NCBI GenBank assembly: GCA_009909005.1
Contig: JAAAOG010000064.1
Coordinates: 1-64,000 of the forward strand
Origin: Alphaproteobacteria bacterium
GTDB taxonomy: Bacteria > Pseudomonadota > Alphaproteobacteria > DSM-16000 > Inquilinaceae
Direction of reading: 5' to 3'
Length of the DNA: 64,000 nt
This document shows positions 1-64,000 of the stretch, one piece after another. The notes under the pieces are model-generated. The model made no database searches, was not told the origin of the DNA, and worked only from the letters and a program-made list of their open reading frames with translations. How positions within the stretch are numbered: position 1 is the stretch's first letter; every line of letters starts with the position of its first letter. A program made the translations under genes and the position numbers.

Positions 1-2
1 GG

Positions 3-593
3 CGGCTGGCGCCGGTGGCCGTGCTCTGCCAGTCGACCTTCATGGCCTATCAGGGGCTGTGGGCCGCCCCCTGGCTGACCGAGGTCGACGGGCTGGGCCG
101 GGCCGCGGTGGCCGGCCATCTGGAAAGCATCGCACTCGGCATGACGCTCGGCTATGTGGCGCTCGGCTGGATGGCGACGCGGCTGGACCGGGCCGGCGTG
201 CCGGTGCCGGCCACCACCACGGCGCTGCTGGCGGCCTTTCTGCTCTTGCAGGCGAGCCTGGTCCTGCCCGGCCTCGACCTGCCGTCGGTGCAATGGCCGC
301 TGTTCGGCCTTCTCGGCACCGGCTCGATCCTGTTCTACGCCATGCTGACCCGCAGCTTTGCCGTGGAACTGGCCGGCCGGGCCAACACCGCCCTCAACCT
401 TCTGGTCTTTCTCGGCGCCTTCGCCACCCAGGCCGGCATCGGCGCCCTGATCGACGGGTTTGCCGCGCTCGGCTTCGCCGGGCCGGCGGCCCACCGCGGC
501 GCCCTGGCGCTGATGCTGTTCCTCTCGGCCGCTGCTTTTGCCTGGTTTCTAGGCGGTGGACGCCGGCGCGCGCTCACTCGAATTCCAGAATGA
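3..593 (+). CDS. MFS transporter, C-terminal part (cut by window edge)
   Basis: This is the C-terminal half of a major facilitator superfamily permease; the reading frame is open from the window start, so the beginning lies outside. About six hydrophobic segments alternate with short Arg-containing loops, as in the second six-helix bundle of MFS proteins. The protein ends in a short basic tail. Its stop overlaps the stop of the convergent carboxylase gene by 20 bp, so there is no room for a separate terminator. The substrate cannot be read from this part. The MFS assignment rests on the hydrophobic pattern and is fairly safe. Confidence 0.7.
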   Translation, partial: RLAPVAVLCQSTFMAYQGLWAAPWLTEVDGLGRAAVAGHLESIALGMTLGYVALGWMATRLDRAGVPVPATTTALLAAFLLLQASLVLPGLDLPSVQWPLFGLLGTGSILFYAMLTRSFAVELAGRANTALNLLVFLGAFATQAGIGALIDGFAALGFAGPAAHRGALALMLFLSAAAFAWFLGGGRRRALTRIPE

Positions 594-2577
594 TCTGGTT
601 GTACTTGAGCGAATCCCCCTCCTCGGCATGGATTTTCTTCACCTTGCCGGGATGGGTGGCGCGCAGCAGGTTCTCCATCTTCATCGCCTCGACCACGGCC
701 AGTTCGTCGCCGGTGCCGACCTTCTCGCCGACCGACACCGCGATGGACCGGAGCAGGCCGGGCATCGGCGACTGCAGGTACTTCGACATGTCCTTCGGTT
801 TGCGCGGCGGGATGCGCTGCAGCATCTCGGCCACGTCGGCGCGGTAGACCACCACGTCGATCTCGGCGCCGAGATGGTAGACATGATAGCCCGGCGGCTG
901 GCGTTCGACCTTGAAGCGGCGGGGCTGGCCGTTGATGGTGCAGCGCAGGACGACATCGCCGATCTGCCAGGTGCTGCGCACCGCCATCAGGTGGTCGGCA
1001 TAGGTGATGTCGAAGCCTTCCTCCGAGCCGCGCTCAGCCTCCGAGACCGTCACCGGGCAGAACTCGCCGTTGACGACGGCCACCCATTCGGGCGGCACGA
1101 TGCGGTGATAGCCCGGCATCTGCTCGCTGGTCCGGGCGGCCCGGTAGACATAGCGGAGATGCATCAGCACGGCGACGGCAACGATGTCGTCGCGGTCCCG
1201 GTCCTCCAATGGTGCCGGAATGAAGCCGTCCGGATATTCCTCATTGATGAAACCGGTGGTCAGGTCGCCCGACAGGAACCGCGGATTGGCCATCAGCGCG
1301 GTGAGGAAGGCGATATTGTGCTGGACGCCCTTGATGTAGAACTCGTCGAGTGCCCGCCGCATCTCCGCAACCGCCTTGGTGCGCTCGCGCTCCCAGGTGG
1401 TGACCTTGGCGATCATCGGGTCGTAGAACAGGCTGATCTCGCCGCCCTCATAGACGGAGTTGTCGACCCGGACATACCGGCTTTCCTCCGGCGCGCTGAA
1501 GCGTGTGACCCGCCCGGTGGAGGGCAGGAAACCGCGATTCGGGTCCTCGGCATAGATGCGGGCCTCGATCGCCCAGCCGCGCTGGTGGATGTCGCTCTGG
1601 GCGAGCGTCAGCTCCTCGCCGGCCGCGACGCGGATCATCCATTCGACCAGGTCGGTCTCTGTGGTCATTTCGGTGACCGCATGTTCGACCTGCAGCCGGG
1701 TGTTCATTTCCAGGAAGAAGAAATTGCCCTCCTGGTCGACGATATACTCGACCGTCCCGGCCGAGCTGTAGCCCACCGCCTTGGCAAGATTGACCGAGGC
1801 TTCGCCCATATGCCGGCGCATCTCCTCCGAGACGAAGGGCGAGGGCGCCTCCTCGATGACCTTCTGGTGGCGGCGCTGGATGGAGCATTCGCGCTCGCCC
1901 AGATGGATGACATGGCCATGGGTATCGCCGAGCACCTGGATTTCGATGTGCCGGGGCCGGACGATGAATTTCTCGATGAACACCCGGTCGTCGCCGAAGG
2001 CGCTCCGCGCCTCGCTTGAGGCGAGACGGAAGGCGTCGCGCAATTCCTTTTCGTCATTGGCAATCCGGATCCCCTTGCCGCCGCCGCCGGCCGCCGCCTT
2101 CAGCATCACCGGATAGCCGATATCGCTGGCGATCCCGGCCGCCGCGTCGGCATCGGGAATGGTGTCCCAGTGCCCCGGCACGGTGGGCACGCCGGCTTCC
2201 TGGGCCTTGCGGTTGGCGGCGATCTTGTCGCCCATCATGCTGATGACGTCGGGGTTCGGGCCGATGAAGGTGATGCCTTCCTCGGCCAGACGCTGGGCGA
2301 ATTTCGCGTTCTCCGACAGGAAGCCATAGCCGGGGTGAACCGCCCGGGCTCCGGTTTCCTTGCAGGCCTCGACGATCCGGTCCATGTCGAGATAGCTCTC
2401 GCGGGCCGGGGGCGGGCCGACGCGATACGCCTCGTCGCAGGTCCGGGCGTGCAGGCCGTATTTGTCGGCGTCGGAGAAGATGGCGACGCTCTTGATGCCG
2501 AGCCGGGCGCAGGTGCGATGGACCCGCAGGGCGATCTCGCCCCGATTGGCGATGAGAATCTTGTCGAACAAGGGCAT
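574..2577 (-). CDS. pccA: Propionyl-CoA carboxylase alpha subunit (biotin carboxylase + biotin carrier)
   Basis: This 667-aa subunit carboxylates biotin with ATP and bicarbonate and carries the biotin to the beta subunit, which makes methylmalonyl-CoA from propionyl-CoA. The N-terminal biotin carboxylase domain starts with ANRGEIALR and has an ATP-grasp glycine loop GGGGKG near residues 164-169. The C-terminal biotinyl domain carries EAMKMEN, with Lys633 as the biotin attachment site. The middle region between them has the length of the PCC-type BT domain. It lies 33 bp downstream of pccB, so the two are probably co-transcribed. An acetyl- or methylcrotonyl-CoA carboxylase is less likely, because length, domain set and the partner subunit all fit PCC. 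Confidence 0.92.
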   Translation of the reverse strand: MPLFDKILIANRGEIALRVHRTCARLGIKSVAIFSDADKYGLHARTCDEAYRVGPPPARESYLDMDRIVEACKETGARAVHPGYGFLSENAKFAQRLAEEGITFIGPNPDVISMMGDKIAANRKAQEAGVPTVPGHWDTIPDADAAAGIASDIGYPVMLKAAAGGGGKGIRIANDEKELRDAFRLASSEARSAFGDDRVFIEKFIVRPRHIEIQVLGDTHGHVIHLGERECSIQRRHQKVIEEAPSPFVSEEMRRHMGEASVNLAKAVGYSSAGTVEYIVDQEGNFFFLEMNTRLQVEHAVTEMTTETDLVEWMIRVAAGEELTLAQSDIHQRGWAIEARIYAEDPNRGFLPSTGRVTRFSAPEESRYVRVDNSVYEGGEISLFYDPMIAKVTTWERERTKAVAEMRRALDEFYIKGVQHNIAFLTALMANPRFLSGDLTTGFINEEYPDGFIPAPLEDRDRDDIVAVAVLMHLRYVYRAARTSEQMPGYHRIVPPEWVAVVNGEFCPVTVSEAERGSEEGFDITYADHLMAVRSTWQIGDVVLRCTINGQPRRFKVERQPPGYHVYHLGAEIDVVVYRADVAEMLQRIPPRKPKDMSKYLQSPMPGLLRSIAVSVGEKVGTGDELAVVEAMKMENLLRATHPGKVKKIHAEEGDSLKYNQIILEFE

Positions 2578-2610
2578 GGTTGTTTTCCGCGTCTCGCCGG
2601 GACCTGTTTT

Positions 2611-4143
2611 CTACAGAGGCAGATTGCAGTGCTTCTTCCACGGGGCCTCGACATGCTTGCGGCGCAGCATGGTCAGGGCCTTGCAGAGGCGGCGCCGCGT
2701 ACTGTGCGGCAGGATGACGTCGTCGATGAATCCGCGACGCGCCGCGGCGAAGGGATTGGCGAACGCTTCCTTGTATTCCTGGGTGCGCGCTTCCAGCCGC
2801 TCGGGATCGCCGGCCTGGTCCCGGAAGATGATCTCGGCCGCACCCTTCGGCCCCATCACCGCGATTTCCGCGGTCGGCCAGGCAAGATTGACGTCGGCCC
2901 GCAGATGCTTCGATCCCATGACCGTGTACGCGCCGCCATAGGATTTGCGGGTGATCACCGTGACCTTCGGGACGGTGGCCTCGGCGTACGCGTACAGCAG
3001 CTTCGCGCCGTGACGAATGATGCCGTTGTGCTCCTGCGCGACGCCGGGCAGGAAGCCCGGGACGTCGACGAAGCTGACGATCGGAATGCCGAAGGCATCG
3101 CAGAAGCGCACGAAGCGCGCGCCCTTGACCGAGGCGTCGATGTCCAGGCAGCCGGCCAGCACCATAGGCTGATTGGCGACGATGCCGACCGTGGCGCCGT
3201 TCATGCGGGCAAAGCCGACGATGATATTGCCGGCAAAGTCAGGCTTGATCTCGACGAAATGCCCTTCGTCGACCACCTTGTCGACCAGCTCGCGGATGTC
3301 GTAGGGCGTATTGGGGTTGTCGGGAACCAGTGTATCGAGCGACGCCTCCTCGCGGTCAACGGCGTCATAGGTCGGCCGCTCCGGCAGCGGCGCGCGGTTG
3401 CTGGACGGCAGGAAATTCAGCAGTCCGCGCACAAATAGAAGGGCATGAACGTCGTTGTCGAAGGAGGCGTCGGCGACGCCGGATTTGGTCGTATGGGTCT
3501 CGGCCCCGCCCAGCCCCTCATGGTCGATTTCCTCGTGCATGGTCTTGCGGACCACCTCGGGCCCGGTGACGTACATGTGCGAGCGCTCGTGGACCATGAA
3601 GATGAAGTCGGTCAGGGCCGGGGAGTACACCGCGCCGCCGGCGCAGGGGCCCATGATCAGCGAGATCTGCGGCACCACGCCCGAGGCCCAGACATTGCGC
3701 TGGAAGACCTCCGCATAGCCGGAGAGCGAGGCCACGCCTTCCTGGATGCGGGCGCCGCCGGAATCGTTCATGCCGACCACCGGTGCGCCGATCTTCATCG
3801 CCGCGTCCAGCACCTTGCAGATCTTCTCGGCATGCGCCTCCGACAGGCTGCCGCCGAGCACCGTGAAATCCTGGCTGAAGACGAAGACCGGCCGGCCATT
3901 GACGGTGCCATACCCGGTGACCACGCCGTCGCCGGGGACCTTGTTCTTGTCCATGCCGAAATCGACGCAGCGATGCTCGACGAACATGTCCCATTCCTCG
4001 AACGAGCCCGGATCGAACAGGACCCGGATGCGCTCCCGGGCGGTCAGCTTGCCCCGGCTGTGCTGCGCTGCAATGCGGCGCTCGCCGCCGCCGGCCTGCG
4101 CAAGCGCCCGCTTTTCATCGAGTTTTTCGATGATCTCGTGCAT
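2611..4143 (-). CDS. pccB: Propionyl-CoA carboxylase beta subunit (carboxyltransferase)
   Basis: This 510-aa carboxyltransferase subunit moves the carboxyl group from biotin to propionyl-CoA. It has both crotonase-like halves: an N-terminal part with [18 protein letters not shown] and [16 protein letters not shown], and a C-terminal part with VDVPGFLPG and [13 protein letters not shown], which supply the two oxyanion-hole glycine pairs. The length is that of bacterial PccB. It is the first gene of the pccBA unit and is transcribed away from murJ. The product feeds the methylmalonyl-CoA route to succinyl-CoA. The genes for mutase and epimerase are not in the window. Confidence 0.93.
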
Positions 4144-4484
4144 GTCTCGCCCCTTATTTCGCTACTGCAGCATTCTGGGGAAATGCCGGGGCTGTCAAGG
4201 GCATGTCATCCGTTACGCCTCGACCCCACAAGCCGTAAGGGTATAGGGAGGGGAGGTCGGGGAGATAGGCGATCCCGTCGCGACACGGTGCCACAGCAAC
4301 CCGGCGCGACGCCGCGGGCCCGTCCGTCGGGCCTGTGCGACGTCTGCCGGCAAAGGGTGCCGGAATGGCGCCGTTGCAGGCCCGGTCTTTGCGGTATGAT
4401 GGCGACTCGCACCCGGTCGCGGCTATAGACCGGACCATCGCCGGACCGTCCCGCGCCCGGCTCCCTGACACACGCTTTTTTGCC
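4144..4484. promoter_or_regulatory. Divergent intergenic region pccB / murJ
   Basis: These 341 bp separate two divergent transcription units. A possible plus-strand promoter for murJ-trpS is TTGCAG at 4374-4379 with TATGAT at 4395-4400. The spacer is only 15 nt, so the match is modest. No clear minus-strand promoter for pccB was found. No small gene or RNA is evident. Confidence 0.35.
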
Positions 4485-6047
4485 ATGCCCCTGCTGCGCG
4501 CCGTGGCCACGGTCGGTGGCCTGACCCTGCTGAGCCGTGTCGCCGGCTTCGTCCGCGACGTGCTGATGGCCGCGGTGCTCGGCGCCGGGCCGGTGGCCGA
4601 CGCTTTTTTCGTCGCCCTGAAGCTGCCCAACCTGTTCCGCCGGCTGTTCGCGGAAGGGGCTTTCAGCGTCTCCTTCGTGCCGCTGTTCTCGGCCGAGCTG
4701 CAGAGCCGCGGACGGCCGGCGGCACGGCGGCTGGCCGAGGAGGCGCTGGCCCTGATGGTCGCGGTGCTGGCGCCGCTGACGGTGCTGGCCGTGGCGGCCA
4801 TGCCGTGGATCATCCCGGTCATGGCGCCCGGCTTCGTCGATGACGGCGACCGCTATGCCCTGGCCGTCGAGTTCGCGCGCATCACCTTCCCCTATCTCTT
4901 CGTCATGTCGCTGGTGGCGCTGATGGGCGGGGTGCTGAACGCGCTGGACCGCTTCGCCCCCTTCGCCGCGGCGCCGGTCCTGTTCAACCTGACCCTGATC
5001 TCCGCCCTGCTGGGCGCGACGGCCTGGTTCGCCACGCCGGGCCATGCGCTCGCCTACGCCGTGGCGGCGGCGGGCATCGTCCAGCTGCTCTGGCTGGCCT
5101 GGCACTGCCGGCGCGCCGGCTTCGCGCTTCGCCTGCCTCGGCCGCGCCTGACCCCGGCGATGCGCCGCCTGCTGCGGCTGATGGGCCCGGGCGCGCTGGG
5201 CGCCGGAGTCATGCAGATCAACCTGTTCGTCGACACCCTGCTCGCCTCGCTGCTGCCGGCCGGGGCGATCAGCTATCTCTATTACGCCGACCGGCTCTAC
5301 CAGCTGCCGCTGGGGGTGATCGGCATCGCCATCGGCACGGCGGTGCTGCCGATCCTGTCGCGCCAGGTCGAGGCGGGCGGCGCCTCCGCGGCCAATGCGC
5401 CGGCCATGGACACGCAGAACCGGGCGCTGGAATTCGGGCTGATGCTGGCCCTGCCGGCCGCCGCGGCGCTGATGGTCATCCCGGCGCCCATCCTGACGGT
5501 GCTGTTCGAGCGCGGCGCCTTCGGTCCCGAGGAAACGATGGCGACGGCGGCGGCGCTGGCGGCGTACGCCCTGGGCATCCCGGCGTACATCCTGGTCAAG
5601 GTGCTGTCGACGGCGTACTTCGCCCGGCAGGATACGGCGAGCCCGGTCAAGGTGGCGGTGGTCTGCACCATGGCCAATATCGCACTCAGCCTGAGCCTGA
5701 TCTGGTGGCTGGGGCATGTCGGCATCGCGCTCGCCACCGGCATCACCGCCTGGGTCAATGCCGCCCTGCTGGCGCGCGGCCTGCGGCGGCACGGCTTCCT
5801 CGCCGTCGACGCCCGGCTGCGCCGCCGCCTGCCGCGCATGGCCCTGGCGACGGCCGGCATGGCGGCGGCGCTGTATGGCGGGGCGCTGCTGCTGGCCGCG
5901 ACCCTGGCCGGCGGGCTGGCCCTGCAGATCGCGGCGCTGGCAGGCCTTGTCCTGGGCGGCGCGGCCGTGTATCTGGCGCTGGTGGTGCTCACCGGGGCCG
6001 CCAGACTGCAAGATGTTGCTGCGCTGCTTAAGGCGCGGCGCATGTGA
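4485..6047 (+). CDS. murJ: Lipid II flippase MurJ
   Basis: MurJ flips lipid II across the inner membrane for peptidoglycan synthesis. The 520-aa protein has about 14 hydrophobic segments of the MOP superfamily. It begins with the family signature SVATVGG-like [19 protein letters not shown] and keeps the Arg of GFVRD, the [10 protein letters not shown] segment and [20 protein letters not shown]. The frame is open upstream to 4335, but the ATG at 4485 gives the standard N-terminus, so I chose it. The stop codon overlaps the first possible start of trpS, so the two are likely one operon. Confidence 0.93.
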
Positions 6048-6054
6048 CGGCTTC

Positions 6055-6085
6055 ACCGAAACAGGCATCTACCGAAACAGGCATC
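6055..6085. repeat. Tandem duplication of a 15-16 bp unit before trpS
   Basis: ACCGAAACAGGCATC occurs at 6055-6069 and again at 6071-6085, one base apart. The pair lies between the murJ stop and the probable trpS ATG at 6092. The 16-bp period is not a multiple of three. Confidence 0.8.
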
Positions 6086-6091
6086 AAACGG

Positions 6092-7099
6092 ATGAACCGC
6101 ATTTTGTCCGGCATTCAGCCGACCGCCGCCATGCATCTCGGCAACTATCTGGGCGCCGTGCGCAACTGGGTCGGGCTGCAGGACAGCTTCGAGACGCTGT
6201 ACTGCGTCGTCGACCTGCATGCGCTCACCCTGCCGCAGAACCCGGCCGAGCTGCGCGAGAACAGCCGCACCCTGGCGGCGACGCTGATGGCGGCCGGCAT
6301 CGATCCGCGCCGCTCCATCCTCTTCGTCCAGAGCAGCGTGCCGGCCCATAGCGAGCTCGCCTGGCTGTTCTCCTGCCTGACGCCGCTCGGCTGGCTCAAC
6401 CGCATGACCCAGTTCAAGGAAAAGGCCGGCAAGCACAAGGAGCAGGCGGTTCTGGGACTCTATTCCTACCCGGTGCTGATGGCCGCCGACATCCTGATCT
6501 ACCGCGCCACCCATGTGCCGGTCGGCGAGGACCAGAAGCAGCACCTGGAGCTGACCCGCGAGATCGCCGGCGCCTTCAATTACCGCTATGGCCGGGAGTA
6601 TTTCCCGCTGCCGGAGCCGCAGATCTTCGGATCGGCGACCCGGGTGATGAGCCTGCGCGACGGCACCAAGAAAATGAGCAAGTCGGACAGCTCGGACTTC
6701 TCGCGCATCAACATGACCGACGATGCCGACACCATCGCCCTGAAGATCCGCAAGGCGAAGACCGATCCGCTGCCGCTGCCCGCCGCGCCGGAGGACCTGG
6801 AGGCTCGCCCGGAGGCCGACAATCTGGTGCACATCTATGCGGCGCTGACCCACAAGCCGGTTGCCGAGGTGCTGGCGGAATTCAACGAAGCGCCGTTTTC
6901 CACGTTCAAGAGCGCGCTGACCGACATTGCCGTCACCGCCCTGGCGCCGATCGCCGAGGAGATGCGCCGGCTGCTCGCCGATCCCGGCTATGTCGACGGG
7001 GTGCTCCATGAGGGTGGCGGGAAGGCGCGGGCCATCGCCGATGCGACCCTGCGCGAGGTCAAGGAGATCATGGGCATCCTGACGCCCGCCGGACCGTAA
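6092..7099 (+). CDS. trpS: Tryptophanyl-tRNA synthetase
   Basis: This enzyme charges tRNA-Trp with tryptophan. The 335-aa protein is a class I synthetase with the HIGH-like motif MHLGNYLGA close to the N-terminus, the [13 protein letters not shown] segment, and the KMSKS loop. An in-frame GTG at 6044 would overlap the murJ stop and add 16 residues. Those residues are encoded by the short tandem duplication and are not family-like, so the ATG at 6092 is preferred. Pairing with murJ is common in alphaproteobacteria. Confidence 0.94.
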
Positions 7100-7205
7100 G
7101 GCCGCTTCCGTCCGGCCGGCGCCGGAATTTGCCAAATCGGGTTTCCCGCTTTACGGTCGGGTCCGGTACCGCCGCAGCCGAGCCGCGGCCTTTCTTCGGA
7201 GACCG

Positions 7206-9833
7206 ATGACGCCGTCCACCGAAACCGAGACCGCGCCATCCGGGCGTAAACGCTTTGCCGGCTTCGCCGTCCGCGTCGTCGAAGGCAGCCGCCGTTCGGC
7301 CTGGCTGCTGGTGGCCGTCTGGGTGCTGTTGTCGATCGGCCTGGCCGTGTTCACGGCCGACCGGCTGCGCATGGACACCGATGTCGACAAGCTGATCGCC
7401 GACGACCTGCCCTGGCGCGAACGCAAGGCCGCCTTCGAAGAGGCCTTCCCCGAACAGGTCGACAGCCTTGTCATGGTGATCGAGGCGCCGACTCCCGATC
7501 TGGGCCGGGACGCGGCGCGCCGGCTGGCCGAGGCGCTGGACGCCAACGACACGCTGTTCCGGGACGTGCGGGTGCCGGGTGCGGAGCCGTTCTTCCGCCG
7601 TCACGGGCTGCTCTTCCTGCCGCTGGAGGAGGTTGCGGCGGTCACCGAGCAGCTGGTCCGCGCCCAACCGTTCCTGGCGGCGCTGGCCCAGGACCCCACG
7701 GCCCGCGGTCTGGTCGATGCGCTGGGCCTGGCGCTGGGCGGCGTGGCCCTCGGCGAGGCCGAGCTGGTCGACCTCGACGAGCCGCTGGCCCTGATGGCCG
7801 AGACGCTCTACGGCGTACTGGCCGGGGAGCCGGCGCGCATGCCCTGGCGGGCGCTGTTCACCGGACAGCGGCCGGGGCCGGAGGAGCAGTTCCAGTTCGT
7901 CATCACCCGGCCCCGGCTCGACCATACGGGTCTGCAGGCGGGACGGGAGGCGCGGGCCTTCGCGCGGGAGACGGCGCAGGCGCTGGGCCTGACCGCGGAG
8001 AACGGCTTTACCGTGCGGCAGACCGGTTCGGTGGCGCTGAAGGACGAGGAGCTGGCCACCGTCGCCGAGGGCGCCGGGCTGTCCGGCCTGGTCTCGGTGA
8101 CGCTGGTGGTTGCCCTGCTGTTCCTGGCCGTCCGCTCTTTCCGGCTGATCGTGCCGGTCCTGGTGACGCTGGCCGTCGGGCTGATTCTGACGGCCGCCTT
8201 CGCCGCGGCGACGGTCGGCACGCTCAATCCCATTTCGGTCGCCTTTTCGGTGATGTTCGTCGGCATCGGCGTTGATTTCGGCATCCAGTTCACCGTCCGC
8301 TACCGCCATGTCCGGCATCTGGTCGACGAGCTGAACGAGGCGCTGCGGCGCACCGCCCGCCGCCTGACCGGGCCGCTGCTCCTGGCCGCCGCCTCGACCA
8401 GCGTCGGCTTCCTGTCCTTCGTGCCCACGGACTATGTCGGCGTATCGCAGCTCGGCCTGATCGCCGGCGCCGGCATGCTCTTCGCCGTGCTGCTCAACCT
8501 GACCCTGCTGCCGGCCCTGCTGACCCTGTGCGCGCCGCCCGGCGAAGACGAGCCGGTCGGCTATCGCTGGACGGCGGGCATCGATCGCTTCCTGCTGGCC
8601 CGGCGCTGGAGCGTCATGGGCGTCGGGCTGGCCCTGGCGATCGCGGCCATGGTGCTGCTGCCGCAGCTGCGCTTCGACTTCAATCCGTTCAATCTTCGCA
8701 ATCAGCAGGCCGAATCGGTGGCGACGGCCAATGATCTGATGGCGGACAACCGCGCCACGCCGTTCACGATCAATGTGCTGACCGAGTCTCCGGCGGCGGC
8801 GGCCGACCTCGCCGCCGAACTGCGGGAGCTGCCGGAGGTATCGCGGGTCCTGTCGGTCAACAGCTTCGTGCCGGCGAACCAGGAGGCGAAGCTGGCCCTG
8901 ATCGACGACGCCGCGTTTCTGCTCGGCCCCAGCCTGGCGCCCGATCCGGAAGCCGCACCGCCCTCCATCGCGGCGTTGCGCCAGGCCTTCGGCGACCTCG
9001 ACGCCATGCTGGAAGCGGCCGATCCGCCGGCGGGATCGAGCGCCGCCGCCCTGGCGACGGTCCTCGACGGGGTTCTCGAGGCCGATGACGAGACGGTAAG
9101 ACAGGCCGCGACGGCGCTCGCCGAAGGGCTGCCGGACCGGCTGCTGGATCTGCGCCTCGCCCTGGAAGCCGGTGCGGTCAGCCTCGACACCCTGCCGGAT
9201 GGGTTCCGCCGCCGCTGGGTGAGTGCCGACGGGCGGGCGCGGGTCGAAGTCTTTCCGGCCGGCGATGTCCGGGACAACGAGACACTGGTCGATTTCGCCG
9301 AGGCGGTGCGGGCGGTGGCGCCGGATGCGACGGGGCCGGCGATCACCCTGCAGGAATCCGGCGACACCGTCGTCGCCGCCTTCCGCGAGGCGGGGCTCTA
9401 TGCCCTGGCGGCCATCGCCATCCTGCTGCTGTCCATCCTGCGCCGGGTGCGCGACACGCTGCTGGTCATGGCGCCGCTGGTGCTGGCCGGGCTCTATACG
9501 CTGGCGATTTGCGTGCTGACCGGCCTGGCGATCAACTTCGCCAACATCATCGCCCTGCCGCTGCTGCTCGGCATCGGCGTCGCCTACAATATCTATTTCG
9601 TCATGAACTGGCGCGCCGGGGTCTGCTGCCCGCTGCAGTCCAGCACCGCCCGGGCCATCGTCTTCAGCGCCCTGACGACCGCCTCGGCCTTCGGCAGCCT
9701 GGCGCTGTCGACCCACCCCGGCACCGCCACCATGGGTCTGCTCCTGACCCTGGCCATCGTCTGCACCCTGGCGGCCACGCTCATTCTCTTGCCGGCGATG
9801 CTGGGCGACCCGCCGGACGTGCCGCAAGAATAG
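7206..9833 (+). CDS. hpnN: Hopanoid-associated RND (MMPL-type) transporter HpnN
   Basis: This 875-aa inner-membrane protein belongs to the MMPL branch of the RND superfamily. HpnN proteins move hopanoids from inner to outer membrane. One TM near residues 28-50 is followed by a large periplasmic domain, then a five-helix block containing VMFVGIGVDFGIQFTVRYRH with the Asp typical of RND pumps. A second TM, second periplasmic domain and second five-helix block follow, with LLLGIGVAYNIYFVMNW. The second block lacks the Asp of the first, which is frequent in HpnN. No hopanoid synthesis genes are in the window. An unrelated MMPL lipid exporter remains possible. Confidence 0.82.
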   Translation: MTPSTETETAPSGRKRFAGFAVRVVEGSRRSAWLLVAVWVLLSIGLAVFTADRLRMDTDVDKLIADDLPWRERKAAFEEAFPEQVDSLVMVIEAPTPDLGRDAARRLAEALDANDTLFRDVRVPGAEPFFRRHGLLFLPLEEVAAVTEQLVRAQPFLAALAQDPTARGLVDALGLALGGVALGEAELVDLDEPLALMAETLYGVLAGEPARMPWRALFTGQRPGPEEQFQFVITRPRLDHTGLQAGREARAFARETAQALGLTAENGFTVRQTGSVALKDEELATVAEGAGLSGLVSVTLVVALLFLAVRSFRLIVPVLVTLAVGLILTAAFAAATVGTLNPISVAFSVMFVGIGVDFGIQFTVRYRHVRHLVDELNEALRRTARRLTGPLLLAAASTSVGFLSFVPTDYVGVSQLGLIAGAGMLFAVLLNLTLLPALLTLCAPPGEDEPVGYRWTAGIDRFLLARRWSVMGVGLALAIAAMVLLPQLRFDFNPFNLRNQQAESVATANDLMADNRATPFTINVLTESPAAAADLAAELRELPEVSRVLSVNSFVPANQEAKLALIDDAAFLLGPSLAPDPEAAPPSIAALRQAFGDLDAMLEAADPPAGSSAAALATVLDGVLEADDETVRQAATALAEGLPDRLLDLRLALEAGAVSLDTLPDGFRRRWVSADGRARVEVFPAGDVRDNETLVDFAEAVRAVAPDATGPAITLQESGDTVVAAFREAGLYALAAIAILLLSILRRVRDTLLVMAPLVLAGLYTLAICVLTGLAINFANIIALPLLLGIGVAYNIYFVMNWRAGVCCPLQSSTARAIVFSALTTASAFGSLALSTHPGTATMGLLLTLAIVCTLAATLILLPAMLGDPPDVPQE

Positions 9834-9844
9834 GGGAGATCGCC

Positions 9845-10297
9845 ATGTCCGTCCGCTATGACGACGATTTCTTCACCTGGACCCAGGAACAGGCCGCCTT
9901 TCTGAAAGCCAGGCGGTACGACCAGCTTGATATCGAAAACCTTGCCGATGAGGTGGAGAGCATGGGGAAATCGGAGATCCGCGAATTCGCCTCGCGTGTC
10001 GCGCTGATTTGTGCCCATCTCCTGAAGCTGGAATACCAGACAGAGCGGACCGACAAGCATGAACGCAGCTGGCAAAGCACGGTCCGGACCCAGCGTCGGC
10101 AGCTCCGCAGGCATTTGGAGGCGAATCCGGGCCTCAAGAACCCGGCTATCACAGGACGCGCATTGGACACGGGCTGGAACGACGGGCGCGATCTTGCCGT
10201 CCGCGAAACCGAGATCGATCCCGACGTCTTTCCCGACGACTGTCCCTATTCATTCGACCAGATCGCCGGGGACGATTTCTGGCCTCCGCGGGCATAG
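9845..10297 (+). CDS. DUF29 family protein (copy 1)
   Basis: This 150-aa soluble protein has the DUF29 pattern. It opens with YDDDFFTWTQEQAAFLK and continues with a helix starting DIENLADEVESMGKSE, a hydrophobic helix ICAHLLKLEYQ, a W(Q)STVRTQRR segment, and an acidic end containing FPDDCPYSFDQI. The biochemical role of DUF29 is not known. The ATG at 9845 sits 12 bp after hpnN, with GGGGAG just upstream. A longer frame running back into hpnN is a shadow. A second DUF29 gene lies at 30070. The family is patchily distributed and often multicopy. Confidence 0.8.
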   Translation: MSVRYDDDFFTWTQEQAAFLKARRYDQLDIENLADEVESMGKSEIREFASRVALICAHLLKLEYQTERTDKHERSWQSTVRTQRRQLRRHLEANPGLKNPAITGRALDTGWNDGRDLAVRETEIDPDVFPDDCPYSFDQIAGDDFWPPRA

Positions 10298-10370
10298 TAT
10301 TCCCAAAAGCCGGGACGCCTCGTACACCCTCAACCCAGCCTTATGTGCAGCATCCGTCCGTTACGTTGCA

Positions 10371-11042
10371 CTAGGAGGCGATTGAAAGCCGTCCCCGGCA
10401 CGTCGCCGCGAGCGACGCGAGGTCGTCCCAGACATAGCGGGTGTGGCCGACCGGGACACCGCCCATGACCCGGATGTCGTGCCGGTCCCGCCGGGCGCCG
10501 AGCCCCTCATAGAAACGGATGGCCGGCTGGTTGTCGTCGAGCACCCAGAGGAAGCCCGTCCGGGCGCCGGCCGCCCGGACCGGCGCGAGGGCGCGGTCGA
10601 GCAGCCGCAGGCCCAGCCGCTCGCCGCGGCGTTCCGGAAGCAGGTGCAGATTGTCGAGATAGGCCCCGCCATCGGCGCGGTGCAGCACCCAGATGGCCAG
10701 AAACCCGACGGATCGCCCGGCGTCATCCTCGGCGAGCAGGACAATGTCCTGGGGCCGTCTGCCGGCCAGCTTCGCCTGCCAATGGCGTTCGCGGTCGGCA
10801 ATCAGCGGCCCGTCGAGCAGCGCATCCGGGGCGATCCCGCGATAGGCCGACCGCCAGCTGGCCGCATGCACGGCTGCAATTCCCGGAGCATCGTGACCGG
10901 TCGCGTCCCGCAGGCGGGCCGGCCGCCAGGAGCGCCGGCTGCGCGTCGGACTGCGCATCGGACTGCGCGTCGGAACGCCTTGCCACAAGGTTTCCGGGCC
11001 TGATGTCTCCAGGCAGACGGCAGCCGCACAGCGGTCGAACAT
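10371..11042 (-). CDS. GNAT family N-acetyltransferase
   Basis: This is a predicted acetyl-CoA-dependent N-acetyltransferase of 223 aa. The GNAT core begins around residue 45 with an RLRDATGHDAPGIAAVHAASW helix and continues with LDNLHLLPERRGERLGLRLL, the acetyl-CoA loop, and then WVLDDNQPAIRFYEGLGAR. The substrate is unknown. The ATG at 11042 has GGAG seven bases upstream; a GTG at 11054 is also in frame. The first ~40 residues include a RSPMRSPTRSRR stretch encoded by short direct repeats and are not family-like, so translation may really start later. Confidence 0.78.
   Translation of the reverse strand: MFDRCAAAVCLETSGPETLWQGVPTRSPMRSPTRSRRSWRPARLRDATGHDAPGIAAVHAASWRSAYRGIAPDALLDGPLIADRERHWQAKLAGRRPQDIVLLAEDDAGRSVGFLAIWVLHRADGGAYLDNLHLLPERRGERLGLRLLDRALAPVRAAGARTGFLWVLDDNQPAIRFYEGLGARRDRHDIRVMGGVPVGHTRYVWDDLASLAATCRGRLSIAS
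10945..10982. repeat. Short direct repeats in the GNAT N-terminus
   Basis: A roughly 12-bp unit of the form GCGTCGGACTGC / GCATCGGACTGC / GCGTCGGAACGC is repeated three times. It encodes an Arg/Ser/Pro-rich tail in front of the GNAT core. Slippage here would add or remove four residues without a frameshift. Confidence 0.6.
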
Positions 11043-11142
11043 GGGGGGCTCCACAGGGTTCCGGATCCTCTGGCGACCACGGGCGAGAGGACACCGCGCG
11101 GCCGCGCCGGAAAATACTTATTCATCTATACTTATCTTTCCG

Positions 11143-13998
11143 TTAAGTCTGTCCGCGCACGGGGCGGAGAAAGTCGCCGGAAATCGCCACGGCCTCGGCC
11201 AGGCCCACCCGCTCCATGGCGACGCCGTCGGGAAAGGCGCCGGCCAGCCGCCCGGGCATCATCGGGTCGAGCAGCACGAACACCCCCATGTCGTCGGCCC
11301 GGCGGATCAGCCGGCCATAGGCCTGTTTCAGGCGCAGGCGTGTCAGCATGTCGTCATAACGCCGGCCGCCGAACGCCTCTCGCCGCGCCTTGTGCAGGAG
11401 CGAGGGGCGCGGCCAGGGCACACGGTCGAAGACGATCATCCGCAGGCTGCGCCCCGGCACGTCCACCCCGTCGCGGACGGCGTCGGTGCCGAGCAGGCAG
11501 GCCGTTTCCTCGCCGCGGAAGATGTCGACCAGGGTGGCGACGTCCATGCCGTCGACATGCTGGGCGAAGAGCGGGATGCCGGCATTCTCGATATCGGCGG
11601 CAATCCGGGTATGGACGCCGCGCAGCCGGGCAATCGCGGTGAAGAGGCCGAGCGCCCCGCCGCCCGCCGCTTCGAACAGGGCACGATAGGCGGCCGCCAC
11701 CTGGTCGAGGTCGTCCTTGCGGACATCGCGGACCACCAGCACCCGGGTCTGCCGGGCATAGTCGAAGGGCGAGGGCACCGCGGCGCGAACAGCCGGGCGC
11801 GGCAGGTGCACCGCCCCCGTACGCAGCTCGGCGGCGCGCCAGTCTTCCTCGGGGTCGCCGGTGCCGTCGGTCAGGGTCGCCGAGGTGACCACGACCCCGT
11901 GGGCCGGGCCGGCCACGACGTCGGCGAAGGGCCGCGTGGGGTCGACCCAGTGCCGGTAATAGCCGATATCGACATCGCGGCCATGCTCGCGGTGAATGCC
12001 GAACCAGTCCACGAACTCCGGCGGTCTCTCGCGCTCCAGGCTCGCCAGCATGGCCCGCCAGCCGGCGATTTCGACCCGGCCGCGCCGGTCGAGACCCCGC
12101 GCCAGGGCGTCGAGCCGCTGCCGGGTCTGGCTGTCCAGCCTGTCGGCCTCGTTTTCCAGCCGGCCGCGCAGGGCCGCCGCCAGCTTGACCAGCGGCTTTT
12201 GCAGCCGGTTGAGCGCCCGATCGAGGCGCCGGGCGGCGTCGACCAGCCCCGGGACGGGCTCGGCCACCGGGCATTCCAGGCTGTAGGGGCCGTCGACGCC
12301 GGCCGCCCGGGCCAAGACCTGGCGGCGGACAAGGGCGAGGAAGGCCTCGGTCGGCCCGATCGGCCCGCCCAGGCCTTCCGCCGGCGGCCCGTCCGCGTCG
12401 GCGTCGGCACCCGCGTCGGCATCGGCGCCGCCTGCCGGGCCCGACCCGGTCGCATCGAAGCGGGCGGCAACACGGCCGGCCCAGCCTTCGCCCGGAAGGG
12501 CACGGGCCGCAGCATCGGCCGCTTCGACCTCGGCGAGGCTCTCGGCATTTTCCTCGACCAGCCCCTCCAGCCGGCGCCGCAGGCCGCGGGCCCGGCTCTG
12601 GCGCCGCCCGGATTCGGCGCCGATCAGCCAGCGCCGCAGCTCCGCCGTCTCCAGGCCGGTCAGATGGCCGGCAAAGGCACTGTCGGCGGCGTCGAAAAGG
12701 TGATGCCCCTCGTCGAAGACATAGCGCGTCGGCAGGTAGGTGTCGTCGAGGCCGCCCAGCGCCGCCTGCATCATGACCAGGGCGTGATTGGCGACGACGA
12801 TGTCGGCCTTGCGAGCGCGGCGGATGCTGCGCTCGATGAAGCATTTCGAATAATGCGGGCAGGCGGAATAGATGCACTCGCCGCGCCGGTCGGCGAGGCC
12901 CAGCGAGCGGCCGCGCCCCACCAGATCGGGCAGCCAGCCGGGGAAATCGCCGCCGGTCATGTCGCCGCTGCGGGTGGCGGCGGTCCAGCGCGCCATCAGG
13001 CCCATGGCCGGGGCATAGCGCGGCATCAGGGCGACGGCGCGCCCCGCCTCCTCGAGATTGAGCAGGCAGAGATAGTTTTCGCGGCCCTTGCGGACGACCA
13101 CCTTGCGGGCCTTGGTCACCCGCTCGGGGAACAGCCGGTCGAGCTCGCTGTCGATCTGGTGCTGAAGATTGCGGGTATAGGTGGAGATCCACACCGGGGC
13201 CTTGTTCTTCTCCGACCAGACGCTGGCCGGCGCCAGATAGCCCAGCGTCTTGCCGACCCCCGTCCCCGCTTCGGCGACGACGAAATGCGGCGCCCCCTGC
13301 TCGTCGCGCGGCGTAAAGGCCGTCGACACGCCGCTGGCATAATCGGCCTGCTGCGGCCGCGGCTCGGCCTTGTCGCCGAGCAGGGCCGACAGGCGCGCAC
13401 GCGCCTCGCGCGGGGCCACGGGATCGCCGCCGGGCGGCGGCGGCGGCGCTTCCGCCTGCCATTCCGGCAGCCGGTGCCACACGTGCAGCGCCCGGTCGCC
13501 GGCGCGATCGTCCGGGCCTTCGGGCCGGCCGAGCGCCGCCAGGACGAAGGGGGCCCAGGGCCAGCCGCCCCGGCCCATCACCGCGGCGATCGCGACGGGA
13601 TCGGACGCCTCTTCCCGCGATGGCGCAGCCAAAGTGCGCAGCAGCCGTGCCGCCATGTCCGGCAGGGCGGCCGCCGCCGGGACGAGACCCTCCGGCGCCG
13701 CCAGCCCCAGCGCCGCGGCGAGCCCGCGCGGCGTCGGCAGGCAGAAGCGGGCGGGGTGCACGAAGGCGAAGAGCTCCAGCAGATCGAAGGCGACGATCGA
13801 ATCGCGGCCGCACCGCCGGGCCACCGCCCGGGCATGGCAGAGAAGCACCGGCGGCCCGTCCAGCCGCGCCTTCAGCCCGGCCATATCGAGCGTCGTCACC
13901 TCGCCGTCGGACGACACCAGCACGCCGCCCTGCGCCCCCACCGCGAGCGCATCGGCGGCCGGCAGGCGGATTTCATGGCGGGCGGCGATGGTATCCAT
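11143..13998 (-). CDS. DinG/XPD-like superfamily 2 DNA helicase
   Basis: This is a predicted 951-aa ATP-dependent 5'-3' DNA helicase of the DinG/XPD group, acting in the cytoplasm on damaged or blocked DNA. An N-terminal ~200-residue region is specific to this subgroup. Walker A is EAGTGVGKT and the DEAH-type box is FDEGHHLF. Four Cys (in NYLC, GEC, SAC and SKC) sit between them as in iron-sulfur helicases, so a 4Fe-4S cluster is likely. Helicase C motifs include LLGTDAVRDGVDVPG and LKQAYGRLIRR. The ATG at 13998 gives a normal start; a 25-residue upstream extension is possible. A Gly/Ala/Asp low-complexity insert lies mid-protein. Confidence 0.85.
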   Translation of the reverse strand: MDTIAARHEIRLPAADALAVGAQGGVLVSSDGEVTTLDMAGLKARLDGPPVLLCHARAVARRCGRDSIVAFDLLELFAFVHPARFCLPTPRGLAAALGLAAPEGLVPAAAALPDMAARLLRTLAAPSREEASDPVAIAAVMGRGGWPWAPFVLAALGRPEGPDDRAGDRALHVWHRLPEWQAEAPPPPPGGDPVAPREARARLSALLGDKAEPRPQQADYASGVSTAFTPRDEQGAPHFVVAEAGTGVGKTLGYLAPASVWSEKNKAPVWISTYTRNLQHQIDSELDRLFPERVTKARKVVVRKGRENYLCLLNLEEAGRAVALMPRYAPAMGLMARWTAATRSGDMTGGDFPGWLPDLVGRGRSLGLADRRGECIYSACPHYSKCFIERSIRRARKADIVVANHALVMMQAALGGLDDTYLPTRYVFDEGHHLFDAADSAFAGHLTGLETAELRRWLIGAESGRRQSRARGLRRRLEGLVEENAESLAEVEAADAAARALPGEGWAGRVAARFDATGSGPAGGADADAGADADADGPPAEGLGGPIGPTEAFLALVRRQVLARAAGVDGPYSLECPVAEPVPGLVDAARRLDRALNRLQKPLVKLAAALRGRLENEADRLDSQTRQRLDALARGLDRRGRVEIAGWRAMLASLERERPPEFVDWFGIHREHGRDVDIGYYRHWVDPTRPFADVVAGPAHGVVVTSATLTDGTGDPEEDWRAAELRTGAVHLPRPAVRAAVPSPFDYARQTRVLVVRDVRKDDLDQVAAAYRALFEAAGGGALGLFTAIARLRGVHTRIAADIENAGIPLFAQHVDGMDVATLVDIFRGEETACLLGTDAVRDGVDVPGRSLRMIVFDRVPWPRPSLLHKARREAFGGRRYDDMLTRLRLKQAYGRLIRRADDMGVFVLLDPMMPGRLAGAFPDGVAMERVGLAEAVAISGDFLRPVRGQT
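12391..12432. repeat. GTCGGC-type low-complexity repeat inside the helicase gene
   Basis: A GCGTCGGC/GCATCGGC pattern repeats here and encodes the Ala-Asp-rich linker of the helicase on the minus strand. It remains in frame throughout. Confidence 0.6.
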
Positions 13999-14171
13999 GG
14001 CCCCGATGATAACCACCCGGCCGGCCGGTCTCCAGCCGGTTGGGTCCCGCGGCCCCCTTTCCGGGGCAATCAATTCCTTTGATCAGAATATTAGTTTAAT
14101 TCGTTGGGATGATGCCTGGGCGTCACCCAGCTTTCACGTGACGAGAGAGCACGACGCAGAGGGCTTTCGAG

Positions 14172-14993
14172 ATGGATCAGACAGGCAGCTTTGCGTTCGA
14201 CGGCGACGCGGTGGCCTGGCAGGTCGAGGGACGTTCCGACGGTCCGCCGCTGGTGCTGGTGCACGGCACGCCCTTTTCCCTGCGGGTCTGGGACCGGGTC
14301 GCGGCGGCGCTGGCCGAGCGCTTCCGGGTCTACCGGTTCGACCTGCTGGGCTATGGCGGCTCAGCCAAGCGCGCCGGCCAGGACGTCTCGCTTGGCATCC
14401 AGAACCGGGTCATGGCGGCGCTCCTCGATCATTGGGGCCTGCGCGCGCCGTTCGTCATTGCCCATGATTTCGGCGGGGCCACGGCCCTGCGCTGCCATCT
14501 GCTGGACGGTCGGGACTATGGCGGCCTGATTCTCGTCGACCCGGTGGCGCTGCGGCCCTGGGGCTCGCCGCTGGTGCAGCATGTCCGGGCGCATGAGGCG
14601 GCCTTTGCCGGGCTGCCCGCCTATCTGCACCAGGCCCTGCTCCGCGCCTATCTGGCGACGGCGTCGGCGACGGCGCTATCGGAGGATTGGCTGCAGGTGC
14701 TGATGGCGCCCTGGCTGGGCGACGAGGGACAGGCGGCCTTCTATCGCCAGATCGGCCAGATGGACACGCGGTTCACGATGGAGATCGAAGAGCGGCTGAG
14801 CGCCATCCGCTGCCCGGTGCACATTTTGTGGGGCGAGGCGGACGCCTGGATACCGGTAGCCCAGGGCGAAAGTTTGCAACAGGCAATACCGGACGCCGGC
14901 CTGACCCGCATTCCTCAGGCAGGACACCTGGTGCCCCTAGATGCCCCGGAAGCGGTGGTTGCGACGGCTTTCACCCGTTTCGCCGGCGATTGA
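14172..14993 (+). CDS. Alpha/beta hydrolase with Asp nucleophile (dehalogenase/epoxide-hydrolase-like)
   Basis: This 273-aa protein has the alpha/beta hydrolase fold. The oxyanion segment is HGTP at residues 31-34. The nucleophile elbow reads AHDFGG with Asp99 where esterases have Ser. The likely acid is Asp224 (in GEADAW) and the catalytic His is His252 (in AGHLV). An Asp nucleophile is the mark of haloalkane and fluoroacetate dehalogenases and epoxide hydrolases, so ester-enzyme intermediates on halogenated compounds or epoxides are plausible. The actual substrate is unknown. It stands alone between the divergent helicase gene and the convergent PEP-CTERM gene. Confidence 0.82.
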   Translation: MDQTGSFAFDGDAVAWQVEGRSDGPPLVLVHGTPFSLRVWDRVAAALAERFRVYRFDLLGYGGSAKRAGQDVSLGIQNRVMAALLDHWGLRAPFVIAHDFGGATALRCHLLDGRDYGGLILVDPVALRPWGSPLVQHVRAHEAAFAGLPAYLHQALLRAYLATASATALSEDWLQVLMAPWLGDEGQAAFYRQIGQMDTRFTMEIEERLSAIRCPVHILWGEADAWIPVAQGESLQQAIPDAGLTRIPQAGHLVPLDAPEAVVATAFTRFAGD

Positions 14994-15009
14994 CCGGCGG
15001 GAAGAAGGT

Positions 15010-15032
15010 GGGCCGGGCTGGAAACCCGGCCC
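15010..15032. terminator. Possible shared terminator hairpin
   Basis: GGGCCGGG at 15010-15017 pairs perfectly with CCCGGCCC at 15025-15032 around a 7-nt loop, in the gap between two convergent genes. Neither side has a good T-run, so intrinsic termination is uncertain. Confidence 0.4.
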
Positions 15033-15072
15033 AGGAAGAAAGACGCGAGGCTTTCCTGACGGTCTTGACAAA

Positions 15073-15681
15073 TTAAAATCTGCGGGCTCCGGTCGCGCCA
15101 CGCCGCCGCATCGCGATACCGCCGGCCGCCAGCAATCCCGTGCCAATCAGCAGAAGCGTCGCCGGCTCGGGCGCCTGAGTGACGGTATTGTCCGCAGAAA
15201 AGACGAATTCCGTATCGTTCGTCGTCGTGTTGCCGGAGAATGACCAAGTGGCCTCTGTGTCGTCGAAGCCGGTCCCCATCAGGGTACCGGAACCAGCAAG
15301 GTTGATAAAGTTGTCGTCAGAGCTTGGCAAAACTGTAATTGACTCAAGATCAAAAGAAAAGGTTGTGGGCCCAGCAGTCAGAGACCAGAGAGGCGCCACA
15401 GGCACAACAGCCGGATCGAAGGTGAAATCGTTAAACGTCACCAGCGTTCCAGCCGGAACCGCGCTGAATGACCCGTCGGTGCTGCCAAGCAGAACCTGAG
15501 CCAAGTCATTCTCCACATCGATGCCAACGGCGCCATTAAAGTCCAGCAAAGGATCACCGTTGACATCGACGGGACTGGCGCTGCCACCGAAACCGATCTT
15601 GCCGGTGATGGGCGCTGCCAAGGCGGAACCTGCGATCAGCGAAAGGGCGCCCGCCGCTAGAAAGGTTTTGAAGCCTCGCAT
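15073..15681 (-). CDS. PEP-CTERM sorting domain protein
   Basis: This is a 202-aa exported protein with a signal peptide ending at GSALA near residue 22. A Ser/Thr/Asp-rich body rich in beta-strand-like segments follows. The C-terminal sorting tail is Pro-Glu-Pro, a hydrophobic helix LLLIGTGLLAAGG, and an Arg cluster. Such tails are recognised by an exosortase, which must lie outside the window, and proteins of this class are linked to exopolysaccharide or biofilm matrix. The ATG at 15681 has a strong GAGGAGAG site upstream. A sigma54-like promoter lies about 90 bp upstream. The body matches no enzyme family I recognise. Confidence 0.85.
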   Translation of the reverse strand: MRGFKTFLAAGALSLIAGSALAAPITGKIGFGGSASPVDVNGDPLLDFNGAVGIDVENDLAQVLLGSTDGSFSAVPAGTLVTFNDFTFDPAVVPVAPLWSLTAGPTTFSFDLESITVLPSSDDNFINLAGSGTLMGTGFDDTEATWSFSGNTTTNDTEFVFSADNTVTQAPEPATLLLIGTGLLAAGGIAMRRRGATGARRF

Positions 15682-15769
15682 GTTTCTCTCCTCGATCCTA
15701 CATTGATTCTGGTCTTTGGACGGACGGTAACCGGTACGACCAACCGGCAAGCCCTGCGCACATACGAAA

Positions 15770-15784
15770 GCAGCATTCGTGCCA
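15770..15784 (-). promoter_or_regulatory. Sigma54-type promoter of the PEP-CTERM gene
   Basis: Read on the minus strand the site is TGGCACGAATGCTGC: GG and GC are separated by exactly 10 nt, and the -24 half TGGCACG is a perfect consensus match. The -12 half is CTGC instead of TTGC. Transcription would begin near 15757, leaving a leader of about 75 nt before the ATG at 15681. Confidence 0.6.
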
Positions 15785-16030
15785 ACATGATTTTTTGCGA
15801 AATATCAAATGAGTACAGATTGACGCTAATATGGAGGTTTCAGGACCGTCAACCCCGCTTTACGCTATTCGGCGATACTCGCATCGCAAGCGTAAGGTTT
15901 GCCGACAGGACACTAGCCCCAGTTCGCTGGTATTGCCGCGGTGCGCGTGTTAAAGTGCGTCATCATCAAGGACGAGCCGCCGGTGCGGACCGGCGTCCCT
16001 TCTCCCGCACACGCCTTGATCAAGAGGCCC

Positions 16031-16621
16031 ATGCCCAGAGGTTCCTCGCCAGCCGCAATATCGCCCGGTCCGGATCTGGTTCCCTACAAGCTGTCGATCT
16101 GCGGATTGCTGGAGCTGGGGGACTTTGTCGAAACCGGCGTCACCCATGTGATTTCGGTGCTCGACCCGGCTTGGCCGGAGCCGCCGCCCCTGCGGCGCTT
16201 CGGCCCGCATGAGCGCTTTACGCTCTACTTCCACGACGAGGTGCTGCCCTCACCCGGGGTGGACCTGCCCGAGCCCAACGACATCAAGCGCCTGCTGGAA
16301 ATCGGCCGCTATCTTGCCGGGGCTCCGGTCGGCCACCTGCTGGTCCACTGCCATGTCGGCCAGTCGCGCTCGACGGCGGCGGCCGTCATTCTGCTCGCCC
16401 AGAACCATCCGGGGCGGGAGGCTGACGCCTTTGCCGCGGTGGCGCGGGTGCGGGAGCGCTGCTGGCCGAACAGCCGGATGATCGCCATGGCCGACCGCAT
16501 GATGCGCCGCAATGGCCGACTGATCCTGGCGCTCCGGCAGCATTACGCCCTGATGGCACAGCGCTTTCCGGAAATGATCGACCTGATCCGCGACACCGGC
16601 CGCACCGAACTCACGGTCTGA
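16031..16621 (+). CDS. Dual-specificity-phosphatase-like protein
   Basis: This predicted cysteine phosphatase is 196 aa. The active-site P-loop reads HCHVGQSRS, matching the C-x5-R signature of tyrosine and dual-specificity phosphatases. An upstream acidic residue for catalysis may lie in the FHDEVLPSPG segment. The C-terminal half is helical. The ATG at 16031 with AGAGG upstream is preferred to a GTG at 15941, which lacks a ribosome site. Related alphaproteobacterial proteins are short, cytoplasmic and of unknown substrate. The neighbour rlmH converges with an 12-bp gap. Confidence 0.72.
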   Translation: MPRGSSPAAISPGPDLVPYKLSICGLLELGDFVETGVTHVISVLDPAWPEPPPLRRFGPHERFTLYFHDEVLPSPGVDLPEPNDIKRLLEIGRYLAGAPVGHLLVHCHVGQSRSTAAAVILLAQNHPGREADAFAAVARVRERCWPNSRMIAMADRMMRRNGRLILALRQHYALMAQRFPEMIDLIRDTGRTELTV

Positions 16622-16633
16622 CCCCGGCCGCGT

Positions 16634-17104
16634 CTATCCGCGGTGATAGGGGTGGCCTTCGAGGATCGTGCGGGCGCGGTAGAGCTGTTCCGCCAGCATC
16701 ACCCGCACCAGCATATGCGGCCAGGTCATCTGTCCGAAGGCCAGCAGGCGGTCGGCCCGCTCCCGGATCGCGTCGCTCAGGCCTTCGGCGCCGCCGATGA
16801 CGAAAGCCAGATCGGCGGTGCCGGCATCGCGATAGCGGGCGAGCCGGGCGGCAAAACCGTCGCTGTCGAGATTTTCGCCGCGCGCGTCGAGCGCCACCAG
16901 GGGGGCTCGTGGCGGCAATCCGGAGAGAAGGGCTTCGCCCTCCCGCTCACGAAGTTCGGCGGGCGCAAGCTTTTTGCGGAGATCCACCTCTTTCAGCACA
17001 AGAGGCCCGAGCGGCGGCCCGTCCAGCCGCCCGGCATAGAGCCCCCAGGCCTCATCCCAGACGCTGCGGCGCTGCCGCCCGACGGCCGCAACGATCAGCC
17101 GCAT
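16634..17104 (-). CDS. rlmH: 23S rRNA (pseudouridine1915-N3)-methyltransferase RlmH
   Basis: RlmH is a small SPOUT methyltransferase that methylates pseudouridine 1915 in helix 69 of 23S rRNA on assembled ribosomes. The 156-aa protein has the knotted SAM site FVIGGAEGLSD and the C-terminal signature MTWPHMLVRVMLAEQLYRA followed by the HPYHRG end. It lies 63 bp downstream of rsfS and is the last gene of the minus-strand block that starts at rplU. It could share the transcripts of that block. Confidence 0.95.
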   Translation of the reverse strand: MRLIVAAVGRQRRSVWDEAWGLYAGRLDGPPLGPLVLKEVDLRKKLAPAELREREGEALLSGLPPRAPLVALDARGENLDSDGFAARLARYRDAGTADLAFVIGGAEGLSDAIRERADRLLAFGQMTWPHMLVRVMLAEQLYRARTILEGHPYHRG

Positions 17105-17167
17105 GGCAGGCCGCGCATTGGCGCCCGGCTGGCGGATGCGCCGAGTCGCGCCCGCTCCGGCCGCTGA

Positions 17168-17668
17168 TCAGGCGTTGACGTACACGTCCTGAATCGGCGA
17201 CGGCCGTCTGGCCGATGCCGGAAACTCGTCGCCCCACATTTTCTCAAGATTGTAGAAGGAGCGCACTTCCGGCCGGAACAGATGGACGATCGCCTCCCCG
17301 GCATCGATCAGCACCCAATCCGCCTGCGGCAGGCCTTCGACATGGATGGAGCGCTGGCCGGCCGCCTTCAGCCGTTCGACCAGATGCTCGGCCATGGCGG
17401 CGACATGGCGGGCCGACCGGCCCGACGCGACGATCATGCTGTCGGCAAAGGTCGTCTTGCCGGCCAGATCGATCACCACCGCATCCTCGGCCTTGTCGTC
17501 GTCCAGCGACGACAGCACGAGGGTGGAAATGCTCCGAGTTGAGCCGTGCGCGTCTCTCGGGCCTGGGATGTCGTCCGCGCTGTGGACGACACGCAAGTTC
17601 GGCGTTATGGCGGTCACCTCTTCTCTTCGGGCCGTCTGCTGCCGCCCGGGAACGGGCGATGCGGGCAT
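17168..17668 (-). CDS. rsfS: Ribosomal silencing factor RsfS
   Basis: RsfS binds uL14 on the large subunit and blocks subunit joining, lowering translation during starvation. The conserved domain runs from about residue 48 to the end: LDDDKAEDAVVIDLAGKTT, then ADSMIVASGRSARHVAAMA, then DWVLIDAGEAIVHLFRPEVR. The first ~45 residues are extra and rather disordered, so a GTG around 17617 could be the real start. The gene follows nadD by 42 bp, the usual nadD-rsfS-rlmH order. Confidence 0.93.
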   Translation of the reverse strand: MPASPVPGRQQTARREEVTAITPNLRVVHSADDIPGPRDAHGSTRSISTLVLSSLDDDKAEDAVVIDLAGKTTFADSMIVASGRSARHVAAMAEHLVERLKAAGQRSIHVEGLPQADWVLIDAGEAIVHLFRPEVRSFYNLEKMWGDEFPASARRPSPIQDVYVNA

Positions 17669-17710
17669 GACGGCTGCTGACCCATAAAAATCACGATAGG
17701 CACTGCGTCC

Positions 17711-18334
17711 TTACCGTCCGCTGGCGCCGCCGCGTCGGCGCTTTCTGAGCGCCGTCGCCGAGGCCGGGTGCGCCCGCACATGCAGAAAGCACCAGGCGGG
17801 CGGCGGCAGATCGGCCAGTTCGCCGGCCCGAGCCATGGCGACGCGGTGCCGGGCGAAGCGGTGTGCAGCAGGACTGCCTATCGCTCCAAAAGAATAAGAA
17901 GGTCTTACGAAGATCGCAATGGGAACCGTGTGAAAGATCTGTTGCCAGTGTCGCCATTTTCGGATCTGGATCATGTTGTCGGCGCCCATGATCCAGACGA
18001 ATCGCGTCTCCGCATAGGCCCGGCTCAGCGCCGCCAGGGTGTCGGCGGTATAGCGGGCCCCCAGCCGCCGCTCGATCGCCGTGACGACGATCCTTGGGTG
18101 GTCGGCGACCGCACGGGCCCGCGCCAGCCGCTCGGCCAGCGGCGCCATGTCATGCACCGGCTTCAGCGGGTTTTGCGGCGACACCAGCCACCAGACCCGG
18201 TCGAGCTGCAGGCGCTTCAGCGCCTCGACGCTGATATGGCGATGGCCGTCATGCGCCGGATTGAAGGAGCCGCCGAGCAGGCCGACCCGGCCGCCCGGCA
18301 GCGGCCGCTCCACCCGGATGTCGGTATCGGTCAC
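17711..18334 (-). CDS. nadD: Nicotinate-nucleotide adenylyltransferase
   Basis: NadD adenylates nicotinate mononucleotide in NAD synthesis. The 207-aa protein begins from a GTG at 18334, shown by the typical start GGRVGLLGGSFNPAHDGHRH, which contains the HxGH nucleotide-binding motif. Later signatures are WWLVSPQNPLK and FVWIMGADNM. The C-terminal SSTxxR motif is changed to ASATALRKR. The gene is 20 bp downstream of proA. A longer frame running into proA is not real coding sequence. Confidence 0.92.
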   Translation of the reverse strand: MTDTDIRVERPLPGGRVGLLGGSFNPAHDGHRHISVEALKRLQLDRVWWLVSPQNPLKPVHDMAPLAERLARARAVADHPRIVVTAIERRLGARYTADTLAALSRAYAETRFVWIMGADNMIQIRKWRHWQQIFHTVPIAIFVRPSYSFGAIGSPAAHRFARHRVAMARAGELADLPPPAWCFLHVRAHPASATALRKRRRGGASGR

Positions 18335-18354
18335 CGGCGCCGCACCCCCGGCGG

Positions 18355-19656
18355 TCAGGGCCGGGTCTGGCCGCTGCCGCGGACGATGTACTTGTAGCTG
18401 GTGAGCTGCTCCGCCCCGACCGGCCCCCGCGCATGCATCTTGCCGGTCGAGATGCCGATCTCGGCCCCCATGCCGAACTCGCCGCCATCGGCGAACTGGG
18501 TCGAGGCGTTGTGCAGCAGAATCCCGCTGTCGACCCGCGCGAAAAAGGCATCGGCCGCCGCCTGGTCGCCGGTGATGATGGCATCGGTGTGGTGGGAGCC
18601 GTGGCGCTCGATATGGGCGATCGCCGCATCGAGCCCGTCGACCTGGCGGATGGCCAGGATCGCGTCGAGATACTCGGTATCCCAGTCCTCCGGCATGGCC
18701 GGCCGCACCCGCGGGTCGAGCGCCTGCGTCGGCTCGTCGCCGCGCAGCTCGCAGCCCAGCCCGGCCAGATCGTCGAGGATCGGCGGCAGCACTTGCGCCG
18801 CGACGGCCCGATCGACCAGCAGCGTCTCGGTCGCGCCGCAGATGCCGGTGCGGCGCATCTTGGCGTTGACGGCGATCGCCCGGGCCATCTCCGGGTCGGC
18901 GCCTTCGTGGATATAAGTGTGGCAGAGCCCGTCGAGATGGGCGAAGACCGGGATGCGGCTTTCCTGCTGCACCCGCTCGATCAGCGAGCGGCCGCCGCGC
19001 GGCACGATGACGTCGACATAATCGCTCATCCGCAGCAGGGCGCCGACCGCGGCCCGGTCGGTGGTCGGCACCAGCTGGACCGCGTCGATCGGCAGGCCGG
19101 CATCCGCCAGACCGGCCCGCAGGCAGTCGGCGATCGCGCGGGAGGAATGGACGCTTTCCGAACCGCCGCGCAGGATGGCGGCATTGCCGGCCTTGACGCA
19201 GAGCCCGCCGGCATCGGCGGTGACGTTCGGCCGGCTCTCGTAGATGATCCCGATCACGCCCAGCGGTACCCGGACCCGGGCGATCTTCAGGCCGTTCGGC
19301 CGCTCCCACTCCGCCATCACGGCGCCGACCGGGTCGGGGAAGTCGGCGACCGCCTCCAGCCCGGCGGCCATGCCGGCCACGCCCTTGTCGCCGATGGTCA
19401 GGCGGTCGAGAAAGGCCGCCGTCAGCCCCTTGTCCTGCGCCGCCGCCAGATCGCGGGCATTGGCCTCCAGGATCGTCGCCCGGGCATCGCGCAGGGCGGC
19501 CGCAGCAGCGCGCAGGCCGGCCGCCTTGGCCTCGGACGGCTTCGTCGCCAGCACCGCGGCGGCGGCCTTCGCCGCGCGACCGAGCGCCTGCATCCCGGCG
19601 TCGATCGCGTCCATGTCCGTCTGTCTGTGCCTGTCGAGGTCGGCCAGTGCGCTCAT
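18355..19656 (-). CDS. proA: Gamma-glutamyl phosphate reductase
   Basis: ProA reduces gamma-glutamyl phosphate to glutamate semialdehyde with NADPH, the second step of proline synthesis. The 433-aa protein is an aldehyde-dehydrogenase relative with the active-site Cys in [12 protein letters not shown] and the [13 protein letters not shown] segment. The end is [19 protein letters not shown], typical of ProA. The ATG at 19656 gives MSALADL; an ATG 12 codons upstream is also open. It follows proB by about 60 bp. Confidence 0.95.
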
Positions 19657-19717
19657 CTCCCGATCCCTCTTGCGATGACCGTCATGGCGCAAGGCTTGCG
19701 CCCTTGCGCCCGGCGTT

Positions 19718-21960
<2,243 letters not shown>

Positions 21961-22032
21961 TTACCGTGGGCTCACCGTGGGCAAAAAGCCCACGCGTCCC
22001 CATGCACGCGCCGGAAGCCCTTTTTTTGCGCC

Positions 22033-22329
22033 CTATTCCGCGGCTTCGGCCGCCGGGGCGGGTGCGGCTTCGGCTGGAGCCAGCGGCGTCACAGAAACGG
22101 TCACCCGGTCGCGCGTCTTCCTGAACTGCACATGCCCCTCGACCTTGGCGAAAATCGTGTGGTCCTTGCCGAGGCCGACATGGGTGCCGGGGTGCCATTT
22201 GGTGCCGCGCTGGCGGATGATGATATTGCCGGGGATGACATGCTCCCCGCCGAACTTTTTGACGCCCAGCCGCCTCCCGGCCGAGTCGCGCCCGTTGCGC
22301 GAGGAGCCGCCGGCCTTTTTATGCGCCAT
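22033..22329 (-). CDS. rpmA: 50S ribosomal protein L27
   Basis: L27 (bL27) reaches towards the peptidyl transferase centre with its N-terminus. The 98-aa protein starts [16 protein letters not shown] and continues [20 protein letters not shown], matching the family throughout. The last ~15 residues form an Ala/Pro/Glu-rich tail that is longer than in E. coli. It lies 54 bp after rplU. Confidence 0.97.
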
Positions 22330-22383
22330 GACCCGATCCTTTCATCAAACTTGCGTTTCGTGCCTGTCTCCGGCCGCCCGCGC

Positions 22384-22779
22384 TCAAGCGCCCGGCTGCG
22401 GCGCCGGTCCGCCGTCGGCTTCGGGCGCCGACGGCGCGGCCTCCGGTTCCGGGGACGCTGCGCTGCCGGCGCCGACAATCTGCAGTACCTTGAGCACGGT
22501 GCGGTCCTGGCGGTGGCCGTTCTTGCGGCGGGAATTCTTGCGGCGCCGCTTCTTGAACACGGTCAGGCGGGGGCCGCGGGTATGCTCGACCACCTCCGCC
22601 TCGACCCGGGCGCCGGCGATCGTCGGGCTGCCGACCGTCACGCCATCATCGCCGCCCAGCATCAGGACGTCGTCAAAGGCCACGGTTTCGCCCGGCTGGC
22701 CGACCAGCATGTCGACGAAGATCTTATCCTGCGCGGCGACGCGGTATTGCTTGCCGGCGGTGCGCACCACTGCATACAT
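22384..22779 (-). CDS. rplU: 50S ribosomal protein L21
   Basis: L21 (bL21) binds 23S rRNA near the exit side of the large subunit. The 131-aa protein has the family start MYAVVRTAGKQYRV and the basic loop VFKKRRRKNSRRKNGHRQ. After about residue 102 it has a ~28-residue acidic Pro/Ala/Glu tail beyond the usual end. An ATG four codons upstream (22791) is also possible. It is the first gene of the ribosome/obg block and has a strong promoter upstream. Confidence 0.96.
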   Translation of the reverse strand: MYAVVRTAGKQYRVAAQDKIFVDMLVGQPGETVAFDDVLMLGGDDGVTVGSPTIAGARVEAEVVEHTRGPRLTVFKKRRRKNSRRKNGHRQDRTVLKVLQIVGAGSAASPEPEAAPSAPEADGGPAPQPGA

Positions 22780-22887
22780 GGTCGAAACCAATCCCTTGCC
22801 TGAAATCGTTCCCGCGGCAGGGCGCGCGCGAACGCGAACACGACGAAAGCGGCCCGGGCCGCCTGCCGGCCCGCCGCAAGACCCGCT

Positions 22888-22915
22888 TATATAAGCGTGC
22901 GGCCGGCGAAGTCAA
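22888..22915 (-). promoter_or_regulatory. Sigma70-type promoter of rplU-rpmA-obgE
   Basis: On the minus strand TTGACT (22915-22910) and TATATA (22893-22888) are 16 nt apart, the best sigma70-type match seen in the window. Transcription should begin near 22880, giving a GC-rich leader of about 100 nt. The leader contains an interrupted stem pairing GCGGC-GGGCC with GGCCC-GCCGC near 22850-22878, which could serve ribosomal-protein feedback or simply be a structured leader. Confidence 0.65.
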
Positions 22916-23069
22916 CGCCGTCCCGCCGGCACACCCATGGCCCGGGCCTTGATGTCGGAGGCAGCGTCAGGCATCCTCGCGGTGTGAGCATAACATTGCA
23001 TTCAGCCGGGGACCGCGAAACCGCCGCCATGCCGGCCGGCCGGCCGGTTTCGTGTGGGACCGGTGCCGC

Positions 23070-23621
23070 ATGAACCCGCTCGACATCATCCGCGATCCGC
23101 GTCTTCGGCGCTTCGCCGACTATTGGGTGGCCCGCCGCGGTAACCGGCTGATGCCCCGCCGCCGCGATATCGACCCGGTCGACATCCCCTATGTTCTGCC
23201 CTGGATCTGGATGCTGGACTATCAGCCGGAGACCCGCCGTTTCGTCTGCCGCCTCGCCGGCGAGCAGATCAACGCCTTCCTCTGCAACAATATCGACGGC
23301 CATTACATTCGCGGTCATGATCTGGCGGACTACATCCCGGCCCGCGCTTTGCCGACCCTGATGGAACGCTATCTGACCATTGTCGAGCGGCAGGTCATGA
23401 TGCACGCAAGCGGGCTGTTCTCCACCCGCTCCTTCCATGCCGACGGCGAGCGCATCGCTTTCCCGCTGTCGGAGGACGACCGGACGGTCACCATGCTGGT
23501 CGGCGCCACCCTTTATGGCGACCGGGTCAACAAGGGCGACGCCCTGCGCGACGAGGAGACCGCAGTCACCTACATTCCGGTCGCCGAACTGCCCCAGCCC
23601 GGCCGCACGGCCGGCGCCTGA
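23070..23621 (+). CDS. PAS_5 domain protein
   Basis: This 183-aa protein belongs to the alphaproteobacterial PAS_5 group. The N-terminus reads NPLDIIRDPRLRRFADYW, followed by ARRGNRLMPRRRDIDPVDIP and a PAS-like fold with the core WMLDYQPETRRFVCRLAGEQIN. PAS_5 proteins are cytoplasmic, usually stand alone, and have no known output or ligand. The ATG at 23070 gives the family start; an ATG at 23052 is six codons earlier. It is divergent from rplU and precedes secA by about 120 bp. Confidence 0.78.
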   Translation: MNPLDIIRDPRLRRFADYWVARRGNRLMPRRRDIDPVDIPYVLPWIWMLDYQPETRRFVCRLAGEQINAFLCNNIDGHYIRGHDLADYIPARALPTLMERYLTIVERQVMMHASGLFSTRSFHADGERIAFPLSEDDRTVTMLVGATLYGDRVNKGDALRDEETAVTYIPVAELPQPGRTAGA

Positions 23622-23740
23622 GCCCGCCCGCCTGCCCGTCCCGCACCGACAGCCATGTTGAAACTGGGCCGCGTTCCGCCTAATTGTGCGGGGGTTTCCT
23701 GCCGCTTTTCTTCCCGTCGGACTCGATCGAGGTTTTTTGA

Positions 23741-26557
<2,817 letters not shown>

Positions 26558-26578
26558 CGCCGGCCGGGCCGGCCCGCG

Positions 26579-27886
26579 ATGACCTTGCCGCCGGCTCGGG
26601 CCGCCGCTTTGTTCGGCGGCCTGGCCGTCTACGGCGCCTTCAGCTCCCCGACACCCGACGATCCCGGTCTCGCCGAACTTGCCGCCGCCCTGCTGCTGCT
26701 GGCGGCCGTCGGGCCCGGGCGGGCCGTGGCGGTCGGCGCCGGCGCCTGGCTGGCGGTCCGCGAGGCCCGGGCCTGGCACATCGTCGGGACGCTTGCGCTG
26801 GTGGCGCTGGTCTGGGTGCCGTCGCTGCTGGGAGCCGCGGACGGCGCGCCGGCCGCGCGGCTGCTGCGCGATGCGCTGCCGCTGCTGTTCCTGTTCATCC
26901 CGTTGTTCCTTGCCGCAGCGGACGGGAGCCCCGGCCGGGACCGCGCTCTCGGCCTGGCGCTGCTCTGCGGCCTGGCCGCCATCGGCCTGCTCTTCGCCGG
27001 ACGGTTCTTCCTGATCACCGGCGTGACGCCGGGCGTCGCGCAGCTGGTGGCTCCGTCCGACGGGCTGCTCTACCTGGCCAACAGCCCGGCGGTGCTGTTC
27101 GCCGCCATCTTTCTGCCGCTGGGCGCCATGGCGTCCTTTGGCGAGACCGGCCGATCGCTCGGCGTGCGGCTGGCGGTCCTGGTGGGCGGGCTGGCGGGCG
27201 GCGGGCTGTGCCTGGCCGCCCTGGCGGCGACCCTGCAGCGCGCCGCGCTGGCCGCCGCGGCTTTGGCCTTCGCGCTTTATGCCCTGCGGGCGGTGCTGGT
27301 GCGCCCGGCGGCACTGGTGCCGCTCTCGGCCCTGGCCCTGGCGATCTGGGTGGCGGCCGGGCCATACCTTGCCGGGGTTTACGAACTCCTGGCGCTGAAG
27401 ACCGAACTGGTCGGCTTCAACCAGCACGGAGCAGAGATCGCGGTTGCCGGCGGGCATCTCGCCGCATCGCTCACCGCGGCGCTGATCGGCGGCGGCTGGG
27501 GTCTGCTGCTGGAGACCCCGGCGGTGCCCGGCTACCGGGTGGCCTATCTCCACGCCTTGCCGCTCTACATGACGGTCAAGACCGGCCTGATCGGCACGCT
27601 GCTGCTGCTCGCCTATCTTGCCATGCTGGCCTGCGCGGCACCGGGGCTGTGGCGCCACGCCCCGGCCCTCTGCCTTGCGGTCCTGGCACCGCTGGCGGTC
27701 GGCTTCCTCGTGCAGCCCTCGTTCAAATATCTGACCTACGGCCTGCTTCTCGCCATTCTGACGCCGTGCGTCATCCCACTCGCCGGCTTGCCCCACGGGA
27801 GAAGAACGCAGGACCACCCTACGGCGCGGCGGTGCGTTCCAGGACCGCCACGAAGAACCCGTCGGTGTGGTGGCGGGCGGGGGTGA
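26579..27886 (+). CDS. Polytopic membrane protein, O-antigen-ligase-like
   Basis: This 435-aa inner-membrane protein has about ten or more hydrophobic segments. One longer extracytoplasmic loop near the C-terminal third contains QHGAEIAVAGGHL and ETPAVPGYRVAYLHALPLYM. That layout, with a His/Arg-bearing loop before the last helices, resembles O-antigen ligase or polymerase (WaaL/Wzy) proteins, but no decisive motif was identified. It starts 21 bp after secA. Its last ~20 codons overlap the 3' end of rsmB by 68 bp, and the tail there is basic and non-hydrophobic. Confidence 0.55.
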   Translation: MTLPPARAAALFGGLAVYGAFSSPTPDDPGLAELAAALLLLAAVGPGRAVAVGAGAWLAVREARAWHIVGTLALVALVWVPSLLGAADGAPAARLLRDALPLLFLFIPLFLAAADGSPGRDRALGLALLCGLAAIGLLFAGRFFLITGVTPGVAQLVAPSDGLLYLANSPAVLFAAIFLPLGAMASFGETGRSLGVRLAVLVGGLAGGGLCLAALAATLQRAALAAAALAFALYALRAVLVRPAALVPLSALALAIWVAAGPYLAGVYELLALKTELVGFNQHGAEIAVAGGHLAASLTAALIGGGWGLLLETPAVPGYRVAYLHALPLYMTVKTGLIGTLLLLAYLAMLACAAPGLWRHAPALCLAVLAPLAVGFLVQPSFKYLTYGLLLAILTPCVIPLAGLPHGRRTQDHPTARRCVPGPPRRTRRCGGGRG

Positions 27887-29135
27887 GCTGCAGGAACGGC
27901 CCGTCGCCGGCGGGCGGCGGGGTGCCGACCGCCGCCGGCCAGACATCGGCGACCGGCACGACCGCGAACGCGTCCGTCTCGGACAGGAAATGGTCGATCT
28001 GCTGACGGTTTTCCTCCGGCAGCAGCGAGCAGGTGGCATAGACCAGCCGGCCCCCCGGCTTCGTCAGGCGGGCGGCGCTGGCGAGGATGCGGGCCTGAAG
28101 GTCGGCCAGGGCCGGCAGGTCGGTCGGCCGCCAGCGGGCGTCGGGGTTGCGCCGCCAGGCGCCGCAGCCGCTGCAGGGCGCATCGATCAGCACGCGGTCG
28201 AACTTGCCCTTCTGCCGGCGCACCCATTTGTCGCGTTCGTGCTCCAGGCGCCTGGGCTCGATATTGTCGACGCCGGCGCGCTTGATGCGCTCCTTGGCGC
28301 GGATCAGCCGGCCCTCGGCGATCTCGCAGGCGACCACCCGGCCCTTGCCCTGCATGCGTGCCGCCATGGCCAGCGCCTTGCCGCCCGCCCCGGCGCAGAA
28401 ATCGGCCACCTGCTGGCCCGGCCGGGCATCGGCCAGCAGGGCGACGAGCTGCGAGCCCTCGTCCTGCACCTCGATGACGCCGCTGCGGAACAGCGGGTGA
28501 CCGGCGAGCGGCGGCCGCCCCGTCACCCGGATGCCGAGTGGCGAGAGCGGCGTCGGCGCGGCCTCGATGCCGTCCCGGGCCAGCCGGGCGATCACCGCCT
28601 CGCGGCTCTGCCGGCCCTCCTGCACCCGCAGGTCGAGGGGCGCCGGCTGCAGCAGCGCCAGCAATTCGTCCCCGAAACGATCGCCGAAGGCGGCGTGCAG
28701 CGGCGCGGCGGCCCAGTCCGGGCACTCGGTGCGCACCGGCTCGGGCATTGCGGGGTCGTCGAGCGCCTGCCCCGCCAGAGCCCGGGCCAGGGCCCGCTCG
28801 TCGTCCGTCAAGGCCGCCGGGGCGTATTGCCCGCCGTCGAACAGCCGGCCGAGGTCCTTGAGGCCGGTGCCCTCGCGCAGCACCGTATCGCCGAGCACCA
28901 GCAGGCGGCCGTCCGGTTCGGCCTCGGCCCCGCCGGCCCGGGCCAGGGCCCAGGCGAGCCGCGCACGGTGCCGGAGAATGGCATAGACGCGCTCAGCGAC
29001 GGCGGAGCGGTCCTTGGCGCCCATATAGCGGCGCTGGCGGAAAAAGGCGGCGAGCGTGCCGTCGGCCGGGCGCGGTGTCGCGTCGATGGCGTCGAGGGCT
29101 TCGATCGTGGCGGCAAGACGGGCGGCGGGGGTCAT
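27819..29135 (-). CDS. rsmB: 16S rRNA m5C methyltransferase, RsmB/NOL1-NOP2-Sun family
   Basis: This enzyme makes 5-methylcytosine in 16S rRNA (C967 in E. coli). The 438-aa protein has an N-terminal NusB-like helical region, then the Rossmann methyltransferase core. The SAM loop is VADFCAGAGGKALAMA. Motif IV DAPCSGCGAWRRNPD and motif VI VYATCSLLPEEN supply the two catalytic Cys. The GTxRR variant between them reads GAWRRNP. The start was set at the ATG at 29135. The frame stays open for 300 codons upstream, but that part crosses other genes. Its 3' end overlaps the membrane protein gene. Confidence 0.88.
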   Translation of the reverse strand: MTPAARLAATIEALDAIDATPRPADGTLAAFFRQRRYMGAKDRSAVAERVYAILRHRARLAWALARAGGAEAEPDGRLLVLGDTVLREGTGLKDLGRLFDGGQYAPAALTDDERALARALAGQALDDPAMPEPVRTECPDWAAAPLHAAFGDRFGDELLALLQPAPLDLRVQEGRQSREAVIARLARDGIEAAPTPLSPLGIRVTGRPPLAGHPLFRSGVIEVQDEGSQLVALLADARPGQQVADFCAGAGGKALAMAARMQGKGRVVACEIAEGRLIRAKERIKRAGVDNIEPRRLEHERDKWVRRQKGKFDRVLIDAPCSGCGAWRRNPDARWRPTDLPALADLQARILASAARLTKPGGRLVYATCSLLPEENRQQIDHFLSETDAFAVVPVADVWPAAVGTPPPAGDGPFLQLTPARHHTDGFFVAVLERTAAP

Positions 29136-29168
29136 GAGCGGTCCGGTGGGCAACGGGATGCAATCGGA

Positions 29169-29199
29169 TTGACAGACGATCCGCCGGTGCAAGTGTAAT
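29169..29199 (+). promoter_or_regulatory. Possible sigma70 promoter of the FMN reductase gene
   Basis: A perfect TTGACA at 29169-29174 is followed after 19 nt by TGTAAT at 29194-29199. The spacer is two bases longer than ideal. Start of transcription would be near 29206. Confidence 0.45.
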
Positions 29200-29276
29200 A
29201 GGGCCGGGCCGTAGCGCATCCCCGCACCAGCGGCGATCCGTGGCATGCGCCCATCGCCAACATCCGGGAGTCCGTC

Positions 29277-29855
29277 ATGTCCCTCAAGACTGTGATCCTT
29301 TTCGGCTCGGTGCGGCAGGAACGCCGCGGCATCGGCGCCGCCCGCTTCGTCGAGGCGCAGCTTCAGGCGCGCGGCCACGACACCGACCTGATCGACCCGA
29401 TGCAGCTTGATCTGCCGCTTCTCGACAGGATGTACAAGGAATATGCAGCCGGCGAGGCACCGGAAGTGCTGGAGCGGCTGGCGGAACTCTACCGGGTTGC
29501 CGACGGCTTCATCGTGGTCAGCGCCGAGTACAATCACGGCATCCCGTCGGCGCTGAAGAATCTGCTCGACCATTTCCTGGAGGAGTATTTCTTCCGCCCC
29601 TCCGGCATTGTCAGCTACTCGGCCGGATCCTTCGGCGGGGTGCGGGCGGCGATGCAGCTGCGCATGACCCTGGCCGAGATCGGCATGCCCAGTATCTCGT
29701 CGGTCTTCGCCATCCCCAAGGTGCAGGACGCGTTCGAAGCCGACGGCACGCCCAAGGACCCGGCCTGGGAGCGGCGCATCAAGAAGTTTCTCGACGAGTT
29801 CGAATGGCATGAGCGCGCGCTCAAGGCCGAGCGGGCCAGGGGCCTGCCTTACTGA
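29277..29855 (+). CDS. NADPH-dependent FMN reductase family protein
   Basis: This 192-aa flavodoxin-like oxidoreductase probably uses FMN and NAD(P)H. The phosphate-binding loop near the N-terminus is FGSVRQERRG, and the flavin-contact segment is SAEYNHGIPSALKNLLDHF, both typical of the FMN_red family (quinone, azo or chromate reductases). YSAGSFGGVRAAMQLR follows, also family-like. The physiological substrate is unknown. It is divergent from rsmB. Confidence 0.85.
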   Translation: MSLKTVILFGSVRQERRGIGAARFVEAQLQARGHDTDLIDPMQLDLPLLDRMYKEYAAGEAPEVLERLAELYRVADGFIVVSAEYNHGIPSALKNLLDHFLEEYFFRPSGIVSYSAGSFGGVRAAMQLRMTLAEIGMPSISSVFAIPKVQDAFEADGTPKDPAWERRIKKFLDEFEWHERALKAERARGLPY

Positions 29856-29947
29856 GGAGCCGAGCACGGGCGTCCCGCCGGCCCGAGGGGGGCGGCCGGT
29901 CTTTCGCACCCAGGCTGGCACGTTGTATGCTTCGAATGGTGGTTGGC

Positions 29948-30050
29948 CATTCCCGCGAACCTTGTCCTCGCGAAGGCGCGGAGCGGGAACCCCGATGAGC
30001 GGTTGACCGTTGGGACCCGCCTGCCGCCTTCGCGGGGACAGGCTCCGCAG
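29948..30050. repeat. Palindromic extragenic element, copy 1 (diverged)
   Basis: ATTCCCGCGAA followed by CTTGTCCTCGCGAAGGCG and GCGGGAA forms one arm. GCCGCCTTCGCGGGGACAGG near 30023-30042 is the same core in reverse. The whole can fold as a long imperfect hairpin between the FMN reductase and DUF29 genes. Confidence 0.6.
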
Positions 30051-30069
30051 AGAGGACCGTGAGGCTGAG

Positions 30070-30561
30070 ATGGACGATGTCCGCACGCTTTACGACACGG
30101 ATTTCTACCGGTGGGCCACCGAACAGGCGGCCCGGCTGCGCGCCCGTGGTGAGGCCGAAGCCGAGGCCGGTGGCCGCTCGAACGCGCCGATCGACTGGGA
30201 GAACATCGCCGAGGAGCTGGAGGATTTGGGCGGGCGGCATCGGGACGCTGTGGTCAGCTTGCTGGCCATCATCATTGAGCATGCGCTGAAGCTTGAGCAC
30301 AGCACGGACGACGAGCCACGGCGCCAATGGACGATTTCTATTCGGAAATGTCAGTGGCAGGTGAAAAAGCGGCTGAGAGCCAGCCCCAGTCTGGCGGCAA
30401 AGCGCGATGATCTCGTGGCCGACGCTTACGAGAACGCTCGAATGAGCGCGTCCTTCGGCATCAATATCCCAGAGGATGACCTACCGCCCGAGTGCCCTTA
30501 TGAGACGGCTGATCTGTTGGATACGGACTGGCTCCCGGTCAACCGCTGGGGGCTGAAGTGA
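30070..30561 (+). CDS. DUF29 family protein (copy 2)
   Basis: This 163-aa protein is a second DUF29 member, distinctly diverged from the copy at 9845. Shared landmarks are LYDTDFYRWATEQAARLR, DWENIAEELEDLGGRHRD, a hydrophobic helix IIIEHALKLEHS, and the acidic PPECPYETADLL end. It carries an Ala/Glu-rich insertion after the first helix. The function is unknown. It is bracketed on both sides by palindromic extragenic elements and has more AT-rich codons than its neighbours, both of which hint at acquisition. Confidence 0.8.
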   Translation: MDDVRTLYDTDFYRWATEQAARLRARGEAEAEAGGRSNAPIDWENIAEELEDLGGRHRDAVVSLLAIIIEHALKLEHSTDDEPRRQWTISIRKCQWQVKKRLRASPSLAAKRDDLVADAYENARMSASFGINIPEDDLPPECPYETADLLDTDWLPVNRWGLK

Positions 30562-30578
30562 CGGTGCAGTACGGTGTC

Positions 30579-30669
30579 TTGTCATTCCGGGGAAGCTTGT
30601 CCTCGCGAAGGCGGGGGGCGGGAATCCAGAAACAGAAGATCTGGATCTCCGCTTTCGCGGAGATGACAA
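30579..30669. repeat. Palindromic extragenic element, copy 2
   Basis: The element begins TTGTCATTCC and ends GGAGATGACAA, an imperfect terminal inverted repeat. Inside are CTTGTCCTCGCGAAGGCGG and the paired arms CCAGA...TCTGG and CTCCGC...GCGGAG. This is the common alphaproteobacterial palindromic repeat type. It lies between DUF29 copy 2 and preA. Confidence 0.75.
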
Positions 30670-30708
30670 AAAAGAAAAACCCCGGTGAAGGCGCGAGGAG
30701 ACGAGACT

Positions 30709-31989
30709 ATGGCAGACCTGAGTAACGATTTTCTGGGCGTCAAAAGCCCGAACCCGTTCTGGCTGGCTTCGGCGCCGCCGACGGATAAGGAATACAATGT
30801 CGTCCGGGCCTTCAAGGCCGGCTGGGGCGGCGTTGTCTGGAAGACGCTCGGCGAGGACCCGCCGATCGTCAATGTCGCCAGCCGCTACGGCGCCGTGCAC
30901 TACAACGGCACCCGCGTCGCCGGCTTCAACAATATCGAGCTGATCACCGACCGGCCGCTGGAAGACAATCTGCGGGAAATCAAGCAGGTCAAGCGCGACT
31001 GGCCGGATCGGGCGATGATTGTCTCGCTGATGGTCCCGTGCGAAGAGGACCATTGGAAGGCCATCCTCAAGCGGGTCGAGGAGACCGGCGCCGACGGCAT
31101 CGAGCTGAATTTCGGCTGCCCGCACGGCATGTCGGAGCGCGGCATGGGCTCGGCGGTCGGGCAGGTTCCCGAGTATGTCGAGATGGTGACCCGCTGGTGC
31201 AAGCAGCACAGCCGCATGCCGGTCATCGTCAAGCTGACCCCCAACATCACCGACATCCTGAAGCCGGCGCAGGCGGCGAAGCGGGGCGGTGCCGACGCCG
31301 TGTCGCTGATCAACACCGTCCAGTCGATCACCGCCATCGACCTCGACCTGATGTGCCCGGAGCCGGTGGTCGACGGCCATGGCACCCATGGCGGCTATTG
31401 CGGGCCGGCGGTCAAGCCGATCGCGCTGCGCATGATCGGCGAGATCGCCCGCGATCCCGAATGCGCCGGCATGGCGATTTCCGGCATCGGCGGCGTGTCG
31501 GGCTGGCGCGAGGCGGCCGAGTTCATCGCCATGGGGGCCGGCAATGTCCAGGTCTGCACCGCCGCCATGGTCCACGGCTTCAAGATCGTCGAGGACATGG
31601 TCTCCGGCCTCGGCAACTGGATGGACGAAAAAGGCTACCGCACCACCGCCGACTTCCATGGCGCCGCCGTGCCGAAATTCGTCAATTGGGAGCAGCTGAA
31701 CCTCAACTACAAGACCATCGCCCATATCGACCAGGATTTGTGCATCCAGTGCGGCAAGTGCTTCATCGCCTGCGAGGATGCCAGCCACCAGTCGATCGCC
31801 GCCCTGCGCGACGGCGACGGCAAGCGGCGCTACGAAATCATCGACGACGAATGCGTCGGCTGCAATCTGTGTATGCACCTCTGCCCGGTCGACAATTGCA
31901 TCACCATGGTGCCGGTCGACACCGGCCGGGGCTATGGCAACTGGACGACCCACCCGAACAATCCGATGCGCAAGGAAGCGGCCGAGTGA
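30709..31989 (+). CDS. preA: NAD-dependent dihydropyrimidine dehydrogenase subunit PreA
   Basis: PreA is the FMN and iron-sulfur subunit that reduces uracil or thymine to the dihydro forms, or runs in reverse. The 426-aa protein has a dihydroorotate-dehydrogenase-like barrel (SNDFLGVKSPNPFWLASAPP, ELNFGCPHGMSERGMG, LTPNITDI) followed by two ferredoxin clusters, CIQCGKCFIAC and CVGCNLCMHLC. The ATG at 30709 has GAGGAG upstream. The partner PreT is not in the window, nor are dihydropyrimidinase or ureidopropionase genes. An ABC transporter follows at 145 bp. Confidence 0.92.
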   Translation: MADLSNDFLGVKSPNPFWLASAPPTDKEYNVVRAFKAGWGGVVWKTLGEDPPIVNVASRYGAVHYNGTRVAGFNNIELITDRPLEDNLREIKQVKRDWPDRAMIVSLMVPCEEDHWKAILKRVEETGADGIELNFGCPHGMSERGMGSAVGQVPEYVEMVTRWCKQHSRMPVIVKLTPNITDILKPAQAAKRGGADAVSLINTVQSITAIDLDLMCPEPVVDGHGTHGGYCGPAVKPIALRMIGEIARDPECAGMAISGIGGVSGWREAAEFIAMGAGNVQVCTAAMVHGFKIVEDMVSGLGNWMDEKGYRTTADFHGAAVPKFVNWEQLNLNYKTIAHIDQDLCIQCGKCFIACEDASHQSIAALRDGDGKRRYEIIDDECVGCNLCMHLCPVDNCITMVPVDTGRGYGNWTTHPNNPMRKEAAE

Positions 31990-32134
31990 GCGGCCGAACT
32001 GCCCAGGAAACGGGCAGGGTGCCGGGCCGTCCCCGGCATTCTGCCCGCTCCGGCGCCACACCGACCGTGGCATAGCCATTGCGTTGCTTGAATGGCTTCG
32101 GTCATGATGTCGCCCGCTACAACGCACAGGGGCC

Positions 32135-33001
32135 ATGGACGCCGCCATTATGGACGGACGGGTCGCGGATCACGCGCCGACTGATCACCGTGGCGACGCG
32201 GCGGTGCCGCATCCGCTGGTTGCCGCCCACGACCTGTCGCTGGTCTTCGACGCCGCCGACGGCCCGGTCCATGCGCTCAGCGAGGTCAATCTCTCCATTG
32301 CCCGGCACGATTTCGTCTCGCTGATCGGCCCCTCCGGCTGCGGCAAGACCACGCTGCTGCGGGTCATCGCCGACCTGGTCAAGCCGACCGGCGGGTCGAT
32401 CCTGGTCGACGGCGGCACGCCCGAGCAGGCGCGGCTCGACCGCTCTTACGGCTATGTCTTCCAGGCGCCGGCGCTCTACCCCTGGCGCAGCGTCCGGCGC
32501 AATGTCGAGCTGCCGCTGGAGATCATGGGCCTGCCGGCCGCCAGGCGGCGGGACAGCGCCCGCGCGGCGCTGGCCACCGTCGGGCTGGACGGCTTCGAAA
32601 ACAAGTTTCCCTGGCAGCTGTCGGGCGGCATGCAGCAGCGCGTCTCCATCGCCCGGGCCCTGGGCTTCGAGCCCGAACTCCTGCTGATGGACGAACCCTT
32701 CGGCGCGCTCGACGAGATCACCCGCGACGGCCTGAACATGCACCTGCACGAGCTGTGGAAACGCACAAGGCTGACGGTGATCTTCGTCACCCATTCGATC
32801 CCGGAGGCGGTGTTCCTCTCCACCCATATCGTCGTGATGTCGCCGCGGCCCGGGCGCATCACCCAGGTGATCGAGAATACCCTGCCGCGCGACCGCGAGC
32901 TCGACATGCGCGAGACGCCGGACTTCCTGCAGATCGCCCACCAGGTGCGGGAAGGGCTGCGGGCCGGCCATTCCTATGACGGGGCGACGGGCCCCACATG
33001 A
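32135..33001 (+). CDS. ABC transporter ATP-binding protein (NMT1/THI5-type uptake system)
   Basis: This 288-aa ATPase energises the importer encoded downstream. Walker A is GPSGCGKTT, the signature is LSGGMQQRVSIARAL, and Walker B is LLLMDEPFGALDE, followed by the switch His in VTHSIPEA. The sequence is of the nitrate/sulfonate/taurine class. The N-terminal ~25 residues are extra. Its stop overlaps the next gene start by ATGA, so translation is coupled. A role with PreA in uptake of a pyrimidine or related base is inferred from position only. Confidence 0.88.
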   Translation: MDAAIMDGRVADHAPTDHRGDAAVPHPLVAAHDLSLVFDAADGPVHALSEVNLSIARHDFVSLIGPSGCGKTTLLRVIADLVKPTGGSILVDGGTPEQARLDRSYGYVFQAPALYPWRSVRRNVELPLEIMGLPAARRRDSARAALATVGLDGFENKFPWQLSGGMQQRVSIARALGFEPELLLMDEPFGALDEITRDGLNMHLHELWKRTRLTVIFVTHSIPEAVFLSTHIVVMSPRPGRITQVIENTLPRDRELDMRETPDFLQIAHQVREGLRAGHSYDGATGPT

Positions 33002-33936
33002 CCGAGCTCGCCGTCCCCGCCACCCGTCTGCGCACGCCGCCGGCCGGCGCCAGCCTCGCCCGGCAGCTGGTGCGCGGCCGTACCCTGCCGACCCTCACGG
33101 TGCTGGCGGCGATCATCGTCATCTGGTTTGCCGGCGCGGTCTATCTCAACGCGCCGCGCACCATCGAGGCCTTCGAGCGCCAGGAGATCGCCTGGACCTT
33201 CGGCCAGCTGGTCGAGGCGACATGGTCGATGGAGCGGCCGGTGCTGCCCACGCCAGCCCAGGTCTTCGCCGATATCTGGGCGAACACCGTGGAGCGTAGC
33301 GTCACCAGCCGCCGCAGCCTGGTTTTCCATGCCTGGGTGACCTTCAGCTCGACGGCCGTCGGCTTTCTCATCGGCTCGGCGCTGGGCGTGCTGATCGCCG
33401 TCGGCATGGTGCATGTGCGCACCCTCGACCGCTCGCTGATGCCGTGGGTGATCGCCTCCCAGGCGGTGCCGATCCTCGCCATCGCCCCGATGATCGTCGT
33501 GGTGCTGGGCAATATCGGCCTGACCGGGCTGGTGCCGAAGGCGATCATCTCCGCCTATCTCAGCTTCTTCCCCGTCACCATCGGCATGGTCAAGGGCCTG
33601 CGCGCGCCGGACCCGCTGCAACTCGACCTGATGCGGACCTACAGCGCCGACCGGGCGCAGGTGTTCTGGAAGCTGCGCTGGCCGGCCTCGGTGCCCTTCC
33701 TCTTCCCGAGCCTGAAGGTCGGCATCGCCCTGGCGCTGGTCGGCGCCATCGTCGGCGAGCTGCCGACCGGCGCGCAGGCCGGGCTGGGGGCGCGCCTGCT
33801 CACCGGCTCCTATTTCGGGCAGACGGTGCAGCTCTGGTCGGCACTGATCATGGCGGCGCTGCTGGCGCTGGTCTGCATTCTGCTGGTGACATTGGCCGAG
33901 AGGCTGGTGCTGGCGGCGCGGGGGACCCCGCCATGA
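32998..33936 (+). CDS. ABC transporter permease (first)
   Basis: This 312-aa permease of the binding-protein-dependent type has about six TM segments. The ATPase-contact EAA loop reads LDLMRTYSADRAQVFWKLRWP in the cytoplasmic region between later helices. A longer region between the first and second TM contains VLPTPAQVFADIW. It overlaps both neighbours by ATGA. It probably forms a heterodimer with the next permease. Confidence 0.88.
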   Translation: MTELAVPATRLRTPPAGASLARQLVRGRTLPTLTVLAAIIVIWFAGAVYLNAPRTIEAFERQEIAWTFGQLVEATWSMERPVLPTPAQVFADIWANTVERSVTSRRSLVFHAWVTFSSTAVGFLIGSALGVLIAVGMVHVRTLDRSLMPWVIASQAVPILAIAPMIVVVLGNIGLTGLVPKAIISAYLSFFPVTIGMVKGLRAPDPLQLDLMRTYSADRAQVFWKLRWPASVPFLFPSLKVGIALALVGAIVGELPTGAQAGLGARLLTGSYFGQTVQLWSALIMAALLALVCILLVTLAERLVLAARGTPP

Positions 33937-35084
33937 GCGCGGCCCGGCCGGCGGAGCGGGTCTCGGTGCCCGGGCTGATCGCCGTGCCGATCCTGGCGGC
34001 GATCGCACTTGCCGCGCCGGCCGGTATTTCAGCCGAGGGCGCATCGGATTACCTGGTGCGGGACGGGGCAGACGCCCTGCTGGCGGTCATGGCGCTGGGC
34101 GCCCTGGCGGTCGGTCTGGCCCTGCCGCACCGGTTGGGCCGGACGCTGGAAGCCCTGGCGGTCGGCGGCAGCGGCGTGCTGCTCGGCCTGCTTCTCCTCG
34201 ACCGGCTGCGCGACGGCCTGATGTTCCGGGTCGAGGGCATCGCCACCTGGGCAGTGCTGCTGCTGATCGCCGCCGCGCTCTGGCGGGCCATGGACCGGCT
34301 CTCCGCCCTGCCGGCGCGCTGGACCTTCGTCGTCCTGCCGCTGCTGTTCGGCGGCCTTCTGGTCTATCTCTGGGAAGCGCTGACGGTGGGCTTCCGGGTG
34401 CCGGCGATCCTGCTGCCGCCGCCCAGCGTCATCCTCGACACCGTCATCGCCGATGCGGCGACGCTCTGGGTGGATTTCGAGCAGACCTTCATCCGCTCGG
34501 CCGTGCCCGGCTTTCTCATCGGCTGCAGCGCCGGCTTCCTCACCGCCGTCGCCATCGACCGCTCGCCCTTCCTGCAGCGCGGGCTGCTGCCGCTGGGCTC
34601 GCTGGTCAGCGCCATGCCGATCGTCGGCATCGCGCCGATCATGGTGATGTGGTTCGGCTTCGACTGGCAGTCCAAGGCGGCTGTGGTCGTGGTCATGACC
34701 TTCTTCCCGATGCTGGTCAACGCCACCGCCGGGCTGCAGGCGACCGGTGCCATGGAGCGCGAGCTGATGCGCTCCTACGCGGCGAGCTATTGGCAGACGC
34801 TGATCAAGCTGCGGCTGCCGGGGGCGCTGCCCTTCATCTTCAACGCCTTGAAGCTGAACGCCACCCTGGCGCTGATCGGCGCCATCGTCGCCGAGTTCTT
34901 CGGCACGCCGATCTACGGGATGGGCTTTCGCATCAGCACCGAGGTGGCGCGGCTGAATGTCGACAAGGTCTGGGCGACCATCGCCGTGGCGGCGATGGCC
35001 GGCACGGCCTCCTATGGGCTGCTGGTGCTGCTCGAACGCCGCACGACGTTCTGGCACCCCTCGCAGCGCAAATCCGACCGGTAG
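33933..35084 (+). CDS. ABC transporter permease (second, with extra N-terminal helices)
   Basis: This 383-aa permease has the normal six-helix core in its C-terminal two-thirds, starting near LPPPSVILDTVI. The EAA loop reads RELMRSYAASYWQTLIKLRLP. The N-terminal ~150 residues add about four hydrophobic helices not found in standard permeases of ~260 aa. A longer frame upstream lies inside the first permease and is not used. The substrate is expected to match that of the NMT1-type binding protein downstream. Confidence 0.88.
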   Translation: MSAARPAERVSVPGLIAVPILAAIALAAPAGISAEGASDYLVRDGADALLAVMALGALAVGLALPHRLGRTLEALAVGGSGVLLGLLLLDRLRDGLMFRVEGIATWAVLLLIAAALWRAMDRLSALPARWTFVVLPLLFGGLLVYLWEALTVGFRVPAILLPPPSVILDTVIADAATLWVDFEQTFIRSAVPGFLIGCSAGFLTAVAIDRSPFLQRGLLPLGSLVSAMPIVGIAPIMVMWFGFDWQSKAAVVVVMTFFPMLVNATAGLQATGAMERELMRSYAASYWQTLIKLRLPGALPFIFNALKLNATLALIGAIVAEFFGTPIYGMGFRISTEVARLNVDKVWATIAVAAMAGTASYGLLVLLERRTTFWHPSQRKSDR

Positions 35085-35141
35085 AGGGGAGAACCGGCGG
35101 ACGCGGCGAACAACAACGGGAAGAACAGGAAAGGCAGAAAG

Positions 35142-36149
35142 ATGAAAACGCTTCGGTTGGTTTCGGCGACGGCTCTGGCGATCGGTATGGGGAGCGGCAG
35201 CGCGCAGGCGCTGGATGATTTCACCCTGCAACTGAAATGGGTCACGCAGGCGCAGTTCGCCGGCTATTACGCCGCCCAGGATCAGGGCTTCTACGAAGAT
35301 TTCGGCCTCGACGTGACCATTATGCCGGGCGGGCCCGACATCGCGCCGCCGCAGGTGATCGCCGCCGGCGGTGCGGACGTCATCGTCGAGTGGATGCCGG
35401 CGGCCATGGCGGCGCGCGAGCGCGGCGTGCCGTTGGTCAATGTCGCGCAGTTCTTCGACCGCTCCGGCATGATGCTGACCTGCCGGGCGGACAGCGGGAT
35501 CGAATCGCCGGAGGACTTCGCCGGCCACACGCTGGGCGTCTGGTTTGCCGGCAACGAATATCCCTTCCTTTCGTGGATGAGCCGGCTGGGCTATTCGACC
35601 AGCGGCCCGGACGCCGATGTCGAGGTGCTGCGCCAGGGCTTCAATGTCGACCCGCTGCTGCAGAACCAGGCCTCCTGCATCTCGACGATGATCTATAACG
35701 AGTACTGGCAGGTGGTCGACGCCGGCCTCCCCGAGGACGAGCTGGTCACCTTCTTCTACGAGGACCAGGGGGTGGCGACGCTGGAAGACGGCCTTTACGC
35801 CCTGGAAGACCAGTTGCAGGATCCGGAATACGTCGACAAACTGGCGCGCTTCGTTGCCGCCTCGGCGCAGGGCTGGGCCTGGGCGATCGACAATATCGAC
35901 GCCGCGGCCGAGATCGTCGTCGAGAACGACATGGCCGGCGCCGCGACCTTCGAGGTGCAGCGCCGCCAGCTGGAGAACATCGCGACGCTGATTACCGCAC
36001 CGCCGGAGGAGATGGGCTATCTCGACCCGGAAGACTATGAGCGGACCATCGAGGTGCTGCTGAGCGGTGACAGCGACCCGGTGATCACCGAGGATCCCGG
36101 CGACGCCGCCTGGACCCATGAGGTGTGGGAGCAGGGCATGACGCAGTAA
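35142..36149 (+). CDS. NMT1/THI5-type ABC substrate-binding protein
   Basis: This 335-aa periplasmic binding protein has a signal peptide ending near GSAQA (residue 23). The family start is LQLKWVTQAQFAGYYAAQDQ, followed by GFYEDFGLDVTI. Related proteins bind pyrimidine precursors of thiamine, riboflavin or similar ring compounds. NYLxxG-type contact residues cannot be assigned by eye. With preA nearby, a pyrimidine is a reasonable guess. It is the last gene of the four-gene transporter set. Confidence 0.85.
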   Translation: MKTLRLVSATALAIGMGSGSAQALDDFTLQLKWVTQAQFAGYYAAQDQGFYEDFGLDVTIMPGGPDIAPPQVIAAGGADVIVEWMPAAMAARERGVPLVNVAQFFDRSGMMLTCRADSGIESPEDFAGHTLGVWFAGNEYPFLSWMSRLGYSTSGPDADVEVLRQGFNVDPLLQNQASCISTMIYNEYWQVVDAGLPEDELVTFFYEDQGVATLEDGLYALEDQLQDPEYVDKLARFVAASAQGWAWAIDNIDAAAEIVVENDMAGAATFEVQRRQLENIATLITAPPEEMGYLDPEDYERTIEVLLSGDSDPVITEDPGDAAWTHEVWEQGMTQ

Positions 36150-36181
36150 GGCCGCGCCCGGCGGCCCGGGAAGGAGCGTGC

Positions 36182-37078
36182 ATGGAGCGATCCGGCGTGA
36201 CCGTGTTCGGCGGCACGGGCTATCTCGGCCGCCGGATCGTCGCGCAGATGCGGGCCGCCGGCTTCGACGTGCGGGTGGCGGTCCGCCGGCCGGACCGGGT
36301 GCCGGCCGGTGCCGGGATCGAGCCCATTCGGGCCGACATCCGGGACGGGCCTTCGGTGTCGGCGGCGGTGGCCGGTGCAGCCGCCGTGATCAACGCCGTC
36401 AGCCTCTATCACGAGCGCGGCGACCTCACCTTCCGCAGCATCCATGTCGAGGGTGCCGGCCGGGTGGCGGCGGAAGCCGCCCGGGCCGGGGTCGGGCCGC
36501 TCGTCCACCTTTCGGGCATCGGTGCCGATCCACGGTCGCGCTCGCCCTATGTCCGCAGCCGCGGCCTGGGCGAGGCGGCGGTCCGCGCGGCTTTCGAGCG
36601 CGCGGTGCTGTTGCGGCCGAGCGCGCTGTTCGGTCCCGACGACGCCCTGCTCGGCACCCTGATCCGGCTGGCCGGCCGGGCGCCGGTCATCCCGCTCTTC
36701 GGCACCGGACGGACGCGGCTGCAGCCGGTGTTCGTCGAGGATGTCGCAGCGGCGGCCGTGCAGGTGGTGAGCCGGCCCCGGGCGCCGGAACCGGTCTATG
36801 AGCTGGGCGGGCCGGAAATCCTGAGTTATCGGGCCTTGCTGGAGCGGGTGATGCAGGCCACCGGACGCCGCCGGCCGCTGATCCCCGTGCCCTTTACGGT
36901 CTGGCGCGCCCTCGCCGCGGCGATGAAAAAACTGCCGGCGCCGCCGCTGACCGAGGGCCAGGTGGCCCTCATGGTCCGCGACAATGTCGCGGCCTCCGAG
37001 CTGCCGGGCCTGGCCGATCTCGATATCCCCGCCACCGGCATCGACACGGTCCTGCCCCCCGCAGGACCGCCGCGCTGA
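36182..37078 (+). CDS. NAD(P)-binding protein, NDUFA9/atypical SDR type
   Basis: This 298-aa Rossmann protein starts VTVFGGTGYLGRRIV, the glycine-rich dinucleotide site of atypical short-chain dehydrogenases. The segment NAVSLYHERGDLTFRSIHVE and the downstream LRPSALFGPDDALLGTL are like complex I NDUFA9-type and epimerase proteins. The YxxxK catalytic pair is replaced by YVRSRGLGE, so it may bind rather than turn over a cofactor. It starts 32 bp after the binding protein with GAAGGAG upstream, so it may be co-transcribed. Confidence 0.78.
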   Translation: MERSGVTVFGGTGYLGRRIVAQMRAAGFDVRVAVRRPDRVPAGAGIEPIRADIRDGPSVSAAVAGAAAVINAVSLYHERGDLTFRSIHVEGAGRVAAEAARAGVGPLVHLSGIGADPRSRSPYVRSRGLGEAAVRAAFERAVLLRPSALFGPDDALLGTLIRLAGRAPVIPLFGTGRTRLQPVFVEDVAAAAVQVVSRPRAPEPVYELGGPEILSYRALLERVMQATGRRRPLIPVPFTVWRALAAAMKKLPAPPLTEGQVALMVRDNVAASELPGLADLDIPATGIDTVLPPAGPPR

Positions 37079-37426
37079 GACGCCCGCGCTGGCCTGTTAT
37101 CGAGCCTGTCTTTTCCGAATGAGAAGCTTTCTCTACGGGCTTTAAGAAGTTCCGTCTCCTTGGCGAAATGGCGCAATGTTCAATGCGTCGACCTGTGGAG
37201 TTGTCCCCAGGAATGCGTTTTGATGATGGTGTAGCCATGTGTGCGCCTCAAATTTATATTTAGAAATTCTCGCCAGAAGGGGGGCTGGTGTCTTCCGTTG
37301 TTGGGCCTAAGCTTCATTGGCTACCTTTCCCTGCTGATCTGCTAACAGAGGTTTAGAGTTGATCTTGACTGCTTAGCCTGCTGAGAGTAGGCTAATCGTG
37401 ATCTTTGTAATTGAAAGGGTGACACC
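37079..37426. promoter_or_regulatory. AT-richer intergenic region with promoter and inverted repeat
   Basis: These 348 bp mark the change to AT-richer sequence. TTGACT at 37365-37370 and TAGGCT at 37388-37393 are 17 nt apart and could drive the lipoprotein gene. The inverted repeat TAGCCT (37374-37379) / AGGCTA (37389-37394) covers the spacer and -10 and could be a repressor site. No gene was found in the rest. Confidence 0.45.
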
Positions 37427-38041
37427 ATGATTGATCGCGAGAGTGATGTGTCGGGCTCAGATTTAATGCGCCGCACCAGCTGCGTTTTGGTCTGTGCCTT
37501 TGCGCTGGGCACGGCGGGATGCAATACGCTGAATAATCAGCAGGTTGGCACCGGTGTCGGGGGCGCAGTGGGCGCAACCCTGGGTGCGGTAATTGGAAAT
37601 GAGTTGGGAGGGACGACAGGAGCCATCATTGCCGGTATAGGCGGGGGGGTCCTAGGCGGCTTGATTGGCGGAGAGATTGGCAGGCAGCTGGACGAAGCTG
37701 ACAGGGAGCGGGCATCGCAAGCCACTCTCCAAGCTCTGGAGCGAAGCGAAGTTGAAGTCGCTTCAGCTCCGCGACCCGCTGTTCGGGAATCTCTTCCAAC
37801 CTCTTCGCGTCCTCGGCGCCAGCCTGAGGCTGTCGTTTCGTCCTCTCCCGTTGTCGCCTGGGACAGCGATGAGAATGAGGACGTAAACGGAACCGCCCAG
37901 GTGGTCGATGCGGAAGTCGATACGGCCAACCGGGAGTGTCGCACGGTTCGGGAAATCGCCTATATTGGCGGTGAAGAAATCGCACAGAACACCCGATATT
38001 GCCGCGACCCGGAAGGTTCCGGCTGGACCAAAGTCGCCTGA
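37427..38041 (+). CDS. Glycine-zipper lipoprotein
   Basis: This 204-aa predicted lipoprotein has the lipobox LGTAGC with Cys32 as the acylated residue. A Gly-rich zipper follows (GTGVGGAVGATLGAVIGNEL, then a second run containing IGGGVLGGLIGGEIGRQLD), as in outer-membrane proteins of the glycine-zipper 2TM group. The C-terminal half has a disordered linker and a small domain ending CRTVREIAYIGGEEIAQN, similar to the ends of 17-kDa surface antigens. GAAAGGG precedes the ATG at 37427; the next ATG (37466) has no ribosome site. Confidence 0.8.
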   Translation: MIDRESDVSGSDLMRRTSCVLVCAFALGTAGCNTLNNQQVGTGVGGAVGATLGAVIGNELGGTTGAIIAGIGGGVLGGLIGGEIGRQLDEADRERASQATLQALERSEVEVASAPRPAVRESLPTSSRPRRQPEAVVSSSPVVAWDSDENEDVNGTAQVVDAEVDTANRECRTVREIAYIGGEEIAQNTRYCRDPEGSGWTKVA

Positions 38042-38055
38042 TATAAGCGAGGAAC

Positions 38056-38802
38056 ATGCAAATGCCGAGAGCGCAACCGAAAACCGGACGCAAATTGTCG
38101 GCCGCAAAGCTGGCGGGAATGCTCATGGCATCGCTCACGACGCTCGGCTCCGGCTTTTCAGCTGCGCAGGAGCATTGTCCGTCGTCACAGGGAGGCGCAT
38201 TCAATTCGCCTATGGCCTTCCATGTTATGTCCCCGGACGACAATCGGGACGTTCTTTTCGCCGTCGGGGAGATTGTGCCGGGTACGGCGCAAGAGTTTGA
38301 GGAAGCACTGAATGAGGCCGGGCGGATCGACGAGCTCTGGTTCCATTCACCAGGCGGCAATGGGCAAGAGGGGTTGGCGCTTGGCCGGAAGATCCGGGAG
38401 CGAGGGCTGTTCACACGGGTGCCTGCCGGCGCGACCTGCTTCAGCGCCTGTTCTTACGCGTTCCTTGGTGGCGTCCTTCGTGCTGCGCATCCCACCGCCT
38501 GTTACGGCGTTCACATGTTTACCTTTCATGTGGGTGCGGGAAACCTTGCAAGCCACGTAAGGCTGCAACTTGATCAAGTTGAAAATATCAATCAATTACG
38601 GGAAGTCAGCAGGGAGTTGGAACAGTATCTTGACGGTATCGAGCAAGATGCAGCCGAGTTAGCCCGGCATCGGGCAGATTACCTGATTGACATGTCAATA
38701 TCATTGACATTTCTTGTAGTGGCTTTCGAAACGCGCCATGAGGAGCAGTACTGGCTGACACCCGACGATTTGACGCGGTTGAATGTTCTAAACATGCAAT
38801 AA
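38056..38802 (+). CDS. Exported ClpP/crotonase-fold protein
   Basis: This 248-aa protein has an N-terminal export signal and a ClpP-like fold of the periplasmic-predicted COG3904 type. The glycine-rich segment is LWFHSPGGNGQEGLALGR at about residues 94-111. The nucleophile candidate is Ser130 in CFSACSYAF, and His153 in GVHMF is placed as in the ClpP Ser-His pair. It ends in a helical region (residues 165-215) and a hydrophobic stretch. Proteolysis is plausible but unproven. It begins 14 bp after the lipoprotein gene with GAGGAAC upstream, so the two probably form an operon. Confidence 0.7.
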   Translation: MQMPRAQPKTGRKLSAAKLAGMLMASLTTLGSGFSAAQEHCPSSQGGAFNSPMAFHVMSPDDNRDVLFAVGEIVPGTAQEFEEALNEAGRIDELWFHSPGGNGQEGLALGRKIRERGLFTRVPAGATCFSACSYAFLGGVLRAAHPTACYGVHMFTFHVGAGNLASHVRLQLDQVENINQLREVSRELEQYLDGIEQDAAELARHRADYLIDMSISLTFLVVAFETRHEEQYWLTPDDLTRLNVLNMQ

Positions 38803-38873
38803 AACTAAAACGAACTATTTGAACTGTGTGCATCGAGCGGATTACAGCTTTTCCGATTTTAGAGCCAAGAAAG

Positions 38874-38917
38874 AAGGCATTGCTTGTCGAATGCACGCCT
38901 CAAGCAATGCCTTTTTT
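38874..38917. terminator. Bidirectional intrinsic terminator
   Basis: AAGGCATTGCTTG (38874-38886) pairs perfectly with CAAGCAATGCCTT (38901-38913) around a 14-nt loop. A six-T run follows on plus, and a T-rich CTTCTTTCTT run follows on minus. It sits between two convergent genes and should stop both. Confidence 0.85.
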
Positions 38918-38923
38918 AATCAC

Positions 38924-39982
38924 CTATGAAAGCTCGTCCCAATAGGCAGAAAGATGCCGCTGAAGTATCTGGTTATACTCATCCGTCTCACGGAGCGCTC
39001 GCAGACCCTGATTGAAGTGATACAGGATGACGGTTGCGCGGGGATGAGTTTTCGGAACCAGTGCATAGAGTCCCTGGATCGACAAAGCCCGCGGGTGCGC
39101 CGTGATGCGGTCGGACAGCCCCATTCTATGGACTTCCAGTCGCCCCGTGAATTCGTTGATGGTCACGCCGTCGACCTCGCCATCCGCCAGCAGTTCGAAG
39201 CATTCGCGAACAGACCGCGGCTGGACCAACGTAATCTTGTCATGAACCAGCCAGCGACGACCGTTCTGGTCGAGATCGAAGGTATAGTAACCCGCCGGAC
39301 GGCACAGCGTACGGCCTTCCATGTCTTCATCGCGATCGAAGGGGATGGGGTTATCCTCGGAGATGAAGAGCATAACCAGCATCTCGAAGACCTGATCTGA
39401 AAACAGAAATGTCTCACACCGAAAACGGCCATCCTCGGACAGGACAGAGGCGTCGCCGCAGTCAGGCTTCAGCCATGGAAAGCCCATATCGAAAGACCGG
39501 TTCATCAGCAAAGGGTCAAGATGGGACGACCAGTCGTTGATCCATGTGACGCTGTGGGTCGGAGCCATGGGATTGGCATTGAAGGCGGCGTGAACAATCT
39601 CTGTGATCAACCCACCGCCCGAGAGAGTTTCGTCGGTGAACGGCGCGTAATCACTGGCCGTCAGAGATTCAATCTCGCCGGTTGCTTCCGGCGGGATGGG
39701 CACGAATTCCATGCTCGGAGTCAAACAGGGAATCGTGATCTCTGTTCCCGCCTGGATATTTGACGGGCCGCTTGGCAAGGCCTCCTGGTTTTGATAATAA
39801 ATGATGGACCATTGATCAGGATTGGCGTAGGCGCGCCGTGCAAGGTCAGTCAGGGTTTCATTCGGTTGGACGGTATAGGGCTCGTCGCAAGCTGGCACTT
39901 GTGACCATGCGTCGTCGCCCGAGACCAAAATGGCGAAAGCAACCACGCTCGCGAGCAGTAGAGTTCCATGTTTCCTGCACAT
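38924..39982 (-). CDS. Periplasmic LysM + solute-binding (SBP_bac_3-like) protein
   Basis: This 352-aa exported protein has a signal peptide (LLLASVVAFAILVSG, cleavage near DAWSQ). A LysM domain follows from about residue 33 (PYTVQPNETLTDLARRAYAN) to 85 (GTEITIPC). The rest resembles a family 3 solute-binding domain, with DYAPFTDETLSGGGLITEIV early and a final helical part ALVPKTHPRATVILYHFNQG. LysM would tether it to peptidoglycan. The ATG at 39982 has AAGGG upstream; 39997 and 40045 are also open. It lies 197 bp downstream of the STAND gene on the same strand. Confidence 0.72.
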   Translation of the reverse strand: MCRKHGTLLLASVVAFAILVSGDDAWSQVPACDEPYTVQPNETLTDLARRAYANPDQWSIIYYQNQEALPSGPSNIQAGTEITIPCLTPSMEFVPIPPEATGEIESLTASDYAPFTDETLSGGGLITEIVHAAFNANPMAPTHSVTWINDWSSHLDPLLMNRSFDMGFPWLKPDCGDASVLSEDGRFRCETFLFSDQVFEMLVMLFISEDNPIPFDRDEDMEGRTLCRPAGYYTFDLDQNGRRWLVHDKITLVQPRSVRECFELLADGEVDGVTINEFTGRLEVHRMGLSDRITAHPRALSIQGLYALVPKTHPRATVILYHFNQGLRALRETDEYNQILQRHLSAYWDELS

Positions 39983-40241
39983 CTTTGCGCCCTTCATTTC
40001 CGCAGTCTCGACCAAAACGTCAACACGCGTCTGTTTGACATCCAACTTTACATCCTACACGTTAACATCGTTCCGCCTTGGCCTGCAACTGAATTCATTA
40101 GCAGAACTGGTAGCGAGCTATCCGCGATCGCCTATTCCCGCCGGGTGCAGCGACGAATGTCTGAAATGGAGGTTTCGGATCTAAGCGAATAGCCCGGCTT
40201 GATGGCTTTGGTCAAGATTGTCCGGCCGTGATGAAGGGGTA

Positions 40242-43200
40242 TCACTCTTGTTGTGGGCTGGCCCGGAGCCTCTCAATCTGCTCTCTCACCCAGTCGAGCT
40301 CTTCCTGCGCTTGCGGGCTGGCATCAGGATGTTCGGCAAGGATCAAGGCGATGTCCTCGGCGGCCTCGAACCGACGAATGGCGTCGGCCCGCCGGCCGTC
40401 GGCCCGTTCCGCCATCGCCATGTTCACGAGGTTGAAGAACAAGTCGCGGTTCAGTTCGGGAGATCTGCCATAGTCATCGATGAGGCCCCGCGTGATCGCC
40501 AGGCTGTCACCATAAGCGTCTAGGGCCTGCTCCGCGTCTCCCCGGCGCAGGAGAACGTCCCCGACCATTTCATGGGAAAGCGACAGGTTTCGTTTCCACA
40601 GCACATTCGCGGGATTTATGTCGGCCAGTTCCCTGTTGGTTGCCAGGGCGCGGCGGTACGCCTCAAGAGCGCCGCTCAGGTCGTTGTGCTGTCGTCGAAT
40701 GTCCCCCACGCTGACCAAACCGGTGGCATAGTGAAGGAGCCATTGCGGATTGTCGGGATCCTCCACGGTGAGGCGCGCCATGAGGGCCACGCTGCGGCCG
40801 AAGTGCCTGAGCGCCCCGGATAGATCGCCCTCTTGCTTCAAGAGCCCGCCAAAACGGAGATGCGCAACGGCGAGGTCGTGCTGCCACTGGGCGTTCTCTG
40901 GCTCGTCTGCGGCCAGACGGTCTCGGATCTCCAGGCTCAGCCGATAGGTTTCAAGAGCCTCCGCGGTGTCTCCACGCATGCCGAGAACCTGAGCGACTCT
41001 CTCGTGCGCTAGCGAGAGATCGCGCAACCAGTCGGCGTTCCCGGGATCAAGCTCAACCAATCTCTGGTTGGATATCACGACTTCTCGATACTCTTCATGG
41101 GCGTCCTCGAGACTGCCTTGACGCAGATGACCGGCAGCAACGGCGCTCTGGCTGATGTAATAGTTCCGCTGCAACTCAAGATCGTCCGGATTGGCTGCGG
41201 CAAGCGCTTCGGCGATGGTCCGGCTCGCCCGATAGTTCTGCAAAGCACTTTCGTGATCATTCAATTCGCGCAAGACGTCGCCGAGTTTTCTGTAAGAGAC
41301 TGATAGCTTTCTCTGGACTTCAGTCTCTTCGAGACCACCCTGGGCCAGCGATTCCCGGATTTCAATGCTGGTGCGATAACGGTGAATGGCTTCTTCAAAG
41401 TCCCCCTCGGCGCGCCGGACGTCTCCGATCTTGTTATGAGCAAGGGCCAACTGACGCAGCCACTCCCGGTTCTCGGGCGCCGTCGCCACCAGCCGCTGCA
41501 TGATCTCAAGGCTGGCTTCATACTCGCCAAGTGCACCGACCAGGTCATTCTCAGTCCGGCGGGTATCGCCGCGCTCGATATAGGCGTCCGCAAGATCCTT
41601 CTGCCAGTCGAGTTCGTCGGGATGAGAGGCAACGAGTTCTTCGAGGGTCTCCACGGCGCGGCCGACCCGCTGCCGCTGACCCTCGGGGTCGCCGACGCTT
41701 TCCAGCGTGCGGTGGAACTCGAGATGCATCATGGCCTGTTTATGGCGCATTTGAGGGCTGTCAGCGCCCGCTTCGAACAGGCTGGCAAAAACATTCTCGG
41801 CGCGGTCGAGAATGTTGTTGATTGTCTGCAGCTGAACACCCTTGACGTCGCGCAATCCATTGGCGAGATCGACCACCAGGGCATCGGCTGCATCGGCAGC
41901 GATCCCAATATTTCTGTTTGCTTCGCGTTCCGCTTCGCGTGCAAGCAACCCCAGGAAAGCAGCCCCAAAAAAGAGGGCGGCAAAGAGTAAGGCCGTTCCT
42001 GTTATGAACCGTTCCCGCCGACGTTGCGATCGACGGGCAAGATCGACTGAAGCCGTGATGAAAGCCCGGGTCGGCTCCGGTAGCTCCCCGGGAAAACGGG
42101 CTGCAATGTTCTCTGCCTCCGCTAAAAGAACTTTGCCGTCGATTAGACAATCAGCGGGACGGCCGTATTCGTCCCAGCGGGCGCGAGCACGCTCGACGTC
42201 CTCGCGGATTCGAAAAAAGTCGGCATGGTCTTCCACAATCTTGCGCGCCCGCTGCCAGCTCTCAAGCACACGCTCGTGAGCGACGCGGATACTAGGGGCC
42301 GCCTCCTCCCTGCTTGTCGACACGAGGATCCGGGCGTCGACCAAAGCCTGGACAAGGCGATTGCTCGGCTCGTCCGCAACCGCCTCGGTCCACGGAACAG
42401 AACGCGCAGTCATGCGGACCGGGCCGGCCCCGTCGGCGGACCCTGCGGGCGTCACAAGCTGGCGCAGCAGACGCGGCAGGGCTGCCTTTTCCGCGTCGCC
42501 CAGGGGTGGTGCCAGGGCGCTTTCCGCCTCCTCGTCGATGGCGCCGTCCAGGCCGCCCATCTCATCGTAGGCGGCATGGGTCAGCCGAACTTCGTCGCCC
42601 TCCTTTGTCCGCTTTTCAAAGAGCCGGCTCAGCGTGAATTGCAGCAACGGCAGCATATCCGTGCGCTCGACGTCTTCCAGGATGCGATCCTCAAGCCGGC
42701 GGCCGGTCTCATCCGTCTCGAACACCAGGTGAGCGGCAGCGGCCGGCGCTCGGACGATTTCGGCCATTTCAGCCGGACCCGGTGGCCGGACATCGAGGCT
42801 TGCGCCCCCGGTTTTCAATTCCTGCAGCCCGGCCACGGAGACGTATGCTTCGTAGAAATCTGCGCGCACCGTGGCAATCACCCAAACCCGTCCGCTTGCC
42901 GCGAAGGCACGCAGCAGTTGGGCAAAGGCCTCTCGCGTTTCCGCCGTCACATCCGTCGCGAACAATTCATCAAGCTGATCAACCAGAAGAATAAGCCGGG
43001 CGTTCATCGGACGATCATAGCCGCCGGCGTGTCGCTCTGCGTCCGCCACCCGATCAAGGGCCCCGAGCACCGGCCTGATTGCCATGGAGTCGCCAAGCGC
43101 CAGCAGTCTTGCCAGAGCCGCCACGGACGAATAGTCGCTGTCGGCCAATTCTGGCAGGGCCGACGGCCGATCCTGCTCCTCCCACTCCAGCTCCTCACTA

Positions 43201-44105
43201 CTCTTGAGAAGCTGGGCTGCCAAGGCTGCAAAGGGGCCATCAGCGTGCTCGCCCGGCCGCATGCTTGCTACCCGCCAGATATCCACCGCCTGCACCGCAC
43301 CCGGCGCTGTCAGCCGCGGCACGAGGCCCGCGCGCGCCAGGGATGACTTCCCGGAGCCGCTCGGGCCGAGGAGCAGCAGAAATGGGGTATCGCGTTCCGC
43401 CGCATCCTTCAATAGCTCAACCGCCTGCCGCGTTTCGCGACTGCGACCGAAAAAGACCGGCGCGTGCCTTGCCCCGAATGCCGCCAGCCCTCGAAACGGC
43501 GTGTCCATCAGCTCGATCGGCCAGGTGGGCAAACGGCCCTTGATCAGATGGCTTTCGATCCAGGACTGCAACAGCGCTTCGGCTTGTTCCTCCAGGTCTT
43601 CCGTTGAACCAAAAGTGTGGAACGCGGCCTTGAAATGACCCTCCGAGGTCTCGAACCAGCGCGCGAAGAAGCTCTTCACGCGCTCCCATTCGCGTTTAAC
43701 GTCCTCGGACGCCGGGTCATCGAGCTGAACACGCGGAGGGTCTGGATAGCGGAAGACATAGACATCCGGAAATTCTTTGGCCTTGCTCGCCTCGATTGCC
43801 GAGAGGACCTCATAGGCCGTGCCGCTCGGGTACCGCTCGCCGTTCGGCATGCGGGGAAACTCGTCCGGCAGCGGTGTCCCGAGGCGGTGGCGCAGAACCG
43901 CAATCACGATGTCGCACTGGCAGGCCTCGGGAATCTGTGGCTGGAATGACCGGTCGGCCGTGTAGAAGCTTTTTTCCCAGCGAAGCGCCTGCAGTCGGGA
44001 ATCGTCATCAAGCTCGCCGTTCAGACGCTCGATAACCCGCTCTATGCGCTTTCGCTCAGTTTGCGCATCACCGGGAGATGAAATAAAAATCCGAACTTCT
44101 CTCAT
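40242..44105 (-). CDS. Membrane STAND NTPase: DUF4062-like, nSTAND, TM, TPR array
   Basis: This 1287-aa protein has four parts. Residues 1-185 start REVRIFISSPGDAQTERKR and match the DUF4062 type seen at the front of STAND proteins. Residues ~204-690 are an nSTAND NTPase with the FFGR entry, Walker A GPSGSGKSS (247-255), Walker B LILLVDQLDE (371-380) and a winged-helix-like part. One TM helix lies at ~701-722, preceded by RRSQRRRER. Residues ~735-1280 hold eight or nine TPR-like repeats of ~50 aa with conserved GD..R...D...AL..Y motifs. Positive charge before the TM puts the NTPase in the cytoplasm and the TPRs outside. STAND proteins often act in stress or phage sensing. Confidence 0.82.
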   Translation of the reverse strand: MREVRIFISSPGDAQTERKRIERVIERLNGELDDDSRLQALRWEKSFYTADRSFQPQIPEACQCDIVIAVLRHRLGTPLPDEFPRMPNGERYPSGTAYEVLSAIEASKAKEFPDVYVFRYPDPPRVQLDDPASEDVKREWERVKSFFARWFETSEGHFKAAFHTFGSTEDLEEQAEALLQSWIESHLIKGRLPTWPIELMDTPFRGLAAFGARHAPVFFGRSRETRQAVELLKDAAERDTPFLLLLGPSGSGKSSLARAGLVPRLTAPGAVQAVDIWRVASMRPGEHADGPFAALAAQLLKSSEELEWEEQDRPSALPELADSDYSSVAALARLLALGDSMAIRPVLGALDRVADAERHAGGYDRPMNARLILLVDQLDELFATDVTAETREAFAQLLRAFAASGRVWVIATVRADFYEAYVSVAGLQELKTGGASLDVRPPGPAEMAEIVRAPAAAAHLVFETDETGRRLEDRILEDVERTDMLPLLQFTLSRLFEKRTKEGDEVRLTHAAYDEMGGLDGAIDEEAESALAPPLGDAEKAALPRLLRQLVTPAGSADGAGPVRMTARSVPWTEAVADEPSNRLVQALVDARILVSTSREEAAPSIRVAHERVLESWQRARKIVEDHADFFRIREDVERARARWDEYGRPADCLIDGKVLLAEAENIAARFPGELPEPTRAFITASVDLARRSQRRRERFITGTALLFAALFFGAAFLGLLAREAEREANRNIGIAADAADALVVDLANGLRDVKGVQLQTINNILDRAENVFASLFEAGADSPQMRHKQAMMHLEFHRTLESVGDPEGQRQRVGRAVETLEELVASHPDELDWQKDLADAYIERGDTRRTENDLVGALGEYEASLEIMQRLVATAPENREWLRQLALAHNKIGDVRRAEGDFEEAIHRYRTSIEIRESLAQGGLEETEVQRKLSVSYRKLGDVLRELNDHESALQNYRASRTIAEALAAANPDDLELQRNYYISQSAVAAGHLRQGSLEDAHEEYREVVISNQRLVELDPGNADWLRDLSLAHERVAQVLGMRGDTAEALETYRLSLEIRDRLAADEPENAQWQHDLAVAHLRFGGLLKQEGDLSGALRHFGRSVALMARLTVEDPDNPQWLLHYATGLVSVGDIRRQHNDLSGALEAYRRALATNRELADINPANVLWKRNLSLSHEMVGDVLLRRGDAEQALDAYGDSLAITRGLIDDYGRSPELNRDLFFNLVNMAMAERADGRRADAIRRFEAAEDIALILAEHPDASPQAQEELDWVREQIERLRASPQQE

Positions 44106-44254
44106 ATTAATGTTCTCCGGCCCAATGCAACGCCTACCTGTCCTTCCAACTCCTCTTTAACATGCCTGCTCCGCCAAGCCAATCCGAGACTGGACCGCAA
44201 GAGCTTCGCCGCTTGAGCGTAGACCTGGAGGTTGGCAGCACGTTCTGGGCGCAA
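44102..44254 (-). CDS. Possible small ORF coupled to the STAND gene
   Basis: A 50-codon frame starts with TTG at 44254, with AAGGGAG five bases upstream, and ends with TGA inside the STAND start codon (ATGA overlap). The peptide begins RPERAANLQVYAQAAKLL and continues as a basic, helix-forming sequence with HVKEELEGQ near the end. No homologue is recognised. The overlap and ribosome site argue for coding. The TTG start, short length and mixed codon use argue against. Confidence 0.3.
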   Translation of the reverse strand: MRPERAANLQVYAQAAKLLRSSLGLAWRSRHVKEELEGQVGVALGRRTLI

Positions 44255-44448
44255 TCCGCTCCCTTCCCGGTCGCTGCCGTCGGCCCGACGTCATGAGGCT
44301 GTGAGCCAGGCCGGCACAGCGGCCGCTCCGCTGACCATCCAGAACCGAGCCGGCCCGCCGATTTTCTCGCGAGAAGCGTCGCATGGGCTGGGCAGCACGG
44401 CATCATCGGAGTACAATAGTGTGCCGTCGCGATACCGCCTTCCCAAGC
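44255..44448. promoter_or_regulatory. Divergent region STAND / Rpn
   Basis: This is the gap between two divergent units. A TACAAT -10-like box at 44412-44417 faces the Rpn gene, without a convincing -35. No clear promoter for the minus-strand STAND gene was found. No other feature is visible. Confidence 0.3.
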
Positions 44449-45471
44449 ATGGCCGAAATTGTCACCCCGCACGACAAGCTGTTCCGGGCGCTGCTCGACG
44501 ATCCCGGGCGCGCCGAAAGCCTCATCCGGGATTATCTGCCGGCGCCCTGGCGCGCCGTCCTTGGCACGGCCAGGCCGAAAACTGTCGATGCCACATTCGT
44601 CGATGCGCAACTGAAGGGCACGCAAAGCGACCGGCTTTTTCAAGTCGAACTGACAGACGGCCGGCCTGCCCTGGTCTATGTGCTGCTTGAGCACAAGAGC
44701 ACGCCGGATCCCGGGACTCCCTATCAAATTATGACCTATATGCTGCGCATCTGGGAGCGCTATGCACAAGGCCAGCCCAAGAGGCTGCGGGCTGTCCCGC
44801 CGATCTTTCCCATGGTATTCTACCATGGCGGGCCGGACTGGACGGTCCCGACCGCGATCCTCGACTGCATCGACGGGGAGGAGGCCGTCAAGGATCTCGT
44901 GCATGATTTCCGCTACACGCTGCATGATCTGAAGCCGATCGATTACGATCGTCTGTCCGAGAATCCCAGCCTGCGTGCGGGACTGGCGGCGCTGAAATAT
45001 TCCTCGGAGCGCCGGCTGAAAGCGGAAACGCTCGCCCGGATCCTTCTCGATGTCCCGGGCGGTGAACCCATCGAACGGCAGGTTCTCGAATATGCAATGC
45101 GGGTCTACAATATCACCAGGGAAAGTCTGCAGACCGCCATCTCTCTGGCGGAAACCAGGAGGAGCGAGGGTGTCGTGACCACGATCGCAGAGGAATTGCT
45201 GAAGGAAGGGGAAGAACGCGGGATTGCCATCGGCGAGAAACGCGGCATCGCGCTGGGCGAGGCACGGGGCGAGGCACGGGGCGAGGCCCGCGGCGAGGCG
45301 CGCGGTTTCGCGAAGGCCGTGGCGCGCACGCTCGAACGGCGCTTCGGCCCCTTGAGCGGATCCCAGCTTGCCCGCATTCAGGCCCTGTCGGCGTCGGAGC
45401 TGGAGGCGCTGATCGACCGGGCAGTCACGGCGCCGACGCTGGACGCCGTGTTCGAGGAGAGCGCGCATTGA
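44449..45471 (+). CDS. Rpn family recombination-promoting nuclease
   Basis: This 340-aa protein is of the Rpn/YhgA-like group (PD-(D/E)xK fold), often listed as a putative transposase. It begins TPHDKLFRALLDDPGRAESL, as the family does. The likely catalytic residues are the Asp in TVDATFVDAQ and the Glu-x-Lys of VLLEHKS, followed by the YQIMTYMLRIWERY helix. The C-terminal part has a run of GEAR repeats encoded by a 12-bp tandem repeat and a final DUF4351-like helical domain. Rpn proteins are DNA nucleases tied to recombination and defence. The ATG at 44449 fits the family start. Confidence 0.85.
   Translation: MAEIVTPHDKLFRALLDDPGRAESLIRDYLPAPWRAVLGTARPKTVDATFVDAQLKGTQSDRLFQVELTDGRPALVYVLLEHKSTPDPGTPYQIMTYMLRIWERYAQGQPKRLRAVPPIFPMVFYHGGPDWTVPTAILDCIDGEEAVKDLVHDFRYTLHDLKPIDYDRLSENPSLRAGLAALKYSSERRLKAETLARILLDVPGGEPIERQVLEYAMRVYNITRESLQTAISLAETRRSEGVVTTIAEELLKEGEERGIAIGEKRGIALGEARGEARGEARGEARGFAKAVARTLERRFGPLSGSQLARIQALSASELEALIDRAVTAPTLDAVFEESAH
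45256..45303. repeat. Four 12-bp tandem repeats in the Rpn gene
   Basis: GGCGAGGCACGG occurs four times in a row with third-position changes, encoding Gly-Glu-Ala-Arg each time. Copy-number change would keep the frame. Confidence 0.85.
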
Positions 45472-45510
45472 CCGGACAGGCGGCCCCGCATCGAATGATA
45501 TGATGGAATC

Positions 45511-45539
45511 TTGACTCCCCGCCGACCGGCGCCCATAGT
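45511..45539 (+). promoter_or_regulatory. Sigma70-type promoter of the candidate sRNA
   Basis: TTGACT at 45511-45516 and CATAGT at 45534-45539 are exactly 17 nt apart. A second -10-like TATAGT follows at 45542. No coding gene begins on the plus strand within 1 kb downstream. Confidence 0.55.
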
Positions 45540-45545
45540 CTTATA

Positions 45546-45650
45546 GTCCGTAAGGACATGAACGCGCCCCTAGTGCCGTAGGAGCGTATGGGCGAAAGAG
45601 CCCGGCGAGTGGACACAGCCCCGTGCCGTTGCGGCGCGGGGCTTTCGCAT
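45546..45650 (+). ncRNA. Candidate small RNA (~105 nt)
   Basis: The predicted transcript starts near the first base of GTCC-GTAA-GGAC (45546-45557), a stem capped by a GNRA-type tetraloop. A second stem is GGGC (45590-45593) / GCCC (45600-45603). It ends at an 11-bp terminator hairpin. The promoter upstream and terminator downstream define an independent unit. The sequence matches no RNA family I recognise. It could also be no more than a terminator for the Rpn gene with a chance promoter. Confidence 0.5.
45617..45645 (+). terminator. Intrinsic terminator after Rpn gene / sRNA
   Basis: AGCCCCGTGCC (45617-45627) pairs with GGCGCGGGGCT (45633-45643) around a 5-nt loop, 11 pairs with one G-T. 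Only three T follow, so termination may be partial. It also lies at the 3' side of the convergent reductase gene. Confidence 0.7.
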
Positions 45651-45672
45651 TCCCGCTCCCGCGACTCCCGGC

Positions 45673-46665
45673 TCAGGCATTGACGTCGACGACGATGCGG
45701 CCCGAAACCCGGCCCTCCAGCATCACCCCGGCGAGGATCGGCAGATCCTCCAGCACCGCCTCGTCGAGCATCGCCTCCAGCGTCTCGGCCGGCAGCGTCT
45801 CGACAATGCGCTGCCAGGCCGCCGTCCGCCGTTCGTGCGGACACGAGTCGGAATGAATGCCGAGCAGGTTGACGCCGCGCACGATGAAGGGGAGGGTCGA
45901 GGTGGTGAGCCCCTTGTCGGCGCTCTGCCCGATGGCCACGGCGGCACCGCCGGGCATCATTTCGGCCAGCGCCCGGGCAAGGCTGTTGCCGCCGGCGGTA
46001 TCGATGCAGCCCGCCCAGCGGGGCGCTTCCAGGTCGTGTTCGGGGGCCCGCGCAAAGCGGGCGCGATCGATCGCCTCAACCGCACCCAGCAATTTGACAT
46101 AGCGGTCGCTGGCCGGCTGGGCGATGGCTGCGACCACCCGGTAGCCGAGCGCCGCCAGCAGGGCGACGGCCATTGAACCGACTCCGCCCGGCGTCCCGGT
46201 CACCAGGATTTCGCCGCGCTGGGGCGTTACCCCATGCGCCTCAAGCGCCTCGATGGCGAGCATGGCGGTCAGCCCCGGCGTCCCGATGCCCATGGCTTGC
46301 CGCGGCGTCAGCCCATCCGGCATCGGCATCAGCCAGTCCGCCTCGACCCGTGCCAGCTGCGCCAGGCCGCCCCAGCGGTCGGCCCCGACCGACCAGCCGG
46401 TGAGCATGACCGGCGTGCCCGGCGGCCAGGCGGGGTCGCGACTGTCCTCGACCGTTCCGGCCAGGTCGCAGCCGGGGACGTGCGGGTAGCGCGGCACCCT
46501 TCGGCCCAGCCCGTTCATGACCTGGGCGTCCTGATGGTTCAGCGTCGACCAGGCGACGGCGACGGTGACCTCGCCGGCCGGAAGCCGCGTCCGCTCCAGC
46601 TGTTGCACCCGGGTTCTTATCGTGCCGCCTACGCGGTCCACTACAAGGGCCTTGAAGGTCGTCAT
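45673..46665 (-). CDS. AcuI/YhdH-like medium-chain reductase (acryloyl-CoA reductase type)
   Basis: This 330-aa NADPH-dependent medium-chain dehydrogenase/reductase starts TTFKALVVDR. The segment STLNHQDAQVMNGLGRRVPRY matches the AcuI/YhdH branch, which reduces acryloyl-CoA to propionyl-CoA. The nucleotide-binding loop is TGTPGGVGSMAVALL, and the end VSGRIVVDVN is typical. No zinc ligands are present. Propionyl-CoA made by such an enzyme would feed pccBA at the window start, but the genes are far apart. Other acryloyl or enone substrates are possible. The ATG at 46665 fits the family; eight more codons are open upstream. Confidence 0.8.
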   Translation of the reverse strand: MTTFKALVVDRVGGTIRTRVQQLERTRLPAGEVTVAVAWSTLNHQDAQVMNGLGRRVPRYPHVPGCDLAGTVEDSRDPAWPPGTPVMLTGWSVGADRWGGLAQLARVEADWLMPMPDGLTPRQAMGIGTPGLTAMLAIEALEAHGVTPQRGEILVTGTPGGVGSMAVALLAALGYRVVAAIAQPASDRYVKLLGAVEAIDRARFARAPEHDLEAPRWAGCIDTAGGNSLARALAEMMPGGAAVAIGQSADKGLTTSTLPFIVRGVNLLGIHSDSCPHERRTAAWQRIVETLPAETLEAMLDEAVLEDLPILAGVMLEGRVSGRIVVDVNA

Positions 46666-46810
46666 CGTCGCTCCGCCGCTGCCGCGCATCCGGATGCAAG
46701 CCCCCGGATGCGGAAAGGACCTGACAGAAGCGTGTCACGCGGTGTAGGCTTGGACAATAGAAGAACAGCAAAGACCGGACGGCTTCAGGCACCGGGAGGA
46801 TTCACAAGTC

Positions 46811-47179
46811 ATGGCGCTTTCCGTGCTCGTGGCGGATGACGAGCCGAACATCGTCCTGTCCCTGCAATTCCTGATGAACCAGGCCGGTTTCGACGTGCGC
46901 GTCGCCCGCGACGGCGAGGAAGCCATCGCGATGATCGAAGAGCGCGTCCCCGACCTCGTCCTCCTCGACGTGATGATGCCGAAAAAGGACGGCTACGAAG
47001 TCTGCCAGACGATCCGCAACAATGCCGCCTGGAAGGACATGCGCATCATCATGCTGACCGCCAAAGGGCGCGAGGTCGAACGGGAAAAGGGCATGGCGAT
47101 GGGGGCGGACGAGTACATCACGAAACCCTTTTCCACCCGCTATGTCGTCGAGCGCGTCAAGCAGCTGCTCGGGGCGTGA
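46811..47179 (+). CDS. Single-domain response regulator (CheY-like)
   Basis: This 122-aa protein is a stand-alone receiver domain with all key residues: Asp10 and Asp11 for Mg, Asp53 as phospho-acceptor in LLDVMMPKKDG, Thr83 and Lys105. There is no output domain. It is the first gene of a four-gene set ending in a symporter-linked histidine kinase, and it lies 37 bp before the sensor-exonuclease gene. It may shuttle phosphate from that kinase. GGGAGG lies 11 bases before the ATG. Confidence 0.9.
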   Translation: MALSVLVADDEPNIVLSLQFLMNQAGFDVRVARDGEEAIAMIEERVPDLVLLDVMMPKKDGYEVCQTIRNNAAWKDMRIIMLTAKGREVEREKGMAMGADEYITKPFSTRYVVERVKQLLGA

Positions 47180-47215
47180 GGTGAACCGCATGGCGCCGGA
47201 CGCGGGAGGGCGCGC

Positions 47216-49330
47216 ATGACCCCGCGGCTCCTTCTGGGACTGCTTCTGGCGGCGATGGCCCTGGTCGGCGGCGGCCTGCTGGCGGCCGGCCTGTGGATTG
47301 TCCGGCGGTACGAACAGCAGAGCGGCCTGCTCCCGGATGAGCTGCTCCTCATGCTGGCCGGTGGCGGCCTGCTCGTCTTCTTTCTCCTGTTCGTGCTGGG
47401 CTACACCGCGGCGGAACTGCGATTCCTGCGGCCGATGGCGCATCTGGCCCGGCAGACCAACGCAGCCGCCAATTCCCGGGCCGACCGGGTGGTCGAGGCG
47501 CCGAAGCACCACAGCCTGGGCGAGCTGCCGGACACCGTGGCCGCCCTCTCGCGGGCCCTGGTCTCCTCGCGCAACGAGGTGAAAAAGGCCATGACCACCG
47601 CCACCGCCCGGCTGGACGAGGTGAAGGACCGGCTTGAGGCGATCCTCATCGACCTGACCGAGGGGGTGCTGGTCTGCAATCTCGACCACCGCATCATGCT
47701 CTACAACCAGTCGGCGGTGCGCATCCTCAAGGCACCGGAACAGCTCGGCCTCGGACGCTCGCTGTTCGGCCTGATCACGCGGGAGCCGGTTGTGCACACG
47801 CTGGAGCAGCTGCAATACCGGCTGCATGAGGGGACCGAGCCCTCGCCGACCGAGACCAGCACCACGTTCGTCTGCTCGACCGAGGACATGCGCGGGCTGC
47901 TGCAGGGGCGGATGAGCCTGGTGCTCGACAAGGAGGGAGCCGTCAACGGCTATGTCCTGACCTTCGTCGACATCTCGTCGGACGTCGTGGACCTCGCCCA
48001 CCGGGACTCGCTGCTCCGCCAGGCGACCGAGGGTCTGCGCTCGCCGGTCGCCAATCTGCGCGCCGCGGCCGAAACGCTGGCCACCTTCCCGGCCCTGGCC
48101 GGCAGCGAACGCACCGCCTTCGAGCAGGTGATCTTCAAGGAAAGCAAGAGCCTGAGCGAAAGGCTGGACAGCCTGGCCAGCGCCTATCGCCGGCTGATCG
48201 ACCGGCAATGGCCGTTCTCCGACATCTATTCCGCCGATCTGATCGGCTGCGTCGCCCGCCACCTGAAGGAGCGGGACAATATCGATGTCGTCATGGTCGG
48301 CATTCCGCTCTGGCTGCACGGCGACAGTCATTTCCTGATGCTGACCCTGGAATACGTCATCCGCCGCCTTCAGGCTTTCAGCGGGGCCACGAGCTTCGAC
48401 GTCGAGCCGCTGATGGGCGACCGCAACACCTATATCGAGATCGCCTGGGAGGGCGAGCCGGTCCCGGCGCCGGTGCTCGACGGCTGGCTCGACCTGCCGC
48501 TGGAAGGTGCGATCGGCGACCGCACCGCCCGTCAGGTGCTCGACCATCACGGCAGCGAGATCTGGAGCCAGGCGCGGCGTAGCGGCGAGGCGGCCCTGCG
48601 CCTGCCGCTGCCGGCGCCCGGCCGGCCGCAATTCGACCTGCCGCGCGAGCAGCTGCCGGCCCGGCCGGAATTCTACGATTTCGACCTGATGCACCAGCGC
48701 GAGACGGCCGGCGTGCGCGGGCAGCGGCAATTGCGCGACCTCTCCTACGTCGTGTTCGACACCGAAACGACCGGCCTCCGGCCCTCGGGCGGCGACGAGA
48801 TTATCGCGCTTGCCGGGGTACGCATCGTCAACAGCCGCATTCTGGCCGGCGAGACCTTCGTCCGGCTGGTCAATCCGCACCGGCCGATCCCGCCGGCCTC
48901 GATCCGCTTCCACCAGATCACCGATGCCATGGTGCGCGACAAGCCGCCGATCCAGACGGTGCTGCCGCAGTTCAAGGCCTTTGTCGGCGACGCCGTCCTG
49001 GTCGCGCACAACGCCGCCTTCGACATGAAGTTCATCCGCACCAAGGAGACCGAGTCCGGGACCTTCTTTGACAATCCCGTGCTCGACTCGCTGCTGCTGT
49101 CGGTGCTGCTGGAGGAGCAGGAGACCGACCACACGCTCGACGGCATCGCGGCGCGTTTCGGGGTCGAGGTGACCCGCCGCCATACCGCCCTGGGCGATGC
49201 CATGGTCACCGCCGGCGTCTTCCTGCATTTCCTCGACCTGCTGGAGGCCCAGGGCATTCACACGCTCGACCAGGCCTTCGAGGCAACCGAAAGCCTGCTC
49301 GAAGTGCGCAAGGAACAGGAGCAGTACTGA
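47216..49330 (+). CDS. Membrane sensor fused to a DnaQ-like 3'-5' exonuclease
   Basis: This 704-aa fusion has two TM helices (about residues 5-28 and 44-66), a HAMP-like linker, a PAS domain from ~139 ([19 protein letters not shown]), a DHp-like helix without His ([17 protein letters not shown]), and a degenerate ATPase-like region. A DEDDh exonuclease follows from ~510: Asp515 and Glu517 in FDTETTG, Asp in HNAAFDMKF, and HTALGDA. All DEDDh residues appear present, whereas the kinase part looks inactive. In gammaproteobacteria a DnaQ-like gene sits near the CrbS acetate sensor, so a linked role is likely. The next gene starts on its stop codon. Confidence 0.82.
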
Positions 49331-49665
49331 TGGCCGGCACGCCACAGGCGGAACGGGGCGGCGGCCCGGGCGGCGGCGAGGCGGTCACAGGCGCGGGGGG
49401 TGGCCCGGCGGGCGGGCCCAGGATCGGCGAGCGGTCGATCGGGCTGTTCGTTGCCGCCGTCTTCCTGCTCAGCCCGATCGGCCTGGCCATCTTCAGCGTC
49501 CCGCAGCTGGCGTTCGGCTTCCCCGTCCTCGCCCTCTATCTCTTCGGCGTCTGGGCGGTGATCATCGCCCTGCTGGCCGGACTCGCGCGCCTCGGCGAGG
49601 CGAGCGAGGCGGCAGCCGAGGCCGGGCCGCCGACTGCCGGGGAGCCGTCCGGCGGCGAGGCCTAG
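49330..49665 (+). CDS. Small two-TM protein, partner of the symporter-kinase
   Basis: This 111-aa protein has a Gly-rich N-terminal ~35 residues, then two close hydrophobic helices (LFVAAVFLLSPIGLAIF and ALYLFGVWAVIIALLAGLA), and an Ala/Glu-rich end. That layout resembles the small DUF4212/DUF485-type proteins paired with sodium-solute symporters. Its ATG overlaps the stop of the exonuclease gene, and the symporter-kinase begins 10 bp later. No closer match is recognised. Confidence 0.65.
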   Translation: MAGTPQAERGGGPGGGEAVTGAGGGPAGGPRIGERSIGLFVAAVFLLSPIGLAIFSVPQLAFGFPVLALYLFGVWAVIIALLAGLARLGEASEAAAEAGPPTAGEPSGGEA

Positions 49666-49674
49666 GGGGACGCC

Positions 49675-52428
49675 ATGCTGGAAGGCTGGGTCATCCTCCT
49701 CGTCTCCTTCGGCTATCTCTGCCTGCTCTTCGCCATCGCCTATTACGGCGATCTGCGGGCCGATCGCGGCCGCAGCCTGATCACCCCGGCCGTCTACAGC
49801 CTGTCGATCGCCGTCTACTGCACCTCCTGGACCTTTTACGGCAGCGTCGGCCTGGCCTCGCAGAGCGGCCTCAGCTTCCTGCCGATCTATCTCGGGCCGA
49901 CCCTGACCTTCGTGCTGTGGTGGTTCGTGCTGCGCAAGATCATCAGGATCAGCAAGCGCAACCGCATCACCTCGATCGCCGACTTCATTTCCGCGCGGTA
50001 CGGCAAAAGCGGCGTTCTTTCCGGCCTCGTTACCGTGATCGCGGTGATCGGCATCATGCCCTACATTGCCTTGCAGCTGAAGGCGGTGTCGGTCAGCTTC
50101 AACGTCCTTCTGCAATACCCGGACGTCGCCACGCCGGCCGCCACCGCCACTGTCCCCTGGCTGGCCGACACGGCCTTTTACGTCGCAATCACGCTGGCTG
50201 CCTTCACCATCCTCTTCGGCACCCGCCATATCGACGCCAGCGAGCACCATGAGGGCATGGTCTGTGCCGTCGCCTTCGAGTCGATCGTCAAGCTGCTCGC
50301 ATTCCTCGCCGTCGGGCTCTACGTCGTTTTCGGCCTCTACGACGGCCCGGGCGAAATATCCGCCGCCGCCCTGGCCGATCCCGATCTGGCGCCGCTGCTG
50401 ACGCTCAATAATCTCGGCCAGTATGGCCAGTGGATGAGCATGACCCTGCTGTCCATGGCGGCGATCATCTGCCTGCCGCGGCAGTTCCAGGTCACCGTGG
50501 TCGAGACCACCGATGAACGGCACCTGCACAAGGCGGTCTGGCTGTTCCCGCTCTATCTCCTGGCCATCAACCTGTTCGTCCTGCCGCTGGGCTTGGCGGG
50601 CCGGCTGACCTTTCCCGACGGCAGCGTCGACGCCGACACCTTCGTCCTCACATTGCCGATGCTCGGGCAGCAGGAGGCGCTGACCCTCTTCGCCTTCATC
50701 GGCGGACTCTCTGCGGCGACCGGCATGGTGATCGTCGCCACCATCGCCCTCAGCACCATGGTCTGCAACGACCTGATTATGCCCGTCCTGCTGCGGCTGC
50801 CGGCCCTGCAGGCGAGCGAGCGGGGGGAGCTGACCGGGCTGCTGCTGGGCATCAGGCGGGCGGCGATCGTCGGGCTGATCCTGCTCGGCTATCTGTATTT
50901 CCGCTATATCGGCGAATCCTACGCCCTGGTCTCGATCGGCCTGATCTCCTTCGCCGCCGCCGCCCAGTTCGCGCCGGTAATCATCGGCGGGCTGTTCTGG
51001 CGCGGCGGCACGCGGGCCGGGGCGCTGACCGGCCTCAGCCTCGGCTTTCTCGTCTGGGCCTATACGCTGCTGCTGCCCTCGCTCGCCCAGTCGGGCTGGC
51101 TGCCGGCCGGGATGATCGAGGACGGGCCCCTCGGCCTCGGCCTGCTGCGCCCCTACGCGCTGTTCGGGCTGGAGGGCCTGGACCACATCACCCATGCCGT
51201 GCTCTGGAGCCTGACGGCCAATATCTTCGGCTATCTCATCGTCTCGCTGCAGACCCGCCAGAGCCCGGTCGAGCAGATCCAGGCGCACGCCTTCGTCTCG
51301 GTGCTGCGCACCGCCGGGCCCTATCAGGGGCTCGGCTATTGGCGCGGCAGCATCACGGTCGCCGACATCCGCGCCCTGGTCGGCCGCTATATCGGGCACG
51401 AGCGGGCCGAGCGCGAATTCGCCGCCTTCGCGTCCGCCAACGGCCTGTCGCTGGAAGCCGGCGAGGCCGCCGATGCCCGCCTGGTCGGCTTTGCGGAGCG
51501 GGTGCTGGCGGGGGCGATCGGTACCGCCTCGGCCCGCGGCGTCATCGGCTCGGCGGTCAAGGGCGAGGTGCTGGGCATGGACCGGGTGATGGAGATCCTC
51601 GACGAGGCCACCCAGATCCGCGAATACAGCCGCCGGCTGGAGCAGAAATCCCGGCAGCTGGAGCTGACCACCGCCGAGCTCAAGGCGGCGAATGAGCGGC
51701 TGAAGGAACTCGACCGGCTGAAGGACGACTTCCTCGCCACGGTCAGCCACGAGCTGCGCACGCCGCTCACCTCGATCCGTTCCTTTTCCGAAATCCTCTA
51801 CGACACGCCGGCGATCGAGACGGGCGAGCGCCAGCAATTCCTCGACGTCATCATCAAGGAAAGCGACCGGCTGACGCGGCTGATCAACCAGATCCTCGAC
51901 CTCGCCAAGATGGAGGCGGGGCGGATGGACTGGAATCTCGCCGATCTCGATCCCGGCGGCGTCATCGTCGACTCGCTGAACGCCACGCGCGGACTGATCC
52001 GCGACAACGAAGTGCAGGTCGATGTCGACCTGCCCGGCTGGCTGCCGCCGGTCACCGCCGACCGTGACCGGCTGATCCAGGTGCTGGTCAATCTGATCTC
52101 CAACGCCGTCAAGTGCTGCGCCCGGCCGCAGGGCTGGGTGCACGTCTCGGCCAAGGTGCGGGGACGCTGGCTGCGGGTCGATGTGGTCGACAACGGCCCC
52201 GGCGTGCCGCCGGAAAGCCGCGAACAGATCTTCGAGAAGTTCCACCAGATCGGCGGCGCCCTGCCGGCCGCCCAGCCGGGCACCGGGCTGGGCCTGGCGA
52301 TCTGCCGGCAGATCATCCAGCATTTCGGCGGCCGCATCTGGGTGGAAGGCGCCCCCGGCGACGGCGCCACCTTCTCCTTCACCCTCCCCATCCGCCCCAC
52401 CGAAGACACCCGCGCAGCCGCACAGTAG
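49675..52428 (+). CDS. Sodium:solute symporter-type sensor histidine kinase (CrbS/CbrA-like)
   Basis: This 917-aa sensor has an SLC5/SSSF-like transporter part with about 12-13 TMs over residues 1-530 (SWTFYGSVGLASQSGLSFLP early), then a linker domain with coiled-coil (LEQKSRQLELTTAELKAANE), a DHp domain with His692 in VSHELRTPLTSIRS, and an ATPase domain with NLISNAVKCC, DNGPGVPP and GTGLGLAICRQII. Kinases of this type (CrbS, CbrA) control acetate or amino acid use. Here it faces an actP cluster 6 kb away. No PAS domain was evident. The receiver upstream is the nearest regulator. Confidence 0.9.
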   Translation: MLEGWVILLVSFGYLCLLFAIAYYGDLRADRGRSLITPAVYSLSIAVYCTSWTFYGSVGLASQSGLSFLPIYLGPTLTFVLWWFVLRKIIRISKRNRITSIADFISARYGKSGVLSGLVTVIAVIGIMPYIALQLKAVSVSFNVLLQYPDVATPAATATVPWLADTAFYVAITLAAFTILFGTRHIDASEHHEGMVCAVAFESIVKLLAFLAVGLYVVFGLYDGPGEISAAALADPDLAPLLTLNNLGQYGQWMSMTLLSMAAIICLPRQFQVTVVETTDERHLHKAVWLFPLYLLAINLFVLPLGLAGRLTFPDGSVDADTFVLTLPMLGQQEALTLFAFIGGLSAATGMVIVATIALSTMVCNDLIMPVLLRLPALQASERGELTGLLLGIRRAAIVGLILLGYLYFRYIGESYALVSIGLISFAAAAQFAPVIIGGLFWRGGTRAGALTGLSLGFLVWAYTLLLPSLAQSGWLPAGMIEDGPLGLGLLRPYALFGLEGLDHITHAVLWSLTANIFGYLIVSLQTRQSPVEQIQAHAFVSVLRTAGPYQGLGYWRGSITVADIRALVGRYIGHERAEREFAAFASANGLSLEAGEAADARLVGFAERVLAGAIGTASARGVIGSAVKGEVLGMDRVMEILDEATQIREYSRRLEQKSRQLELTTAELKAANERLKELDRLKDDFLATVSHELRTPLTSIRSFSEILYDTPAIETGERQQFLDVIIKESDRLTRLINQILDLAKMEAGRMDWNLADLDPGGVIVDSLNATRGLIRDNEVQVDVDLPGWLPPVTADRDRLIQVLVNLISNAVKCCARPQGWVHVSAKVRGRWLRVDVVDNGPGVPPESREQIFEKFHQIGGALPAAQPGTGLGLAICRQIIQHFGGRIWVEGAPGDGATFSFTLPIRPTEDTRAAAQ

Positions 52429-52452
52429 GGGCGCGCGGCGGGAGGGGTGCGG

Positions 52453-52645
52453 GCGGCGAGACGCCGACCCTCCGAAGTGCTGCCGCGAAGCGGCTGCCGG
52501 CGGCGAGACGCCGCCGCTCCAAGGTTGCTGCCGCGAAGCGGCTGCCGGCGGCGAGACGCCGCCGCTCCAAGGTTGCTGCCGCAAAGCGGCAGCCGGCGGC
52601 GAGACGCCGCCGCTCCGAAGTTGCCGCCGCAAAGCGGCGGTGCCG
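52453..52645. repeat. 48-bp tandem repeats, three full copies plus partials
   Basis: Full copies lie at 52490-52537, 52538-52585 and 52586-52633, with a diverged copy before and a partial after. Each unit holds two perfect hairpins, CGGCGGCG-AGA-CGCCGCCG and GCCGC-GAA-GCGGC. The block fills the gap between the kinase and EamA genes. The 48-bp period keeps all frames open, which creates spurious long frames. Confidence 0.85.
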
Positions 52646-52691
52646 AACGGCGTGCTGGCGGGCGGCCGGGAAATCGGCTAGGAGCGGAGGC

Positions 52692-53633
52692 ATGTCCGAC
52701 GCTCCCACCCGCGCGCAGCCACAGGCGCTCATGCTGGCCGCGATGCCCGGTCTGTTCGTCCTGTTGTGGTCGACCGGCTTTATCGGCGCGCGGCTGGGGC
52801 TGCCCTATGCCGAGCCGCTGACCTTTCTCGCCCTGCGCTTCGCCCTGGTCGTCGTCCTGTTCGCGCTGGCCATGGCGGCCTGGCGCGTGCCCTGGCCCGG
52901 CCTGCGCGCCGGCCGGCACGAGGCGGTGACCGGCGTGCTGCTGCATTCCGGCTATCTCGGCGCCGTCTTCGCCGCCATCGACCATGGCCTGCCGGCCGCC
53001 CTGGCGGCCCTGATCGTCGGGCTGCAGCCGCTTTTGACGGGTGCCGTCTCCGGGCCGCTGCTGGGCGAGCAGGTCAGCCCGCGGCAATGGCTGGGTTTGG
53101 CGCTCGGCCTCGCCGGCGTCGCCATCGTGCTGTCGGAAAAGCTGGCGGCCGGCGGCGAACAGATGTTCACCGGCTTCGGGCCGGAAGCCGTCGGCCTCGC
53201 CCTGGTCGGTCTTGTCGCGATCACCGCGGGCACGCTGTACCAGAAGCGCCATGGCGGCGGGCTCGACTGGCGCCCGGCGGCGCTCGCCCAGTACGGCGCG
53301 GCGCTGCTGGTGACCGGCGGCCTGGCGCTCGCTTTCGAGACCAACCGCATCACCTGGCATCCGGACTTCGTGATTGCCCTGGCCTGGCTCGTCGTGGTGC
53401 TGTCGATCGGCGCGGTCGGCCTGCTGATGCTGCTGATTCGCCGCGGCGCCGCCGCCCGGGTGGCCAGCCTGTTCTATCTGGTGCCGCCCTGCACGGCGGT
53501 GGTCGCCTGGCTGCTGTTCGACGAGCGCTTCGGCCTGGTGGCGCTGGCCGGCATGGCGGTGACGGTCGCCGGGGTGGCCCTGGTCGTGGCGCGGCCCGCA
53601 GCCCGCACCCCCGCCGCCGCGCCCGAAGAGTGA
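52692..53633 (+). CDS. EamA family (DMT) transporter
   Basis: This 313-aa membrane protein has ten hydrophobic segments and two EamA repeats. The first starts PGLFVLLWSTGFIGARLGLP and the second near GLALVGLVAITAGTLYQKR. DMT proteins of this group export amino acids or drugs; the substrate cannot be told. The ATG at 52692 has GGAG nine bases upstream. The frame is open far upstream through the repeats and the kinase gene, but that is not coding. Confidence 0.87.
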   Translation: MSDAPTRAQPQALMLAAMPGLFVLLWSTGFIGARLGLPYAEPLTFLALRFALVVVLFALAMAAWRVPWPGLRAGRHEAVTGVLLHSGYLGAVFAAIDHGLPAALAALIVGLQPLLTGAVSGPLLGEQVSPRQWLGLALGLAGVAIVLSEKLAAGGEQMFTGFGPEAVGLALVGLVAITAGTLYQKRHGGGLDWRPAALAQYGAALLVTGGLALAFETNRITWHPDFVIALAWLVVVLSIGAVGLLMLLIRRGAAARVASLFYLVPPCTAVVAWLLFDERFGLVALAGMAVTVAGVALVVARPAARTPAAAPEE

Positions 53634-53647
53634 GGACGACACGGCCC

Positions 53648-54220
53648 ATGGACCTGTTTCTGCAGGAACTCGACAAGACCATTGCCCTGGCCCGGGCGAT
53701 GCGCGACGACCCGGTCCTGGCCGGCACGGTCGCCGCAATCGCCGGCGCCTGCACCGACAGCCTGCGGGCCGGCGGCACGGTTCTGTTCTGCGGCAATGGC
53801 GGCAGTGCGGCGGACAGCCAGCACCTGGCGGCCGAGCTTGTGGGCAAGCTGTGCTTCGACCGGCCGGGGCTGGCGGCGATCGCCCTGACCACCGACAGCT
53901 CCGCCCTGACCGCCATCGGCAATGATTACGGCTTCGATCGAGTCTTCGCCCGCCAGGTCGAGGCGCTGGGCCGGCCGGGCGACGTGCTGGTCGGGATTTC
54001 CACCTCGGGCAATTCGGCCAACGTCAAGGCGGCACTGGCGACGGCGCGGGAGCGGGGGCTGGTGACGGTCGGGCTGACCGGTGGCAGCGGTGGCACCATG
54101 GCCCCGCTGTGCGACCATCTCGTCGTCGTCCCCGCAGGCGAGACCCAGAAGATCCAGGAAGGCCATATCCTCATCGGCCATGTCGTCTGCGCCCTGGTCG
54201 AAAGCGCCATCCACGGCTGA
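53648..54220 (+). CDS. SIS-domain isomerase, GmhA/DiaA-like
   Basis: This 190-aa phosphosugar-binding protein matches sedoheptulose 7-phosphate isomerase (GmhA), which starts ADP-heptose synthesis for LPS. Motifs are FCGNGGSAADSQHLAAELVGK, ALTTDSSALTAIGNDYGFD, GISTSGNSANV, and the final QKIQEGHILIGHVVCALVE. DiaA, a replication factor, shares this fold, but the QEGH end fits GmhA. The rest of the heptose pathway is not in the window. It follows the EamA gene by 14 bp. Confidence 0.85.
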   Translation: MDLFLQELDKTIALARAMRDDPVLAGTVAAIAGACTDSLRAGGTVLFCGNGGSAADSQHLAAELVGKLCFDRPGLAAIALTTDSSALTAIGNDYGFDRVFARQVEALGRPGDVLVGISTSGNSANVKAALATARERGLVTVGLTGGSGGTMAPLCDHLVVVPAGETQKIQEGHILIGHVVCALVESAIHG

Positions 54221-54231
54221 CCCGGGCCGTG

Positions 54232-54954
54232 ATGGACCGGCAGAGGATGGACTGGCGGATCGACGCGACCCTCGGCCAAGCCGATGCCGGCGGGCTCCGC
54301 CTGTCGGACGGCGGGCTGCTGGTCGTGCTGGCCCCGCGCGGCCTGGCGGACCGGCTGCCGCTCTCGACGCTGTCGGCCGAGGAACGCGACCGCCATGACC
54401 GCTTCCGGCTGCCGGCCGACCGCGCACGGTTCCTGGTCGCCCATGCCCTGAAGCGGCAGGTGCTGGGCGGGCTGCTCGGCCGCCCCGGCGCGTCGCTCCG
54501 CTTCGCGCCCCTCGAGCATGGCAAGCCGGTGCTGGTCGACGCCGGCCTGCATTTCAACCTCTCGCATAGCGGTGACCGGGTCGCCCTGGCGGTCGCGGCG
54601 CATGCTCCGGTCGGCATCGATGTCGAGCAGATCACCCGGGAGCCGGCCGGCCTTCCGGCCGACTACGTGTTTCATCCCGGCGACGTCATCGCCGGCGCCG
54701 GGCCGGAAACCGCCGACCGCTTTCTTGCCGCCTGGACCCTGAAGGAGGCGATGGCGAAGAGCGCCGGCCTGGGTCTCGGCCTGGATTTCCGCACCCTGCG
54801 CCTGGAAAGCCTGCCCGATGGTTGCCACCGCGGCGTTCACCCGCTGGGTCCGTGGCTGGGCCGCTGGGGCCGGCTGGACGCCCGCACCCACATGGCGATT
54901 GCCGCCGCCCGCCCCTGGCGCACCGAGCGCCTCGTCGGCATCAACGCGGATTAA
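54232..54954 (+). CDS. 4'-phosphopantetheinyl transferase (Sfp type)
   Basis: This 240-aa enzyme moves the phosphopantetheine arm of CoA to carrier proteins of fatty acid, polyketide or peptide synthases. The Mg-binding motif is PVGIDVEQI and the catalytic helix is AAWTLKEAMAKSAG, matching the WxxKEAxxK signature. HFNLSHSGDRVALAV gives the usual N-proximal strand. An ATG five codons later (54247) is an alternative start. It follows the isomerase by 11 bp and ends with a 4-bp overlap with the convergent glycosyltransferase. Confidence 0.85.
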   Translation: MDRQRMDWRIDATLGQADAGGLRLSDGGLLVVLAPRGLADRLPLSTLSAEERDRHDRFRLPADRARFLVAHALKRQVLGGLLGRPGASLRFAPLEHGKPVLVDAGLHFNLSHSGDRVALAVAAHAPVGIDVEQITREPAGLPADYVFHPGDVIAGAGPETADRFLAAWTLKEAMAKSAGLGLGLDFRTLRLESLPDGCHRGVHPLGPWLGRWGRLDARTHMAIAAARPWRTERLVGINAD

Positions 54955-56114
54955 GCGTGCTCCGCCCTGCCCTCGCGGTACCAGGCGATGATGCGGGCGG
55001 CGTTGCGGTCCCAGGTGAAGCCGCCCGCCGCGATCCGGGCCCGGCCCGCGTCCCCCAGCTGCCGCCGCAGCGCCGGGTCGCCGGCGAGGCGCTCCAGCCC
55101 CTCGGCAAAGCCGTCCGGCGGCACCAGCCAGGCCGTCTCGCCATGGGTCAGCACCTCGCGGATATTGGCACTGTCGATCGACAGCACCGCCTTGCCCAGC
55201 GCCATGTACTCGAACAGCTTGAGCGGACTGGCATAGGGCGTGACGCCCGGCACCAGGGCGATATCGAAGGCGGCGACATGCCGGGCGATGTCCTCGCGCC
55301 CCACCACGCCGGTAATGGTGAGCCGATCGGCGACGCCGAGACGGGCGGCCATGGCCTCCAGCTCCGGGCGAGCCGGGCCGTCGCCGACGACCAGCACATG
55401 CCGGTCGCGATCGGGCGCCGCCGCCACGCATTCGAGCAGCAGGTCGAGCTTGTTCCAGGCCCGCAGAAAGCCGGTAAAGCCCAGCACCGTCCGCCCGGCA
55501 AGGCCGAGCGCCGCCTTGGCCTCCTCTGCCGGGGGCGTGTCGGCGAAGCGGGCCGGGTCGATGCCATTGGGAACAACCATGATCCGCCGGTCCGGGACGC
55601 CGCAGGACCGGACATAGCCGGCCAGCACTGCGGTCACCGGCAGCACGAGATCGGCCCGCCGCCAGATCAGCCGCTGGAACAGGCGGCCGAGTCCCTGCAG
55701 CTGCAGGCCGTCATGGGCGCTGCGTTCCTCGTAGAGCGGCCCGTTGACTTCCAGCAGCAGCGGCCGGACGCCGAAGGCGCGGGCGACGGCGCCGGCGGCC
55801 AGGAACAGGCTGTAGCGCTCATAGACCATGTCGGGGCGATGGCGGCGGATCGCCCGCACCAGGCGCACCAGGGCGGGGAGGTTGTAGCCGACCTCCATCA
55901 GCTCGAACAGCCAGGGGGCGACGGCCTGCTTGAGCCGTGCCGTGCCGCCCGCCGTACCGCCGAAGGGCACCCGGCCGAAGCCGGCCGGTCCGACCAGCAC
56001 CACCCTGTGTCCGGCCCGTTCGAAGGCGCTCTTCAGCTCCAGAAGATGGACCGCCTGGCCGTCCTGGCTGCCGAGGCGGTGATGCATGAGAATGGTGAGC
56101 GGCGCGTCGGTCAT
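54951..56114 (-). CDS. Glycosyltransferase family 4
   Basis: This 387-aa GT-B glycosyltransferase has an N-terminal half with the start ILMHHRLGSQDGQAVHLLEL. The C-terminal half holds VVPNGIDPARFADTP, FTGFLRAWNKLDLLLE, and the sugar-nucleotide part PLKLFEYMALGKAVLSID, with the EX7E-like Glu residues. It should transfer a sugar from a nucleotide donor to a cell-surface glycan. No signal or TM is seen. The gene follows the exonuclease gene by 12 bp on the same strand. Confidence 0.87.
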   Translation of the reverse strand: MTDAPLTILMHHRLGSQDGQAVHLLELKSAFERAGHRVVLVGPAGFGRVPFGGTAGGTARLKQAVAPWLFELMEVGYNLPALVRLVRAIRRHRPDMVYERYSLFLAAGAVARAFGVRPLLLEVNGPLYEERSAHDGLQLQGLGRLFQRLIWRRADLVLPVTAVLAGYVRSCGVPDRRIMVVPNGIDPARFADTPPAEEAKAALGLAGRTVLGFTGFLRAWNKLDLLLECVAAAPDRDRHVLVVGDGPARPELEAMAARLGVADRLTITGVVGREDIARHVAAFDIALVPGVTPYASPLKLFEYMALGKAVLSIDSANIREVLTHGETAWLVPPDGFAEGLERLAGDPALRRQLGDAGRARIAAGGFTWDRNAARIIAWYREGRAEHA

Positions 56115-56126
56115 CGAAAGCGAGGG

Positions 56127-56798
56127 TCAGAACTGCGGCATGTCGTGCTGCGGCGGCCGGCCCGGGTGCTTCTTGGCCCTGCCGGTCAGCTGCCGTAGCT
56201 TAACGTACATCATCGCCGCCATCAGCGCGTCATTGAACGCGTCATGCTGGTCGCGATAGGGCAGATCGAGTTCCTCGACGATCGTTTCAAAGCGCAGATC
56301 GATCTGGCGATAGGGCTGGCCGCGATACTTCCAGTCGTAATACAGGCTAGAGACTTCGATCGGCTTGCTCGGCAGGGTCGTGCCCAGCATGATTTTCAAA
56401 TATTTATTGATCATCGCCACATCGAACGAGATGTAATAATTGACCAGCGGCCGGCTGCCGATGAAGTAGAGAAACTTCTCCAGGGCATCGGGGGCGCGCT
56501 GGGCATCGGCCACATCCACCGGGCGCAGCCGGTGGATGCGCACGGCCGAATGGTCGATCTCCACCCAGGGCCGGATGAGCAGTTCCAGCCGCTCGCTGGT
56601 CAGGATCTGATTGCCGCGGATCTTGATGGCACAAATCGAGACGATCTCGTCGACCTCGAGATTGAGGCCCGTCGTCTCACAGTCGATGGCAACGACTTCG
56701 CCGGTGGTATCAGGCTCCCAGAGGAACCTGAACTTCGGCTCCTGTAGCATCCACTTCGAGAACCACCAGTGCAGGGCGTGGAGGACAGGATCATTCAT
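56127..56798 (-). CDS. DnaQ-like 3'-5' exonuclease of the acetate cluster
   Basis: This 223-aa stand-alone DEDDh exonuclease has VAIDCETTGLNLEVDE (Asp and Glu), a middle Asp in ISFDVAMINKYL, and HDAFNDALMAA (His and Asp). The N-terminal ~45 residues are aromatic-rich. Its ATG overlaps the stop of the DUF294 gene by ATGA. DnaQ-DUF294 pairs beside actP occur in several proteobacteria, but the nucleic acid or nucleotide substrate is unknown. Confidence 0.85.
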   Translation of the reverse strand: MNDPVLHALHWWFSKWMLQEPKFRFLWEPDTTGEVVAIDCETTGLNLEVDEIVSICAIKIRGNQILTSERLELLIRPWVEIDHSAVRIHRLRPVDVADAQRAPDALEKFLYFIGSRPLVNYYISFDVAMINKYLKIMLGTTLPSKPIEVSSLYYDWKYRGQPYRQIDLRFETIVEELDLPYRDQHDAFNDALMAAMMYVKLRQLTGRAKKHPGRPPQHDMPQF

Positions 56799-58615
56799 AA
56801 AAAGGCAGACAGCTTGAAGTGGTGGCGGATCAGCTCCTTGAACTTCTTCACCACGAACAGCGAATCCTTCAGCAGGTCGCGCTCCAGGCTGGAGAGCTCG
56901 TCAAGATAGACCATGTTGTGGCTGCCGGTCTGCTCCTGGGTCAGCCGCGCCAGCTGGCGGCGCAGCCGCAGCTCCATGAAGAACGAGAACGACTCGATCA
57001 GCTCGTTCGAAAAGCCGCGGTCCAGGATGCCGCGCTCCTGCAGGCGGCGGATGCGCTCAATGGTGCTGGTGTCCGGCACCCGATGCTTCAATGCCATGCT
57101 GCGCACGCCATGGACGATCGGGAACAGCCCGCCCTTCTTGACGTCGATCCCGTCCTTGCGCCCCGAGCGATCGGTGATGAGGTTGAAGAACAGCCCCAGC
57201 GGTGTCGGGAAATGATCGATGGCCCGGGCGAAGCCGGCGAGATAGGCATCGTTGTCGTGCAGCAGGTCGAACATGTACTCCTTCATGTCCGTCAATATGG
57301 CGGCGTCGCCGCCGACCGGGACTGCATCCTGGAAGATCGCCAGGTTGATCGGCGCGTAGTCGTCCTCCGGCATCAGGATCCAGCGCCGCAACTCGCTGCG
57401 GTACTGGGTTTCGGTCATGCACCATTGCTGGGTGCTGATCATGATGCCGCCCGGGCAGCGCGGAAACCCGAAGTCGATCAGGGTCTCGGTGAACTCGTGC
57501 CGGAAGGCGTCGAGTTCGGTGAGATAGGCATCGTCGCGGAGCATGATGCCGTTGTCCTGGTCGGTCTTCATGATCTGCTCGCCGCGGCCTTCGCTGCCCA
57601 TGACCATCAGGCAGGTATTGGCCTTGATGTTGTCGGAGGCGAGCAGCATGAACAGCTTGCTCAGGATCTGCCGGGTCAGCTCCGAGACCAGCTGCGAGAT
57701 GAACCGCACCTTGACGCCGTTATTGTGCATGATCCGCACGGTGCGGATGATGTCGCGGCTCGCTTCCTTCAGCTCGGCCTTGGTCTTGGCGGCGTCCACC
57801 TGCACGGCCACGATATGGCTGTGGCTGGACAGGAAGCTGAGCAGGTCGATCTCGTCGAGGATGCCGATGAAGCTGTCCTCGTCCTTGACCACGATCCGGC
57901 GCTTGCCGTGCTTGGTCATTTCGATCAGGGCGGTATAGAGGAAATCGTCCGGATGGACGGTGACGAGGTCGTAATGGGCCACGCTGCCGACCGGTACTGT
58001 CGGCGGTTGCCGGCTGAGGATCACCGCCTTCGACAGGTTCATGCCGGTGACGATGCCGACATTGTCGCCCTGATTGACCAGGAGCGCGTTCACATGGTGG
58101 TCGCGCATCATCTCGCCGGCGTCGTAGAGCGTGGCCGTCGCATCGATGAATCTCGCCGGGTGGAGATAGGCCTGCTTGACGCGGGCCATCATCATCGCGT
58201 TCAGCTCGCGATTGCCCTTGAGCGTCGACAGGGCTTCCAGCTTGTTGGAAATGTCCTGATAAAAGAACGCCCCGAAACCGGGATTGGCACGGATGAGGTC
58301 GAGGACGACCCGGCGCGGGATCATGTAGCTGATCATGTCCTCGCGCACGATGAAGCGATGGGCGCTTTCGCCGTCCAGCAGAGCGCGGCAATCGAAGCTC
58401 TCGGACGGGCCGCGAATGGCGACCAGTTCGTCGCCCTCGAACTCCTCGACGAAGCCCTTGATGACGACATAGAGATAGTCGGGCGTCTCGCCCACGCGGA
58501 TCAGCGTCTCGCCGGTCGGCGTATAGCCGATATCGAGAGACTCGCGTAACCGCTCCTGTTCGGCCTTGCTCAGCCGGTTGTAGGGCGGGTCGGAAAAGTC
58601 GAACGAGTTGGGCAT
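56795..58615 (-). CDS. DUF294 nucleotidyltransferase-like protein with cNMP and CBS domains
   Basis: This 606-aa cytoplasmic protein has a cNMP-binding-type domain (about residues 20-130), two CBS motifs (ATLYDAGEMMRDHHVNALLV and SVAHYDLVTVHPDDFLY), a GlnD-like nucleotidyltransferase motif GSEGRGEQIMKTDQDNG, and a C-terminal DUF294_C helical part. It may sense adenine nucleotides and modify a partner. The chosen ATG at 58615 fits the family start; 46 more codons are open upstream but are Arg-rich and unlike it. It is 144 bp after actP. Confidence 0.87.
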   Translation of the reverse strand: MPNSFDFSDPPYNRLSKAEQERLRESLDIGYTPTGETLIRVGETPDYLYVVIKGFVEEFEGDELVAIRGPSESFDCRALLDGESAHRFIVREDMISYMIPRRVVLDLIRANPGFGAFFYQDISNKLEALSTLKGNRELNAMMMARVKQAYLHPARFIDATATLYDAGEMMRDHHVNALLVNQGDNVGIVTGMNLSKAVILSRQPPTVPVGSVAHYDLVTVHPDDFLYTALIEMTKHGKRRIVVKDEDSFIGILDEIDLLSFLSSHSHIVAVQVDAAKTKAELKEASRDIIRTVRIMHNNGVKVRFISQLVSELTRQILSKLFMLLASDNIKANTCLMVMGSEGRGEQIMKTDQDNGIMLRDDAYLTELDAFRHEFTETLIDFGFPRCPGGIMISTQQWCMTETQYRSELRRWILMPEDDYAPINLAIFQDAVPVGGDAAILTDMKEYMFDLLHDNDAYLAGFARAIDHFPTPLGLFFNLITDRSGRKDGIDVKKGGLFPIVHGVRSMALKHRVPDTSTIERIRRLQERGILDRGFSNELIESFSFFMELRLRRQLARLTQEQTGSHNMVYLDELSSLERDLLKDSLFVVKKFKELIRHHFKLSAFL

Positions 58616-58759
58616 TGCACTCTGTCCAGCGCGGCGTCGCCGACGGCGACAGGCGGGCCGATCGCCCATCCTGCCGCCGCCATGACGCAGGCGGAATGAT
58701 TCAGGACAAGCCGCCCGCACCCGCCGGCGCGGGGCGCCGGAGGGTGCGGACATGCCCGG

Positions 58760-60526
58760 TCAATGCACCGAGGCGCGTTCCGCCCCGATGCCGGTCTGCG
58801 ACCGGACATACTGTTCTTCGAAGGCCACATGCTCAGCGAGGGCGACCTCGCTCTTGTCCATCTTCGAGAAGATGTAGATGCCGATGAAGGCGACGGCCAT
58901 GGAGAACAGCGCCGGCGAGGCGAAGGGGAACAGTGCGGACTCCGGGTCGAAGCCGAGCACGTCGACCCAGATTGCCCGGCTGAACACCATCAGCACCGCC
59001 GCCACGGCGAGCCCGAGATAGCCGCCGACGACCGCACCGCGTGTCGTCATCTTCGACCAGGACATCGACATCAGCAGCACAGGGAAGTTGCAGCTGGCGG
59101 CGATGGTAAAGGCCAGCATCACCATGAAGGCGACGTTGATGTTCTCGAACGCAATGCCGAGGAAGATGGCGATGATGCCAAGGCAGATGGTGGCGATCCG
59201 CGAGACCCGGATTTCCTCCATTTCGGTTGCCTGGCCCTTGCGGATGACCGTGGCATAGAGGTCGTGGCTGACCGCCGAGGCGCCGGCCAGGGTCAGGCCG
59301 GACACGACCGCCAGGATGGTGGCGAAGGCGACGGCCGAGATGAAGCCGAGGAACCAGCTGCCGCCCAGGGCATTGGCCAGATGGATGGCCGCCATGTTGT
59401 TGCCGCCGATCAGGCCGTTGGGATCGGTTTCCGCGGCGACCAGGAACTGGCCGATATCGAGGCCCCGCTCGCCCAGCCAGTAGGGCGACAGGAAGACGAT
59501 GGCGCCGAAGCCGATGATGAAGGTGAGGATGTAGAAATAGCCGATGAAACCGGTGGCATAGAACACCGACTTCCGCGCCTGCTGGGCGTCCTTCACGGTG
59601 AAGAAGCGCATCAGGATGTGCGGCAGGCCGGCCGTGCCGAACATCAGGGCAAGGCCGACCGACACGGCGTCGATCGGCGACTGGATCAGCCCGCCCGGCG
59701 CCATGATATCGTTGCCTCTCACCGGGTCTCCGGCATTCGGGCCGGTCTCGATGATCCGTGTGGAGACGTCGACCGCGCGACGGAACAGCTCGGCGATGTC
59801 GAAGCCGACCAGGACGAGAATCATGACCGCCATGAAGGTGGCGCCGGCCAGCAGCAGCACTGCCTTGATGATCTGCACCCAGGTCGTGGCCAGCATGCCG
59901 CCGAGAGCGACGTACAGGATCATCAGCGTGCCGATGATCAGCACTGCCACCGAATAGGGCAGGCCGAAGAGCAGCTGGATCAGCTTGCCCGAGCCGACCA
60001 TCTGGGCGATCAGATAAAAGATGACCGTCAGCAGGCCGCCGGTGGCCGCCAGGCTGCGGACCGGCTTCTGCTGGAAGCGGTAGCAGGCAACGTCCGCAAA
60101 GGTGTATTTGCCGAGATTGCGCAGCCGCTCGGCGATCAGGAACAGGATCACCGGCCAGCCGACCAGAAAGCCCATCGAGAAGATCAGGCCGTCATAGCCG
60201 TAGAGGAAGACCAGCCCGGAAATGCCGAGGAACGAGGCCGCCGACATGTAGTCGCCGGCGATCGCCAGGCCGTTCTGGAAACCGGTGATGCCGCCGCCGG
60301 CGGCATAGAAGTCGGCCGCCGATTTCGTCCGCCGCGCCGCCCAGTAGGTGATACCGAGCGTGCCGCCGACAAAGATCAGGAACATGATGACGGCGTTGAC
60401 GTTGAACTCCTGCTGCTGAACGTCGCCGCCGAGATCGGCGCCGGCAGCCAGCAGCTCCTGTGCCGCGAATATGGCGATCGTCGCCACCAACGCGGCACCT
60501 GCAAAGAGAAGCGTTCGCGGCATCAT
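58760..60526 (-). CDS. actP: Cation/acetate symporter ActP
   Basis: ActP imports acetate and related short acids with sodium or protons. The 588-aa SSSF protein has about 13-14 TMs. Signatures are [25 protein letters not shown], split here as [12 protein letters not shown] and [11 protein letters not shown], then [19 protein letters not shown] and [15 protein letters not shown]. The ATG overlaps the DUF485 stop by ATGA, so they are coupled. The plus-strand symporter-kinase is the likely sensor. Confidence 0.92.
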
Positions 60527-60831
60527 TTCGTTTCCTCGATGATCTGCTTGGTCAGGCGGTCGAACAGCGTATTCGCCTTGGCAACGTAGATGCCGGTCAG
60601 GGCAAAGGCGGAGAAAATCACCAGCAGACCGACCGGGATGCCGTAGGTGATCACCGAATCGCCGATCGGCGTGCCGAGAAGGTCGGGGGCGAAGGCGACG
60701 GCAAGGATGAAGGCAAAATAGATGGCCATCATCACCACCGAGAGAACATTGGCAAAGCCGGCCCGGGCCTTGATCAGCTGTTCGAATTTCGGGTTCTCTC
60801 GAATTTTCCTAACGCTTTCGGGAGGTCTCAT
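60523..60831 (-). CDS. DUF485 membrane protein, ActP partner
   Basis: This 102-aa protein has two TM helices ([19 protein letters not shown] and [20 protein letters not shown]) with a basic N-terminus, matching DUF485 (YjcH-like). Such proteins are encoded directly before actP and are thought to help it. It is the first gene of the minus-strand cluster DUF485-actP-DUF294-dnaQ. Confidence 0.9.
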
Positions 60832-61334
60832 CGAGGCGTGTCCTCTTGCGCACGGCCCGGCTATGGCGGGCGGTCCTGGGAGTGTGTGTCGCGAGGGGGT
60901 CGGCGCCTGTGCCTCGGGACCGCCCGGAAACGGCCTGTCCGCAGCAGGCGAACCGCGTCACGCCATCCGCAATGATAGACGGATGGACAGTTTCGCGGCT
61001 GCACCAGGGTATTTGATGGGTATCTCAACTAGAAGCGCCGGGCCTCGACAAGAAACCCTAACGCGGCTCAGGTTTTTGGCCTGGCGCAACCCCTCGCCGA
61101 TGGCGTCACACTTGGGCAGAAGTCACCCTTGATTGGCTTGACGCATATCAACACGAGGGGATTTTTAAGACTTGCATTCAAACGACAGAGATCGATCTCT
61201 GCCGCGAATCGCCTTCATTTGTCACATTACTGCGTCAAAAAACAACAAACAGAAATTTTTGTTCAATTGGTTTCAGCTGTCCGGTATCCGGCCACGCGCG
61301 CGGCGCGACCGGACCGGAGCCGGGCCGGCGGCGG
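60832..61334. promoter_or_regulatory. 503-bp intergenic region upstream of DUF485-actP
   Basis: The region must hold the promoter for the minus-strand acetate cluster, but no clear sigma70 or sigma54 site was found on that strand. The part from about 61130 to 61290 is notably AT-rich. It contains the perfect 16-bp palindrome CAGAGATCGATCTCTG at 61186-61201, a possible regulator site. No gene is visible. Confidence 0.5.
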
Positions 61335-61928
61335 TCAGGCGACCGCGCGGCTGCGGGCGAAGGGTTCCAGGGCCTGATGCCAATAGGCCATCGCCATCAG
61401 CGCCAGGGCGGCCTCGTCGTCGAGGATTTCCTGCCAGAAGGATTGCGGCGTCGGCGGCGCCAGGGTCATGCCGGCGGTCATATCCGACTCGTCGGCCGCC
61501 AGGGCAGCGGCGAAGCGGCTGGCGATGCGGCGGATCCGGTAATTGTCGCGCAGGCAGATCATGCCGACGTCATGCAGGCCGCGATTGCGGGCGACGGTCA
61601 GGGCCCGGCGGACGAGATCGGCGCCCAGCCCCTGGCCCTGGAACGGGCCTTCGACCGAGAGGGCGAGCTCCGCCCCGTCGAGCCAATGCTGCGGCTCGGC
61701 GTGCAGCTCGGCGGCGGCGCGCAGCACGCCGTCGATAAACGCGCCGAACAGCCAGACCGCCGGCGCCGCCCGCAGCCGCCGGCAGTGCCGGACGATCCCC
61801 TCGTCGGTGATGCCGGCATGGAAGCGGGCGGCGCGGTCGTGATGGTCCAGGCGCAGCAGATGGGCCTCGTAGAGGTCGATTTCCGCATGCGCCAGCTTGC
61901 GCGTGACGACGAACATCGGTCCGGTCAC
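61335..61928 (-). CDS. GNAT family N-acetyltransferase
   Basis: This 197-aa protein is a predicted acetyltransferase. The acetyl-CoA loop is EGPFQGQGLGADLVRRAL (Q-x-x-G-x-G/A type), followed by the helix ARNRGLHDVGMICL and the final-domain DNYRIRRIASRF. The substrate is unknown. The C-terminal ~40 residues go beyond the normal GNAT fold. It starts after a short gap downstream of the small protein gene on the same strand. Confidence 0.78.
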   Translation of the reverse strand: MTGPMFVVTRKLAHAEIDLYEAHLLRLDHHDRAARFHAGITDEGIVRHCRRLRAAPAVWLFGAFIDGVLRAAAELHAEPQHWLDGAELALSVEGPFQGQGLGADLVRRALTVARNRGLHDVGMICLRDNYRIRRIASRFAAALAADESDMTAGMTLAPPTPQSFWQEILDDEAALALMAMAYWHQALEPFARSRAVA

Positions 61929-62027
61929 TCCTTCCTGTCTTCGGCGCGCAGCTTCCGGTCGGGCGGGCGCGCGCTCGGTTTGTCTGGTATGAGGGGGCTT
62001 CGGGCCCTTATGGCCGGCGGGTACCGG

Positions 62028-62279
62028 TCAATGCGGAATGCCCCGGATGAAGTTGTGGTGGTGCAGGAACCGCCCGAACTCGAGCGAGCGCCCATACAGC
62101 CAGTGCGTTATGCGGAACCCCAGGTCCTGATGCATCGCCGCCTGGCGCGCGTCGCGCAATCGCCGCGCCCGAGCGAGCACACGCCCAGTGATCAACGGAT
62201 CCAGCTCGAGATGAAAGGGACCGTAATCGGATGGGCCGTCCGTTCTGTCGGCGGCGGGTCGGGTCGTGTCGTCCAACAT
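62028..62279 (-). CDS. Small 83-aa hypothetical protein
   Basis: This short gene starts at the ATG at 62279, with a perfect AGGAGG seven bases upstream. The product has an acidic disordered start, the segment YGPFHLELDPLITGRVL, a basic helix ARARRLRDARQAAMHQ, and an aromatic/His-rich end with HWLYGRSLEFGRFLHHHNF. No family is recognised, and no TM or signal is seen. The ribosome site and alphaproteobacterial codon use support it as real. Upstream extension of the frame to 62720 is unlikely. Confidence 0.6.
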   Translation of the reverse strand: MLDDTTRPAADRTDGPSDYGPFHLELDPLITGRVLARARRLRDARQAAMHQDLGFRITHWLYGRSLEFGRFLHHHNFIRGIPH

Positions 62280-62554
62280 CGGATAACCTCCTGTCTCGCG
62301 GAGGGCATCCTCCCCTTCTGGCCGTTTTCCCGGCCGGGCTGCTTGTCTTGCTGCAGCGCAGTATGTGACTGATTTAGTTAACGAGGTATAGCAATTGTAG
62401 AGCTTGTGGCTGCAGACCAGCCATGCACAAAATGCTGTCCCCGCCCCTGGGCAGCCTTCTGTCGAGAAATTCGCTGAAACAGCAATTGTTGCCTTTGCAC
62501 CTTTACGACCGGCGCAAGGAAACGCCGGAAGCCGGAAGGCAAGGCTTGATCCGG

Positions 62555-63625
62555 TTATTTGATCTCTGCGTCGGCAGCGCTGACGAGTCCCACGTCCCGG
62601 TAATAGCGCAAAGCTCCAGGGTGCAGCGGAATGGCGACACCGCGCAGGGCATTTTCGATGCCGATCTCCCGGCCGCGCGGATGGCCATTGCGCAGCGCCG
62701 CCTGTGTCGCGGGATGCCACAACGCCGCGGTCAGCCCGTAAATCGTTTCCTCATCGACATTGGCCGAGGTCACCCACATCGCTCCGACGGCCAGGGTCGG
62801 CACCGGGTCGACGTCGGGATAGCCGTCGGCCGGCAGGGTCGCCATGGTAAAGAACGGAATCCGGGCCACCAGCGCCTCGGCGACCGGATCGTCGAAGGCG
62901 ACCAGCCGAATCGGCATGCGCCGGGCAAGGTCCTCCACCGCCACCAGCGGGACGCCGCCGACGAAGACGAAGGCATCGAGCGTGCCTTCCAGCATGGCGT
63001 CACTCGCCGGCGCGGGCGCCAGATAGAACGGATCGAGATCCGCCTCGCTCAGCCCATACGCCTCCAGCACCAGGCGGGCATCGATCAGCGTGCCCGAGCC
63101 CTCGTCGCCCAGGGCGACGCGCCGGCCGCGAAGATCGGCCACGGTCTCGACCGGACTATCGGCCGGCACGACGACATGGATCAACTCGTTGTAGAGGTGG
63201 GCGATCGCCCGCAGATCGGCGATCGGCCCATCCTCGGCGTACAGCCCCGTACCGGTGTACGCCCAGGTGACGATATCGGCCTGACTGAAGCCGGAATCGA
63301 TGGTGCCGTCCCGGATATTGGCGATGTTCTCGACCGAACCGGAACTCGCCTGGGCGACCGCAATCAGGCCCGGCACGCCGCAACTGCCGCCCAGCTCGCA
63401 GGGCGGCGCTCCGGGCGGGCCGGACACGGCATTGGCCAGGATCGCGCCGATGGGGAAATAGGTGCCGGCGGTGGTGCCGGTGCCGATGCGAAAGAAGCGG
63501 AGGTCCTGCGCCGCCGCGCCCGCCGGCGCGAGCGCCAGGGCCAGCGCCGCCAGCAGGACAGAGACGGCGAGCCGTGGCCCGAGCATGCGCTCCGCCATCG
63601 GTCGCCAGCCCGGTCGCGTGCTCAT
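62555..63625 (-). CDS. TAXI family TRAP-type solute-binding protein
   Basis: This 356-aa periplasmic binding protein has a signal peptide (LAVSVLLAALALALAPAGAAA, cut before QDLRFF). The mature start RIGTGTTAGTYFPIG is the TAXI signature, and SGSVENIANIRDGTIDSGFS follows as in the family. A Cys pair in CELGGSCG is typical. TAXI proteins work with fused TRAP permeases for dicarboxylates or glutamate; no permease gene is in the window. The ATG at 63625 has GGGAGG upstream; a shorter start near 63580 is possible. Confidence 0.88.
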   Translation of the reverse strand: MSTRPGWRPMAERMLGPRLAVSVLLAALALALAPAGAAAQDLRFFRIGTGTTAGTYFPIGAILANAVSGPPGAPPCELGGSCGVPGLIAVAQASSGSVENIANIRDGTIDSGFSQADIVTWAYTGTGLYAEDGPIADLRAIAHLYNELIHVVVPADSPVETVADLRGRRVALGDEGSGTLIDARLVLEAYGLSEADLDPFYLAPAPASDAMLEGTLDAFVFVGGVPLVAVEDLARRMPIRLVAFDDPVAEALVARIPFFTMATLPADGYPDVDPVPTLAVGAMWVTSANVDEETIYGLTAALWHPATQAALRNGHPRGREIGIENALRGVAIPLHPGALRYYRDVGLVSAADAEIK

Positions 63626-63699
63626 GACCGCCTCCCCTATGCTGTCGCTATCGAGTAAGTGGGGGCAGAGCGCCGCGATCGCCACCTCTTCGGGCCGGG

Positions 63700-64000
63700 T
63701 CACGGCGGCAGGTCGAGCGACATCTGCTCGTCTTCGGCGCGCGGGTCGAGCACCTCCGCCTGCATCGTGGTCTGCGGCACGGCGACGAAGCTGGCCTGCT
63801 CCTCGTTCGGCACCGGCGGCCGGCGGGTCATCCGCCAGGCGGTGAAGAGTGCCAGCGCCAGCGACACCAGCGCGAACTGATAGAACAGCCCCTGCGGCCC
63901 GGCCAGGCTCATGGCCAGCGAGCCGGTGACCGAACCCAAGGCCGCCCCGGTGCCGAAGCACAGCAGCAGGCCGCCCGAGGCCGGCACCAGTTCCTGCGGG
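63700..64000 (-). CDS. MFS transporter, C-terminal end (cut by window edge)
   Basis: This is the last ~100 residues of a major facilitator permease. Two TM helices are visible (the segment LLLCFGTGAALGSVTGSLAM and then FYQFALVSLALALFTAWRM). A hydrophilic tail follows, with PVPNEEQASFVAVPQTT and an acidic end. The tail resembles YcaD-type MFS proteins. The rest lies beyond 64000. Its stop is about 75 bp before the TAXI protein start on the same strand. Confidence 0.75.
   Translation of the reverse strand, partial: PQELVPASGGLLLCFGTGAALGSVTGSLAMSLAGPQGLFYQFALVSLALALFTAWRMTRRPPVPNEEQASFVAVPQTTMQAEVLDPRAEDEQMSLDLPP

What the first reader, a model, noticed from the sequence alone, without database searches (positions are those of the whole stretch)
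40242..44105. Membrane-spanning STAND NTPase with predicted periplasmic TPR sensor
Seen: DUF4062-like front, nSTAND NTPase with intact Walker A and B, one TM at ~701-722, and eight or nine ~50-aa TPR-like repeats. Known: in Avs and other STAND defence proteins an effector end, central NTPase and repeat sensor are the standard layout, usually all cytoplasmic. Inference: the RRSQRRRER charge before the TM puts the TPR array in the periplasm, so this protein would sense an envelope event (phage adsorption, wall damage) and signal to a cytoplasmic effector part.
Basis: partly seen in the sequence, partly recalled or inferred. Interest (0 to 1): 0.75.

Follow-up and report, generated by a model that had tools for sequence, protein, structure and literature searches.

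The report
Membrane-spanning bacterial NLR-like TIR-type receptor
This is a 1287-residue bacterial sensor protein that appears to cross the inner membrane once, with a predicted NAD-destroying head and ATP switch inside the cell and a ten-repeat TPR arm outside; relatives show this layout is widespread and that the outside part is very likely exported, but what it senses, and whether it fights phage, is not shown.

Summary
The ORF is real: 40242-44105(-), 1287 aa, DUF4062 (1-190), nSTAND1 NTPase (203-651, E 6.7e-84), one TM (700-722) after RRSQRRRER, then ten exact 48-aa TPR-like repeats plus a cap. Among 73 nSTAND1 proteins from my searches, 59 carry a hydrophobic segment just behind the NTPase; K/R is higher before it than after in 57 of 59, never lower. 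Beyond the TM, cysteines come in even numbers (41 of 47 cysteine-containing proteins; before the TM 28 of 56) and are gained or lost as pairs, a disulfide signature of an exported domain. Heads are swapped: DUF4062, TIR, ToxR/CadC-type DNA-binding, class III cyclase, kinase, trypsin. DUF4062 is now reported as a TIR-like NADase; its catalytic Glu position (E99) is invariant in 17 of 17 homologues here. Against a strict periplasmic-sensor reading: two natural pairs (85% and 70% identical) differ by precise absence of the TM, with the array under purifying selection in both. No defence genes were found nearby. Best reading: a membrane-spanning NLR-like receptor that turns an envelope signal into NAD+ loss. 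New variant of a known kind.

The parts
43536..44105 (-). DUF4062 (TIR-like) head, residues 1-190; candidate catalytic Glu E99 at 43809-43811
   Evidence: Pfam DUF4062; invariant F7 S10 P11 D13 E17 R18 W43 Q55 I58 G76 G95 T96 E99 A103 in 17 homologues; alpha/beta model with E99 in the helix after the third strand; NADase activity of DUF4062 from PMC13174449
42153..43499 (-). nSTAND1 NTPase, residues 203-651; Walker A 43341-43367, Walker B 42960-42995
   Evidence: Pfam PF20703 6.7e-84, motif positions
42009..42035 (-). Arg-rich segment RRSQRRRER, residues 691-699 (predicted cytoplasmic side)
   Evidence: sequence; same feature in relatives
41940..42008 (-). single transmembrane helix, residues 700-722
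   Evidence: hydropathy 2.28, only segment above 1.7; conserved position 28-98 residues behind nSTAND1 in 59 of 73 homologues
41754..41939 (-). post-TM helical stalk, residues 723-784; the TM helix and stalk are modelled as one helix (703-752, low confidence in its first part)
   Evidence: AlphaFold model; counterpart of the AEDLINYMLFDLRDKL...GRL linker in relatives
40314..41753 (-). TPR-like array, ten 48-residue repeats, residues 785-1264, predicted periplasmic
   Evidence: lag-48 self-identity, Pfam TPR_12 and others, model and Foldseek
40245..40313 (-). capping helix, residues 1265-1287
   Evidence: AlphaFold model

Best explanation
A single-pass inner-membrane receptor that combines NLR-type machinery with a Toll-like topology. 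The DUF4062 head and the nSTAND1 ATP switch are cytoplasmic; the TM carries the ten-repeat TPR array into the periplasm. Binding of a periplasmic or envelope ligand to the array is proposed to release the nSTAND1 switch (ADP to ATP, as in other STAND proteins) and cluster the molecules in the membrane plane, bringing the TIR-like heads together so that they hydrolyse NAD+ and stop the cell. Supported by computation: the domains, the TM, the orientation bias, the export signature in homologues, and conservation of the catalytic Glu position. Inferred: ligand binding, oligomerisation, NAD+ loss, and an anti-phage or anti-competitor purpose.
For: Architecture. E99 invariant in 17 of 17 DUF4062 heads and placed in the helix after the third strand of the model, as for TIR NADases; DUF4062 reported as a TIR-like NADase needing this Glu for phage defence (PMC13174449). 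TM at the same place in 13 of 17 readable nSTAND1 hits from the class and 59 of 73 overall; K/R higher before the TM in 57, lower in none, p 4e-11. In the tree the window protein lies in a 34-row clade (support 100) with 33 TM-bearing members. Post-TM cysteine counts even in 41 of 47 (p 1.8e-7), pre-TM 28 of 56; still 23.5 of 26 when clustered at 40% identity. Cysteine pairs are gained and lost together. Other heads in TM-bearing relatives are classical cytoplasmic outputs: Trans_reg_C, class III cyclase, protein kinase, TIR. A paralogue in the same genome has TIR-nSTAND1, a similar R-flanked hydrophobic segment, and an array 45% identical.
Against: This protein has no cysteine after its TM, and soluble arrays of the same type also have none (L024), so the disulfide argument is by family only. 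Two natural pairs lack the TM in one member while the array stays under purifying selection (L119/L120, L095/L096; dN/dS 0.40-0.50 in the array). The DUF4062 model matched flavodoxin-like folds rather than TIR specifically in PDB. No defence genes found nearby. The NADase claim rests on a preprint studying proteins for which no STAND domain or TM is described in bacteria.
Confidence: 0.6

Rival explanations
1. Membrane-tethered but cytoplasmic sensor: the hydrophobic helix anchors the protein, or inserts only on activation, and the TPR array reads a cytoplasmic ligand as in Avs-type STANDs.
For: L119/L120 (85% identical) and L095/L096 (70%) differ by absence of the TM segment while array and heads stay constrained; a TIR-nSTAND1-TPR relative with no TM exists (L024); the array class lacks cysteine whether or not a TM is present.
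Against: A single TM with strong positive-inside charge and a cytoplasmic N-terminus places the C-terminus outside; 57 of 59 homologues share that bias; post-TM domains of sister clades, including the Trans_reg_C-headed proteins, show paired cysteines; only 1 of 34 in this clade lacks the TM.
Confidence: 0.22
2. Membrane receptor of the same topology whose job is envelope-stress or developmental signalling rather than defence; NAD+ turnover modulates physiology or makes a signal instead of killing.
For: Relatives in the same clade carry Trans_reg_C, class III cyclase or kinase heads, ordinary regulatory outputs; surroundings are ordinary chromosomal genes; a LysM gene with a likely signal sequence lies about 200 bp downstream on the same strand.
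Against: DUF4062 and TIR heads are linked to defence and abortive infection (PMC13174449); the gene is patchily distributed (matches at E<=1e-20 in 9 of 61 genomes, none over the whole length outside its own); the LysM gene is rare and was not found beside other nSTAND1 genes.
Confidence: 0.15
3. A decayed or silent gene.
For: No sigma-70-like promoter match was found upstream on its strand, which is weak evidence.
Against: Intact 1287-codon frame, intact Walker motifs and E99, ten repeats in perfect register.
Confidence: 0.03

Closest known systems
Swarozyc (DUF4062 NADase defence, PMC13174449)
   Same: DUF4062 head with the conserved Glu; NAD+ loss as proposed output
   Different: Swarozyc has a winged-helix auxiliary domain that binds phage portal; no STAND NTPase and no TM are described
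TEP1 / NWD1 / NPHP3 (eukaryotic DUF4062-STAND proteins)
   Same: DUF4062 next to a STAND-class NTPase, several with C-terminal repeats
   Different: NACHT-type NTPase per the preprint; no membrane-spanning segment is described there; of the four human proteins tested only TEP1 was an active NADase
Avs and other bacterial STAND defence proteins
   Same: effector - STAND NTPase - repeat sensor order
   Different: no Avs profile hit; nSTAND1-class NTPase; membrane-spanning
CadC/ToxR-type one-component receptors
   Same: cytoplasmic output, one TM, periplasmic sensor; sister-clade nSTAND1 proteins carry the same kind of Trans_reg_C head
   Different: here an ATP switch sits between output and TM, and the output is a TIR-like domain
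nSTAND1 proteins with TIR/trypsin/CHAT heads and WD40 or TPR sensors in Actinobacteria, Cyanobacteria and Proteobacteria
   Same: same NTPase, same TM position, same modular logic
   Different: different head and sensor; this protein is one member of that modular set

Membership tests
nSTAND1 NTPases (PF20703) | profile match over the whole domain with Walker A and B | tested here: met
   283 bits against cut-off 27.1, profile 1-378 of 379; motifs
DUF4062 (PF13271) | profile match and conserved catalytic-site Glu | tested here: met
   25 bits over cut-off in the genome search though 20 bits in the full-protein scan; E99 invariant in 17 of 17
TIR-like NADase | TIR-like fold | tested here: inconclusive
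   alpha/beta model, pLDDT 85, strand/helix order compatible with TIR; Foldseek top hits are flavodoxin-like, none below 0.001
TIR-like NADase | NAD+ hydrolysis | not testable with these tools
   needs enzyme assay
Swarozyc | DUF4062 plus winged-helix portal-binding auxiliary domain | tested here: not met
   the C-terminal part is nSTAND1-TM-TPR
Avs | match to Avs profiles | tested here: not met
   PADLOC scan gives only partial PDC-S60 (residues 2-79), mad8/mad3 P-loop and TPR hits
Membrane-spanning nSTAND1 receptors | one TM behind nSTAND1 with K/R-rich inner flank | tested here: met
   KD 2.28; K/R 6 before, 3 after
Membrane-spanning nSTAND1 receptors | exported sensor | tested here: inconclusive
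   strong for the family; uninformative for this protein, which has no cysteine after the TM
Anti-phage defence gene | lies in a defence island, or protects | tested here: inconclusive
   no defence genes found among the neighbours scanned; protection not testable here

The most novel reading that the evidence does not exclude
A broad bacterial receptor class in which an NLR-type ATP switch sits between an exported repeat sensor and an interchangeable cytoplasmic output (TIR-like NADase, cyclase, kinase, DNA-binding, protease): transmembrane NLRs. Some lineages move the same receptor between periplasm and cytoplasm by gaining or losing a cassette of about 35 residues that holds the TM.
Probability: 0.5. 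Interest if true: 0.75.

Novelty: new variant of a known kind. Interest (0 to 1): 0.58.

Why it matters
Characterised bacterial STAND immune sensors read ligands inside the cell. A class with an exported sensor and a TIR-like NADase inside would be a bacterial counterpart that joins Toll-like topology with an NLR switch, and would let cells answer envelope events before or during infection. The claim is directly testable by topology fusions and by natural pairs that differ mainly by the TM.

Tried and rejected
Cysteine absence after the TM as direct proof for this protein: rejected, because soluble arrays of the same type also lack cysteine (L024). Avs membership: rejected. Swarozyc membership: rejected on architecture. 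A functional operon with the downstream LysM/solute-binding-like gene (38924-40045): kept only as a lead; a homologue was found in one of 60 other related genomes and not beside other nSTAND1 genes. Foldseek proof of a TIR fold: inconclusive. A first cysteine/TM tabulation used over-extended domain ends and was replaced. The genome-contig scan gave only four distant relatives. Phage records gave one unverified contig.

Full report
Observation. The window encodes on its minus strand an intact 1287-codon ORF, 40242-44105. Pfam finds nSTAND1 at 203-651 (6.7e-84) and TPR families from about 800 on; DUF4062 lies at the N-terminus, above its cut-off in the genome search and just below it in the whole-protein scan. 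Walker A (247-255) and Walker B (371-382) are intact. One segment only has membrane-level hydropathy, 700-722, directly after RRSQRRRER. The repeats are ten units of exactly 48 residues, 785-1264, plus a cap. AlphaFold gives a confident TPR superhelix (mean pLDDT 89) whose nearest solved folds include OGT and LGN TPR domains. The TM helix runs on into the stalk as one long helix in the model, though its first part has low confidence.

What the head is. A 2026 preprint (PMC13174449) reports that DUF4062 is a TIR-like NADase, active in a phage-defence system named Swarozyc and in human TEP1, with one catalytic Glu. In 17 DUF4062 heads from nSTAND1 proteins collected here, E99 of the window protein, in the motif SGTxxE, is invariant along with F7, S10, P11, D13, E17, R18, W43, Q55, I58, G76, G95, T96 and A103. 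In the model E99 lies near the start of the helix after the third strand, where TIR NADases carry their Glu (TIR geometry from general knowledge). Foldseek against PDB returned flavodoxin-like folds only, so the TIR assignment rests on the preprint and the motif.

Is the TM special? No, it is common in the family. An nSTAND1 family search of 289 genomes of the class gave 18 strong hits in 16 genomes; of 17 readable proteins 13 have the same R-rich flank and TM. Adding the phylum and plasmid-borne actinobacterial and cyanobacterial proteins gave 73 proteins, 59 with the segment, mostly 28 to 60 residues behind the NTPase; K/R is higher before the TM in 57 and lower in none. The 73 are not a random sample of the family, since many were reached through queries that included the TM. 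Heads differ (DUF4062, TIR, Trans_reg_C, class III cyclase, protein kinase, trypsin, caspase-like/CHAT) and sensors differ (WD40, TPR, other).

Is the far side exported? If the part behind the TM lies in an oxidising compartment, cysteines should come in pairs. Among TM-bearing proteins with any cysteine behind the TM, 41 of 47 have an even number (p 1.8e-7); before the TM it is 28 of 56. Clustering sensors at 40% identity leaves 23.5 of 26 even. TM-less proteins show 3 of 8 (Fisher p 0.005). Alignments show pairs gained and lost together: columns 477/506 in nine of ten Trans_reg_C-headed proteins and both absent in the tenth; 378/421, 273/280 and 938/965 in the actinobacterial set; 916/955 in DUF4062-propeller proteins. 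This supports an exported sensor for the class. The window protein has no cysteine there, so for it the argument is by descent: the tree puts it with L019 and L083 (support 99) inside a 34-protein clade of which 33 have the TM.

Counter-evidence. L119 and L120 (TIR-nSTAND1-TPR) are 85% identical over 1086 residues and differ by a clean 35-codon absence of the TM; L095 and L096 (DUF4062-nSTAND1-TPR, the closest architecture to the window protein) are 70% identical with the same kind of difference. Head, NTPase and array are under purifying selection in both pairs (dN/dS 0.27-0.50). So an array of this type can be kept without export. Either such receptors change compartment and ligand, or the array is not exported in all TM-bearing members. 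This is why topology of the window protein stays at moderate confidence.

Genomic setting. The genome has a second strong nSTAND1 protein: TIR-nSTAND1-(R-flanked hydrophobic segment)-TPR on another contig, whose array is 45% identical to this one (52% over its first 187 residues) while the NTPase regions are much less alike, so sensor modules and heads are shuffled. Neighbours are ordinary: NMT1-type binding protein, epimerase, glycine-zipper protein, a LysM-containing protein about 200 bp downstream on the same strand, Rpn-type nuclease, oxidoreductase, response regulator, histidine kinase, glycosyltransferase, symporter. None of the four nearest neighbours scanned matches PADLOC.

Known work. 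nSTAND1 is named in PMC8195603. PMC10907252 predicts a periplasmic location for the NACHT and C-lectin domains of one DGR target. PMC7159879 describes membrane-associated conflict systems. My searches of the held papers found no description of nSTAND1 proteins as a transmembrane receptor class with an exported sensor; subscription papers, including Leipe 2004, were not readable, so priority is not settled.

Verdict. Observation confirmed; interpretation partly supported and sharpened: a transmembrane nSTAND1 receptor with a TIR-like NADase head. The phage or envelope trigger is untested.

Noticed in passing
L023:10906-14217 (same genome, contig C208): Second nSTAND1 receptor of this genome: TIR_2-nSTAND1, a moderately hydrophobic R-flanked segment, a long Ala/Glu-rich stretch that looks like a coiled coil, and a TPR array 45% identical to the window protein's.
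   Followed up: partly
window 38924-40045 (-): LysM protein with a likely signal sequence and a solute-binding-like body, about 200 bp downstream on the same strand; rare (one homologue among 60 related genomes); candidate partner.
   Followed up: partly
window 44383-45471 (+): Rpn-family (PF04754, DUF4351) nuclease/putative transposase gene divergent from the receptor gene.
   Followed up: no
L119 vs L120; L095 vs L096: Near-identical receptors with and without a TM cassette of about 35 residues, both copies under purifying selection: a natural compartment-switch experiment.
   Followed up: yes
L132, L133, L100: Class III cyclase-type head joined to nSTAND1-TM (Pfam match in L132 and L100; WD40 confirmed in L132; L132 and L133 are Sinorhizobium/Ensifer plasmids).
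   Followed up: partly
L097:2306-8287: Protein kinase-nSTAND1-TM-WD40 protein of 1993 residues.
   Followed up: no
L149, L150: Actinobacterial nSTAND1 proteins with a trypsin-like N-terminus, without the TM, whose C-terminus reads like a histidine kinase (MSHELRTPLN).
   Followed up: no
L024, L025: TPR arrays made of almost identical repeats (recent expansion), one in TIR-nSTAND1-TPR, one behind a ParA-like ATPase.
   Followed up: no
L140 (MT835531.1): nSTAND1-TM protein with an N-terminus resembling an SARP/BTAD-type regulator, in a contig deposited as unverified phage from human faeces.
   Followed up: no
window 38056-38802 (+): 248-residue protein with a weak ClpP-like match, not assigned by Pfam.
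   Followed up: no
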